Shown one piece after another: positions 1-39,913 of a DNA stretch of 39,913 nt. Within the stretch, counting starts at the first letter, position 1. Each line of letters opens with the position of its first letter. This stretch comes from a virus. The notes under the pieces are model-generated. The model worked only from the letters and a program-made list of their open reading frames with translations. It was not told where the DNA came from and made no database searches. The translations under genes and the position numbers were made by a program. The DNA is taken from positions 1 through 39,913 of IMG/VR virus record IMGVR_UViG_3300047323_000157. The stretch is one strand, 5' to 3'.

Positions 1-411
1 CGCCATCGCCGGGATAGCTTCGTCGGGATTGAACGGGTTGATGCCGCGATCGGATGCGGTGCCGTCGAGGTATTGCGCCATGCCCTTAGCACGGCCCCAC
101 TGCGTTTGTTGGCCGATTGCGTTCGGGTTGTAGCGCGATTCCTGCTGCGCGAGCGCCATCAGGACATTGACCGGCACGCCGGTTTTCTGCGCGGTCGCAT
201 CGAAGATCGGGCGATACTTCGCAGGCGGGAGAAGATCCTCCGTGCCGCCGCTGGCCGCGCCGCGCGAGCCATCGTTGGACGACGGCGCCGACGGAGCGCG
301 CGTCGGCATTTCGATCTTGGGTAGCGGAGTGGCGTAGTCCGCTTGCGCCTGCGCGTTGAGTTGGTTGGTCAGCGCGTCAAGCGGATTTTGCAGGAACGGA
401 TTGTCTGCCAC
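1..411 (-). CDS. Transglycosylase (SLT)-domain virion protein, N-terminal part, cut by the window edge
   Basis: The frame is open for 137 residues from a GTG at 411 to the left window edge, so the gene continues outside. An AAGGG Shine-Dalgarno lies about 6 bases before the GTG. The first 60 residues look like a flexible Asn/Gln/Pro-rich leader. After it comes a soluble lytic transglycosylase fold, with the ALAQQESRYNPNAI motif placing the presumed catalytic Glu at residue 91, followed by the GMAQYLDGTA-type motif. Such domains cut peptidoglycan locally so that phage DNA can cross the cell wall. Bcep22-like podophages carry a giant multidomain virion protein with such a domain at the end of the virion operon, and this may be its N-terminus. 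That is inference, because the full length cannot be seen. It is the last visible gene of the minus-strand virion operon. Confidence 0.8.
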   Translation of the reverse strand, partial: MADNPFLQNPLDALTNQLNAQAQADYATPLPKIEMPTRAPSAPSSNDGSRGAASGGTEDLLPPAKYRPIFDATAQKTGVPVNVLMALAQQESRYNPNAIGQQTQWGRAKGMAQYLDGTASDRGINPFNPDEAIPAMA

Positions 412-433
412 GGCGTACCCTTTGCGTGTTGAG

Positions 434-472
434 TGGTGCGATTTTAGACCATGTGGTCACAAAATCGCACCA
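434..472. repeat. 39-bp intergenic palindrome with TGGTGCGATTTT arms
   Basis: Two perfect 12-base arms, TGGTGCGATTTT (434-445) and AAAATCGCACCA (461-472), flank a core that holds a second inverted repeat, GACC/GGTC. It fills most of the gap between the transglycosylase gene and the upstream gene. No T-run follows on either strand, so it does not look like an intrinsic terminator. The arms contain the TGGTGCGA half-site that recurs elsewhere in this window. Confidence 0.75.
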
Positions 473-496
473 ACTTTAACACGCGCGGAGCGCACC

Positions 497-1969
497 TTAC
501 TGATAGCCGATCTGGCCGGTTTTCGTATCGTAGACGGGGATGCCCTTGCCCTTGGCCGACGTCTTTTGAGTCGGCGCCGGGAGCCCGCCTGCGGCCGGGT
601 TCGCGAAGGGGTTCGGCGTCTTCGCTGCGGCAGACGGCGAGCCGCCGCCGTTGATGATCGCCATGTCGCCGTCGATGATCTTGTTCTGTTCATCCGGCGA
701 CTTCTGCGCGAACGAAAAGTCTCCCTTCATACGCGCGTCGAACGCCATGCGCCGCGATTCGCCTGGCGACGTCGGCTTCTTGTACGAGTCTGCATTCAGC
801 AGCATCGGCATGAAGCCCTTGATATCGTCGTCGCCATAGCCCGCCGCGCGCAGCGCGTCTACCTTGGCATTGACCTTCGCCTTTTCCTTGGCGCCGAGCT
901 GCGCGACTTCGACTTGAGCCTTGACGGTGTCCTCTTCCATGCGGTTGCCGTGCTTCTTGTCTTCGAGCGAAGCCTCGGTGACAGCCTTGCGACCGTCGCT
1001 TGCCGCCTCCTGGTCGCCCCTGATTCCGGCGAGCGCAAGCGCCTGCTTGTAGACGCGCCCATCGTGCGCCGCTTCGCTCGCAGCCTTGGCTTTCGCGGAG
1101 TTGGCCGCGACGTCGGCCTGATACTTCATTTCGAACTGCTTGTCGGGCGACAGGCCCGCCATGCCGGCTTGCATCAGCGCCTGCGGCGTCACTTCCTGGT
1201 CCCACGTCTTGCCGGTCTTGTCCTGCTTAAGCGTGATCGTGTACGCCTGCAGCTGGCCGTCCTGTCCGAGCTTCGGCGTTTTCTTCACGACAGAGATGCC
1301 GTCGTCCACCTTGTCGTACAGCTTGACCATGAGATCGGTCGCAGTGTCCATGTCGCCCATCTGCGCGGCCTGATACGCCTGCGCCCAGGTGTGCATGCTG
1401 TCCTGATTCTGCTTCTTGTCGGCCCAATCCTGCCACGCCTGCGCGCGCTGCGCATCGCCCTGCGCGAGATACATTTGCGACACACGCGGGATGGTGTTCT
1501 TGATGAACAGGTCCATCGTCGACGGCGCGTTCTTTTCGGCCGCTGCGTGCGCGCTATCGAGATCGGAGTACTCCTTTCCAGCGACGCTATAGCTCGATGG
1601 TTGGTCCTTCGAGAACGTCGGCGTGCTGCCCGCCGCGCTAACCTGCGTTGGCGACTGCATCTGCGCGGCCGGCGACTGGCTCGCGTCCGTTCCCGCCATG
1701 ATGCCGCCGAGCGCCGGGCTCATGTTCGTGCCGGCGGCCGTCGCGGCGTCGGTTGCGGCCTGCGGATCAGCCGCACCGTGCAGTCCGTTCTGCTTGATGC
1801 TGTCGCCGATAGCCTGCTCGCGAGCGGCCTTCGCCTCCTTCATGCCCTGCTGCTGAAGGTCGCGAATGTTCTGCTCGTCGATCGTCGCCTGAACCTGGCG
1901 GCCAAGCGCGATGCCGTTGTTGATGCCCTGGCCTAGCCCACCCCCAAACGCACCGAAATTGAATGCCAT
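497..1969 (-). CDS. Putative internal virion (DNA-injection) protein
   Basis: This 490-residue protein starts at an ATG preceded by AGGAG with 5-base spacing. It opens with a Gly-rich segment (MAFNFGAFGGGLGQG) and continues into long Ala/Gln/Lys-rich stretches that look helical. No cysteine-rich or enzyme motif is visible. Proteins of this size and composition, placed between tail genes and a transglycosylase-domain gene, are typical ejected internal proteins of podoviruses. The function is inferred from position and composition only. It lies 11 bases downstream of the Gly/Ala-rich gene, in the same operon. Confidence 0.6.
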   Translation of the reverse strand: MAFNFGAFGGGLGQGINNGIALGRQVQATIDEQNIRDLQQQGMKEAKAAREQAIGDSIKQNGLHGAADPQAATDAATAAGTNMSPALGGIMAGTDASQSPAAQMQSPTQVSAAGSTPTFSKDQPSSYSVAGKEYSDLDSAHAAAEKNAPSTMDLFIKNTIPRVSQMYLAQGDAQRAQAWQDWADKKQNQDSMHTWAQAYQAAQMGDMDTATDLMVKLYDKVDDGISVVKKTPKLGQDGQLQAYTITLKQDKTGKTWDQEVTPQALMQAGMAGLSPDKQFEMKYQADVAANSAKAKAASEAAHDGRVYKQALALAGIRGDQEAASDGRKAVTEASLEDKKHGNRMEEDTVKAQVEVAQLGAKEKAKVNAKVDALRAAGYGDDDIKGFMPMLLNADSYKKPTSPGESRRMAFDARMKGDFSFAQKSPDEQNKIIDGDMAIINGGGSPSAAAKTPNPFANPAAGGLPAPTQKTSAKGKGIPVYDTKTGQIGYQ

Positions 1970-1980
1970 CGTCGCTCCTA

Positions 1981-2757
1981 TTAGTCCTTACCCATGCCGA
2001 ACAGACCGCCGATAGGTCCAAGCGGGTTCTTCTTCCAATCCTTGAATGCACTGCCTCCGCGGAATGAACTCAGGTCGCCCCATACCTTCGCGTCCGTTCC
2101 CCACCCCGGAATAACCTTGTTCATCTTTTCGGCGTAGTAGCGCCCATCCTTTGCGGGCGCCTGCTGCGTGAAGAAATCCGCGTTCTTATGAATGTCATGA
2201 CTCGTCGCCCATTTGTTGTGGGCGAGAACGACTACCGCAAGCGCGGCCCACGGCCCAGCAGCGGCGAGGCCGCCCGCACCGCCCGCCGCTGCGCCACCGC
2301 CCGCCGCTGACGCACCCCCACCAGCTGCGGCCGCACCACCGCCGGCCGCCGCGCCGGAACCGCCCATCGTGAATGCGCCAGCGCTGCCCGCGCCTACGCC
2401 TTCACTCGCACCGCCGAGCGTGAAAATCCCGGTGCCCGTCGAGCCGCCCGCCATTTCGGCGCCGCCACCCACGCCAAACAGGCCCGTCGCGCCTTCGCCA
2501 GTGCCAGCGCCGATAGCGGGCGCCGACCCGCCCGTAAATCCGCCGAGGCCGCCGGATGCGGGCGACATGAACTGCTGCATGTTGCTCATGTTGTTGAGCG
2601 ACGAATTGCCGTTCAGCCCGCCTTGTGCCTGTTGCTGGCGGGCCTGCTGCATACGCTGCAGTTGCTCTTGCTGCTGTCGGTCGAGTTCTTCCTGTTGCTT
2701 CTTCTGCTGCTCTCGGACTGCGGCGAGCGGATCATTGGGATCCAGTGTTTCGTCCAT
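1981..2757 (-). CDS. Gly/Ala-rich virion-associated protein
   Basis: The start was placed at ATG 2757 (MDETLDPNDPLAAVREQQ, 258 residues), because a GAGG motif sits 9 bases upstream and the frame further up only overlaps the PP-loop gene. It overlaps that gene by 26 bp. Residues about 10-45 are a Gln/Glu-rich coiled-coil-like segment. The middle is very rich in Gly and Ala, with a hydrophobic AAAGPWAALAVVVLA stretch that could act as a membrane-inserting helix. The C-terminus is ordinary. No enzyme motif is seen. Position among internal virion proteins suggests a component ejected with the DNA. This is inference. Confidence 0.55.
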   Translation of the reverse strand: MDETLDPNDPLAAVREQQKKQQEELDRQQQEQLQRMQQARQQQAQGGLNGNSSLNNMSNMQQFMSPASGGLGGFTGGSAPAIGAGTGEGATGLFGVGGGAEMAGGSTGTGIFTLGGASEGVGAGSAGAFTMGGSGAAAGGGAAAAGGGASAAGGGAAAGGAGGLAAAGPWAALAVVVLAHNKWATSHDIHKNADFFTQQAPAKDGRYYAEKMNKVIPGWGTDAKVWGDLSSFRGGSAFKDWKKNPLGPIGGLFGMGKD

Positions 2758-3475
2758 CGTCGGAAACCTCGATGTTGAATGCCGCGATATGACCGCCCAC
2801 CGCATGGCTGATAGCGTTCAGTCGCTGCTGATAGACGTCATAGTGGATCGGGTGATGCTTCTTGAGATACGCGGCGCGGCCGTCGTCCCACCATGCCGAG
2901 CACGACAGGCACGGCGGATTCGAACGCATCGACTCGTAGTAGCGCGGCAACTCGACGCCCTCTTCCTCGAGGAACGTCATAACGTCCTCGTCGCTCCAGT
3001 CTTCGAGCGGGAACAGATATTCAATGCCTTCGTCGACGTCGCCCGAGCGCAGCGGCGCCTTGTTCGCGTCGCACTCCTTCTGGCCGCGCACGATCAGCGT
3101 GATGCCGTCCTCCACCATGCGCTGTGCGAGCGGCAGCATGACGGTTCGCATGCAGCACGAATAGCGGTCCTGCATCAGCACGGCGCCGCCGTTCGCCATG
3201 CCAATTGGCGTTGCGCTGAAGGGCACGATATCCGACGGGATGCCGAACTGCGCGATAACCTGCGGCTGATTGCCGTCGATCTCCACAAAATGCGGGACCA
3301 TCGCGCGCACGCGCTCGACCGCTTCGAGCGACTCCGGAAACGCATCGCCAGTGTTCACCCAATACACGGTGAGCCTGTCCCAATGCTTGCGCATCAGGTG
3401 CAGCATGGCGAGGCTGTCTTTTCCTGCGGAAAACTGGAGCGCGATGCGCGCGTGCTTTGCGATGGTGTTGTCCAT
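2732..3475 (-). CDS. PP-loop ATPase, PAPS-reductase-like
   Basis: The start is ATG 3475 (247 residues). The PP-loop signature SAGKDS lies at residues 16-21, the ATP-pyrophosphatase motif of the PAPS reductase/adenine-nucleotide alpha-hydrolase family. The protein also has a CC pair (SCCMR), a later Cys and a CLSC pair near the C-terminus that could bind metal. Members either reduce PAPS or activate substrates by adenylation, for example in thiolation; the substrate here cannot be read from sequence. It is a non-structural gene inside a run of virion genes, so it may be a late-acquired accessory gene. No clear Shine-Dalgarno precedes the start, which lies 19 bases after the upstream stop, so coupling or reinitiation is possible. 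Confidence 0.75.
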   Translation of the reverse strand: MDNTIAKHARIALQFSAGKDSLAMLHLMRKHWDRLTVYWVNTGDAFPESLEAVERVRAMVPHFVEIDGNQPQVIAQFGIPSDIVPFSATPIGMANGGAVLMQDRYSCCMRTVMLPLAQRMVEDGITLIVRGQKECDANKAPLRSGDVDEGIEYLFPLEDWSDEDVMTFLEEEGVELPRYYESMRSNPPCLSCSAWWDDGRAAYLKKHHPIHYDVYQQRLNAISHAVGGHIAAFNIEVSDDGRNTGSQ

Positions 3476-3494
3476 TTTTTGTGTGTGTGCGTGG

Positions 3495-4325
3495 TTAGAA
3501 AGCCATGATGCCGGCGCCGCCAAGCGTGCCGACGAGATTGCCGATACCAGCCGAACTCGAAGCGCCTGCCTGCTGACCGAGTCCCCAAGCCTGAATTTGG
3601 CTGTTGTAGAGCCCGGAAAGCGTGCCGCCTTGGCCCGCGTATCCACTCATGGCGCCGCCGTAGCCCTGCCCCATGATCGACTGGTTCGCAGTGTTCGCGT
3701 TGTTGGCTGTCGCCTGTGCGCCGACGGCCGCAGTGCCCGCGTTGATGCCGAGCCCGTACGCCGTCGCCGTGTTGGCCGCGACGCCGTTACCCATGTTCAC
3801 CGCGTTCGCCTTCAGGTCCAGCGCCTTGTCGCGCACAGCCTGACGCGCCGTGTTCGACGCGCCGGCCGCCGTGACAGCGGTATTCAGGTCGCCCGCGCGC
3901 GTCGTGGCCGACCAACGGCCCGATGCGGGATTGATGCCCATCGACGCCATAGAGCGCGCCGTCGATGCCTGCTGCGTCGCGGCCGCGTTGAGCACATCGG
4001 CTTTCGCCTCTGCTGCGCGCGAGTCCTGGTTAGCCTGCGAACCGTAGTTCTCCGCTTCCTTGATGTATTCATCCTGAAGCGGCTGGAAAACGCTCGTCTG
4101 CCGGTCCTGTTGTTGCTTGGCCCAGGCATTGTTGCTGTTCATCGTGTCGATTTGGGCCTGCGTCACCTGGTCGGTGAGCGCATCCGTCTTCGCTTGACGA
4201 ACCTGGTCCTGCGCGTAGGAATCCTTGGCGAACTGGAGCCAGTCCGCGCCCGTCTGCGCTTCTTGCGCGGCCGCATGGCCGATTGCCGGGTCCGAAGCCG
4301 GGGCGCTAGGTGCGTTGCAGCACAT
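3495..4325 (-). CDS. Ala/Asn/Gly-rich internal virion protein
   Basis: The 276-residue protein begins MCCNAPSAPASDPAIGH. The upstream stop TAA lies one base before its ATG, and GGAG is about 10 bases away inside the upstream gene. Residues about 20-130 are rich in Gln, Ala and charged residues and look helical. The second half is Ala/Gly/Asn/Thr-rich with short quasi-repeats and ends in a Gly-rich hydrophobic tail (GNLVGTLGGAGIMAF). No catalytic motif is seen. The composition matches podovirus ejection proteins that must partly unfold to leave the capsid. The assignment rests on composition and location. Confidence 0.55.
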   Translation of the reverse strand: MCCNAPSAPASDPAIGHAAAQEAQTGADWLQFAKDSYAQDQVRQAKTDALTDQVTQAQIDTMNSNNAWAKQQQDRQTSVFQPLQDEYIKEAENYGSQANQDSRAAEAKADVLNAAATQQASTARSMASMGINPASGRWSATTRAGDLNTAVTAAGASNTARQAVRDKALDLKANAVNMGNGVAANTATAYGLGINAGTAAVGAQATANNANTANQSIMGQGYGGAMSGYAGQGGTLSGLYNSQIQAWGLGQQAGASSSAGIGNLVGTLGGAGIMAF

Positions 4326-4844
4326 TTATCGCTTCTCCTTCGCCTCGCGGGCCTTGGTTTCGTTGCGCAGATTCACCAGATAGCCGCCCCACGTTTCGCT
4401 GTGCGCGTACAGGCGAATCTGTTCCGCCACTTCCGTCGCGTACGACGGGCCGCCGACGATCAGCGCGGCCGTTGAGATCATGTCCACGTAGGACGAACGC
4501 AGAATGTAGGCAATGCGCTCGCGATACTCGTCGCCGCTGCGCTCTAACTTCGTCGCGACGTGCCAGTTCGTGATCGAGTTCATGAGCACGGTGTTCAGCG
4601 GGTCGAAGTTCGCGCGATAGAACGGGTTACGCGGCAGCGTGATGAGCGCGTCGAGCATGACGCGGTTAATCAGTTCGTCGGGGAGCGGCTTGTCGCGGTC
4701 GATCAAGTCATCCCAAAAATGCAGGACGTCGACAATCAATTCGATGAAGTCGGCCGCCGCACGGTTGCCCTTCATCAATTCGAGCGTCTTGCCCTTTTCA
4801 CTGAAGATCGCCATTTCGCCGCCTTGGTGCTGAATTCGCAACAT
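4326..4844 (-). CDS. Conserved phage virion-operon protein of unknown function
   Basis: The chosen start is ATG 4844 (MLRIQHQGGEMAIF, 172 residues). An internal ATG at 4814 with an AAGG motif upstream is an equally possible start. Sequence further up only mirrors the neighbouring gene. The protein is acidic and helical-looking, with a stretch rich in aromatic and aliphatic residues (IVDVLHFWDDLIDRDKPL) and a highly charged C-terminus (ETKAREAKEKR). No family motif was recognised. Its place between a small tail-operon protein and internal virion proteins suggests a morphogenesis or virion role. A chaperone for tail assembly is possible but unsupported. Confidence 0.6.
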   Translation of the reverse strand: MLRIQHQGGEMAIFSEKGKTLELMKGNRAAADFIELIVDVLHFWDDLIDRDKPLPDELINRVMLDALITLPRNPFYRANFDPLNTVLMNSITNWHVATKLERSGDEYRERIAYILRSSYVDMISTAALIVGGPSYATEVAEQIRLYAHSETWGGYLVNLRNETKAREAKEKR

Positions 4845-4867
4845 TGTATGTGTTTCGTTACCACTGG

Positions 4868-5089
4868 TCACGATTTCTGCGCGATGGACGAAAACAGGGT
4901 CCAAAGGCGCGCGACGTCGGCCTGAAGGTTGTTGTAGTCGGCCTGCGTCGGCGCCGCGGTGATCTGCTTCGACTTCATCGGCGCCGACGACAGCGAGACG
5001 TCGCCGCGACGAATCGCGGCCTTCGTCTTGTCGCCGCGCTCGCCGGTCAGCTGCTGGAGCCTCTCGATGTTCAGCGAGTCCATGCTCAT
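4868..5089 (-). CDS. Small virion-operon protein (73 aa)
   Basis: The start ATG at 5089 overlaps the stop of the upstream tail gene as ATGA, which decides it over the longer frame. The 73-residue protein begins MSMDSLNIERLQQLTGERGD. It has a basic middle and a C-terminal helix (YNNLQADVARLWTLFSSIAQ) that could form a coiled coil. No enzyme motif is visible. Coupling to the large tail protein suggests both are made together and may interact, for example as a small tail or tail-fibre adaptor. Confidence 0.65.
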   Translation of the reverse strand: MSMDSLNIERLQQLTGERGDKTKAAIRRGDVSLSSAPMKSKQITAAPTQADYNNLQADVARLWTLFSSIAQKS

Positions 5090-6828
5090 ATGAGTGCCAG
5101 CTCCTTCGCGTTTGTCGCGATGTTGATTTCCGCGATCTGTGTGTTGGCATTGACTTCGAATTCCCATATGCGTGCTTCAAAGCCTGCCGGCAGTCGCGCG
5201 ATCTGGTTCAGGGTTGAGACGTTCGCGACGAGCTTCTTGTCCGCGTAGACGTTGACCGACACGAACGGCCTGTCATCCGTGCGGCGCAACAGGTCATCGC
5301 CCACGGCATACGCACCGACAGCGGCGCCGCCGACTTCGCCTTCGATCGACGCGCTATTGAAGTGCGCCGCGTTCCATGCGTCATCGTCGGCAATCTGTTG
5401 CTCATACGCGGCCTGCTCTTCCGGCGTGCGCGTGCCGCCCGCGTCGATCATCATGGCGCCGAAGTTCGACGGCTTCGGCAGGATGAACTCCTTCGATTTC
5501 CAGGTGAGCGTTTCGTTGGCCTGTCCGACTGGGTCCCATTCGTGGATCTCGGTCCCGAACAGCATGTACAGCGCGCCCGAGGGAATGTCGTAGGCCATCG
5601 CTTCGGGCTTCAGGTCCGTGCGCAACAGGAACGGCGTTTGCCCCGTCATGTCCACTTCGATAGAGCCTTGCTGCGCGCGGCCGTCGGCATCGAGATATTC
5701 GTACGCGGAGAAATAGCGCCCTGCGAACTGGCTCGCGATCATGGTCGCCGGGCTCATGCGCTGCCAGTCGCTGCGCGTGAAAAGCTGATTGCTCATGACG
5801 GACGCGCCCGACGAAGAGACAACGGCCAGGCCATCATTCGACGGGTAGGCAACGGAGTAACCGAGATCCACCACGGCGCGCGCGTTGATGCATGGCACGT
5901 TCTGTTCGATCTTCTCCATCGTCATGCTGTCGGGAGACGTGCCCGTCGCGACGTAGGGATTGCCCGTCGTGAGTACCGCGATCGTGGCGCCGAACGCGCC
6001 GAGCGCGACAATCGGATAGTCCGTCGTGAGAACGTACTTTTCCGGCCACGCGTGCGGCCGCCACGGCTCGCAAAACCATAGCTCCTTGCCGCGAAACGCC
6101 GCCATGACGCCATTGGGAAGCGACGTGAGGCCGATAATGTCATCCGGCGGGGCGTTCCAGTCGATCGACGGAATAAGCTCCTGCGAGGCCGCCAGATTCA
6201 CCGCGTCGACGTAGTTAGAGTTTGATGCCGCGCGCTCCGCGATGAAGTACAGGCCTGACGTCGTGTTGCCCGATTGCGTTCGGTAGATGCGCTGCTTCGT
6301 GATGCCGCGCCCTGCCGGCGGCGACGTGAAGCCCGACAGCGTCACGCTTTGGCCCGTCTGCCAGTTGATGTAGTTCGATGCCGCGCACGGCTCCGACTCT
6401 TCATCCCATTGCGTGACCCACGTATAGACGTAGAGCAACGTCGTCACGTTGCCCGAGCCTGTACCCGACGGCGTACCAGTGAGCGCTCCAGCTGGCAGCG
6501 GCACAGCAAGCGGATACGACACGCCCGCGACGCGCATCTTCGGCACGCCGTCGCCTGTGTAGTAGAGACGATCGGTTGCGACAGGCCCCGGCGCCGCGTC
6601 TACCTGAGTCGTCCACGCCAGCCATTCGGCGCCGTTCTTGTAGATCGTCTTGATCGTGCCCGCATCGAACCCGAGAATGTTCGTGATGAACTTGTTCTTG
6701 CGAACAGGCGTGAGCCCGCCATCCTCGAGGCGAACATTCACCGCGCGCTGTGCCGCAGTGTCGGGAAGGAGACGCGGAATCAGCCGCGGAATCTCCCCGG
6801 AATACTGCGTGAGTTTCAGCGTCGTCAT
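5086..6828 (-). CDS. Large tail structural protein (nozzle/hub-like)
   Basis: This 580-residue protein begins MTTLKLTQYSGEIPRLIPRL. It is beta-rich, with repeated short segments containing Trp, Tyr and Gly, as in propeller or beta-sandwich virion proteins (GAEWLAWTTQVDAAPG, LYYTGDGVPKMRVAG). It lies between the fibre genes and the internal virion genes. In short-tailed phages this slot often holds a tubular tail or nozzle protein to which fibres attach. That role is inferred, and a generic tail structural label is safer. Its stop overlaps the next start (ATGA), so translation of the 73-residue protein is coupled to it. Confidence 0.6.
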   Translation of the reverse strand: MTTLKLTQYSGEIPRLIPRLLPDTAAQRAVNVRLEDGGLTPVRKNKFITNILGFDAGTIKTIYKNGAEWLAWTTQVDAAPGPVATDRLYYTGDGVPKMRVAGVSYPLAVPLPAGALTGTPSGTGSGNVTTLLYVYTWVTQWDEESEPCAASNYINWQTGQSVTLSGFTSPPAGRGITKQRIYRTQSGNTTSGLYFIAERAASNSNYVDAVNLAASQELIPSIDWNAPPDDIIGLTSLPNGVMAAFRGKELWFCEPWRPHAWPEKYVLTTDYPIVALGAFGATIAVLTTGNPYVATGTSPDSMTMEKIEQNVPCINARAVVDLGYSVAYPSNDGLAVVSSSGASVMSNQLFTRSDWQRMSPATMIASQFAGRYFSAYEYLDADGRAQQGSIEVDMTGQTPFLLRTDLKPEAMAYDIPSGALYMLFGTEIHEWDPVGQANETLTWKSKEFILPKPSNFGAMMIDAGGTRTPEEQAAYEQQIADDDAWNAAHFNSASIEGEVGGAAVGAYAVGDDLLRRTDDRPFVSVNVYADKKLVANVSTLNQIARLPAGFEARIWEFEVNANTQIAEINIATNAKELALI

Positions 6829-6833
6829 CGCGC

Positions 6834-7679
6834 TTACCCCTTGTACTGGATGAATGCGAGCGCGTAGTACGGCGGCCGGTTTTCATGTGCCTGCCCGCCT
6901 CCAGTGTTCTGGATGCTGATATTGGTCCCGGCCGCGTACATGCTGATGCCGGTTGCAGAACCACTCAGCCAGATACCCGTACCGACAATGCTCATGTCAC
7001 CAACGTTAAGGCCCGAGGGTTGCGCCGTTGCATAGCCCGTGCCGTTGCCTGTACCGACAAGGCCCGAGTGTTTGTGGCCCGGATCGTTGACAGCATGCGA
7101 GTGGCCCGGATCGTAGATGCCGTGCGCGTGGCCCGGATCGCTTACGCCGTGCGCGTGCGCGGGAATCTGCGCCGTGGTCAACGTGACACTGTCTAATCCG
7201 CCGGTAGCACCGATAGCGTATTGCGCGCCAGTATCGCCAGCGCCGACGATGAACTTCGCGCGAAGGTCGGGCGTCCCGTTCGTGCCGTCGCACAGCTTCC
7301 AGCCGGCCGGGATATTGGCAATCGTCCCGCCCCACATGGAAATGACGCCAAGCAATCTCGACTTGAGAAAGTCCTGGCTGACGCGGTCTTCGTAGGCGGC
7401 CGCCGTAAAGCGCAGCTCGGCGCGCTCGCCAGCGACGAACGTCAGCGCGGCCGTGCCTTCCTGTGAGCGCTGCACGGTCACAGAGTCGCCGACGATAGCC
7501 GTCGCCTTGGTGATCTCGAAACTGCCGTCCGCCTTGATGAGGTACATCGGGAACGAATCGCCAGCGGCCAACGTCGGGAACTTCGCTCCATCGCCAGGCG
7601 TGAGCGTCACCGTCGTCCCGCCCACCGCCAGCCCTGCCGCCAGTTTAGAGACGGCGTTATTCGCAATCTTCATTGCCAT
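6834..7679 (-). CDS. Tail collar/short fibre protein with HxH repeats
   Basis: The start is ATG 7679 in a TGATG junction with the upstream stop (281 residues). A collar-type domain is recognisable around residues 110-150 (IPAGWKLCDGTNGTPDLRAK). It is followed by four HxH motifs at about residues 175, 184, 193 and 202, spaced exactly nine residues (HAHG...GHAHG...GHSHA...GHKHS). In T4 gp37-type fibre tips, such HxH rows bind iron along the trimer axis. The C-terminus (ENRPPYYALAFIQYKG) is the usual collar-domain ending. It probably binds a host surface receptor as a trimer. It sits just below the papain-like enzyme gene. Confidence 0.8.
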   Translation of the reverse strand: MAMKIANNAVSKLAAGLAVGGTTVTLTPGDGAKFPTLAAGDSFPMYLIKADGSFEITKATAIVGDSVTVQRSQEGTAALTFVAGERAELRFTAAAYEDRVSQDFLKSRLLGVISMWGGTIANIPAGWKLCDGTNGTPDLRAKFIVGAGDTGAQYAIGATGGLDSVTLTTAQIPAHAHGVSDPGHAHGIYDPGHSHAVNDPGHKHSGLVGTGNGTGYATAQPSGLNVGDMSIVGTGIWLSGSATGISMYAAGTNISIQNTGGGQAHENRPPYYALAFIQYKG

Positions 7680-8155
7680 CAGACAGTCTCCACAGGTGCC
7701 GCATGGTGCCGCACCATTTCGCACCAATTTGTGACGACGCGATAGAACGTCGCCGGATCAAATCGCCACGGCTCTTCGACGCCAAGCGCCGCCGCGACAG
7801 ACTCACTGCAAAACCACTTCCCTTTCTCGCCGGGAATCCGGCGCAGCACGAAGCCGAACAGGCCGCGCACGTCGTACGCCTCGCCCGCGTGCTGTTCGAA
7901 CCACTCAATCGCGGCCGCGTTCTGCGCGGGCGTAGTCGGCAGGTCGACGAACACCCAATCGCCCGGTGCGAAGTCCACAACCATCTTGCGCACGCCATGA
8001 TCGAGAAACGTTGACGACCAGCAGATACCGTTCGTGCCGCGATCCTCTACGACGAGTTCGACATGACTGAAATCGCCGCGCGTCCACCACTTCACCAGCA
8101 CGCCGAACAGACCTTTCCAGCCCGGATGACGTCCCTTGAAGAATGCCAGTCTCAC
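7679..8155 (-). CDS. Permuted papain-like enzyme (YaeF/YiiX C92-type)
   Basis: The start is GTG 8155, which forms a GTGA overlap with the upstream stop, giving 158 residues. His31 in FSHVELVVE comes first and Cys116 in KWFCSESVAAALG later, the order of the circularly permuted NlpC/P60-like YiiX family. These enzymes act on peptide or thioester-like bonds. Phage members may cut wall peptides or process a virion protein. The fold is judged from motif order, and the substrate is unknown. It lies inside the fibre module, so a role at the tail tip during entry is possible. The 3' end of the gene contains one of the tandem TGGTGCG repeats. Confidence 0.7.
   Translation of the reverse strand: MRLAFFKGRHPGWKGLFGVLVKWWTRGDFSHVELVVEDRGTNGICWSSTFLDHGVRKMVVDFAPGDWVFVDLPTTPAQNAAAIEWFEQHAGEAYDVRGLFGFVLRRIPGEKGKWFCSESVAAALGVEEPWRFDPATFYRVVTNWCEMVRHHAAPVETV
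7708..7727 (-). repeat. Tandem decamer pair TTGGTGCGAA/ATGGTGCGGC
   Basis: Read on the minus strand, two adjacent 10-mers share TGGTGCG and are spaced exactly 10 bases. On the plus strand a second, weaker pair (caggtgccgc, atggtgccgc) overlaps at 7693-7712. The site lies in the last codons of the papain-like gene, just before the collar-fibre gene. Confidence 0.6.
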
Positions 8156-8706
8156 GATAGCCCCCCCGCGATTGTGTTGATGGATGCTGTAATTTCGGCA
8201 TATGTGGCCTGCGCGCCCGCGATATCCGCCGCCCTGGCGATTTCGTACTTGCGCATGCGCTGTGCGCCGAGCGTCGCGAGTGCCGCGTGCAACTGGTCGG
8301 CCTGTGCGATGATGAGATCCGCCGATTGCTGATTCGTCATGCCTGCCGACGTCGCGAACGCACTCACCCACGGCCCCGGATCGCCGGCATAACCGGCCGC
8401 CTTGAACGCGCGCGCGGCATCCTCCCGTAGCTCGTACTCGCGCTCGAAGCGTGTCCAGTTCGTGTAGATCATCGCGACGCGCGCATCAATGCTGTTGACG
8501 TAGGCTTCAATTGCGTTTGGCAAAGTGCGGTCCGCATAGATGGGCAGAGGTTTGTTCCCCGCCGTCAACCAGTCCTGATAGGCAATCCATCGAGCATCCG
8601 TCGCACTGCTCCATACGAGATCCCGACTGCCGTCATCATCAATAGCGACGATGCTGTCGGTATCGACGGAGCCATCCGACTTGATGGTCTGCTGGTAATT
8701 CACCAT
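8152..8706 (-). CDS. Tail-fibre-assembly-like protein
   Basis: The 184-residue protein begins MVNYQQTIKSDGSVDTDS. It has the segment WIAYQDWLTAGNKPLPIY, reminiscent of the YxxWLaxGNxPxP region of phage tail-fibre assembly proteins. The C-terminal half is helical (MTNQQSADLIIAQADQLHAA). It lies directly downstream of the long tail fibre gene, the usual place for the fibre chaperone. A DUF4376-like C-terminal domain is possible but was not confirmed. It overlaps the next gene by GTGA. Confidence 0.6.
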   Translation of the reverse strand: MVNYQQTIKSDGSVDTDSIVAIDDDGSRDLVWSSATDARWIAYQDWLTAGNKPLPIYADRTLPNAIEAYVNSIDARVAMIYTNWTRFEREYELREDAARAFKAAGYAGDPGPWVSAFATSAGMTNQQSADLIIAQADQLHAALATLGAQRMRKYEIARAADIAGAQATYAEITASINTIAGGLS

Positions 8707-8711
8707 TCCCC

Positions 8712-10730
8712 CTAGTGGCGCCCTGCTGCTTCGAGTTCTTCGACGCGAGCGGTTAGCTGCTGGATGGCGCGGATTGCGTCACGCAGCAGCGTTGACTCAT
8801 TCACGCCGATCGGCTGCGTCATCGGATCTTCGCCCTTCGGCGGCTCATGCACGTAGCGACGCGATACGTTGCGCAGCTGCTGCGCGATGAAACCCGACTC
8901 TTCGTGGCGGGCCTCACGCGCACCCTCGGCCTTCCAGTCGAACGAATAGAACTTGATCGTGTTGATCAGCGATAGCGCATCGCGATCCTTATTCAGGACT
9001 ACGGCCTCTTTCAGGCTCCTATCCGAAACGTTCGACGCGACGTATGCAACCAGGCCCCCATCAATAAACAGATTGACGTGCCCCGCGCCACCATCCCACG
9101 AAAACGTGAGCCGGTTGCCAGAGACTAGGCCGCTCGCATTGTACGAACTGTTCGCATAGTTGACGCTGAAGTTCGAAGGGTTCCAGACGTAGCAGTTGAC
9201 GCCGTCGTTAGTGCCCCACAGGTACGTAGGCTGACCCCCTTGCGAGGCGTAGTTCCACACCGAATCGCTACCACCCCCTGCCGCAAGGCGAAGCCGGTTA
9301 GCTGCGTATGAGACACAGGTACTTGCCGCGTTGCCTGTGTCGATAGGCGTCACACCCCCCCACGTGGGGCGCACGGACATGGTCACCTGTCCGGTCGACG
9401 AGAGGACGTACCAGGGGCTGTCTATGTATGCCCCGGTGCTGGTGTTGTAGCGGTTAAGCGCAACGTTGGAGCCGTCGTTGTACCCGAAGCCCCAGTTCAA
9501 AATGCCCGCCTTCTTGAACCAGAGGTACGGCGAGGTCTTGTTGAAGGTGAGGTCACCCGTCATCGGGGTCGTGCCATCCAGGGGAACCTTGGTGCCTGCC
9601 GTGGTATTCACGGCATCAAGCTGGCTCTTGTTGACACCATCAGTCGCAGCGGTGCCTGCCGCCAGGTTGGTGACCTTGTGGGTGTTCAGGTTGATGTCAA
9701 CAGTGAACGTACCAGCCGCCGCCGCAGATGCACTTGCAGCCGCCTGACCGGCGTAATATTTCGCCGAGAAGTCGATGCCACCCACAAGACCGGCTGCTTG
9801 CGAAGCCCATGCCTGCGCGAGCGTATTCCAGCCAGAAGCACTGGTTGCGGACGTCGCTGCGTTGCCCGCGCTGGTGTTTGCGTTTCCGGCGAACGTTGAG
9901 GCCTGCCCTGCGTAATACTTGGCCGAGTAGTCGATGCCACCGACGAGCCCGGCCGCCTGCGAGGCCCATGCTTGTGCAGAGCCCGCACTAGTCGATGCCT
10001 GCGCAGCGTAGTAGCGCGCGGAATAATCGACGCCGCCAACCATGCCCGCCTGCTGCGACGCCCATGCTTGCGCCAACGTCGCGCTTGCGGCCGACTGTCC
10101 TGCGCTGGTCCCCGCGTTCGAATCGCTCTGCGCGGCTGCTGCTTGATGCTGGCCCGCCAGTACTTCGCTATCGTGCGCTGCGGCCGCGCTGGATGCTGCA
10201 GCCTGCTTGCTGAGATCCGCTGCCGCTGCGCTGTCAGATGACGCCTGCGCGTTCGCGCTCGAATTCGTTTCGCTGTTGGCTGCGGCGAGTGCCGATTCAG
10301 CGGCCGCAATGGCGGACGCGGCCGCGCTGTCCGCGAGCGCTTCCGGATCGCCGCTTGCACGTCGATCGGCGATGATGCTCAGAACGATGATCTGTTCGCT
10401 CACGCGGCCGCCCGCCGTCGTCGCGGTCAGCTTTACGGTGTATCGCATGCCGCCAATGCCGCCTTGCAGCCACACCTTTATGATCGCGCCAGTCGCGTCG
10501 ATCAGCGTGCCCGCAATCGCGACAGGCGGGTCCAGTGGCGTGATGGATGCCACGATGCTTGTGATCGTGTCCGTAGGCGCCAGCCAACGCGTGTAATAGA
10601 AATCGTAGTCGAGCTGCTCGTCGGGCTTCTTCGCGATGGTCGCGATCAGCGGAGACGAGTCGGGCGGGACCAGGATGACGCGCGACTTCGGCGCGTCGAT
10701 GAACGTGTCGGGAATCGGCGGGAAGGTCAT
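8712..10730 (-). CDS. Tail fibre with C-terminal peptidase S74 chaperone domain
   Basis: This 672-residue protein has a beta-rich N-terminal part (about 1-125) that probably anchors it to the tail. Residues about 130-340 form an Ala/Ser/Gln-rich fibrous shaft. In the shaft a unit of about 20 residues (AQAWASQAAGLVGGIDYSAK) occurs three times. A beta-rich, probably receptor-binding region follows. From about residue 568 an intramolecular chaperone (SDRSLKEAVV ... SGFIAQQL ... coiled-coil RVEELEAA) matches the S74 family, which trimerises the fibre and cuts itself off at the Ser of SDRSLK. It is probably the main host-range determinant. The fibre-assembly-like gene follows immediately. Confidence 0.85.
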   Translation of the reverse strand: MTFPPIPDTFIDAPKSRVILVPPDSSPLIATIAKKPDEQLDYDFYYTRWLAPTDTITSIVASITPLDPPVAIAGTLIDATGAIIKVWLQGGIGGMRYTVKLTATTAGGRVSEQIIVLSIIADRRASGDPEALADSAAASAIAAAESALAAANSETNSSANAQASSDSAAAADLSKQAAASSAAAAHDSEVLAGQHQAAAAQSDSNAGTSAGQSAASATLAQAWASQQAGMVGGVDYSARYYAAQASTSAGSAQAWASQAAGLVGGIDYSAKYYAGQASTFAGNANTSAGNAATSATSASGWNTLAQAWASQAAGLVGGIDFSAKYYAGQAAASASAAAAGTFTVDINLNTHKVTNLAAGTAATDGVNKSQLDAVNTTAGTKVPLDGTTPMTGDLTFNKTSPYLWFKKAGILNWGFGYNDGSNVALNRYNTSTGAYIDSPWYVLSSTGQVTMSVRPTWGGVTPIDTGNAASTCVSYAANRLRLAAGGGSDSVWNYASQGGQPTYLWGTNDGVNCYVWNPSNFSVNYANSSYNASGLVSGNRLTFSWDGGAGHVNLFIDGGLVAYVASNVSDRSLKEAVVLNKDRDALSLINTIKFYSFDWKAEGAREARHEESGFIAQQLRNVSRRYVHEPPKGEDPMTQPIGVNESTLLRDAIRAIQQLTARVEELEAAGRH
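9751..10070 (-). repeat. Three degenerate repeats in the tail-fibre shaft
   Basis: Blocks of about 65 bases near 9751-9815, 9910-9974 and 10006-10070 encode near-identical peptides (AWASQAAGLVGG plus I/VDYSAKYYAGQA). They differ mostly at third codon positions. This indicates old duplications kept by selection on the protein. Confidence 0.75.
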
Positions 10731-10736
10731 GGGCGA

Positions 10737-11357
10737 TTACAGGAATTGCGCGCGCGAGCCGACGGACGCGCGCTGTTGACCACGGATTACCTTCGATTTG
10801 AGGCCGTCGATATCGCGCTCGAAGAGAGCTTGGCGGGCCTGCGCGAGACTAGGGTTGCTGTAGGGCTTGCCGGGCAGCATGAGAATCCGGCCAAGCGCGC
10901 CGTGCGCGATCGTTTCACGGTGTTCGTCCGCGATGAAGTCGGGCGCCTGCTCTGCGTCCTGGCTCAGTTGCAGCATTGCCCACAAACGCACAGTGCCGGC
11001 GGCGGCCGGTACGAGCGTGATGGTTCCCGGCGTGGTCTGCGTGTACCACTTCGGATTGCCCGACGGATCGGCGGTGCGCCAGTCAGGGACATGCGAGTCG
11101 AGCCATTGCGTCGACGTCGGGTCGAGCTTGCAGCCGTTGAAGTTCACGCGCTCAATGTCGAGTAGCAGCGCGCCGTACGGTGCCGCGATAGCCTGCGAAT
11201 CGGCCGTCGACACATCGAACTCTTCGTCGAAGCGCCACAGGCGCGTGCGCTTGCAAAACTCCGCGATGGTGTCGCGCACGGCGTCGAGCGCCGTCGGCTC
11301 GGATACGCCCATCGCCGACGGCAAAATCTTCGGCAAGAAAACATCGAGATCGCGCAT
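10737..11357 (-). CDS. Head-tail adaptor/virion protein
   Basis: The start chosen is ATG 11357 (MRDLDVFLPKILPSAMG, 206 residues), because AGGAG sits 5 bases before it. A GTG at 11363, in a GTGA overlap with the previous gene, is possible. The protein mixes a helical N-terminus (TIAEFCKRTRLWRFDEEF) with a beta-rich centre and a C-terminal helix (ALFERDIDGLKSK). No enzyme motif appears. Its place between capsid genes and the tail fibre, after a similar adaptor-like gene, suggests a connector component that joins portal and tail. The assignment is from context. Confidence 0.6.
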   Translation of the reverse strand: MRDLDVFLPKILPSAMGVSEPTALDAVRDTIAEFCKRTRLWRFDEEFDVSTADSQAIAAPYGALLLDIERVNFNGCKLDPTSTQWLDSHVPDWRTADPSGNPKWYTQTTPGTITLVPAAAGTVRLWAMLQLSQDAEQAPDFIADEHRETIAHGALGRILMLPGKPYSNPSLAQARQALFERDIDGLKSKVIRGQQRASVGSRAQFL

Positions 11358-11359
11358 GG

Positions 11360-12004
11360 TCACACTCCTGCGGTTTGCGCGGCCTGCGCCGCTTGCTGCA
11401 CTTCGCCGAGCGCGCCAGCGAATGCCGAGTAATGCGCGGCCGCGAGTTGGCCGCTTCCGTCCTCGCTCTCGCGCGACAGCGCGCGGTAGAGCACGAACGA
11501 CGTGAGCGCGCTGACGTAGTGGTCCTTGACCGGGAGAACGTCAGCGGCAGCTGTGACAACGGGCGGATTAAGACAGTCGAGCGCCTCTACCTTTGTGCCA
11601 GCTGCAGCCGGCGGATAGACGTAGAAGTGAAGCGGATCGGATTCGTAGTCGTACAGCACATGCTTGATGCGCGCCGATGCGCGAGCCATGTGCCAGTCTG
11701 GCATCTGCGTATCGAGTTCGCCGCGCGATGCGGGCGTGATCGCGTAGCCTGGCGTCGTGCCATCGGCCGCGATGTTGCGCGGCATGTCGATCAGGCGAAG
11801 CGAGTCATCGGGCAGCGACTGCCGCGTGCCCGCGACGAGCGTCCAAACGCTGGTGCGCTCTAGCGCGGACGGCTTGCGCATGGCAATCTCGCGCAGACCA
11901 TCATGGAGCCAGCGCAAGCGCTCTGCCAACGTCCAGCGCGCCATCGCGTCGTCGTTGAGCACGTTGCCTACGCGGTCCAGTACGTCCTGCGCGATGATCG
12001 TCAT
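11360..12004 (-). CDS. Phage adaptor protein, DUF6682-like
   Basis: The 214-residue protein starts at ATG 12004 in a TAATG junction. The N-terminal pattern (WTLAERLRWLHDGLREIAMR then KPSALERTSVWTL) resembles the DUF6682 phage adaptor family. The middle is beta-rich (YVYPPAAAGTKVEAL), and the C-terminus is helical and Ala-rich. In such operons this protein sits just after capsid genes and is taken to be a head-completion or connector protein. The family recall is from pattern only. It is coupled to the next adaptor gene. Confidence 0.65.
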   Translation of the reverse strand: MTIIAQDVLDRVGNVLNDDAMARWTLAERLRWLHDGLREIAMRKPSALERTSVWTLVAGTRQSLPDDSLRLIDMPRNIAADGTTPGYAITPASRGELDTQMPDWHMARASARIKHVLYDYESDPLHFYVYPPAAAGTKVEALDCLNPPVVTAAADVLPVKDHYVSALTSFVLYRALSRESEDGSGQLAAAHYSAFAGALGEVQQAAQAAQTAGV

Positions 12005-12495
12005 TACTCGGCGCTCTTCTTCAGTTCAGCGTCGATCTTCGCTGCGTCCCATTTGCCATGCGGCAAGCGGCCGAAACGCTCCTTGTATTGCGCGGCCAGC
12101 ATGGCGCGTAGCTCTGACGTGTCCGTGACCGGATCGCCGTCGTCCGACTCAAGCGAACCGCCATTCGAACCGCTGTTGCCCTGCTCGCCACCCTGCGGGG
12201 GAACCGGCGGGGGCGTCCACACAGCGTTGACGCCGAGCAATGCAGGGTCGGTAACGCCCGGATTCAGCGCAGCCGTCGGCGCCGAGATAGGCGCAGCTAC
12301 GGGCGTCGGTGCGGCCGGCGCCGTTTCCACGACCACGCGATAGGCTTCAGGAATCGACAGGAAGCGCGCGATGTGCGCCTCGTCGGTCACTTCCGCGACG
12401 TGCTGGCCGTCGGCTTGCGGCGCAAAGTGGTAGTTCGTGCCGCGCAGTTCGACATGCGTGCCACCTTGGCGCAACAGAATGCACTTGATCTTCAT
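12004..12495 (-). CDS. Hypothetical head-module protein with Pro-rich linker
   Basis: The 163-residue protein starts at ATG 12495, with AAGGA 5 bases upstream. Residues 1-55 form a small beta-rich domain (MKIKCILLRQGGTHVELRGT ... HFAPQADGQHVAEV). Residues 60-120 are a Pro/Ala/Gly-rich linker. Residues about 128-160 form a short helical domain (LRAMLAAQYKERFGRLPHGK). Similar layouts occur in small phage head proteins, but no named family was recognised. A terminator-like hairpin lies just upstream, so its expression may be lower than that of the capsid genes. Confidence 0.6.
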   Translation of the reverse strand: MKIKCILLRQGGTHVELRGTNYHFAPQADGQHVAEVTDEAHIARFLSIPEAYRVVVETAPAAPTPVAAPISAPTAALNPGVTDPALLGVNAVWTPPPVPPQGGEQGNSGSNGGSLESDDGDPVTDTSELRAMLAAQYKERFGRLPHGKWDAAKIDAELKKSAE

Positions 12496-12510
12496 GGTTG
12501 TCCTTTGAAA

Positions 12511-12532
12511 GAAGGGGCATCTAAGCCCCTTC
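12511..12532 (-). terminator. Hairpin terminator/attenuator after the decoration gene
   Basis: A perfect 8-bp stem GAAGGGGC/GCCCCTTC with a 6-base loop is followed on the minus strand by TTTC only, so termination is probably partial. It lies between the probable decoration protein and the 163-residue gene, and would lower transcription of later tail genes relative to capsid genes. Confidence 0.6.
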
Positions 12533-12563
12533 GTTATTGATGTACTGCCCTGCTTCGCCGTGC

Positions 12564-13028
12564 TTACTGAATGTAGTAGAGAGTCAGCGCGATACGGCCC
12601 GTCACGGCGCCGACTTGCGGCCCCGCCGCGACCTTCACGCCGATCGAGCGGTCCTTGTCGGTTTCGGCAGTGCGCAAGATCGCGTTCTTCGTCAGGCGCG
12701 AGAGCGTGCCGCCCGTACGCGCCGACGTGTCGGCCGCGAACAGTTCATTGCCGCACGTACGCGCGCCGTCGAGCACGCCCACGACGCCCGACATGATCCC
12801 GACGTCGAGCGAGAGCGTCGGTGCGCCGCCCGTATCGAGCTTGTCGCAGTCGAGCGTTGCGTCCACCACGCGCGAATACGCGGGCAGCACGCCGAGTTCG
12901 ACGATATCGTTCAGCGCGAGCGCGGCCGCGAGGTCGATGTAGAACACCTGGGCGCAGACGTCGCCCGCTTGATCGGGCGTCGCGACGGTCTTTTGACCGG
13001 TGACGAACTTCGATTGAATCTGAGTCAT
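12564..13028 (-). CDS. Probable head decoration/accessory capsid protein
   Basis: The 154-residue protein starts with MTQIQSKFVTGQKTVATPDQ, with GGAG 6-7 bases before the ATG. It is beta-rich, with many Gly, Ala and Thr residues and few long helices. It lies directly downstream of the major capsid gene, between two terminator-like hairpins. This size and position are typical of decoration or stabilisation proteins such as those bound to the outside of capsids. No specific family motif was recognised, so the role is inferred. Confidence 0.6.
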   Translation of the reverse strand: MTQIQSKFVTGQKTVATPDQAGDVCAQVFYIDLAAALALNDIVELGVLPAYSRVVDATLDCDKLDTGGAPTLSLDVGIMSGVVGVLDGARTCGNELFAADTSARTGGTLSRLTKNAILRTAETDKDRSIGVKVAAGPQVGAVTGRIALTLYYIQ

Positions 13029-13062
13029 TTAAAACTCCGCTATGGATGCAGAAAGGAAGGAA

Positions 13063-13081
13063 GGGCCAGCATTGCTGACCC
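13063..13081 (-). terminator. Hairpin attenuator after the major capsid gene
   Basis: On the minus strand GGGTCAG and CTGGCCC (with one G-T pair) enclose CAATG and are followed by the pyrimidine run TTCCTTCCTTTC. The stem is 7 bp. It may end part of the transcription after the coat gene or protect the coat mRNA 3' end. Confidence 0.45.
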
Positions 13082-13093
13082 TTGCAGCGCCGA

Positions 13094-14194
13094 TTACGTG
13101 TTCGGGTCCTTCGCGTACGTGTCGATCGAGATCACGCCGAAGTCCTTGCCGTTGAACTGCGTCTTCTTCACGCCACCGATGAAGCCCGATGCAACGGTCG
13201 GCTCGTTGTCGTAATCCTCCATTTCCTCTTTCCAGGTGTAGCGCAGGCCGCCCTTCGAGCCGTACGCAATCACCGCGGCTTGACGGCCCATGAAGAGCGC
13301 GCGTGCCGCCGGCAGGTTCGCGCCCGCGCCGTAGTCCGAGAAGCGGATAACGTTGCGGTGCGAGTGGAGAATCGTGTTGCCGATCATGCCGAGGCCACCC
13401 TTGAAGATCGGGTTGTTTCGGCCTTCAGCGGCTGCGGCCGCCTTCTGGATTTCCAGCCAGCCTGCAGCGTCTTGCGTGCGCAACTGGAACTCCTGGAACG
13501 GCGACATGAGACACACGTAACGATCTTCCGTGCCTTCGATCGACACAGGGACCATGTTCGCCGTGTCCGGGTTCATGGCCTGCATCATGCTGGCCTTCAC
13601 CTGTGCACGTTCGACCAGGACGCGGCTCATCGTGTCGGTTGTCGCCAGCGATGCCTTGCTGGTCGCGACGCCGCCGTACATGATGTGGTCCACGTCCGGT
13701 GCATTGAACGGGTTGTTGGCGAAGCCGGTGTACGCGAGGCTTTCGATGAAGTCCGCGTTCACGCCGCGCGATGCCGACAGGTACATGAACAGGATTTCAT
13801 CGACCAGACGGCCGAAGTAATCGCCGAGGCGGTCACGGGCGACTTGGCGCAGGTTGTGTGCCGTGCGCTTTTGCGTCATGCGGCCGCCGGCCGATGCCGA
13901 CTTACGCACCTGGTCGATCGCAACTTCGTCCGTGAAGAACTTCAGTTGCTCTTCCTTGCCCTTCAGGCGCTTGTCGCCGTACGTCGGCTCGCCGCGCATT
14001 TGAACGCAGAGATCGAACGAAACCTTGTCGCCTGCGTCGGTTTCGAGTTCGGTCTTGCGCTGGATGATGGAGTTGTCGTCGGTTCCGATGAACTTGCCTT
14101 CGAAATACGACTTCTTGGCCGAGTCAACCGCGAGGTTGGCCGACCACTTCTTTTGGGCTTTTACGTCGCCAAACGGGACAACGGTCTGAGACAT
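13094..14194 (-). CDS. Major capsid protein, N4-gp56 family
   Basis: The 366-residue protein begins MSQTVVPFGDVKAQKKWSAN; GGAG sits 8 bases upstream. The pattern DDNSIIQRKTELETDAGDKV early in the protein matches the N4-gp56 type of major capsid protein, as do the Arg/Gln-rich helix MTQKRTAHNLRQVARDRLGD and the C-terminal VIAYGSKGGLRYTWKEEMED. This is an HK97-fold coat protein that builds the icosahedral head around the scaffold. Length fits the family. A 110-base gap upstream (14195-14304) contains no gene and may hold a promoter or leader, although no good consensus was found there. Hairpins flank the downstream gene. Confidence 0.9.
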   Translation of the reverse strand: MSQTVVPFGDVKAQKKWSANLAVDSAKKSYFEGKFIGTDDNSIIQRKTELETDAGDKVSFDLCVQMRGEPTYGDKRLKGKEEQLKFFTDEVAIDQVRKSASAGGRMTQKRTAHNLRQVARDRLGDYFGRLVDEILFMYLSASRGVNADFIESLAYTGFANNPFNAPDVDHIMYGGVATSKASLATTDTMSRVLVERAQVKASMMQAMNPDTANMVPVSIEGTEDRYVCLMSPFQEFQLRTQDAAGWLEIQKAAAAAEGRNNPIFKGGLGMIGNTILHSHRNVIRFSDYGAGANLPAARALFMGRQAAVIAYGSKGGLRYTWKEEMEDYDNEPTVASGFIGGVKKTQFNGKDFGVISIDTYAKDPNT

Positions 14195-14304
14195 GCGGAG
14201 TGCTCCATGAATGGATTAACGGTTCCACGTCGCACTCCTGCGCTTCGTTGGTCGGATTCTCGCTTTAGTGGTCCTAAAATGCAACCATATAGCGCGAAAA
14301 AATG

Positions 14305-14493
14305 CTAGTTCATGCCAAGTCCATACGACGCGGCGACGTTGGCAGGCGTCGCCGGTTGCACACGCTTGATCGGGACCGACTTCGGCGCATCGAACGACAG
14401 GCGCGCGATCTGCCCGGATTTCTCCTCGAGCGTCACAACAATGTTGTCGCCAATCCGCACGCTCTCGTTGGGCTTCAGGTCAATTTTCAGCAC
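14305..14493 (-). CDS. CsrA/RsmA-like RNA-binding protein
   Basis: The 62-residue protein starts at GTG 14493, with AGGGA 6-7 bases upstream. Residues 1-45 (LKPNESVRIGDNIVVTLEEK then SGQIARLSFDAPKSVPIKR) align well with CsrA in the GESIxIGDxIxVTV, RLGxxAPxxVxVxR pattern. The usual basic strand 1 (LTRR) is replaced by KIDLK. An Arg at about residue 44 is kept. CsrA proteins bind GGA in mRNA leaders and repress or stabilise translation. The tail from about residue 47 is Ala/Pro-rich. It lies between a Gp49-family gene and the major capsid gene, so it could regulate late or host mRNAs. RNA binding is not certain because strand-1 basic residues differ. Confidence 0.7.
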   Translation of the reverse strand: MLKIDLKPNESVRIGDNIVVTLEEKSGQIARLSFDAPKSVPIKRVQPATPANVAASYGLGMN

Positions 14494-14509
14494 AGTCGGT
14501 CCCTTGTCG

Positions 14510-14836
14510 TTACTGCGTTGCTGCCACGATAGCCTTCTTCAGAGCGTAGCCCTCAAGCTCCCACAGGCGGTCGCGGGCGTCCTTGTGCGCGTTGTCGATC
14601 GCGACACGCACGCCGATCTCCGCATCGAAGTTGGCCGGATCTACAGCGGCCGACTTGCCGATACCGGCGATGAACCCATTCGGCAGCACCGCGACCGCGA
14701 CAGTACAGGTCGTGCCGGGGAATCGGTGCGTCAAAGTCAGCATGCTTTGCGTGAGCGCGTCGATCTGCTCGCGCGTGACGCGCTGACCCGTCAGGCCCTT
14801 GGCTTTTACTGCGTCTTCAACTTGATCTTCAGTCAT
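14510..14836 (-). CDS. Gp49-family phage protein
   Basis: The 108-residue protein contains the block LTHRFPGTTCTVAVAVLPNG followed by FIAGIGKSAAVDPANFDAEI and a C-terminal LWELEGYALKKAI. This is the pattern of the Phage_gp49_66 (Gp49-like) family. The function of the family is unknown. It begins 11 bases downstream of the DUF2829-containing gene and ends 16 bases before the CsrA-like gene. The three genes sit together between scaffold and coat genes and appear to form a small non-structural insert in the head operon. Confidence 0.8.
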   Translation of the reverse strand: MTEDQVEDAVKAKGLTGQRVTREQIDALTQSMLTLTHRFPGTTCTVAVAVLPNGFIAGIGKSAAVDPANFDAEIGVRVAIDNAHKDARDRLWELEGYALKKAIVAATQ

Positions 14837-14847
14837 GTTTCCCTCGT

Positions 14848-15588
14848 TCAGAATGCCGCGATGCGCTCGCCAAGCACGTTGGAAAGCTCGTCCATGATGC
14901 GATGCTGGCGCGTCAGGCGAAGACGCTCGGCATCAGGGAGCTTGTCGAATACCGGATTCGTTTTGATGAAATCGACCAGCTTCGAGAGGCGTTCGTCGTT
15001 CTGTGCCTTCTCGTCGACGATGCGCTGTTGGTGCGGTGCCAGCGTCTTCGGCTCGGCCAGCAGCGGACCATCTTCGCCAATCACAGGCGCGGCGGCCTGG
15101 TCTTCGACGATCAGCCAGTCGTCCGCAAGGCAATCGCTCACGCTCGGCGCCCACGTGCTGACCGTCTCGTCCACGGTCTTGAGCGCCAGATAGGCGTTGT
15201 ACGGGACCATCGAGCCAATGCCGAAGTGCGCCTTCGCTGCGCCCGTCTGCACCGGATACGATGCGGCCGGGACCAGATACACGAACTGGCCCTTGCCGTT
15301 CCAGCCTGCGCGCTGGATGCGTGCGCCCTTCTTCGCCGCTTCGATCGCAAGCCCGAACGACATGCCAGTGACCGGGCGATACGCTGCGTCGGCCTGCGCC
15401 TTCGGCGACCACGACACATAGCCCGCATACTGCGGCGTGTTCGGCTTGCCGCCGTCGAGGTATTCGACGAGATAGCCGTCGTCGGCGCCGTTCTCGTTTG
15501 CCGGGAGTTCCCACCCACGAAACGCGTTGTATTCCGCGCGCGTCATGGCGAGCATTTTGACCAGCTTCGTACCGATGAATGTCTTCAT
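14848..15588 (-). CDS. Three-part protein: N-terminal domain, DUF2829 (Tad2-like), Acb2-like hairpin
   Basis: The protein has 246 residues. Residues 1-73 form a small domain (YNAFRGWELPANENG ... GYLVEYLDGGKPN). Residues 75-162 match DUF2829, with MSFGLAIEAAKKGARIQRAG, WNGKGQFVYLVP and the closing SDCLADDWLIVE. DUF2829 includes Tad2, the phage protein that sequesters the Thoeris signal molecule. Residues 183-246 (PHQQRIVDEKAQNDERLSKL ... LSNVLGERIAAF) form a two-helix hairpin resembling crAss001_48-related/Acb2-type proteins, which sequester cyclic oligonucleotides of CBASS. The fusion therefore looks like a double signal sponge. Domain names rest on pattern recall; binding is untested. It lies between the scaffold and Gp49 genes. 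Confidence 0.7.
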   Translation of the reverse strand: MKTFIGTKLVKMLAMTRAEYNAFRGWELPANENGADDGYLVEYLDGGKPNTPQYAGYVSWSPKAQADAAYRPVTGMSFGLAIEAAKKGARIQRAGWNGKGQFVYLVPAASYPVQTGAAKAHFGIGSMVPYNAYLALKTVDETVSTWAPSVSDCLADDWLIVEDQAAAPVIGEDGPLLAEPKTLAPHQQRIVDEKAQNDERLSKLVDFIKTNPVFDKLPDAERLRLTRQHRIMDELSNVLGERIAAF

Positions 15589-15600
15589 GTCCGTCTCCCG

Positions 15601-16578
15601 TTATGCTGCGGCCATGTACGCATCGCGATCGGCTTTGCTCATCTTCGCCAATGCCTCTTCGTGCGCCATCGGATCGGTTTCCAGCAGACGATCGAGCGCG
15701 GCAAAGCGGTTGCCGCTGGTGTCGGCAGACTCCGCGGCCGGCACGCTGCGCAGCGTCGGCGGCAGTTCCGGCTGCTTGCGCTCACCCTTCTTGGGGTCAT
15801 TTGCGGGCGGCGGCGTATCGGCCTTCTTCACGCCGAACGCGCCCGACACAGCCTTGTGCGCTTCGTCGAGGATCTGCTTGAACGAGTAGCTTTTCGCCTC
15901 GTCGGTGCTGGCAACACGCTTCACTTCGGCATCCAGCGCGCGATACAGGACCGGATTGTTCTTGTAGACGTCGTTCGCGTCGAGGAAGCTGCCGACGGTC
16001 GATTCCCACTCGTTCTTCGCCTGCTGCTGCTGCATCGACGCGGCGATGTTGGCCTGGTCGATCCGGCGTTCCAGCTGGCGCTCTTCCGTACTGAGCGAGT
16101 CCTTCGCGCTGTCGTACTCGTCGAACGTGATATCGCCGTCGTCGTACTTCTTGCGCAGCTCGGCTTTCTTGTCGCCGATCTCTTTCAGCCGCGTCTCTGC
16201 GCCTTCCGGGGCTTCGGCGACGAAAACGGGACGCGGTTGGCCATCTGCCGCTGCACCCGCTCCTGCACCTTCGCCCGCTCCTGCGCCATTGCCCGCACCG
16301 TTGCCGTCTCCTGCTGCACCGGCTCCGTCGGCACCGCCTGCGCCACCGGCATCTGCTCCAGCGCCTGCGCCTGCAGCGTCACCGGCTCCAGCAGCGCCAG
16401 TTCCTGCCCCGTCAGAATCTGCGCCTCCTGCGCCTGCTCCTGCGCCAGCATCCGTAGCAGCGCCAGCGCCGCCCGCGTCGACCCCGCCCCCACTACCAGC
16501 ACCATCTGTACCGGTTGCGTCTCCGTTGTCGTCGAGTTCGAGGGCTGCGCGTTCTTCATCAGTCAATCCGTCGTTCAT
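15601..16578 (-). CDS. Scaffolding protein
   Basis: The 325-residue protein starts at ATG 16578 in an ATGA overlap with the portal stop. Residues about 15-115 are extremely rich in Ala, Gly and Asp, a low-complexity acidic leader. Residues about 125-190 are charged and helical (RLKEIGDKKAELRKKYDDGD), suited to coiled coils. The C-terminal part is helical with basic patches. An acidic/helical protein between portal and coat genes is the usual scaffold of P22-type and N4-gp56-type heads, which organises coat assembly and then leaves. No protease motif is seen. Confidence 0.8.
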   Translation of the reverse strand: MNDGLTDEERAALELDDNGDATGTDGAGSGGGVDAGGAGAATDAGAGAGAGGADSDGAGTGAAGAGDAAGAGAGADAGGAGGADGAGAAGDGNGAGNGAGAGEGAGAGAAADGQPRPVFVAEAPEGAETRLKEIGDKKAELRKKYDDGDITFDEYDSAKDSLSTEERQLERRIDQANIAASMQQQQAKNEWESTVGSFLDANDVYKNNPVLYRALDAEVKRVASTDEAKSYSFKQILDEAHKAVSGAFGVKKADTPPPANDPKKGERKQPELPPTLRSVPAAESADTSGNRFAALDRLLETDPMAHEEALAKMSKADRDAYMAAA

Positions 16579-18863
16579 TGTGGTTGTCCTTGCATGGGTG
16601 GAAGTTGAAGTTGTTGCGGTGCTGCACCGTTGGGCATAGCACCTTGCTGCATCGCACCTTTCGGTGCCGCACCGTTTGGTATCGCACCATTCGGCACCAT
16701 AAGAGCGCCGTTATCTGGCTGTTGCGGGATCTGCGGCGGTTGCTGCTGTTGCTGCGGGAACGGCAGTCCGCCGCCGGGACCGTTCCAACCAGATTCGTGA
16801 AGGATCGCGTCTGCCACGGCTGCGGTAGCTGGCGCCATGATCGTGATTTGCGCGGCCTGATTGGCGAGCAACGTCGAATTGACGTTGTCTTGCACCGTTT
16901 GGCGCGCGATGCGATCGGCTTCAGCCTTCGCCTTGGCGGCCTTGGCCTGCTTCTCGTCGAGTTCGGCTTGCATCAGGGCGTCTTGCTGCTGCTGTGCCTT
17001 CGCCTGTGCGGCCGCCTTCGCCTGCTGCTCCGGATCTGGCTCGGTCGCGTCCGGATCAGTCATGCCTGTGACCTGGCGGATACGCGCGACGATCGCATCG
17101 CGGTTCGGAATGTCCATCAGCTCGACGAAGAGATCGAGCATGACGAGCGCGACTTGCGGCGGCATCTTGACCATCAGTTCGCCAAGCATTTCGGCCTGCG
17201 CCTGCCTGATGGATGCGTTCCACGCGGCTTCGTCGACGACAAAATCGGCCTTGGTGCGCGTAATGTCGTTCTCGGGCAGGCCGTCGTTCGCCGTGAAGAA
17301 AGACGCCTTGCCGCGCTGATTCGTGATGCGGAACTGCTTTTCTTCCGTGAAGAACTGTTCGATCAGCGATAGCTGTGTCTCGCCTTGGATCTGCACCGCG
17401 AGGCGCAAGTTGTCGAACAGCTTGTTCGTCGCGACGCTGCCTTGGTCCTGCCGGCGCTGGATCGCAATGCCCGATACGGCCTGCGTCGACTTGCCCATCA
17501 ACTCGTCAGTCACCCCGCCTACCTGCTGGAGCATCTGAATGTTGCGGCTCATCATGTCCAGGTGCGCTGGCGCAAGCTCGCGGTCGACATTGACTTCGAT
17601 TTGCTTGCCGGGCTTCTTTTCGATGACCGCGTTGGGCTTGGCGATTTCCTCTTTGTAGCGCTCGATATCTTCGACGGCGCCTTCATCCATGATCGTCTTG
17701 TTGGTCGACAGGATGTAGAGAGCCTTCGATGCGCGCTTGTTGATATCGTCCTGAATGTCGCGCATGCCACGGATGACACCGTACGGCAGGTTGTCGCGAC
17801 CACGCCGATATCCCCAAATGGGCGTGAAGATGAAGCGGTTGTGACGATACGGGCTCGGGCCTTCCCACAGAAGCCCTTGCGTCGTGAAGATCGCGCAGCG
17901 CACGCGCATCATGACGCGGTCGATCAGGATGCCGTTGCCGACCGTGATTGACGCGTGGTGGTGCGGGTCGTTCTCGTCGAACACTTCGCCGTGCCGCGGG
18001 CCGCCCTTGATGCGCCTCACCTGTTCCGGCGTGCGATACCAGCATTCGATCAGGCGAACGCGTTCGCGGCGGCTCGTCAGCAGCGTACGTGCGTACGAGT
18101 GCTCCTGACGGTCGTACTCGGCCGCGTCCATCGCGTCGTCGCCATCTTCGAGCGCGCCAACACCAAAACGGGCCCCTTCGGTCACGGACAGCTTGATTAG
18201 GTCTGCGCGGTCTTTGAAGTACGTCGTGGCTACGTCCACGTCGCTCCACTTCGTGCGGAACACGTAGCGTGCGTCGGACAGGTCTAGCTCGGTCGAAGCG
18301 CTGTCCCACAGCATGTTGCGCCACGACTCATAGCGCGAATAGACGACTTCGCCGTCGTCGTCGTCCTGTGCCCCGTCCTCAATCCAGCCGATGCCGACCT
18401 TGGCGGTATCTTCGAACGCACGCGAGCGCGCAAACGGCGTGCGGTTCACGTCCGACAGATACTTCAACAACGCGGTCTTGAGTTCGGCGGCCTTGCCGTC
18501 CTCCTTCTTGCGCGGCAGGATATTAAAGTCCGTGCGATTGCGCTTCTCGCTGCCGATGATCCAGTTCACCGACGTCGAAATGACGTTGTAGACGATGGGC
18601 GCCTGCCCGCGCTCCTTCAGGATTTGCGCCTCTTCCTCGGTCCACTGGATATTGTCGTAGTAGTCCTCGTCGGCGGCCTGCTGGAAACGGTTCTCGCCCT
18701 GCCGGTCAAGCTCCTGTTGGTAGAACGACAGCAGCTGGCCATGCAGTTCGACGTTTGCCTCAGAATCGAGCGGGTGCGCGGGCGCGTCCGGTTCCTGCGG
18801 CGCATCCAACACCATTCGATCGACCGGATTGTCATCCGTATGCACTCGCTCGTTTACGAACAT
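16575..18863 (-). CDS. Portal protein, P22 gp1-like
   Basis: The 762-residue protein begins MFVNERVHTDDNPVDRMVLD, with AAGGGG 5 bases upstream. The segment APIVYNVISTSVNWIIGSEK followed by NRTDFNILPRKKED is characteristic of P22-like portals. It forms the dodecameric ring through which DNA enters and leaves. The length is close to that of P22 gp1. The region after about residue 600 is Gln/Ala-rich and helical, as in the portal barrel. The extreme C-terminus carries Pro/Asn/Gly/Ala repeats (VPNGAIPNGAAPKGA), whose DNA overlaps one of the tandem TGGTGCG sites. It precedes the scaffold gene. Confidence 0.9.
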   Translation of the reverse strand: MFVNERVHTDDNPVDRMVLDAPQEPDAPAHPLDSEANVELHGQLLSFYQQELDRQGENRFQQAADEDYYDNIQWTEEEAQILKERGQAPIVYNVISTSVNWIIGSEKRNRTDFNILPRKKEDGKAAELKTALLKYLSDVNRTPFARSRAFEDTAKVGIGWIEDGAQDDDDGEVVYSRYESWRNMLWDSASTELDLSDARYVFRTKWSDVDVATTYFKDRADLIKLSVTEGARFGVGALEDGDDAMDAAEYDRQEHSYARTLLTSRRERVRLIECWYRTPEQVRRIKGGPRHGEVFDENDPHHHASITVGNGILIDRVMMRVRCAIFTTQGLLWEGPSPYRHNRFIFTPIWGYRRGRDNLPYGVIRGMRDIQDDINKRASKALYILSTNKTIMDEGAVEDIERYKEEIAKPNAVIEKKPGKQIEVNVDRELAPAHLDMMSRNIQMLQQVGGVTDELMGKSTQAVSGIAIQRRQDQGSVATNKLFDNLRLAVQIQGETQLSLIEQFFTEEKQFRITNQRGKASFFTANDGLPENDITRTKADFVVDEAAWNASIRQAQAEMLGELMVKMPPQVALVMLDLFVELMDIPNRDAIVARIRQVTGMTDPDATEPDPEQQAKAAAQAKAQQQQDALMQAELDEKQAKAAKAKAEADRIARQTVQDNVNSTLLANQAAQITIMAPATAAVADAILHESGWNGPGGGLPFPQQQQQPPQIPQQPDNGALMVPNGAIPNGAAPKGAMQQGAMPNGAAPQQLQLPPMQGQPQ
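16681..16700 (-). repeat. Tandem decamer pair ATGGTGCCGA/ATGGTGCGAT in the portal 3' end
   Basis: Two adjacent 10-mers with the TGGTGC core lie within a longer stretch (about 16621-16700) in which GGTGC recurs every 10-17 bases. The stretch encodes the NGAxP repeats of the portal tail. It could be a coding repeat, a binding site or both. Confidence 0.5.
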
Positions 18864-18882
18864 TGTTGCCCCTTATATCCGT

Positions 18883-19314
18883 TCAGTTCGGAAGCTGGCC
18901 GTGCTCAAGAATCTCCACCTTGCGGCGGCGCCCGTCGCCCATCGTCAGGCCCGCTTCACCTACGACAATCGCTGCCGTCGGCTCGGGCGGCATTTCGATC
19001 AGGTCTTGCAGGTGGTCGTAAATCAATGTCGCAAGGGCGTGAGTGGTCGTCATACCCGGCTCCATGCCCATTTCTTGCAAAAAATGGTGCGATTTTCGCA
19101 CCAGATAACGCGCGTCATTGTATTTGAACGCGGACGAAAGTGCTATGCAGCACGGTTTCGCACCATCCCGACGGAAAGCGGGCAGGATGACAAGGCACGG
19201 TTCGGTTTGATCGTCGGCGGCATTGCACCATGTGCCGTAAAGCGTGAATTCGCCCTTCTGACGGACGAACGCATTGCGCGTGAGGTCGAGGAACGGTCGG
19301 TTTTGCGTGGTCAT
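18883..19314 (-). CDS. Conserved hypothetical between large terminase and portal
   Basis: The 143-residue protein begins MTTQNRPFLDLTRNAFVRQK. Its ATG overlaps the terminase stop as ATGA. It has a mixed composition with WCNAADDQTEPCLVILPAF in the first half and an acidic, hydrophobic C-terminal half (AIVVGEAGLTMGDGRRRK). No motif was recognised. Its place in the packaging module suggests a small head or packaging accessory role. The DNA at 19085-19103 contains a TGGTGCGA palindrome inside the coding region. Confidence 0.6.
   Translation of the reverse strand: MTTQNRPFLDLTRNAFVRQKGEFTLYGTWCNAADDQTEPCLVILPAFRRDGAKPCCIALSSAFKYNDARYLVRKSHHFLQEMGMEPGMTTTHALATLIYDHLQDLIEMPPEPTAAIVVGEAGLTMGDGRRRKVEILEHGQLPN
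19085..19103. repeat. 19-bp palindrome TGGTGCGA-TTT-TCGCACCA
   Basis: Perfect 8-base arms flank three T residues. The arms equal the half-site of the 434-472 palindrome and of the tandem decamers. It lies inside the 143-residue gene, so it is constrained by coding as well. A single further half-site occurs at about 19157. Confidence 0.65.
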
Positions 19315-20867
19315 GCGACTCTCCAGTTGGTAGATTTGCTACGCTTTTTCGGCTCGCCGTTGTCCTGCTTCGGCGGCCTGAGTTGATAGATGATTGCGCC
19401 CTGCTGATACGCGTCGGCCGCTTCGCTGTTCAGGTCATGAAGCGGTTCGTCGGCCCATGCGCCGATCGACCCATTCCACTTGCGCTTGTAGTTTTCGAGG
19501 TGGTCGATCCCGTCTTTGCATTCCTCTTCGTCGAACCAGCAGTTGCTAAACCAGTCGCGAGCGGCCTGAATGCTGAATTGCTTCTCGGGGATGCGCGGCA
19601 CGATCTCAATGTTGCGCAGACCCAGGCGGCCAAGGGAGTCAGCCGGCGTCATGGCCGTGTCTTCGTCCTCGCGCATGCGTTCGTGGCTGGCGTCGTGCGG
19701 GAGCCAGTGCTTGCCGTAGACGTACGGGAGCTTGTGTAGCTCCTTCACGAAGTGGCTGTACGTCTCGCCCCATCCCTCGAGGAACCCGATGAACCGATAC
19801 TGCAGGCCGATGATCTGGAACAGCCATATGGCCGTGCCGTCGGTGTTGCCGATATCCCATAGCGTATGGACCGGCACGCCGTCGATGTGCGGAACCTTCG
19901 TGATGCGCTTCGCCTTGCGCGCGGCCGCGATCTGCTTCGTGAAGTAGCAGCCTTCAGACGACTTCTGGAACGCCTCGGCGGGCGTCGATGGGTATTCTTG
20001 CCACATACGCTCAGGGTTTTCGGGGTAGTCGGCGTCGCGCGTGGCGACGTACCAGGCCTTCTGTTCGGGGTCGAGCGTGCGGCCAATCTTGGCCTCTATC
20101 TCTTCGAAGTATTCGCGGTCCTTCTGGCCGATCGGCACGCCCGCCGGGTCCAAGCGGTATTCCTGCTGGCCCCACCAGGGGAAGAAGTGGAAACGGTAGT
20201 CACGCTTCGTCAGCACCTTGCCCGCCTTCTGGCTGGCCTCGGCGCGTTGCGACAACTTGAAGAACTCGCCTTCGCGCCCTTCAGCCGTCGATTCGATGGT
20301 CAGGATCTGGTCGAGCGGCACGGCCGGTATCGAGCCAGTCATGATTTCCTTCGCCTTGTCCGGATACTTCGCGCAAATCTTCCCGAACTCAGAGACGTGC
20401 AGGCGATGGATCGTGCCGCCGCGCACCGACGTCGCGACGCGCATGCTGCTGTTGTTGTGTCCGAATACCAGTTCCGTCGCGCTGCACTTCTTCAGCGACA
20501 TGGCCTCGCGCAGCGAATCGGGCAGGTTGTCGTACGCGAACTTGACCTTGTCTTTGAAGATGGATTCGGCCGTCTCGCGGTCCTGCGCGATGATGCCGCA
20601 CCGTACGTTGGCGTTGAAAAGCGCGTGGTCGAGGTACAGGATTGCGATCAACGTCGTAAAGCCAAGCTGGCGGGCCTTCAGCACAATATTTCTGTGATGA
20701 AGCCGATTCAGAAGCCTGAGCTGCGCCCGGTTCGGATTGAACGTCATAATCAATCCAGGGTCGTCCGGATCGTCGCTGCCCTTCGTTATGATTTTGTACA
20801 GATTGCATAGCCGCCACATTGGGTTTGACAGCTTTGCGCGAAGATCTTCAAGCTCGGCCGTGTTCAT
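19311..20867 (-). CDS. terL: Terminase large subunit
   Basis: The 518-residue protein has a Walker A-like IVLKARQLGFTT at about residues 60-71. A Walker B-like RLHVSEFG follows, in which Ser replaces the usual Asp before the catalytic Glu. The C-terminal nuclease part has LWDIGNTDGTAIW and HDLNSEAADAYQQ, with acidic metal-binding residues. It is the ATP-driven motor and nuclease that packages DNA into the head. The start ATG 20867 lies inside the end of the GIY-YIG gene (20-base overlap), with only a weak Shine-Dalgarno. The small subunit lies over 7 kb upstream rather than next to it. Confidence 0.9.
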   Translation of the reverse strand: MNTAELEDLRAKLSNPMWRLCNLYKIITKGSDDPDDPGLIMTFNPNRAQLRLLNRLHHRNIVLKARQLGFTTLIAILYLDHALFNANVRCGIIAQDRETAESIFKDKVKFAYDNLPDSLREAMSLKKCSATELVFGHNNSSMRVATSVRGGTIHRLHVSEFGKICAKYPDKAKEIMTGSIPAVPLDQILTIESTAEGREGEFFKLSQRAEASQKAGKVLTKRDYRFHFFPWWGQQEYRLDPAGVPIGQKDREYFEEIEAKIGRTLDPEQKAWYVATRDADYPENPERMWQEYPSTPAEAFQKSSEGCYFTKQIAAARKAKRITKVPHIDGVPVHTLWDIGNTDGTAIWLFQIIGLQYRFIGFLEGWGETYSHFVKELHKLPYVYGKHWLPHDASHERMREDEDTAMTPADSLGRLGLRNIEIVPRIPEKQFSIQAARDWFSNCWFDEEECKDGIDHLENYKRKWNGSIGAWADEPLHDLNSEAADAYQQGAIIYQLRPPKQDNGEPKKRSKSTNWRVA

Positions 20868-21525
20868 CCATCCACCGATTGATGAAGATGCCGATTGAGT
20901 AGTGGCCTACGCCGAATGCTGCGCCAATATCGCGGAGCGTCATGCCATCCTTTCGCATGATGACCATCTGGAGCTTGTCTATTTCCGTGTATCGACCGCG
21001 CGCGATAGCCGACTTCGCCATCTTCTTGCGCGCATCTTCCGTCGGACGGTCATTCCCATTCGCGCGGCGCGTATCCCATGTTTTGGTCAGTTCAGCCTTT
21101 GGCCGCTTTCGCCCGGTAGTCGCTGCCCGCATTGCCTCCACCTGCTGGCTGTTGTCGCGCAACTTGGCGGCTGCTGACATGCGCGCACGCGTCTCAGGCG
21201 GCGCCTTCCACCCCGCTGTATTGCCCGCCGTCGGAGAAAGGTTGTAGCCAAGCGTCACGGCTCGGTGTTCGTCGATGAATTGCTGCTCGGTGCGCTCTAG
21301 ATCGTCCGGGTTCGGGACTGAGCAAAGGATGACGCGCTCGAAATTCGCCTCGCCGTGCTTGTTCCAAGCCGACTGGAGTTTGGCGTTGATGTGCGCACCG
21401 CGGCGCAAGCGGGTGATGTGCTCGCCAAAACGACGAGCGCAGTCACGGCTTGACCCAATGTAGATCTTGCCGTTGACTGCGTTTCTCAGTGCGTAGATGC
21501 CACAAATGGGTGTCGCCTTGCTCAT
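20848..21525 (-). CDS. GIY-YIG homing endonuclease with NUMOD3-like repeats
   Basis: The 225-residue protein has the GIY-YIG core (CGIYALRNAVNGKIYIGSSR then DCARRFGEH) at residues about 8-32. A Glu further on lies in DDLERTEQQFI. Two NUMOD3-like DNA-binding units follow (PPETRARMSAAAK and PTEDARKKMAKSA). The C-terminal part (TLRDIGAAFGVGHYSIGIFI) looks like a helix-turn-helix. Free-standing phage homing endonucleases of this form cut a neighbouring gene in related phages and spread by repair. It overlaps the terL start by 20 bases, so terL is its likely target neighbourhood. No good Shine-Dalgarno is seen. Confidence 0.85.
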   Translation of the reverse strand: MSKATPICGIYALRNAVNGKIYIGSSRDCARRFGEHITRLRRGAHINAKLQSAWNKHGEANFERVILCSVPNPDDLERTEQQFIDEHRAVTLGYNLSPTAGNTAGWKAPPETRARMSAAAKLRDNSQQVEAMRAATTGRKRPKAELTKTWDTRRANGNDRPTEDARKKMAKSAIARGRYTEIDKLQMVIMRKDGMTLRDIGAAFGVGHYSIGIFINRWMDEHGRA

Positions 21526-21558
21526 ATGCGGTAACGGAATCGGAACGGTGGTAATGAT

Positions 21559-21578
21559 ACCGCACCACTCCGCACCAT
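21559..21578 (-). repeat. Tandem decamer pair ATGGTGCGGA/GTGGTGCGGT
   Basis: In the gap between the methyltransferase gene and the GIY-YIG gene, two 10-mers sharing TGGTGCGG are placed head-to-tail with 10-base spacing on the minus strand. The pair lies upstream of the endonuclease start, where a regulator could act. Confidence 0.7.
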
Positions 21579-21585
21579 ACCGCGT

Positions 21586-22482
21586 CTATCGCCGTATCAG
21601 GCCCTTCACGATTGATGCCACGGCGGGGAATGCCGCGGCGGCGTTGCTGCGTAGGATGCCCGGATGCAGGCGGATCAGCGGCGAGTGCTGTCTGTCTATG
21701 CACCGCGCCTCCATCGCCGACCATGTGCCCGCGTTGTTGCCGGGCTTCATGCCCACGATGAACTCCAGCTGGCCCGGCGCGGTGTCGAAGAACATCGTGC
21801 ATTCGACCGCGATCAGGTTCGCACGGACAAGGTCACGCATCAGGCGCGCGAAGCTGGCGGGCGTGAACACCCAACAATGCACGTCGTTGTATTCGTCGTT
21901 GGCGGCCGCCGCGCGCGCGACGTCGCGGGCCTGCTCGGGCGTGAACTGACGCGGTGCGTCGTCGCCCTTCCCTATCCATCGTGTGACGGGCAGGACGGGC
22001 GTCATGTTCATGACGAAGTCTTCGACCTGTGCAGGCATCGGTCGCCGCGCGCGCGACTCGTACGCCGGCAGGACGTCGGCCATAGCCGTTTCCTTCCGCC
22101 TGAAGTCGAACGTGAAGCGCTTGTCGGGCACTGCCAGGCGGATCTCCCCGCCCGGCTTCAGCGCCGATACCAACTCGCCTAGCCACGTCACAAGGTCTGG
22201 AACGTGTTCGATGACGTGCGACGCGACGATGTAGTCGACTGGCGTGCCGAGCGCCTCCAGCAGCGTGTTATCGCCCCATACGCCGCCGACGTCGACGAAT
22301 GCCGTCCGGTTGACCTGCGGGTCGGCTGCGTACTTCTGGCGAAGCGTCTCCGTATCCGCGTGGTCGACGTAGATGACCCGGCCGTCCGTGCGTCTGACCA
22401 GCGGGCGCGTGAGAGCGCCGATCTCGGCGCCCTTCATGGCCTGCAGGTTCAGACCGGACAGGATCTTGGCTCTGCGGTTCAT
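21586..22482 (-). CDS. SAM-dependent methyltransferase (class I, Methyltransf_11-like)
   Basis: The start chosen is ATG 22482 (MNRRAKILSG, 298 residues). Motif I is the short GAEIGALTRP, giving the SAM-binding loop. The segment DYIVASHVIEHVPD followed by LKPGGEIRLAVPDKRFTFDF is the typical post-I and motif IV region of small-molecule or sugar methyltransferases. Such proteins often modify surface polysaccharide or small molecules, not DNA; no DNA-methylase PPY or PCQ motif is present. It could be a lysogenic-conversion gene altering the host surface, but that is inference. Its upstream spacing is 28 bases and its Shine-Dalgarno is weak. Confidence 0.75.
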   Translation of the reverse strand: MNRRAKILSGLNLQAMKGAEIGALTRPLVRRTDGRVIYVDHADTETLRQKYAADPQVNRTAFVDVGGVWGDNTLLEALGTPVDYIVASHVIEHVPDLVTWLGELVSALKPGGEIRLAVPDKRFTFDFRRKETAMADVLPAYESRARRPMPAQVEDFVMNMTPVLPVTRWIGKGDDAPRQFTPEQARDVARAAAANDEYNDVHCWVFTPASFARLMRDLVRANLIAVECTMFFDTAPGQLEFIVGMKPGNNAGTWSAMEARCIDRQHSPLIRLHPGILRSNAAAAFPAVASIVKGLIRR

Positions 22483-22510
22483 GGGTGTAAGGATTTGAAA
22501 GGCCAACACT

Positions 22511-22825
22511 TTAGCACGCGCGTATGCTTTCCTCCTTCTCTGCGGATGCCGCGATAGCTGCGTCGATAGCACGGTCCAACGATTCATCCCACAAAATCTC
22601 TTCACCTTCCGCGTTGCCAACGATGATCCCGCCGTCGACGAAGTTGTTACTGTCGCGCAGCCACCGATACCGCTCGGCATCCTTCGACAACTCTGCAATC
22701 TGCGCGTTGGCGGCTTCGAGGGCTGCGGCTTGCTGCTCGATCAGGTCGTGTGCGACCGGCGTCAGGTTGCCGTCGTCGTCGAGGCAAAGTGCGCCGCATT
22801 CCTCGCATTCTTGTTCGATCTTCAC
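22511..22825 (-). CDS. Small phage protein with CxxC motif and YRWLR segment
   Basis: The 104-residue protein starts in an ATGA overlap. An N-terminal CEECGALC could bind zinc. A helical, probably coiled-coil region follows (EQQAAALEAANAQIAELSKD) and then the AERYRWLRD motif that is common in phage accessory proteins related to the Ea22 type. The C-terminus is acidic and Ala-rich. The function is unknown. It belongs to a coupled row of accessory genes. Confidence 0.65.
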   Translation of the reverse strand: MKIEQECEECGALCLDDDGNLTPVAHDLIEQQAAALEAANAQIAELSKDAERYRWLRDSNNFVDGGIIVGNAEGEEILWDESLDRAIDAAIAASAEKEESIRAC

Positions 22826-23094
22826 GATTCCCCTCCTTCGCTGTCGCTTGCTGCGAGAGCGCGGATCTCATCTGCGCACGCGCCTACTGCGGTTGCCTGG
22901 CCGATGCAACGATCTTTCTCGTACCAGTCCTGTTTCTCGTCGCAGACCTTCTCTGCTTCCTCCAGCGCAGCGCGGCGGGATGCTTGCTCGACTGCGCGAC
23001 CGATAATGAGCGCCTCAGTGCGCCAGCGCTCTACGCCAGCACGGTCAAATCCACACACGGACGCGATCACGTCGATAAGCTGTTCGTCACTCAT
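22822..23094 (-). CDS. Small hypothetical phage protein (90 aa)
   Basis: The start is ATG 23094 in an ATGA overlap with the mosaic 470-residue gene, which decides it over a longer open frame. The protein begins MSDEQLIDVIASVCGFDRAG and is acidic and helical, with scattered Cys residues. No family was recognised. It is coupled on both sides (ATGA at each end), so it is co-translated with its neighbours. Confidence 0.65.
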   Translation of the reverse strand: MSDEQLIDVIASVCGFDRAGVERWRTEALIIGRAVEQASRRAALEEAEKVCDEKQDWYEKDRCIGQATAVGACADEIRALAASDSEGGES

Positions 23095-24503
23095 GATTGA
23101 CCGCCTGCGGTATGGGCTGATTGCAGGATGGTGCGCTCTACGTCGCGCACGAGCTTGCGCTCGACGTTGATGCCCCCCGTATGCGTCATTCCCCATTCGC
23201 GATGCTTCAGGAAGATGGCTTCAATCTGCTCATCCGTCAGCGGCTGCTCGACTGACGGTGCTGGCGCTTTCGGCGATGGGGCGGAACCGCATCGTGGACA
23301 GCGCGCGCCTATAACCGTACTCATTCCGATATAGCCACAGCCTTCGCAGTCGGTAGAGTCTGGGAGCGTCCCCTCTGCATTGGCGCGGTACAGATCGACT
23401 TCAAGCCGCAGCACTTGCGCGGCCTTCTTCACACGCTCGATAGCATTGATGCTGACGTCTTGATCCGGCGCGTCGTCGCCGAGGATCGTCGCGTAGACCT
23501 CTGCAAGCGTTTCAGTCATCCGCTTGGCGACGTATGCGTCCTCGCTCACTGCCGCTCCGGTAGTCAGAGCATCGACGGCTGGCTTCGGCGAGGGGGCGGC
23601 GGATTCCTCAATCGCGGTGCCAAGCCGCACGCACATTTCCTCGCTGAGCATCAAGAACTTGCCCTTGTGATTCACAACGATTTCAGCCTCGTTGGCGATG
23701 CATCGCCATTGCCACAGCGGATCGCGTTCCAGATCGGGGCGCGGAATCAAGCCCTCATCGTTGGGAGCCTTGTCGCATAGCGGATGGTGCGCGCCGTTCC
23801 AGTCTCCAAGACGGCGGCATTTGCAATCCTCACTCTCGCCCTTCCCCCCCTCTGTCGGCGCAATGGCGTCAGTCATGGGCGCTTCGGTAGTGGCGAGTGC
23901 GGCTCGGGCTTGCCAGCCGTCCCATGCATTACTAGTGAAGTCACTGTCGAATGTTGTGCCGAAGGGCGTCAGGTCCATACTTTTCGTATTCGCCCACGCC
24001 TCGAAAGCCGCGCGCTCATCACGCGCTCCAGCATCGACGGCTGGCGCTGACGGTGCTTGCGGGGCGGCGTAGAGCCGCATCCCTTTCGGCAAATCGTCCA
24101 AGTCTTCAATCACAGCCTCGATATGCTTGGTGCCGTCTGCGTCTTCGCACACTTCCGCGATCTGTAGATGCAGGTAGGGTTCGGCAAGCACTCTCAACGT
24201 TTCCTCGACAGCCATGTGAGCACACATCCACATATTTGTGCCGGGACAGGCGTGGGCTTCGGTTTCGCAGTAGTGCGCGATCTTTTCGATCTGCGTTTCC
24301 GTCAGAGTCAGCGCCACCGGCTCCGCAGCGGCGTCAGACGGATGGGCGGACAGAGCGGCGCGGTACTGCATCGGCTCCTTGCCGATAGCGCGGCGAAGCG
24401 ACTCGACCCTTTCCGGGTCACCGGTCCACGCTCGAATGAATTGCTCGCCGTTGCGCTCGGTGCCGTTGTTTTCGGCGAACCAAATGTAGATGTCGTTGCT
24501 CAT
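23091..24503 (-). CDS. Ea22-like mosaic accessory protein
   Basis: The 470-residue protein looks assembled from modules. The N-terminal part (MSNDIYIWFAENNGTERNGE) leads to a Cys/His-containing middle (CETEAHACPGTNMWMCAHMA). Then come the segment RDERAAFEAWANTKSMDLTP typical of Ea22-type phage proteins, a Cys/His segment (DCKCRRLGDWNGAHHPLCDK) and a CEGCGYIG ... CPRCGS zinc ribbon near residue 400. Such proteins in phage accessory regions vary by exchange of modules. The function is unknown. It is the longest gene of the accessory block between the terminase subunits. Confidence 0.6.
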   Translation of the reverse strand: MSNDIYIWFAENNGTERNGEQFIRAWTGDPERVESLRRAIGKEPMQYRAALSAHPSDAAAEPVALTLTETQIEKIAHYCETEAHACPGTNMWMCAHMAVEETLRVLAEPYLHLQIAEVCEDADGTKHIEAVIEDLDDLPKGMRLYAAPQAPSAPAVDAGARDERAAFEAWANTKSMDLTPFGTTFDSDFTSNAWDGWQARAALATTEAPMTDAIAPTEGGKGESEDCKCRRLGDWNGAHHPLCDKAPNDEGLIPRPDLERDPLWQWRCIANEAEIVVNHKGKFLMLSEEMCVRLGTAIEESAAPSPKPAVDALTTGAAVSEDAYVAKRMTETLAEVYATILGDDAPDQDVSINAIERVKKAAQVLRLEVDLYRANAEGTLPDSTDCEGCGYIGMSTVIGARCPRCGSAPSPKAPAPSVEQPLTDEQIEAIFLKHREWGMTHTGGINVERKLVRDVERTILQSAHTAGGQS

Positions 24504-24511
24504 ATTCGTTC

Positions 24512-24775
24512 TCAGTCCAGTCCCGTCTCGTCGGGTGCGTTGCGCACCATGCGAGCCATGTTTTCGAACGCCAGCGCGAGTTCTTCACGGCGATGCTTCG
24601 ACTTCGGCAGCCAGAACGTCACGGCGCTTCGGTCATCGTCCATTGGCGGGTGATGAAGGCGTTCGCTGCTGTGCAAGATCAATTGCACTGCGCTGTAGGT
24701 CAGGCCGGTGTTGCTGACTTTTTCAATCAGAACAACCTCGTCCGTCAGTTCTTGGCTATAAACGTTGATTCGCAT
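24512..24775 (-). CDS. Small hypothetical phage protein (87 aa)
   Basis: The 87-residue protein begins MRINVYSQELTDEVVLIEKV, with a beta-rich first half (LTYSAVQLILHSSERLH) and a helical C-terminus (REELALAFENMARMVRNA). It resembles small phage proteins of unknown function. It lies between the mosaic gene and a short structured region. The Shine-Dalgarno is weak (GAGAG). Confidence 0.6.
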   Translation of the reverse strand: MRINVYSQELTDEVVLIEKVSNTGLTYSAVQLILHSSERLHHPPMDDDRSAVTFWLPKSKHRREELALAFENMARMVRNAPDETGLD

Positions 24776-24797
24776 ATTCGCGCTCTCACTCGCCGGC

Positions 24798-24926
24798 CTA
24801 CGCCGACCTCATTGTTTCCGCGCCCCGCCTATCGGGGATGGCGCGGAGGGGGTTAGTCGATGCGGCTTTCGTCCTGCCACGCGTCGTTAGAGGGCGTGGC
24901 TCCCGAAGATTCTCACCTTCGCTCAT
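24798..24926 (-). CDS. Possible 42-aa gene over two strong hairpins
   Basis: The ATG at 24926 has GAGGT 7-8 bases upstream, overlapping the stop of the HTH gene. The frame encodes 42 residues rich in Arg, Pro and Thr (MSEGENLREPRPLTTRGRTK). The same DNA contains two tandem hairpins on the minus strand. One is GCCACGC/GCGTGGC (24876-24900); the other is a GC-rich CCGCGC/GCGCGG with an inner CCCG/CGGG stem (24818-24846). The segment may be a structured RNA, a leader peptide or a real small gene; the sequence cannot decide. Confidence 0.4.
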   Translation of the reverse strand: MSEGENLREPRPLTTRGRTKAASTNPLRAIPDRRGAETMRSA

Positions 24927-24931
24927 GCCGC

Positions 24932-25132
24932 TTACCTCTGCGTAATATCCTGAAGCACCGCAATACCGACTCGGTCGGCGACGGCACAAAGATAAGCTGC
25001 CGGTCCCGCCACAGCGTTCCGGCCAGCTTCCCAACTTTTGATCGTGGTAAGCGCGACTCCAAGGACGGTCGCAGCGTGAACCTGCGTCAGTCCGTGGCGT
25101 GCGCGCCATGCCTTGAATTTGGCTGCTGTCAT
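24932..25132 (-). CDS. Small XRE-type helix-turn-helix regulator
   Basis: The 66-residue protein consists of one Cro/CI-type HTH domain: FKAWRARHGLTQVHAATVLG followed by VALTTIKSWEAGRNAVAG. It starts at ATG 25132 in a TGATG junction with the upstream stop. It probably binds a phage or host operator, perhaps regulating the accessory block. It has no ligand or oligomerisation domain. Which operators it uses is unknown. Confidence 0.75.
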   Translation of the reverse strand: MTAAKFKAWRARHGLTQVHAATVLGVALTTIKSWEAGRNAVAGPAAYLCAVADRVGIAVLQDITQR

Positions 25133-25419
25133 CAGTGAGGCTCGCGGGCCTGCGCGTCGAGCTTCTCAAGATGCTCCCAACACATCGCCTCGATCGTCTT
25201 GTCGTCGAGCTTGTGCGGAATCTGCGTGTCACCGACCATCAGCGTCGCGTCCTCAACCTCGATGCTCTCGGGCTCGTCCGGTTCCATCTGGATGCCGTTC
25301 TCACGCGAGCCACGTTGCGCCGGAACGTAGTAGAAGCGCGTCTTCAGCACGCCTTCGAGCACGATGCCGACGTTGCTATCGAACTCAACCGGAAATTCTG
25401 CATTGATTGTGCTTGCCAT
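25132..25419 (-). CDS. Small hypothetical acidic phage protein
   Basis: The start is placed at the second of two adjacent ATG codons (25419; MASTINAEFPVEFDS), 5 bases after GAGG. The protein is 95 residues and acidic, with a beta-rich first part (VGIVLEGVLKTRFYYVPAQR) and a helical C-terminus (TIEAMCWEHLEKLDAQAREP). No domain was recognised. It is coupled to the HTH regulator, so the two may act together. Confidence 0.6.
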   Translation of the reverse strand: MASTINAEFPVEFDSNVGIVLEGVLKTRFYYVPAQRGSRENGIQMEPDEPESIEVEDATLMVGDTQIPHKLDDKTIEAMCWEHLEKLDAQAREPH

Positions 25420-25447
25420 CATTGCCTCATGCGAATGTTATGAAAAG

Positions 25448-26065
25448 TTAACGAACGGTCTTGCGAGACGCAGGCCGGCGCTTGATGATGCCCACCACTC
25501 GCTCACAGGTGGCGACGTCGAACCAACCGACGTGACACTCACCTACGGGGATACCCAACTCCCGGGCGAGCCATGCGTATGCTTCCTTGCGGTCCATTCC
25601 TCCTGATTGCCAAAGCGGGTTGAAGAGAGCCTTCGCCTTCTTGCGCGCGTCGCGTGTCGGTGCGTCGGCCAGCGTGCCAAGCGGAATAGCGGTGAACGGA
25701 TGCAGGCCCACGTAGCTCCCGCACGCGTCGTCCTTGCAGCGGTAGACGTACGGCCACTCGCCATACGGCATCCCATAGATGCGCTCATTGCCGACCAACT
25801 CGACGTCGCTCGAGCAATGCGGGCACGCCGTCGGTGCTGGCAGCGGATTCGTCACGCGCGCAGTTGCCGTGCGCGACGGGTTCCACGGCGTCTTTTCCTC
25901 GCGCGGGCGTGCTGCGTCTACCACCTCGCAGCGGGCACACCGGTCGCGACGTGGCGCGTTCTTGAACTGCTCGCGGCTCAGGCCGGCGCGTTGAAGGCGC
26001 GAAGATGATCCGTTACAGATAGGCGCGCTTCCGGCTCCGTCGCGGCCTAGGTGTTTCTTGTCCAT
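25448..26065 (-). CDS. DUF3268-type zinc-finger phage protein
   Basis: The 205-residue protein starts at ATG 26065, with AAGGA about 8 bases upstream, and overlaps the upstream gene by 53 bases. Residues about 80-165 match the zf-DUF3268 pattern: CPHCSSDVELVG, then EWPYVYRCKDDACGSYVGLH, PLGTLADAPTRDARKKAKAL and a YAWLARELGI segment near the end. The N-terminal part has further Cys residues (DRCARCEVVDAAR). Such phage proteins are thought to bind nucleic acid through the zinc ribbon, but their job is not known. Confidence 0.75.
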   Translation of the reverse strand: MDKKHLGRDGAGSAPICNGSSSRLQRAGLSREQFKNAPRRDRCARCEVVDAARPREEKTPWNPSRTATARVTNPLPAPTACPHCSSDVELVGNERIYGMPYGEWPYVYRCKDDACGSYVGLHPFTAIPLGTLADAPTRDARKKAKALFNPLWQSGGMDRKEAYAWLARELGIPVGECHVGWFDVATCERVVGIIKRRPASRKTVR

Positions 26066-26405
26066 TGCTGAGTCCTTTTGCTTTGCGGATAGCTGCGCGA
26101 GCCTTCTTGCGCAGTGCGTCAGATAGGGCCGTGTTGGCTTCTATCTCCACGGCGACAGCGAGTAGCTCCTTGGCGGCCGCCATGATGTTGGCGTTGGCAA
26201 TTACCTGCGGGTCGTCGCGCGAACAGCCGCGCGGGCCGTGGATGCTGGCAACGATCACGCCGTCGTCGCGGTACCGGGCTTGGTAGAACACCGCTTCGAG
26301 CGAATCCGGCGCGACCTTCACTTCCGGGTAGGTAATGACGAAGCCGTGTTCGGATACCCACTCCCCTGCAGTCGGCTCTACCGTTGACTTGGTGACGTCG
26401 AACAT
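26013..26405 (-). CDS. Hypothetical phage protein (130 aa)
   Basis: The start ATG 26405 forms a TGATG junction with the upstream stop and gives MFDVTKSTVEPTAGEWVSEH. Residues 1-75 look beta-rich; the rest is helical and ends in a basic tail (RPRRSRKRAYL). The middle contains ANANIMAAAKELLAVAVEIE, a helix common in phage proteins of unknown function. The basic C-terminus lies in the 53-base overlap with the DUF3268 gene. Confidence 0.6.
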   Translation of the reverse strand: MFDVTKSTVEPTAGEWVSEHGFVITYPEVKVAPDSLEAVFYQARYRDDGVIVASIHGPRGCSRDDPQVIANANIMAAAKELLAVAVEIEANTALSDALRKKARAAIRKAKGLSNGQETPRPRRSRKRAYL

Positions 26406-26599
26406 CAGGCGCCCTCCTTGGCGGGCTTCTGATTCGCCATGTCCGCGTGCAGCTTCGTCCACGCGTCGAGCACCACGCCTTCGGTGAACGTGCCTTCCAG
26501 TTCCATGCGCGTGCCGCGCGCCGTGCGGATCGAAAACACGATGCGGGTCTTGCCCGCTGCTGGCACTTCGCGGCCGATGCGCGCCTTGAAGTCACTCAT
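26405..26599 (-). CDS. Small hypothetical phage protein (64 aa)
   Basis: The start ATG 26599 overlaps the upstream stop (ATGA). The 64-residue protein begins MSDFKARIGREVPAAGKTRI and has alternating beta strands (VFSIRTARGTRMELEGTFTE) followed by a short helix. It may be a small beta-barrel nucleic-acid-binding protein, but no family is recognised. Confidence 0.6.
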   Translation of the reverse strand: MSDFKARIGREVPAAGKTRIVFSIRTARGTRMELEGTFTEGVVLDAWTKLHADMANQKPAKEGA

Positions 26600-26985
26600 T
26601 GCGCGGGCGCCTCTTCCGGTTGATCGTGCTTCGCTGCGTGGGCCTGCGCCTGCTCGGGCGTGGCGACGTCGAAACGCGGGTGGTGCTCGCCGTCTTCGGT
26701 GACTACTTCGAGGTTGTGAAGCTGGAAGAGCCCGCCGAGCATCCAATTGCACGGATTGCCGTCGGGCTCCTTGCGCGACGGCCCCGCATTCGTCCAGCGA
26801 CCGAAGCACGAGAAGCCGAGATACTTTTCGATGCTGTCGAAGTCGGCGCCCGCTCCAGCTGCGATCAGGTCGCGCGATGACTGCACGGTCGCGCAGCGCG
26901 GGCATACGAATGCGAAGTCGGCGTGAGTCTTGACGCCTTGTGCTTTGAGCGCGGCGCGGAACTCTTCGAGGGTCATGGTTTTCAT
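26596..26985 (-). CDS. VVA0879-family phage protein
   Basis: The 129-residue protein has the pattern TLEEFRAALKAQGV, FVCPRCATVQS, LGFSCFGRWTNAG and NWMLGGLFQLHNLEVV that defines the VVA0879 phage family. The CPRC and the later Cys residues may bind zinc. The function of the family is unknown. ATG 26985 was taken as the start; a second ATG lies three codons further. It heads a coupled gene pair with the 64-residue protein. Confidence 0.8.
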   Translation of the reverse strand: MKTMTLEEFRAALKAQGVKTHADFAFVCPRCATVQSSRDLIAAGAGADFDSIEKYLGFSCFGRWTNAGPSRKEPDGNPCNWMLGGLFQLHNLEVVTEDGEHHPRFDVATPEQAQAHAAKHDQPEEAPAQ

Positions 26986-27000
26986 GGTGGTGTCCAGTGG

Positions 27001-27150
27001 TTACGCCCGGCTCGCGCGGTTACTGCGGCGCTCTGCCCGGCGTTCGGTTTTCGTGTGCCACGCGATCATGCTCATGGCGATGGCGGTGATAAGCGCGCCG
27101 ACGAATACGGTGCTCGTCAGCGCGAAGACCAGCATTTCTTCGTGCGTCAT
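27001..27150 (-). CDS. Single-pass membrane protein (49 aa)
   Basis: The ATG at 27150 lies in a TGATG junction with the upstream gene's stop. The frame encodes MTHEEMLVFALTSTVFVGAL followed by ITAIAMSMIAW and a basic tail (HTKTERRAERRSNRASRA). This gives one transmembrane helix (about residues 7-31) with a positively charged end that probably faces the cytoplasm. Small phage membrane proteins of this type can be holin-like, exclusion or regulatory proteins; no further clue exists. Confidence 0.65.
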   Translation of the reverse strand: MTHEEMLVFALTSTVFVGALITAIAMSMIAWHTKTERRAERRSNRASRA

Positions 27151-27404
27151 CAGTGGTGCGGCAGGATTCCGATTGCGAACACCACGCCCGCGATGAACAC
27201 CATCGCGCCCTCCTTCGTGAAGCCCACGTCAGCGCACGACACGATGAACGTCGCCACTCGGTTCGCGGCGCGGCGCACGCGGCGCGCGATGCCCTGCTCG
27301 GCGTGGATCGGGCTCATGTCGATAAGGCTGACGTTGCGAAGATCGACGTTGCGAAGGGTTTCGTTCAGGCTCGCTGCGGCGTTGCTCTTGATGCTGCGCT
27401 TCAT
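27150..27404 (-). CDS. Small protein with C-terminal membrane helix (84 aa)
   Basis: The 84-residue protein starts at ATG 27404 after an excellent AAAGGAG with 6-base spacing. Residues 1-50 are polar and basic (LRNVDLRNVSLIDMSPIHAE). The end (EGAMVFIAGVVFAIGILPHH) is one hydrophobic helix. It is coupled to the 49-residue membrane protein, so the pair may act at the membrane together. The function is unknown. Confidence 0.65.
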   Translation of the reverse strand: MKRSIKSNAAASLNETLRNVDLRNVSLIDMSPIHAEQGIARRVRRAANRVATFIVSCADVGFTKEGAMVFIAGVVFAIGILPHH

Positions 27405-27420
27405 GATGGGCTCCTTTGGT

Positions 27421-27440
27421 GTGGTGCGGTATGGTGCGAT
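27421..27440 (+). repeat. Tandem decamer pair GTGGTGCGGT/ATGGTGCGAT
   Basis: In the gap between the 161-residue and 84-residue genes, two 10-mers sharing TGGTGCG are placed head-to-tail, here oriented on the plus strand. The spacing is exactly 10 bases, as at the other sites. The orientation differs from the pairs at 7708, 16681 and 21559. Confidence 0.7.
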
Positions 27441-27448
27441 AGATGGCT

Positions 27449-27934
27449 TTACGCCGCCTTGATGCTGTAGCGCACGGCGCGGTGCGCGGCGAAATCGGCG
27501 ACTTCCGACTTACCGGCGACGACGGCATCGGCGTTGAGCCACGCTGCCTTCGTGACTGCGTTCTGGCGCCACGCGAAGTTGGCGGCCTTGTTCGGGTCCG
27601 TGACGGCGTTGTCCATGATCCCGACGTATTCCACGCGCTGCGACGCGTCCGACAGCGTCACGGTGCGCTTGACCGCGAACACGCCTGCGAGCATCGGATG
27701 CGGCACGGCAACCCACGGCGTTGCCGTGTGGTCAGCGACAGCCGGCGCCAGCGATGCCTCGATGAAGTCGGCGCGCTCGATCAGGCGCGCGGCGCGTGCG
27801 CGCATGTCTGCGGCTTCCTGGCGTACGGCATGATCGTCTTGCGCTTCAACTGCGAAGAACAGTTCGCGCGCTGCCGACTTGATGCAGGCGAACAGTGCGC
27901 CATTCGTGCGGAGAAAAGACAGTTTCGGTTGCAT
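27449..27934 (-). CDS. Hypothetical phage protein (161 aa), first gene after a promoter
   Basis: The 161-residue protein starts at ATG 27934 and is helical at first (MRARAARLIERADFIEASLA) and beta-rich later (HPMLAGVFAVKRTVTLSDAS). No known domain was seen. It is the first gene downstream of the promoter-like sequence at 27980-28008, so it heads the operon running through the accessory block towards terL. Its spacing to that promoter leaves a leader of about 40 bases. Confidence 0.6.
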   Translation of the reverse strand: MQPKLSFLRTNGALFACIKSAARELFFAVEAQDDHAVRQEAADMRARAARLIERADFIEASLAPAVADHTATPWVAVPHPMLAGVFAVKRTVTLSDASQRVEYVGIMDNAVTDPNKAANFAWRQNAVTKAAWLNADAVVAGKSEVADFAAHRAVRYSIKAA

Positions 27935-27979
27935 GGTTTTGTCCTATGAATTTTGTTTGCGTTTTCTTACCACGGTGTT

Positions 27980-28008
27980 AGTGTATTACCAGTGGTTTTG
28001 AATTGCAA
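27980..28008 (-). promoter_or_regulatory. Sigma70-like promoter for the accessory/late operon
   Basis: On the minus strand, a -35 TTGCAA (28008-28003) and a -10 TACACT (27985-27980) are 17 bases apart, each matching consensus at 4 of 6 positions. It directly follows the terminator at 28020-28050 and precedes the 161-residue gene. The match is moderate, so an activator may be needed. Confidence 0.5.
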
Positions 28009-28019
28009 CCATGCAATGC

Positions 28020-28050
28020 AAAAAAAGAGACACGCGCTTTACGTGCCTCT
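28020..28050 (-). terminator. Intrinsic terminator after the small terminase gene
   Basis: On the minus strand a 9-bp stem AGAGGCACG/CGTGTCTCT (one G-T pair) with loop TAAAGCG is followed by seven T residues. This ends the operon containing the small terminase and separates it from the following operon. Confidence 0.85.
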
Positions 28051-28096
28051 TCGTGCGGTCCGCTTCCCAGGCCGGGTGGCCTGGATATCGCAACGG

Positions 28097-28666
28097 TTAT
28101 TGGTCGTCTCGCTCAGGCTGGCCGGCGCCGACGGGCTTGAATCCGCTGCCGCCGATCTGCTTCAGCAACTCCAGCAGCGGGTTCGATGCGTCGTGCTGCA
28201 GCTTGTCCTGATTCCAGCCCATCACGCGGCAGATAGAGTCGAGCGCGGCTTTCTTGTCGGCCCACTTCACCTTGGTCGTGTAGCCAACCTGCATGCGGTC
28301 CTCGCCGCTGCCCGCAAATTCCTCGAGCACTTCGAAGTGCGCCAGTGCAGCTGCGGTGCGATCGTCCAGTTCAGTGACGCGCTTGAGCGTCCCGTCCTCG
28401 CGGAAGAAGTTGCGCGGGTCCGCGAAAGCGAGCTTGGCGTACTCGTCGAGCACCGCATCGCGCGACAGTTCAAACTTCGCGGCCGCCTTGTCGCGGCGAG
28501 CCTTCAGCGCAGCCTGAATGTGCGGCAGAGTCAGCAACTTGGACGCCATCGGTCCCGCCGAACGCGCAGAGTATCCCGCGCGAATTGCCGCCTGTTTCCC
28601 GTTGAAGTCCTCCATGTATTCATCAACGAAGCGCTCTTGCTGCGCGTTACATTTCTGCTCTGCCAC
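28097..28666 (-). CDS. terS: Terminase small subunit
   Basis: The 189-residue protein begins with a GTG codon after a strong GAGGAG with 6-base spacing. The N-terminal segment CNAQQERFVDEYMEDFNGKQ followed by AAIRAGYSARSAGPMASKLL is the helix-turn-helix DNA-recognition part of Terminase_2-type small subunits. The centre (DEYAKLAFADPRNFFREDGT) and the charged C-terminus fit the family. It recognises the packaging site and hands DNA to the large subunit. It is separated from terL by more than 7 kb and a terminator. The gene is the last of the operon that starts above 31396. Confidence 0.85.
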   Translation of the reverse strand: MAEQKCNAQQERFVDEYMEDFNGKQAAIRAGYSARSAGPMASKLLTLPHIQAALKARRDKAAAKFELSRDAVLDEYAKLAFADPRNFFREDGTLKRVTELDDRTAAALAHFEVLEEFAGSGEDRMQVGYTTKVKWADKKAALDSICRVMGWNQDKLQHDASNPLLELLKQIGGSGFKPVGAGQPERDDQ

Positions 28667-28676
28667 GTCTAGCTCC

Positions 28677-28814
28677 TCAGTGCCCGCACGGCAATGCGCC
28701 GTCTTCGTTCTTGTGCGCGCCGCACGAAATGCACACGGTCGCGACGCTCTCTTCTTCCGGCTGCGCGAACGCCAGTGCGACGTCCCAATCGGTTACTACG
28801 TTCTCTTCGTTCAT
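28677..28814 (-). CDS. Small zinc-ribbon-like protein (45 aa)
   Basis: The ATG at 28814 overlaps the upstream stop (ATGA). The 45 residues begin MNEENVVTDWDVALAFAQPE and contain CISCGAHKNEDGALPCGH, with a CxxC pair and a later Cys and His that could bind one zinc. It ends 10 bases before the terS start, so it lies directly upstream of terS. The function is unknown; a nucleic-acid-binding or adaptor role is possible. Confidence 0.6.
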   Translation of the reverse strand: MNEENVVTDWDVALAFAQPEEESVATVCISCGAHKNEDGALPCGH

Positions 28815-29215
28815 GGTGCTCCCTGTACGGTGTAGCCTGCGCGCGCATAGACGTCCAGCGTGAACGGACTCATGTGCGGCGCGTATTTGATGATTTGATC
28901 GTCGACGTCGGCCAGCTGCGCGACGGGCATCGGCGGCGCCGCGCGCTCGCCCGGCTCGCCGACGGGCTTGAAGTTGTCGAGGAACGCGTCGAGCCCACGG
29001 CTATAGCCTGCGCCGACCAACAGCCATTTCTCCGTGCCGGGCCAGTAATCGACGCGGCCGCGATCCGTCTGCACGATCAGGTGCGTCCCGCCGTTCTTCA
29101 CGTCGAACACGAACCCCGCGTCGACCAGCGCTTTGTAGCCGGTCACGCGGTTCTCTGCGCGGCGCTCCTTGTCCGCTTCCTTCAGGTCGCGGTACATATC
29201 GACTACGTCACCCAT
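28811..29215 (-). CDS. Hypothetical phage protein (134 aa)
   Basis: The start ATG 29215 lies in a TAATG junction; a GTG two codons upstream is the other option. The protein begins MGDVVDMYRDLKEADKERRA, with a charged helix, then a small beta-rich domain (FDVKNGGTHLIVQTDRGRVD then YWPGTEKWLL). The C-terminus is helical and ends TLDVYARAGYTVQGAP. No named family is recognised. It belongs to the coupled row of small genes upstream of terS. Confidence 0.6.
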   Translation of the reverse strand: MGDVVDMYRDLKEADKERRAENRVTGYKALVDAGFVFDVKNGGTHLIVQTDRGRVDYWPGTEKWLLVGAGYSRGLDAFLDNFKPVGEPGERAAPPMPVAQLADVDDQIIKYAPHMSPFTLDVYARAGYTVQGAP

Positions 29216-29484
29216 TACCACTCACCCCCAAGGCCGTTGAGCTTCACCAGCACAGCGCGCGCGTGGATCGTGAACGACTCGCGGTATGTCAGGCGCGGTA
29301 TCGCTCCGATCAGATACAGCAGGTAGTGGCGCTGCGTCTCGCGCGTCCACGCGTCGAGCTGCGGGCCTTCTCCGGCAGGCTTCTTTGCGACGGGGCTCGG
29401 CGGGATATGGACGGGCGGAAGATCGACCGCGGCCGCTTCGGTCACTTCTGGCTCGTCGTCGAAGCAGAAGCCCATCTGGCTCAT
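29215..29484 (-). CDS. Hypothetical phage protein (89 aa)
   Basis: The start ATG 29484 overlaps the upstream stop (ATGA) and gives MSQMGFCFDDEPEVTEAAAV. The first half is acidic and Pro-rich; the second (TQRHYLLYLIGAIPRLTYRE) is a helical segment with aromatic residues. No family is recognised. It is coupled on both sides. Confidence 0.6.
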   Translation of the reverse strand: MSQMGFCFDDEPEVTEAAAVDLPPVHIPPSPVAKKPAGEGPQLDAWTRETQRHYLLYLIGAIPRLTYRESFTIHARAVLVKLNGLGGEW

Positions 29485-29729
29485 GACGGTTGCTCCACGC
29501 CGCGCCAGCAGTCGCCATACTCCGGATGCATCAGCGCCAGCATGCCCGGCTTGCAGTTCTCGTTCGGCACACTCTTGCCATAGCGCCAGTGCTCGCCGTC
29601 CCACTCAAGCATGCGAATAACGCGCTTCGGCTTCGGCTTACGCTTGCCGACGATCTCGCTGCGCTCGCACTCGTACTCGCCGGCATGCTTGGGCGGCATG
29701 GATGCGGGATACCACGGCGTGCGCTTCAT
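29481..29729 (-). CDS. Small hypothetical phage protein (82 aa)
   Basis: The start is ATG 29729 in an ATGA overlap (MKRTPWYPASMPPKHAGEYE). It has many Trp, Pro and Lys residues, with a central basic region (VGKRKPKPKRVIRMLEWDGE) and a WRYGKS segment. The layout recalls small phage proteins in which an aromatic-rich domain is built around a conserved W-DG-HW pattern. The function is unknown. Confidence 0.6.
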   Translation of the reverse strand: MKRTPWYPASMPPKHAGEYECERSEIVGKRKPKPKRVIRMLEWDGEHWRYGKSVPNENCKPGMLALMHPEYGDCWRGVEQPS

Positions 29730-29977
29730 GCCGTCCTCCAAACGCGGATGCCGCCCTCAACGACGCGCGCGACCAGCTTTACCTTCTTGCGGCTCGCATG
29801 CGACCACGATGCCGCACGAACGCGGCTGTACAGCGTTTCGATATCGGTTCCCTCGGTCAGCGGAACCAGGAACGACTCGTCGACTTTCAAATCCGCGAAC
29901 GGATAGATAGACTTGCGGCCTGCCCCGCCTTTGATTTCCGGCGTAAGCGGAATGCCCTGTTCGATTGTGTAGCTCAA
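29726..29977 (-). CDS. DUF7303-like small phage protein, TTG start
   Basis: The start is placed at TTG 29977, which overlaps the upstream stop as TTGA and has AAGGAGG 4-5 bases before it. No better ATG or GTG lies nearby. The 83 residues include YTIEQGIPLTPEIKG, then YPFADLKVDESFLVPL and a C-terminal VARVVEGGIRVWRTA. This pattern (KYPFxxMxVGDSFxVP ... GxRVWR) resembles DUF7303. The function is unknown. Confidence 0.7.
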   Translation of the reverse strand: MSYTIEQGIPLTPEIKGGAGRKSIYPFADLKVDESFLVPLTEGTDIETLYSRVRAASWSHASRKKVKLVARVVEGGIRVWRTA

Positions 29978-30483
29978 GCTGCCTCCTTCATCAATTCGTT
30001 GCGCCGCCATACTTCATTCATCGCGGCGCGCAAGTTGCCGACGGAAGCGACTTCCATCTGCTTATCGTGGATATACAGCCCGAGCTCAACAGCCTTCAGG
30101 CCATCGCCGTCGAGCCCCCATCGGCCCGTATCTTTGCCGCGCGCCAGCGTCCGCTTCAGCGCGTCGATCGCGGCCTGAACTTCGTCGCTGTACTGGTCGC
30201 CGATCTTCATTTCGCAGAAGCGCGCGGCAATGTTCATCGCGGCCGCGAGCGTGTGAAACGAATCCTCGTCACCTGTTCGACGGAGCATGTCGAATGCGGC
30301 GTGATACGCAATTCCCAACGTGCGCAGCTGGTCGCCGTTCAGGTCGGCGCCGCCGGTCAGCGTGCGCACGCCGCGGCTAACACCCATGCCGCGAACGAGA
30401 ACGGCCTTGCGCTGCGCCGGGCTAAGGCGTGCGAGCGCAGCATTCGTCGGCGAGCGCTTGCGCGACTTCTTGGTCTTGCTCAT
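29974..30483 (-). CDS. Hypothetical phage protein (169 aa)
   Basis: The protein starts MSKTKKSRKRSPTNAALARL, a very basic N-terminus, in an ATGA overlap. The rest is helical (LGIAYHAAFDMLRRTGDEDS, HTLAAAMNIAARFCEMKIGD). The basic leader suggests nucleic-acid binding. No named domain is recognised. It is coupled to its neighbours on both sides. Confidence 0.6.
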   Translation of the reverse strand: MSKTKKSRKRSPTNAALARLSPAQRKAVLVRGMGVSRGVRTLTGGADLNGDQLRTLGIAYHAAFDMLRRTGDEDSFHTLAAAMNIAARFCEMKIGDQYSDEVQAAIDALKRTLARGKDTGRWGLDGDGLKAVELGLYIHDKQMEVASVGNLRAAMNEVWRRNELMKEAA

Positions 30484-30767
30484 CGCGCGACGCCTCCGCG
30501 TTTCGCCTTGCGTGCGCGCTTTGCTTCGGCCTTCGCGAGCGCGTCGCGGTCGGCCTGCGTCAACTTGCGCTTCTTCGCGCCGGCACGCGGCGCCTGCTTG
30601 ATCTCAACCGGCGGGCGGATCGTGAACCCGAGAACCTTGCCGACAACGCCGGTCTTCGGCTTCGGTTCGGCCGGGCGCGGCGTGATGGTCAGCGCTTCGT
30701 CGACCAGCTTGAGCGGATAGCCCGCTATCGCCATCGTCGCGGCGATGATCGCTGAGAAACGGCCCAT
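30480..30767 (-). CDS. Small basic phage protein (95 aa)
   Basis: The ATG 30767 lies in a TAATG junction. The first 20 residues are hydrophobic (MGRFSAIIAATMAIAGYPLK) and could be a membrane helix. The rest is rich in Lys, Arg and Pro, with a highly basic end (KAEAKRARKAKRGGVAR). It may be a membrane-tethered or nucleic-acid-binding protein. No family is recognised. Confidence 0.55.
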   Translation of the reverse strand: MGRFSAIIAATMAIAGYPLKLVDEALTITPRPAEPKPKTGVVGKVLGFTIRPPVEIKQAPRAGAKKRKLTQADRDALAKAEAKRARKAKRGGVAR

Positions 30768-31396
30768 TACGCGGCCTTCCCGTATGCGGTGTCGAGCGGG
30801 TTAGACATATCGCCGCGCATCGGCATAACCATGCCCCACGCCTTGAATCGCCCTTCGAGGATGAACAGCGCCGGCCCTTGGTCCCCGGTTGATCCGCCAG
30901 TGCCCGGCTTGCTGTAGAACGAAACGCACCCCGCCAGTCGGTGTCGCTTGTCGATGCACTCGTCGAGCAACGACGAAATTTCGGCCAGGTATTCGACGTT
31001 GAACGTACCCTGAAAACCCGCTGTCCAGCTTTCGCGCTCGCCAAGCACCGCGCGCCAGTCGGGATACTTCGCTTCGATCTCATAGCGCTCGAATTGCAGA
31101 TGCAGCGGAACGCGGTCGCCACTCAACACGGCAACGCGCTTATCTTCGAACTCGGTCGATACAAACGTGCCGCGCTTGAGGAATGCCCGCGTCGCCTTGC
31201 TCAACGACATGATGACGGGCTCAACGTTGCTCGCCTCGGTGTCATGCACTTGCACCAAGCGATGACCGTTCGTGGCCGTGATAAGCGCACCGCCGCCGGG
31301 CGCAGGTTCTACGTTGATCCCGTTGAGGTAGTAGCGAATGTCCGAATCTGCTGCGAACGCATACGCGATGCGCACAGCATTTGCCGAAAGAATCAT
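30767..31396 (-). CDS. Sliding-clamp-like protein
   Basis: The start is ATG 31396 (MILSANAVRIAYAFAADSDI, 209 residues), with GGAG 8 bases upstream. The segment YYLNGINVEPAPGGGALITA followed by TNGHRLVQVHD is reminiscent of the DnaN clamp strand-loop pattern (LNGI, AT-DGHRL). The protein is much shorter than a bacterial beta clamp, about one and a half domains, so it may be a phage version. It would hold the polymerase on DNA or recruit host replication proteins. It is the first gene of its operon and is driven by the promoter at 31454-31482. Confidence 0.55.
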   Translation of the reverse strand: MILSANAVRIAYAFAADSDIRYYLNGINVEPAPGGGALITATNGHRLVQVHDTEASNVEPVIMSLSKATRAFLKRGTFVSTEFEDKRVAVLSGDRVPLHLQFERYEIEAKYPDWRAVLGERESWTAGFQGTFNVEYLAEISSLLDECIDKRHRLAGCVSFYSKPGTGGSTGDQGPALFILEGRFKAWGMVMPMRGDMSNPLDTAYGKAA

Positions 31397-31447
31397 TTTT
31401 CGATCTCCGTCTAGAGTTTGTTTGCGTGGTTTTGTTTTCGCCGTAGC

Positions 31448-31464
31448 GGTCCGATTATCGGACC
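31448..31464. promoter_or_regulatory. 17-bp perfect palindromic operator GGTCCGATTATCGGACC
   Basis: The 8-base arms GGTCCGAT/ATCGGACC are perfect around one central base. The site covers the -10 box and start region of the minus-strand promoter for the clamp-like gene. A repressor bound here would block initiation. A half-site GGTCCGAT occurs again at 39265-39272 near the repressor-like gene. Confidence 0.7.
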
Positions 31465-31482
31465 AGTATAGGCGCAAGTCAA
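31454..31482 (-). promoter_or_regulatory. Strong sigma70-like promoter of the clamp-like gene operon
   Basis: On the minus strand the -35 TTGACT (31482-31477) and the -10 GATAAT (31459-31454) each match 5 of 6 consensus positions, with a 17-base spacer. The predicted start near 31447 gives a leader of about 50 bases before the ATG at 31396. This is the best promoter match found in the window. Confidence 0.75.
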
Positions 31483-31502
31483 TACGATTTCTTACTTCCC
31501 TG

Positions 31503-32162
31503 CTACTGCGATTTCCCGATGCGCTTCACGGCCGCTTGCGCCAGCTTCGCGACGCTCGCCGCGCCGTGCGTCACGCGCAAGCTACTGCCCTGCGCCTCAT
31601 CGCGAACCTGTTGGCACTTCGCCGGGTTTCCGATCAGCACAGGCGCCGCGATCGTGACGCGCTCACCAGCGTTGTGCGACTCGGCCGCGCCGATCATGTA
31701 CGGCGGATAGTCCGCGCCTACACCGCCGGTAATCAGCGCGCCCTGGTAGCGCTTCTGGAACTCGATGCCGCGAAACTTCAGGTCTTCGACCGTGCCCGTC
31801 GACGCGAGCTTGACCCACCCGCCCATGTCGTCGATCACGCGATGGATGATCGGATCGTCGAAGTTCACGGACTGGTAGTGCCCGACCATGCGCACGGCCT
31901 TTTCGACCGTCGACCATGCGCGCAGCGCGCGAACGCTGGAGCCGCCGGCAAGGTGCGCGACGACGTCGGCAGGCTTCGGCACAAAGCGGCCGCTGTCGGC
32001 ATCGCGCAAGTGCCGCGCGAGCGCCGTTGCGACGTCCTCGAGGGTGTACGCGACGAGCGCATCGAACCACACTTCGAGCATGTCGGGCGTCAGTTCCTTG
32101 CTGTACACCGAAAACGTGCGGCGCAGGATCTCGCCGAACTGGCGAATCTCGTTCGGCTTCAT
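31503..32162 (-). CDS. DUF6475-like replication-accessory protein
   Basis: The 219-residue protein starts in an ATGA overlap with the O-like replication gene. The N-terminal half (MKPNEIRQFGEILRRTFSVY, LEVWFDALVAYTLEDVATAL) and FVPKPADVVAHL resemble DUF6475 and the second replication gene of O/P-type modules. Such proteins load the host replicative helicase at the phage origin. No Walker motif is seen, so it would act like lambda P rather than a DnaC-type ATPase. The assignment rests on pattern and position. Confidence 0.65.
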   Translation of the reverse strand: MKPNEIRQFGEILRRTFSVYSKELTPDMLEVWFDALVAYTLEDVATALARHLRDADSGRFVPKPADVVAHLAGGSSVRALRAWSTVEKAVRMVGHYQSVNFDDPIIHRVIDDMGGWVKLASTGTVEDLKFRGIEFQKRYQGALITGGVGADYPPYMIGAAESHNAGERVTIAAPVLIGNPAKCQQVRDEAQGSSLRVTHGAASVAKLAQAAVKRIGKSQ

Positions 32163-33121
32163 ACCGGCTCCATGTCGATGGTCATTTCGTCGTGCGGCGC
32201 CGCGCCGTGCGCGCGGGCCTCAATGCGGCGTGCGGCCTCTTCGACCGCGTCGCGGTTGTGTTGCTCGATCGCCTGGCCCTTCGTCACCGCGCGCGGCGCC
32301 TGTGCGCCAGTCGCCTGCAGCTGAGACGCCTCTTGCGACCAGCGCTTGATGATCCCCACCACGTAGCCAAGGGAGAACGTCACACCCTCGCCCTTCGACT
32401 TCCGCGCGTCTGCACACGCTGCCGTCATCGTCTCGGGCGTTATGCCCTGCTCGGCCAGTTCGATCAGCATCGGATTGGCACCGTGGCACTGCACGCCGAA
32501 GCTACGAGCTGCGATGGACAACTGCACCGCCCCCGACGGATTTACGCCTGCGCCACCTACGTCTGAAGCACCATAGGCGGGGTTAGAACCACCTATCAAA
32601 TCTTCTCTACTCTTATCTAATCTAAACGGTTCTTCGTGGGCTCCCCCATGGCTAACCCAATCAGGAACCGAGCCATAACCGGGCGGAAACCCATGGGTTT
32701 CCGGCGGGATATCCATGGGGTTTCCCGTTGCAAAGCCATGGGGTTGCCCTTGGCCTCCCCCTTCGGTTTGCAGTGGCTTACCCTTGGGTCGGCCACCGCG
32801 TTTCCCATTCTCCCAATTCGCGAACAGCGCGGCGTTGTGTGTGCGCCAGTCGTGGACGATCAGCCAGTCGCCTTCGCGCTCAATGAAACGCGCTTCGAGC
32901 ATCGCGCGCTCGAATGCATCGGCAGGGCCCTTGAAGCGGCACATCGCCTTCAGCACGACAGGAGACATTGACTCGAAACGATCGGTCTTGCGTTGCTGGC
33001 AGTGCGCCCACAAACGCAGCACGTACAACGGCGCCATTTCATCGGCGACGTTGTTCTCTCCAAGTAGCTCGGCGAGCATGCGCGTTTTCCAGTGCTCGAT
33101 GAAATCCGGGTCGACGATCAT
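32159..33121 (-). CDS. Phage replication initiator (O-like)
   Basis: The 320-residue protein begins MIVDPDFIEHWKTRMLAELL, followed by YVLRLWAHCQQRKTDRFESM, the start typical of O-like replication proteins in Burkholderia and Pseudomonas phages. Residues about 1-100 form a winged-helix-like DNA-binding domain. Residues 105-165 are Gly/Pro/His-rich and are encoded by the iteron DNA. The C-terminal domain probably binds the helicase loader. It overlaps the downstream DUF6475 gene and the upstream methyltransferase (ATGA at both ends). It would bind the iterons inside its own gene to begin replication, as lambda O does. Confidence 0.75.
   Translation of the reverse strand: MIVDPDFIEHWKTRMLAELLGENNVADEMAPLYVLRLWAHCQQRKTDRFESMSPVVLKAMCRFKGPADAFERAMLEARFIEREGDWLIVHDWRTHNAALFANWENGKRGGRPKGKPLQTEGGGQGQPHGFATGNPMDIPPETHGFPPGYGSVPDWVSHGGAHEEPFRLDKSREDLIGGSNPAYGASDVGGAGVNPSGAVQLSIAARSFGVQCHGANPMLIELAEQGITPETMTAACADARKSKGEGVTFSLGYVVGIIKRWSQEASQLQATGAQAPRAVTKGQAIEQHNRDAVEEAARRIEARAHGAAPHDEMTIDMEPV
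32592..32749. other. Putative replication origin: iterons plus AT-rich tract
   Basis: Four related copies of CCATGG-GTTTCC type occur within the replication gene. They are CCATGGCTAACCC at 32646, the palindrome GGAAACCCATGGGTTTCC at 32685-32702, CCATGGGGTTTCCC at 32713 and CCATGGGGTTGCCC at 32736. The last three CCATGG cores lie 22-23 bases apart, and the first is twice that distance away. The tract at 32592-32636 is AT-rich in an otherwise GC-rich gene. The arrangement resembles lambda ori, with iterons inside O beside an AT-rich unwinding zone. Confidence 0.65.
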
Positions 33122-34152
33122 GAATGCTCCAGCATCAGGCCGGGTTGTTGAAGGCGCTCGTCCTGTAACGGAGCGTAATCAGGGTTCAGTTCACAGCCGA
33201 TGAAGGTCCGGCCAAGTTGTTGCGAAACCTGGCCTGTCGTCCCACTTCCGAAGAAAGGGTCGAGGACGATGCCGCCCGGCGGGCTACCTGCCAGAATGCA
33301 AGGTTCGACGAGCGCCGACGGGAACACAGCGAAGTGCGCACCCTTGTAGGGCTTCGTGTTGATGGTCCAGACACTGCGACGGTTGCGCTTGCCGCCGACG
33401 TCTGTCCATTCCGCATCATTGCCACGCGCGCCGTTCTCGTCCCGATATGAAAGGCGCTCGTCGCGCTTGAATCCGTTGCCGGAAGCGTGGTCAGTGACGG
33501 CCGACTCTTTGATCGCTTCGTGGTCGTAGTAGTAGCGCTCCGACTTCGTCAGCAGGAACACATATTCATGGCTCTTCGTCGGGCGGTCCGTGACGCTCTC
33601 GGGCATCGGATTGGGTTTGCTCCAGATAATGTCTGAGCGCAGATACCATCCGTCAGCGCGCAGCGCGAACGCGAGCATCCACGGTATGCCGATCAGGTCT
33701 TTCGGCTTCAATCCGGAGGCCTCCGGAATGGCGCCGGTTCGACTCTTCTTCGCTGGATACGCTCCAGCCTCGATTCGCGCGGCCTGAATCTTGGAACGCT
33801 GACGAACATCGGCGACGGTCCTTCCGGCCATTTGCCCGGTGTTGCCTTGGCGCCCCTGCGAGCCCCACGACCCCGCGTAGCTGTCGCCGATGTTCAGCCA
33901 CAGCGTGCCGTCGTCGGCCAGCACGTCGCGCGCTGTGCGGAACACGTCGACCATTGCATCGATATAAAGCGCGGGCGTCTCTTCGAGCCCCAACTGTCCT
34001 TCGTGACCGTAGTCGCGAAGCCCGTAGTACGGCGGCGACGTGACGATCGTTTGCGCCTTTACCCCGTCGGCAATCATCGCGCGCATGGTGTCGCGGCAAT
34101 CGCCGAAGTGGCACTTATCCAGCCATTTCGTCACTGTTGTAGAATCAGCCAT
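33118..34152 (-). CDS. DNA methyltransferase, N4-cytosine or N6-adenine type
   Basis: The start chosen is ATG 34152 (MADSTTVTKW, 344 residues); an ATG 15 bases upstream is possible. The catalytic SPPY (residues 39-42, in TSPPYYGLRDY) lies near the N-terminus and the SAM-binding DPFFGSGTTG near the C-terminus, the beta-class order. SPPY is more common in N4-cytosine than N6-adenine methylases. The enzyme methylates phage DNA, giving protection from host restriction or regulating genes. No restriction partner is adjacent. It follows the C5-methyltransferase after a gap that holds a plus-strand terminator. Confidence 0.9.
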   Translation of the reverse strand: MADSTTVTKWLDKCHFGDCRDTMRAMIADGVKAQTIVTSPPYYGLRDYGHEGQLGLEETPALYIDAMVDVFRTARDVLADDGTLWLNIGDSYAGSWGSQGRQGNTGQMAGRTVADVRQRSKIQAARIEAGAYPAKKSRTGAIPEASGLKPKDLIGIPWMLAFALRADGWYLRSDIIWSKPNPMPESVTDRPTKSHEYVFLLTKSERYYYDHEAIKESAVTDHASGNGFKRDERLSYRDENGARGNDAEWTDVGGKRNRRSVWTINTKPYKGAHFAVFPSALVEPCILAGSPPGGIVLDPFFGSGTTGQVSQQLGRTFIGCELNPDYAPLQDERLQQPGLMLEHS

Positions 34153-34183
34153 CTTTCGGCTTCCCATTCAGTCGTTAGATCAG

Positions 34184-34215
34184 GCCCGGATCGTTAGCGC
34201 GATGCCGGGCTTTTT
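34184..34215 (+). terminator. Intrinsic terminator on the plus strand between two methylase genes
   Basis: GCCCGG and CCGGGC enclose ATCG-TTAGCG-CGAT (a further 4-bp stem), followed by TTTTT on the plus strand. There is no plus-strand gene here, and on the minus strand the hairpin lacks a T-run. It would stop antisense transcription into the region beyond, or may be a remnant of gene transfer. Confidence 0.65.
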
Positions 34216-34251
34216 CGTTGCTCGTTCGGTTCGTTTTTCGCGTTAGCGGTG

Positions 34252-35298
34252 CTAGTTTGCGACCACTACGGACGAACGAAAACCGGGGTGATACAGTGCG
34301 GCGCCCTCCTTCATGGCTTCGTCGGCGGATTGGATGAACGCGACCGCCGCTTCGGCGTTGATCGCGTTTCCGTAGGCACGCAAGCGTCCCACTCGGGCGG
34401 GAGCCCCATCAGCCAGCGGGAATGTGCCGGGTTCAACTGCCCGCCACTTTTCGTCGCGGCAGAGCAACCAGTCAGCAGTTCGCCAGAAACCGTTAGCCGG
34501 GCCGGCTGACTCGATACGCTCAACAAAGCGAAGTCGTTCAGATTCGATCCGTGCCGCGTCTCGCCCATCGCTCGCTTCGCCTGACCCACGCCCGTCGAAT
34601 CCGACGTTTGCGGCGTCGGCCAGCTCGCGACCTTGATCTGTTGCGCCAGCGACGATCCCGTCATGTTCGGCGTGATCTCCCCGCCCCGTCTCCCGTCCGA
34701 CGCAGCTGGCGTCGTCCATGCCGCGAGCCACACCGCGCGCCCTAGCAGCGCGTTTATCGGCACGTTCTTGCACTCCCCACCATCCTTGTGGTCGCGCGTA
34801 GTCGGCGTCGGCCACGAAGTAAGTGCGGTCCCTGATGTGCGGGGCACCGATGCCCGCAGACGGAAAAGCGAGCGCCCCGAAGGCAAAACCCAAGGCTTCC
34901 AGTTCAGTCGAAACAAGGTCGAGCCAAGGCTCTGCGTCCTTGCCTGCAACTTGCTCGCCAAAGATTTGGCGAGGTTTGCACTCTCGAATGAGCCAGCGCG
35001 CATCGGGCCACAGGTGTCGCTCGTCAGCAAACCCACGTCCCTCGCCTGCCGCGGAGAAAGGTTGGCACGGACAGGACAGGGTCCAAGCAGGTCCACGCCA
35101 CCCGGCGCGGGTAAGCGCGTAATCCCATACGCCAATGCCGGCGAAGAGGTGTACGCGGTCGAATCCTCTAAGTTCATCGGGGTAGACGTCCTCAATTGAC
35201 TTGTTGATGATGACGCCCGGCGTGATGAGCCCCGCATCCATCAGGTTGCTCAACCAGGCGCAGCAATACGGGTCGATCTCGTTGTACGCGGCTTTCAC
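34252..35298 (-). CDS. C5-cytosine DNA methyltransferase
   Basis: The start is GTG 35298, overlapping the upstream stop as GTGA and preceded by GGGAGAG. The 348-residue protein has motif I ([14 protein letters not shown]), motif IV with the catalytic Cys78 ([13 protein letters not shown]), a motif VI-like [12 protein letters not shown] (the usual ENV is EQV), motif VIII ([10 protein letters not shown]) and motif X ([15 protein letters not shown]). It methylates cytosine C5 in phage or host DNA. The region after motif VIII, the target-recognition region, is rich in charged residues. A second long reading frame covers most of this gene in the +1 frame. Confidence 0.9.
34311..35177 (-). CDS. Overlapping +1-frame ORF inside the C5-methylase gene
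   Basis: In the +1 frame relative to the methylase, an open frame runs 288 residues from ATG 35177. Its sequence is not random-looking. It contains two WPTP motifs ([17 protein letters not shown] and [14 protein letters not shown]) and ends with [20 protein letters not shown], which I recall from many phage and prophage hypothetical proteins. Both frames lie over the same bases. It could be a second protein, or only a frame annotated in error in related genomes. GAGG is 12 bases upstream, which is weak evidence for translation. Confidence 0.35.
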
Positions 35299-35633
35299 GC
35301 GCGCTCTCCCGCCCATGCCAGCTGGACGTACGGATTCACCGGGCCTTGCTTCGCGAGTTCGCGCATGCGCACCAGCCCGCTATCGCGCGGCGTCTCGCCG
35401 ACGGCGGTTCGCGTGCGGCGCGGCAAATCGTCCGCATGCGGCACTTCGGGAATGCCGTACAGCGTCGTGCCGTCGATCGACTCCAGAAAGCCGTCGGCGA
35501 TCGCCTTGCGGATCAGGCGCCGCGCCGTCGACTCCGTCAGCTGCGCCGCGTCGCGCAGGCCAACGACGCTCAACGGCGTGCGCTTGAAGTACGGCATGAT
35601 GCTCGCGACGGTGTAGGTCAGTTTGGTGCCCAC
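35295..35633 (-). CDS. Winged-helix DNA-binding protein
   Basis: The 112-residue protein starts at GTG 35633, with GGGGAG 8 bases upstream. Residues about 10-60 (SIMPYFKRTPLSVVGLRDAA then TESTARRLIRKAIADGFLES) form a winged helix of the MarR/replication-regulator style. The rest is a polar tail. It probably regulates the early operon or assists replication. It overlaps the T5orf172-like gene by 16 bases and is coupled to the C5-methylase start (GTGA). Confidence 0.65.
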   Translation of the reverse strand: MGTKLTYTVASIMPYFKRTPLSVVGLRDAAQLTESTARRLIRKAIADGFLESIDGTTLYGIPEVPHADDLPRRTRTAVGETPRDSGLVRMRELAKQGPVNPYVQLAWAGERA

Positions 35634-36025
35634 GATTCATTCTCCCCATGCACAAGCTTCAGCAACTTGATTGCGGCCAACTCCTGCGCGGGCGATTCAT
35701 CGTTGACGACAGACTCGCCGGCAGGCGTCATATGGAAGTTCATGGATGCCATGTCAATGGCCGCAGCGAGCACGCTGAAGCGCGTCGCGACGAATTGACG
35801 ATCGGCGTTCAGCAGCAGCTGGTAGTAGCGGGTCAGAATGTCATGCTCGACGGTGTCGATATCCTCGACTTCGCCGAAGCACAGCACTTCGAACGGCAGG
35901 GGCACTGCGTTCGACTTAGAAAACTCCCGCGCGTGAGCCGTGGGAGAGCCCGTCGACTTCCCGATGCTGAAGATGCCGGGCATCGCCACGTTGCCCATGA
36001 CGAAAACAAAGCCTAGTTTGCTCAT
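35618..36025 (-). CDS. T5orf172/MUG113-like (GIY-YIG superfamily) protein
   Basis: The start is ATG 36025 (MSKLGFVFVMGN, 135 residues). The segment GFVFVMGNVAMPGIFSIGKS followed by REFSKSNAVPLPFEVL matches the T5orf172/MUG113 family, a degenerate GIY-YIG nuclease fold in which GIY is GFVFV and YIG is FSIG. A Glu in HDILTRYYQ's neighbourhood could complete the site. The role is unknown, perhaps a small nuclease. The start lies in an ATGA overlap with the possible 44-residue gene upstream. Confidence 0.7.
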   Translation of the reverse strand: MSKLGFVFVMGNVAMPGIFSIGKSTGSPTAHAREFSKSNAVPLPFEVLCFGEVEDIDTVEHDILTRYYQLLLNADRQFVATRFSVLAAAIDMASMNFHMTPAGESVVNDESPAQELAAIKLLKLVHGENESWAPN

Positions 36026-36156
36026 TGTGCGCACCCCGATTGGTGCGAATTGGTGCGATGCAGTACCGCACGATTACCGTGCGCCGAACCCGCCGAAGAA
36101 AAGCGTTCGCCCATGCCGTCGTTGGTCGACGCGGCAAGGCTTTGGAAGTCTCTCAT
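36022..36156 (-). CDS. Possible 44-aa gene coupled to the T5orf172-like gene
   Basis: The frame ATG 36156 to TGA 36024-36022 gives MRDFQSLAASTNDGMGERFS and ends CAQ, its stop overlapping the next ATG as ATGA. The coupling supports a real gene, but the Shine-Dalgarno is weak and no domain is visible. The tandem decamer at 36040-36059 lies inside it. The function is unknown. Confidence 0.4.
   Translation of the reverse strand: MRDFQSLAASTNDGMGERFSSAGSAHGNRAVLHRTNSHQSGCAQ
36040..36059 (+). repeat. Tandem decamer pair TTGGTGCGAA/TTGGTGCGAT
   Basis: Two 10-mers sharing TTGGTGCGA are placed head-to-tail on the plus strand just upstream of the T5orf172-like gene start. A further single copy (ATGGTGCGAA) lies at 36367-36376, and a diverged copy is near 38661. 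Confidence 0.7.
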
Positions 36157-36159
36157 TTG

Positions 36160-36249
36160 TTACTCACGTAGAACGCTCAAGAGGGTCGCGAAAAGAGGCT
36201 CAAGAGAGCGCGGCTTGTAAGCCTCTTCGACTAGAACCGTACGTTGCAT
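36160..36249 (-). CDS. Possible 29-aa ORF (41 aa from an upstream GTG)
   Basis: ATG 36249 to TAA encodes MQRTVLVEEAYKPRSLEPLF and ATLLSVLRE. An in-frame GTG at 36285 extends it to 41 residues. It ends three bases before the 44-residue ORF. There is no good Shine-Dalgarno, so it is only a candidate. Confidence 0.3.
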   Translation of the reverse strand: MQRTVLVEEAYKPRSLEPLFATLLSVLRE

Positions 36250-36271
36250 GTAAAACAGCGTTGCGATTCTA

Positions 36272-36349
36272 TTACCGTTTCTCACATTTCGTTACGAAAT
36301 TTTTACCGATCAACGAAATATTTTGTTCAACATTTGACACTAATTTCAT
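36272..36349 (-). CDS. Possible 25-aa leader ORF
   Basis: ATG 36349 to TAA encodes MKLVSNVEQNISLIGKNFVT and KCEKR. A perfect AGGAGG lies 11 bases upstream, a little far for efficient use. The ORF covers the two palindromes at 36286-36327. It may be a leader peptide or chance. Confidence 0.3.
   Translation of the reverse strand: MKLVSNVEQNISLIGKNFVTKCEKR
36286..36327. promoter_or_regulatory. Two operator-like palindromes in an AT-rich island
   Basis: ATTTCGTTACGAAAT (36286-36300) is a perfect 7-1-7 palindrome. AACGAAATATTTTGTT (36312-36327) is an almost perfect one with the same ACGAAAT half. Their centres are about 26 bases apart. They lie in an AT-rich stretch (36250-36420) unlike the rest of the window. 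The 430 bases at 36026-36454 hold no clearly large gene, only three tiny ORFs and these sites. Confidence 0.55.
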
Positions 36350-36454
36350 GATAGAAGCGCCCTCCTATGGTGCGAAACGTCTCAGAAGTGTTACAACGTT
36401 GGCAATAATTGTCGATTTGATGCCCTTGCACTGTAGCTATTGCTGCAAAAGCGG

Positions 36455-36904
36455 TTATGAAACCCGACCGGCAGACAGGCCGAGATACCTTACGATCTCG
36501 TCGCGCGCTTCGACCCACGTCCAACAGTAGCGAACGCACCACCCTTCTTCTTCCAGACGGCCGCCGTACCACAGTTGTTTTTCCGTCGGTGCGCCGTCGC
36601 CCGCCTTCATTTCGATAGACAGGCCGACGAACCGGCCGCGCGCGACGGGCAACCTCACGTCGTGTTCGCCCGACAGCATTCCGGCTGCGCGAGCCTTCCC
36701 GGCCTGCGCCGTCGACAGCTTCACGCCGTTGAGTGAACACGAAAGAATGTCCAGCTGCGGATACTGCGCCACGACGCACGGCGTGCGCGCCCATGTGAAA
36801 AGCGCGGATTGCTCGAGGAACTCATGCTGCTTGCGCGGCTTCTTCACATTGCGCGGGCCGCGCGCGGGAATGCGGCGGCCGGTGCGCGAACGCAAGATCT
36901 CCAT
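36455..36904 (-). CDS. VRR-NUC nuclease
   Basis: The 149-residue protein starts at ATG 36904 in a TGATG junction. HEFLEQSALFTWAR, then SLNGVKLSTAQAGKARAAGM and the catalytic-core region EHDVRLPVARGRFVGLSIEM with KAGDGAPTEKQ match the VRR-NUC (PD-(D/E)xK) family of stand-alone phage nucleases. The conserved acidic residue and the ExK in IEMKAG fit catalysis. It may cut branched DNA during replication or recombination, like a Holliday-junction or flap nuclease. It is the last gene before the AT-rich region. Confidence 0.85.
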   Translation of the reverse strand: MEILRSRTGRRIPARGPRNVKKPRKQHEFLEQSALFTWARTPCVVAQYPQLDILSCSLNGVKLSTAQAGKARAAGMLSGEHDVRLPVARGRFVGLSIEMKAGDGAPTEKQLWYGGRLEEEGWCVRYCWTWVEARDEIVRYLGLSAGRVS

Positions 36905-37386
36905 CACGCGGGCAACTCCGTATAGGGCGTGTAGGGCAGTCCGAAAAGGTGCTCGCGCTCGGGCGCCCACTCACGATAGGCCGAACGCCAGAAGTATTTC
37001 TTCTCTTCGTAGCTGAACATGCCGCCCTGGTCGATTGCGTAATGGCAGTAGTAGCAGCCGGGCACGGTGAACTCGTCGCGCGCCTTCAGGCCCATGCCCT
37101 TGCCTAGCGCCCCCTCGTTCGAATGCGCCGGCACAACGGTTTCGATGCGGCCGCAACAGATACCGGGGATCGCCAGATAGCAGCGCTGCGCGCGGCACGC
37201 GTCGAGCATCTTCTGGTTGTGACCGTCGCGCTTCTTCGGCGAGCGGCGCTTGACCTTGCGGCCTTCGTACGTCGTGATCGCTCCACCATCTGCAGGCTTG
37301 CGCGGCGCGACGGGAAGTTTCGGCTTTGCCTTGAACGGCATGCGTTCAAGCGGCGTCTTGCGCTTCATCGGAGTTTTACGAAGCAT
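36904..37386 (-). CDS. DUF1364 family protein (putative metal-binding/nuclease-like)
   Basis: The start is ATG 37386 (MLRKTPMKRKTPLERMPFKA, 160 residues), with an alternative ATG six codons further. The basic N-terminus is followed by the DUF1364 pattern: CYLAIPGICCGRIETVVPAH, GLKARDEFTVPGCYYCHYAI, and the closing YREWAPERE. The Cys/His cluster resembles HNH-like nucleases, and phage members lie near recombination genes. It probably acts in DNA processing. It overlaps the upstream gene by 11 bases and is coupled to the VRR-NUC gene. Confidence 0.75.
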   Translation of the reverse strand: MLRKTPMKRKTPLERMPFKAKPKLPVAPRKPADGGAITTYEGRKVKRRSPKKRDGHNQKMLDACRAQRCYLAIPGICCGRIETVVPAHSNEGALGKGMGLKARDEFTVPGCYYCHYAIDQGGMFSYEEKKYFWRSAYREWAPEREHLFGLPYTPYTELPA

Positions 37387-37825
37387 AGAAAGCCTGCGGG
37401 AGGGTTTGACGGATTTGCAGGCCCGCGCACATTTCGGCGAAGTCGCCCGGCGGGATCTCGGAAAGGCTCGAAACGCCGAACGCGTCGTAGACGTGACGCT
37501 TGATCGCGTCGGCGCGCTCTTCGGGCTTTGCGCTGGCAATATCGAATGCGGCAGTGACGCGCGGGTTATGCCACCAGCCCGCCTTGTACAGACAGGCGTA
37601 GTGCTTGCCATAGTCCGCGGCCTCAATCGTCGCGGCGCGGGCCTGCGCCTGCGACGCTTCGGGCGTGATGCGCGCGAGCGCGACGGGCGCACCCGGCGTC
37701 AGGCCCAGCTCGGCCAGCTTCGTGAGCGTGCAGTCGACGTCGAACACCACGCGCGGCGTGCCGTCGGCGAGCGTCGACAGACGCACGAACGTACCGACCA
37801 CAACGGCGGGATTGCTACTGTCCAT
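37376..37825 (-). CDS. Hypothetical early-operon protein (149 aa)
   Basis: The protein begins MDSSNPAVVVGTFVRLSTLA and has a beta-rich first part (TPRVVFDVDCTLTKLAELGL). The helical second half contains YKAGWWHNPRVTAAFDIASA and EIPPGDFAEMCAGLQIRQTL. No named family is recognised. It lies between a zinc-finger protein and a nuclease-like protein in the early operon, so a DNA-metabolism accessory role is likely. It overlaps the upstream gene by 11 bases. Confidence 0.6.
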   Translation of the reverse strand: MDSSNPAVVVGTFVRLSTLADGTPRVVFDVDCTLTKLAELGLTPGAPVALARITPEASQAQARAATIEAADYGKHYACLYKAGWWHNPRVTAAFDIASAKPEERADAIKRHVYDAFGVSSLSEIPPGDFAEMCAGLQIRQTLPQAFYAS

Positions 37826-38066
37826 TGAGAGCCCTCGTTACGCGTTGGCGATGCTCGAAATCGTCGCGGCACTCATGGCAACAGAAGATCAGCGGATGCT
37901 CGGCGGGCTCTTCGCAGTTGCGGCAGACGCCGTTCGGTTCCATGCGCTGGCCTGCAGATGCGCGCACGGCCGCAATGCTTGCCTCCAACGCAGCGGCCGC
38001 GTGCTCGTTGCCGACGTCGGCGGGATCGCCGTGCGCGTCCAGTTGTTCACGTTCGACGATCGACAT
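37815..38066 (-). CDS. Small zinc-finger protein (DksA/TraR-like)
   Basis: The start chosen is ATG 38066 (MSIVEREQLDAHGDPADVGN, 83 residues); an ATG at 38084 is possible. The C-terminal half has CRNCEEPAEHPLIFCCHECR, a four-Cys zinc finger like that of DksA/TraR-type proteins, followed by a basic helix. Phage DksA-like proteins alter RNA polymerase. It is too short for a full coiled coil, so the role remains open. It follows ssb within two bases of the stop. Confidence 0.7.
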   Translation of the reverse strand: MSIVEREQLDAHGDPADVGNEHAAAALEASIAAVRASAGQRMEPNGVCRNCEEPAEHPLIFCCHECRDDFEHRQRVTRALNGQ

Positions 38067-38068
38067 GG

Positions 38069-38644
38069 TTAGATCGCGCTCCATGCAGCGCGGGCGTACG
38101 CCGGGCGGAACGGAATGTCATCGTCCATTTCATCGAAGCCACCGCCTCGCGGCGCACCGCCACCGCCCGCGCTAGATGCGGGCCGCGCCTGGCGACCGCC
38201 GCGCGACTGGTTCTGATATTCGTTTTGCGCCGGCTGCTGACGCTGCCCGCCCTGCTGCGTACGCTGCTGCTGTACCTGCTGCTGGCGTTGGCCGCCGCGC
38301 TGCTGGCCACCGTCGCCGTCTTTCGGGCGCGCGCCGAAATCGATCGACATGACGCGGCCTACCAGCTTGTGCCCCTGCCCGCCGTCGCGCGCCTCGTACG
38401 TTTCCGTGTGGACGTCATCAAGCAACACTTCAAGTTGCTGGCCCTTCAGCAGATACGGCGCCAGTGCTTCTGCGCGCGTGCCCCACAACACACCCTCAAC
38501 CCACTGCGACGCGCGATGGCCCTCGCCATCTTTCGGACCGTAGTCGTATGCCAGCGCCAGGTTCGCTACGGGCGTTTGGTTCTGGTCCTGTAAATAGCGA
38601 ACCTCAACGTCGCGCCCCAATCGGGCCAGTCCAATCAGTTTCAT
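38069..38644 (-). CDS. ssb: Single-stranded DNA-binding protein
   Basis: The 191-residue protein starts MKLIGLARLGRDVEVRYLQD, with GAGGT 5 bases before the ATG. Residues about 1-100 form an OB fold (TPVANLALAYDY, WVEGVLWGTRAEALAPYLLK, GQQLEVLLDDVHTETYEARD). Residues 110-165 are Gln/Arg/Gly-rich. The acidic tip MDDDIPF, which normally ends SSB and recruits partner proteins, is followed here by 12 further residues (RPAYARAAWSAI). It protects single-stranded DNA in replication. It is the first gene below the terminator/RNA element at 38683-38815. Confidence 0.85.
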   Translation of the reverse strand: MKLIGLARLGRDVEVRYLQDQNQTPVANLALAYDYGPKDGEGHRASQWVEGVLWGTRAEALAPYLLKGQQLEVLLDDVHTETYEARDGGQGHKLVGRVMSIDFGARPKDGDGGQQRGGQRQQQVQQQRTQQGGQRQQPAQNEYQNQSRGGRQARPASSAGGGGAPRGGGFDEMDDDIPFRPAYARAAWSAI

Positions 38645-38682
38645 GCCTACCTCGTTGGTATGGTGCGGTGCTGCACTTATCT

Positions 38683-38704
38683 AAAAACTGCCCGGCGGGC
38701 AGTT
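38683..38704 (-). terminator. Intrinsic terminator upstream of ssb
   Basis: A perfect 8-bp stem AACTGCCC/GGGCAGTT with loop GCC is followed on the minus strand by TTTTTA. It lies between the early promoter and the ssb gene, so early transcription must pass it. This suggests regulation by antitermination or by RNA folding. Confidence 0.85.
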
Positions 38705-38815
38705 CGTATGGAATTGGTGCCGGTCCTTTCCCCGGCAGTCATCGGCCTAGCACATTCCCTTGCCGCGCAGGTTCCTTCATAAGCCGGGCTCTCGCCCGCC
38801 GCATGTGCAATACGG
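38683..38815 (-). ncRNA. Structured RNA resembling the phage c4 antisense RNA
   Basis: On the minus strand the sequence CGGGCGAGAGCCCGGCTTAT, then GAAGGAACCTGCGCGGCAAG and GGGAATGTGCTAGGCCGATG, ends in a terminator. Hairpins are visible at GGGC-GAGA-GCCC and at TGCCGG/CCGGCA, besides the terminator stem. The layout and the wording of the conserved parts resemble the c4-type RNA of P1/P7 and many prophages, which represses a downstream gene by pairing. The identity is from recall and not confirmed. It spans the gap between the HTH gene and ssb. Confidence 0.5.
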
Positions 38816-38834
38816 GTCTTCCCGCCAGGAATCT

Positions 38835-39185
38835 TTAAGCGGCGAGCGCGGCGCCCGCTTCAGCGAGTGCGTGCTGTGCCTTTTCGAAGCGCTGGATTGC
38901 GCCAGCCAGTCCAGCGGCTTTGTCCTGGTCCTTCTGGAGTTCGGCGAGCGCCTTTGCGGAACCCGCCCCCTCCTTGGAAGTGACGTCGATAGTCAGACCA
39001 GCGACATGAATCAGGAAAATTAGTATGCGATACGGTCGAGGAATCGAACCGCCTTTCTCGTACCGACAGCCACCAGATTGCGTTAAGCCGACCGCGCCCC
39101 AAAATTGCGGTTGCGTGAGTCCTAAGCGCTTGCGCAGTTCGCGGGCGCACGTTCCGTCGATATCTTTTTCTGTCAATATGACCAT
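38835..39185 (-). CDS. HTH regulator of the early operon (Cro-like position)
   Basis: The 116-residue protein begins MVILTEKDIDGTCARELRKR. A HTH of the XRE type lies at about residues 15-60 (LGLTQPQFWGAVGLTQSGGC then RYEKGGSIPRPYRILIFLIH). The C-terminal half is an Ala-rich helix (AIQRFEKAQHALAEAGAALA). It is divergent from the repressor-like gene, as Cro is from CI, and is the first minus-strand gene. No strong Shine-Dalgarno precedes the ATG. It may bind the shared operator in the 39186-39325 gap. Confidence 0.75.
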   Translation of the reverse strand: MVILTEKDIDGTCARELRKRLGLTQPQFWGAVGLTQSGGCRYEKGGSIPRPYRILIFLIHVAGLTIDVTSKEGAGSAKALAELQKDQDKAAGLAGAIQRFEKAQHALAEAGAALAA

Positions 39186-39209
39186 TTGATAGGTATCATG
39201 CCAATGAGA

Positions 39210-39238
39210 TTGACGTCGTGATGGTACTGTTTTATTAC
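39210..39238 (+). promoter_or_regulatory. Sigma70-like promoter for the repressor-like gene
   Basis: TTGACG (39210-39215, 5 of 6) and TATTAC (39233-39238, 4 of 6) are 17 bases apart on the plus strand. The start would lie near 39245, giving an approximately 80-base leader before ATG 39326. It overlaps the minus-strand promoter. Confidence 0.6.
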
Positions 39239-39249
39239 CACGTCGTCAA
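39221..39249 (-). promoter_or_regulatory. Face-to-face promoter for the HTH gene
   Basis: On the minus strand TTGACG (39249-39244, 5 of 6) and TACCAT (39226-39221, 4 of 6) are 17 bases apart, overlapping the plus-strand promoter. The arms TGGTA and TACCA and two ACGACGT copies lie around the same bases and look like operator parts. Predicted start near 39213. Confidence 0.55.
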
Positions 39250-39325
39250 GGCGACTATAAGAACGGTCCGATTTTAATAACACTAGACAAAAGCGGTAAC
39301 ACCGCGCAAACAACGGGAAATCGAA

Positions 39326-39913
39326 ATGGCTGAAATCAACAAGAGCTACTTTGAGAATCTTCTTGCCAGCAAGCGCGTCTCCATGAGGCAATTAGCCGAC
39401 AGAATGGGTATGTCGCACTCGCAGCTATCCGTGACGTTCAGCGGGAAAAGAAGGATGCAACTCGAGGAAGCCGTGACTTTGGCTGAGATATTCGGAGAGC
39501 CACTTACAAGAATTATTGAAGCCTCCGGTGTTCCTGTTGGTCCAAGCGCGGGAGCCCGCCTAAAGGTAATAGGGGCGGCCGGTGGGGATGGGACGGTAAG
39601 CCACATAGAAGAAATGCAAGCTCCCTCCGTTGCAATGATTGATCTACCCGAAGAAGCCATTGCTATCCAATGCCGAACCTCCGAGACAGCACTCGCATGG
39701 ATGGACGGCTGGACTTACTTCTGTGCCAAACCGGCGGGCGTAGACTCTGACAGCCTGGGCCGCTTCTGCTTCCTCAAGATCAAGGACGGCCCGGCAGTCT
39801 TGGCAACGATCAAGCGAGGGTATGAGGAAGGCACAGTCAATCTCTCCGGTCCTTACTCTGCCGAGAACGTACGTCTTGAGTGGTCTACTCCGATCCTGGC
39901 TACCAAGAACTGA
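39326..39913 (+). CDS. CI-like phage repressor
   Basis: The 195-residue protein is the only plus-strand gene. Residues about 8-62 form an XRE-type HTH (SMRQLADRMGMSHSQLSVTF then SGKRRMQLEEAVTLAEIFGE). The C-terminal part (ALAWMDGWTYFCAKPAGVDS, FCFLKIKDGPAVLATIKRGY, VRLEWSTPILATKN) resembles the S24/LexA-type domain of phage repressors. A GDSM-like Ser is not clearly visible. The Lys in ATIKRGY could correspond to the catalytic Lys. It probably holds the lysogenic state by blocking the early promoter. GGGA 8 bases upstream supports the ATG. The gene ends exactly at the window end. Confidence 0.75.
   Translation: MAEINKSYFENLLASKRVSMRQLADRMGMSHSQLSVTFSGKRRMQLEEAVTLAEIFGEPLTRIIEASGVPVGPSAGARLKVIGAAGGDGTVSHIEEMQAPSVAMIDLPEEAIAIQCRTSETALAWMDGWTYFCAKPAGVDSDSLGRFCFLKIKDGPAVLATIKRGYEEGTVNLSGPYSAENVRLEWSTPILATKN

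Follow-up and report, generated by a model that had tools for sequence, protein, structure and literature searches.

The window analysed here, a complete viral record of 39,913 bases (IMGVR_UViG_3300047323_000157), belongs to a Burkholderia-type phage. One of its reading frames encodes a protein composed of three modules, referred to below as N, T (the Tad2-like domain) and C, and the gene is accordingly named N-T-C (Table 1). The preliminary description had proposed this single reading frame without giving its strand; the frame is real and lies on the minus strand, and the peptides quoted from it are found at the residues to which they had been assigned. The surrounding genes follow the order terminase large subunit, 'DNA methyltransferase', portal, the gene at 15601-16578, an accessory slot, the CsrA-like regulator and coat, which resembles the order in Burkholderia Lessievirus phages. 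The earlier placement of the gene between scaffold and coat holds on the coat side, where the Gp49_66 and CsrA-like genes also precede the coat gene, while 'scaffold' as a label for the gene at 15601-16578 is a guess from position.

Table 1. Features of the N-T-C gene and its neighbours in the window.
Feature	Coordinates	Strand	Remarks
N-T-C protein gene	14848..15588	-	246 aa, ATG start, TGA stop, three modules
N module, residues 1-73	15370..15588	-	SH3/Tudor-like by weak fold matches
Tad2-like domain (PF11195), residues 76-162	15103..15363	-	Profile and fold; nearest to ModTad2 (hisADPR-bound)
Linker, residues 163-184	15037..15102	-	Mostly predicted disordered (AlphaFold2)
C module, residues 185-246	14851..15036	-	crAss001_48 hairpin (PF21825), not Acb2 by sequence
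Likely ribosome-binding site GGGAGACGGA	15590..15599	-	Picked by eye; follows the stop codon of the upstream gene (15601-15603) and precedes the ATG
Gp49_66 protein gene (PF13876)	14510..14836	-	11 nt downstream of the N-T-C gene
CsrA-like regulator gene (PF02599, E=1.5e-11)	14305..14493	-	Closes the accessory slot ahead of the coat gene
Coat gene	13094-14194		Phage_capsid_3 match
Gene adjoining the portal gene	15601-16578		Sole full-length match phrog_8246, function unassigned

The gaps flanking the N-T-C gene are 12 and 11 nt long, with plausible ribosome-binding sites (by eye). A scan of positions 12,400 to 21,000 gave no sigma70-like promoter, against 1.7 expected in shuffled sequences, and the protein is therefore probably made late, together with the head proteins, as had been remarked previously. 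Late timing is a weak objection to a role in counter-defence, since the capsid protein is itself a reported trigger of Thoeris, the major head protein being recognised by the sensor ThsB1 according to a review (PMC12043709). A CsrA-like gene just upstream of the coat gene was also observed in the phages BcepIL02, DC1, BcepMigl, CSP3 and Skulduggery, so that its position is conserved. Elsewhere in the window a GIY-YIG nuclease-like gene and three methyltransferase-like genes are found, all on the minus strand (20848-21525, 21586-22698, 33118-34167 and 34252-35316). Two of the three methyltransferase-like genes are DNA methylases lying side by side, possibly for restriction evasion.

The middle module is clearly Tad2-like. 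Residues 76-161 match PF11195 (Tad2-like/DUF2829) with an E-value of 1.3e-22 and 80.6 bits, above the curated cut-off of 25 bits. In sequence comparison with solved structures, the two entries for ModTad2 from a Myroides odoratus prophage (9eib, with hisADPR, and 8v3e, apo) were the best matches with E about 1e-25, and SPO1 Tad2 followed at 1.5e-13. The structural searches agreed: Foldseek ranked 9eib, 'in complex with hisADPR', first (55% identity, TM 0.82 of target length), and in VIA-align every Tad2 structure scored Z 11-13, ahead of the helical hairpins that came next, with 9eib at Z 12.6 over 86 residues. The DUF2829 core that had been read from the sequence alone is thus confirmed by profile, by identity to ModTad2 and by fold.

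Several features point towards ModTad2 in particular. The pocket loop reads PSVSD, as in ModTad2, compared with PSQTD in SPO1 Tad2 and ASQTD in HgmTad2, and in a tree of 68 Tad2 domains the window domain falls on the ModTad2 side, away from SPO1 and HgmTad2, although this split is only moderately supported (85/89). SPO1 Tad2 (gp34.65, a gcADPR sponge) shares the family and the fold but is a more distant single domain with about 35-40% identity. The same family and fold are shared by SptTad2 and HgmTad2/AcrIIA7, the chains of which carry an insertion tied to cyclic dinucleotide binding (review) and reach 101 and 104 aa, respectively. The window domain has about 88 aa, like ModTad2, and because it is shorter than those chains the dinucleotide-linked insertion seems to be short or missing. 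ModTad2 differs in being a lone domain of 88-89 aa, whereas the window domain forms the middle of a 246-aa protein.

A review names the elements that make up the Tad2 ligand pocket: the loops beta1-beta2, beta3-beta4 and beta4-alpha3, together with strand beta4 and helix alpha3. On the predicted model these elements would, by our own assignment, include GWNGKGQF and WAPSVSD. MoTad2 is reported to inhibit type II Thoeris through binding of hisADPR (PMC13299392, citing primary work). These observations suggest to us a sponge of the hisADPR type, gcADPR being the second choice; the preliminary description was right in assigning the domain to the Tad2 sponge family, and hisADPR is a better guess than the gcADPR that it named.

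The C-terminal module is a genuine two-helix hairpin, as had been described, but by sequence it does not belong to Acb2. Residues 185-244 match PF21825 (crAss001_48) with E=4.5e-16 and 58.9 bits, above the curated cut-off of 24.8 bits, and AlphaFold2 places its helices at residues 185-210, 212-216 and 219-245 with pLDDT mostly 94-98. The module is therefore a member of the crAss001_48 family, of which the 63-aa 'Shock protein C' of crAss001 is an example (TM 0.96 of target length against the crAss001 model); members of this family usually stand alone, whereas here the hairpin is joined to Tad2. Acb2 (T4 Vs.4, PaP2 p26) is likewise a small helical hairpin in phages, and an Acb2-like identity was the second half of the earlier proposal. 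No match to PF24729, the Acb2/Tad1 hairpin profile, was obtained at E<=1 in the protein, nor was any found in the genome, while the same search recovers T4 Acb2 at 2.2e-20. When 58 C domains were compared with 11 Acb2 sequences by hhalign, the probability of a relationship was 0.7%, and 5.8% and 2.9% against two Acb2 subfamilies taken separately; the subfamilies find each other at 98%. The Acb2 invariants (G-Y, I, N, K, M, R, P) are absent, and the C family has a conserved set of its own, PHQQR, EK, E, Q, M and L..RI..F, represented in the window protein by P185, H186, Q187, Q188, R189, E193, K194, D198, E221, Q228, M232, R242 and F246. On sequence, an Acb2 assignment was consequently rejected.

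Fold searches with the hairpin returned generic, unrelated helical hairpins, and Acb2 was not among the matches listed; they do not decide the Acb2 question, since so simple a fold is shared by many proteins that have nothing to do with one another. No PDB sequence scored below E=0.09 with the hairpin profile. Several of the conserved polar residues lie where helix 1 begins and helix 2 ends; in an antiparallel hairpin they would meet at the open end, and this cluster leaves room for a putative binding site. Stand-alone crAss001_48 hairpins were also seen near the record ends of T4-like phages of Citrobacter and Escherichia (H88-H94), where some of them overlap or adjoin rIIB, suggesting an accessory-gene spot.

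The N module (residues 1-73) has no Pfam family, and its only PHROG matches, phrog_872 and phrog_9467, are both functionally unassigned. Folded alone it reaches a pLDDT of 92.9, and its fold matches are weak and mostly to small barrels of the SH3/Tudor/chromo type, the best being part of Mfd (Z 4.8); the N profile found no match among PDB sequences. An SH3-like adaptor is, with low confidence, our reading of it. For the whole protein, AlphaFold2 with a 63-row alignment gave a mean pLDDT of 90.4 and a model in which the N module is compact and is followed by the Tad2 domain, a linker of low confidence at about residues 165-179, and the hairpin; the pTM of 0.63 fits loosely tethered modules. The model also matches in structure the BFVD entry A0A0B4ZZN3 of Yersinia phage vB_YenM_TG1, a protein named for a RyR (ryanodine-receptor) domain (E=1.2e-4, 29% identity over 94 columns).

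The same modules turned up in many arrangements when viral contigs and phage records were scanned and module profiles built from them were applied. N-T is very common, and N-C, T-C, C-T, Gp49_66-C, N-Gp49_66-C, N-Gp49_66-T, J-C, N-J and C or T alone were also found. J is a small module (phrog_1761/5120) that occurs beside C in some phages; it was considered as an Acb2 relative and set aside, hhalign showing no relation. The complete N-T-C arrangement occurs in four contigs, namely the window, L139 (with a divergent N), L259 (61% identical to the window protein over its full length) and L234, and this recurrence argues that the fusion is no accident of assembly. The loop in the middle module of L234 is PSQSD, which is the commoner type on the SPO1/Hgm side of the tree, and this module may therefore have been swapped in its own right. 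The T-C fusion requires at least four changes on the tree, and six on the best tree.

The N module keeps close company with the others. The N profile found 80 loci, and every one of them has T and/or C in the same reading frame (71 N-T, 7 N-C and 2 N-T-C), and 19 of the other reading frames in these loci are Gp49_66. Ten T loci have Gp49_66 in their flanks, and in nine of the ten it lies no more than 300 bp away; three of the ten (L007-L009) are near-identical loci. Klebsiella phage KP8 has Gp49_66 first, then a short reading frame and N-T, with C following as a separate gene; N-Gp49_66-C occurs in Achromobacter phage Axy13, with a weak C match (E=0.0015), and N-Gp49_66-T in L042. The Gp49_66 neighbour of the N-T-C gene has no convincing relative in the PDB by sequence. 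Vibrio phage 1.205.O carries a reverse-order C-T fusion, followed by a gene with N and J (L079:2498-3010 and 3064-3489). Pseudomonas phage Skulduggery encodes, directly upstream of an N-T gene, a protein with a partial Acb2/Tad1-hairpin match (L075:4559-4861) of 24.9 bits, just below the PF24729 cut-off of 27; the pairing imagined in the preliminary description is found there as two genes.

The accessory slot ahead of the coat gene is itself variable. It holds a 119-aa protein in BcepIL02 and DC1, a Gp49_66 protein in BcepMigl, and N-T-C with Gp49_66 in the window. In Burkholderia phage CSP3 it holds a 98-aa homologue of the 119-aa protein together with a 141-aa N-C fusion (WBF05205.1), which has the N and C modules and the slot in common with the window, its C being 59% identical, but lacks the Tad2 module altogether.

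The defences against which such a protein could act were sought in a sample of 299 genomes from the family to which a Caballeronia with a related phage contig belongs. ThsB_TIR was detected in 25 of them and SMODS nucleotidyltransferases in 30, while ThsA_Macro was found once, adjoining a ThsB_TIR. Candidate targets of both classes thus exist in such hosts, with the macro-type Thoeris effector, and hence a type II Thoeris target, being rare there.

On balance the N-T-C protein is probably a multi-module counter-defence protein in which a Tad2 sponge for TIR-made ADP-ribose signals, hisADPR being the likeliest, is combined with a swappable second module. By analogy with ModTad2, its closest solved relative, the Tad2-like domain would assemble as a tetramer and would soak up a second messenger of the ADP-ribose type that TIR proteins make, in all likelihood the hisADPR of type II Thoeris. 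The N module, SH3-like on weak evidence, may serve phages as a carrier or adaptor for Tad2 and for other small modules, and the C hairpin on its flexible linker may add a second binding or assembly function. Translation along with the late head genes would mean that the protein is present when new capsid protein can trigger TIR defence. It should be borne in mind that DUF2829 proteins occur widely and may in many cases do something else; some relatives are annotated as anti-CRISPR.

Alternative readings differ mainly in what they ask of the individual modules. Tad2 could be the sole sponge, with N and C acting as scaffolding for avidity or stability (C, for instance, oligomerising the tetramers) or as a tether to host machinery. 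Helical hairpins often oligomerise, the linker is flexible, the domains are confidently predicted as separate units, and N weakly resembles SH3/Tudor-like adaptors, its best match being an RNA-polymerase-binding region. This reading is possible but doubtful to us, for C is very common as a stand-alone gene of 60-80 aa with strongly conserved polar residues, suggesting a function of its own, and N-C occurs without Tad2. A bolder version of the counter-defence interpretation, which can be put forward only tentatively, holds that crAss001_48, N and Gp49_66 are counter-defence modules themselves, joined by phages to Tad2 in varied orders, and that C represents a new family of sponges or inhibitors, which has no relation to Acb2 and is also present in crAss-like gut phages. 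The proposal made from the sequence at the outset was that one protein sequesters Thoeris signals with Tad2 and CBASS cyclic oligonucleotides with an Acb2-type hairpin in a separate module. Its Tad2 half is borne out, and something can be said for the other half: both are two-helix hairpins, C is repeatedly joined to Tad2, conserved polar residues gather at the open end, and the near-cut-off gene in Skulduggery suggests that a pairing of the two functions may occur in nature. The negative profile and hhalign results and the missing invariants nevertheless make an Acb2-type module unlikely, and with that half failing, dual blocking of Thoeris and CBASS by this protein is possible but unsupported.

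Two further readings have very little to commend them. DUF2829 takes in AcrIIA7 (PDB 8kbi), and the anti-CRISPR annotation of relatives might suggest that the Tad2-like domain is an anti-CRISPR of that type; this is most improbable, given that the domain lies opposite HgmTad2/AcrIIA7 on the moderately supported tree and closer to ModTad2, and that HgmTad2/AcrIIA7 has itself been solved with 1',2'-cADPR and cGG. That the protein is part of the head or helps to assemble it might be supposed from the position between portal and coat, on the same strand and with tight gaps within the head operon. We give this equally slight weight, as related phages carry different small genes in the slot and N-T relatives elsewhere adjoin lysis genes or a virion RNA polymerase gene.

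Most of the Tad2 proteins with a solved structure consist of one small domain, and here Tad2 is a swappable piece of a recurrent kit. A literature search returned no paper on Tad2 fused to other modules; Tad2 as one swappable module among crAss001_48, N and Gp49_66 seems to be new within the literature searched. The modules are separable and CSP3 supplies a natural counterpart that lacks Tad2, which opens the idea to direct test. It would provide a first functional lead for crAss001_48, which also occurs in crAss-like phages, and for Gp49_66, both widespread families without a known role, as well as for the N module. A kit of modules mixed and matched in many phages looks like a counter-defence toolkit.
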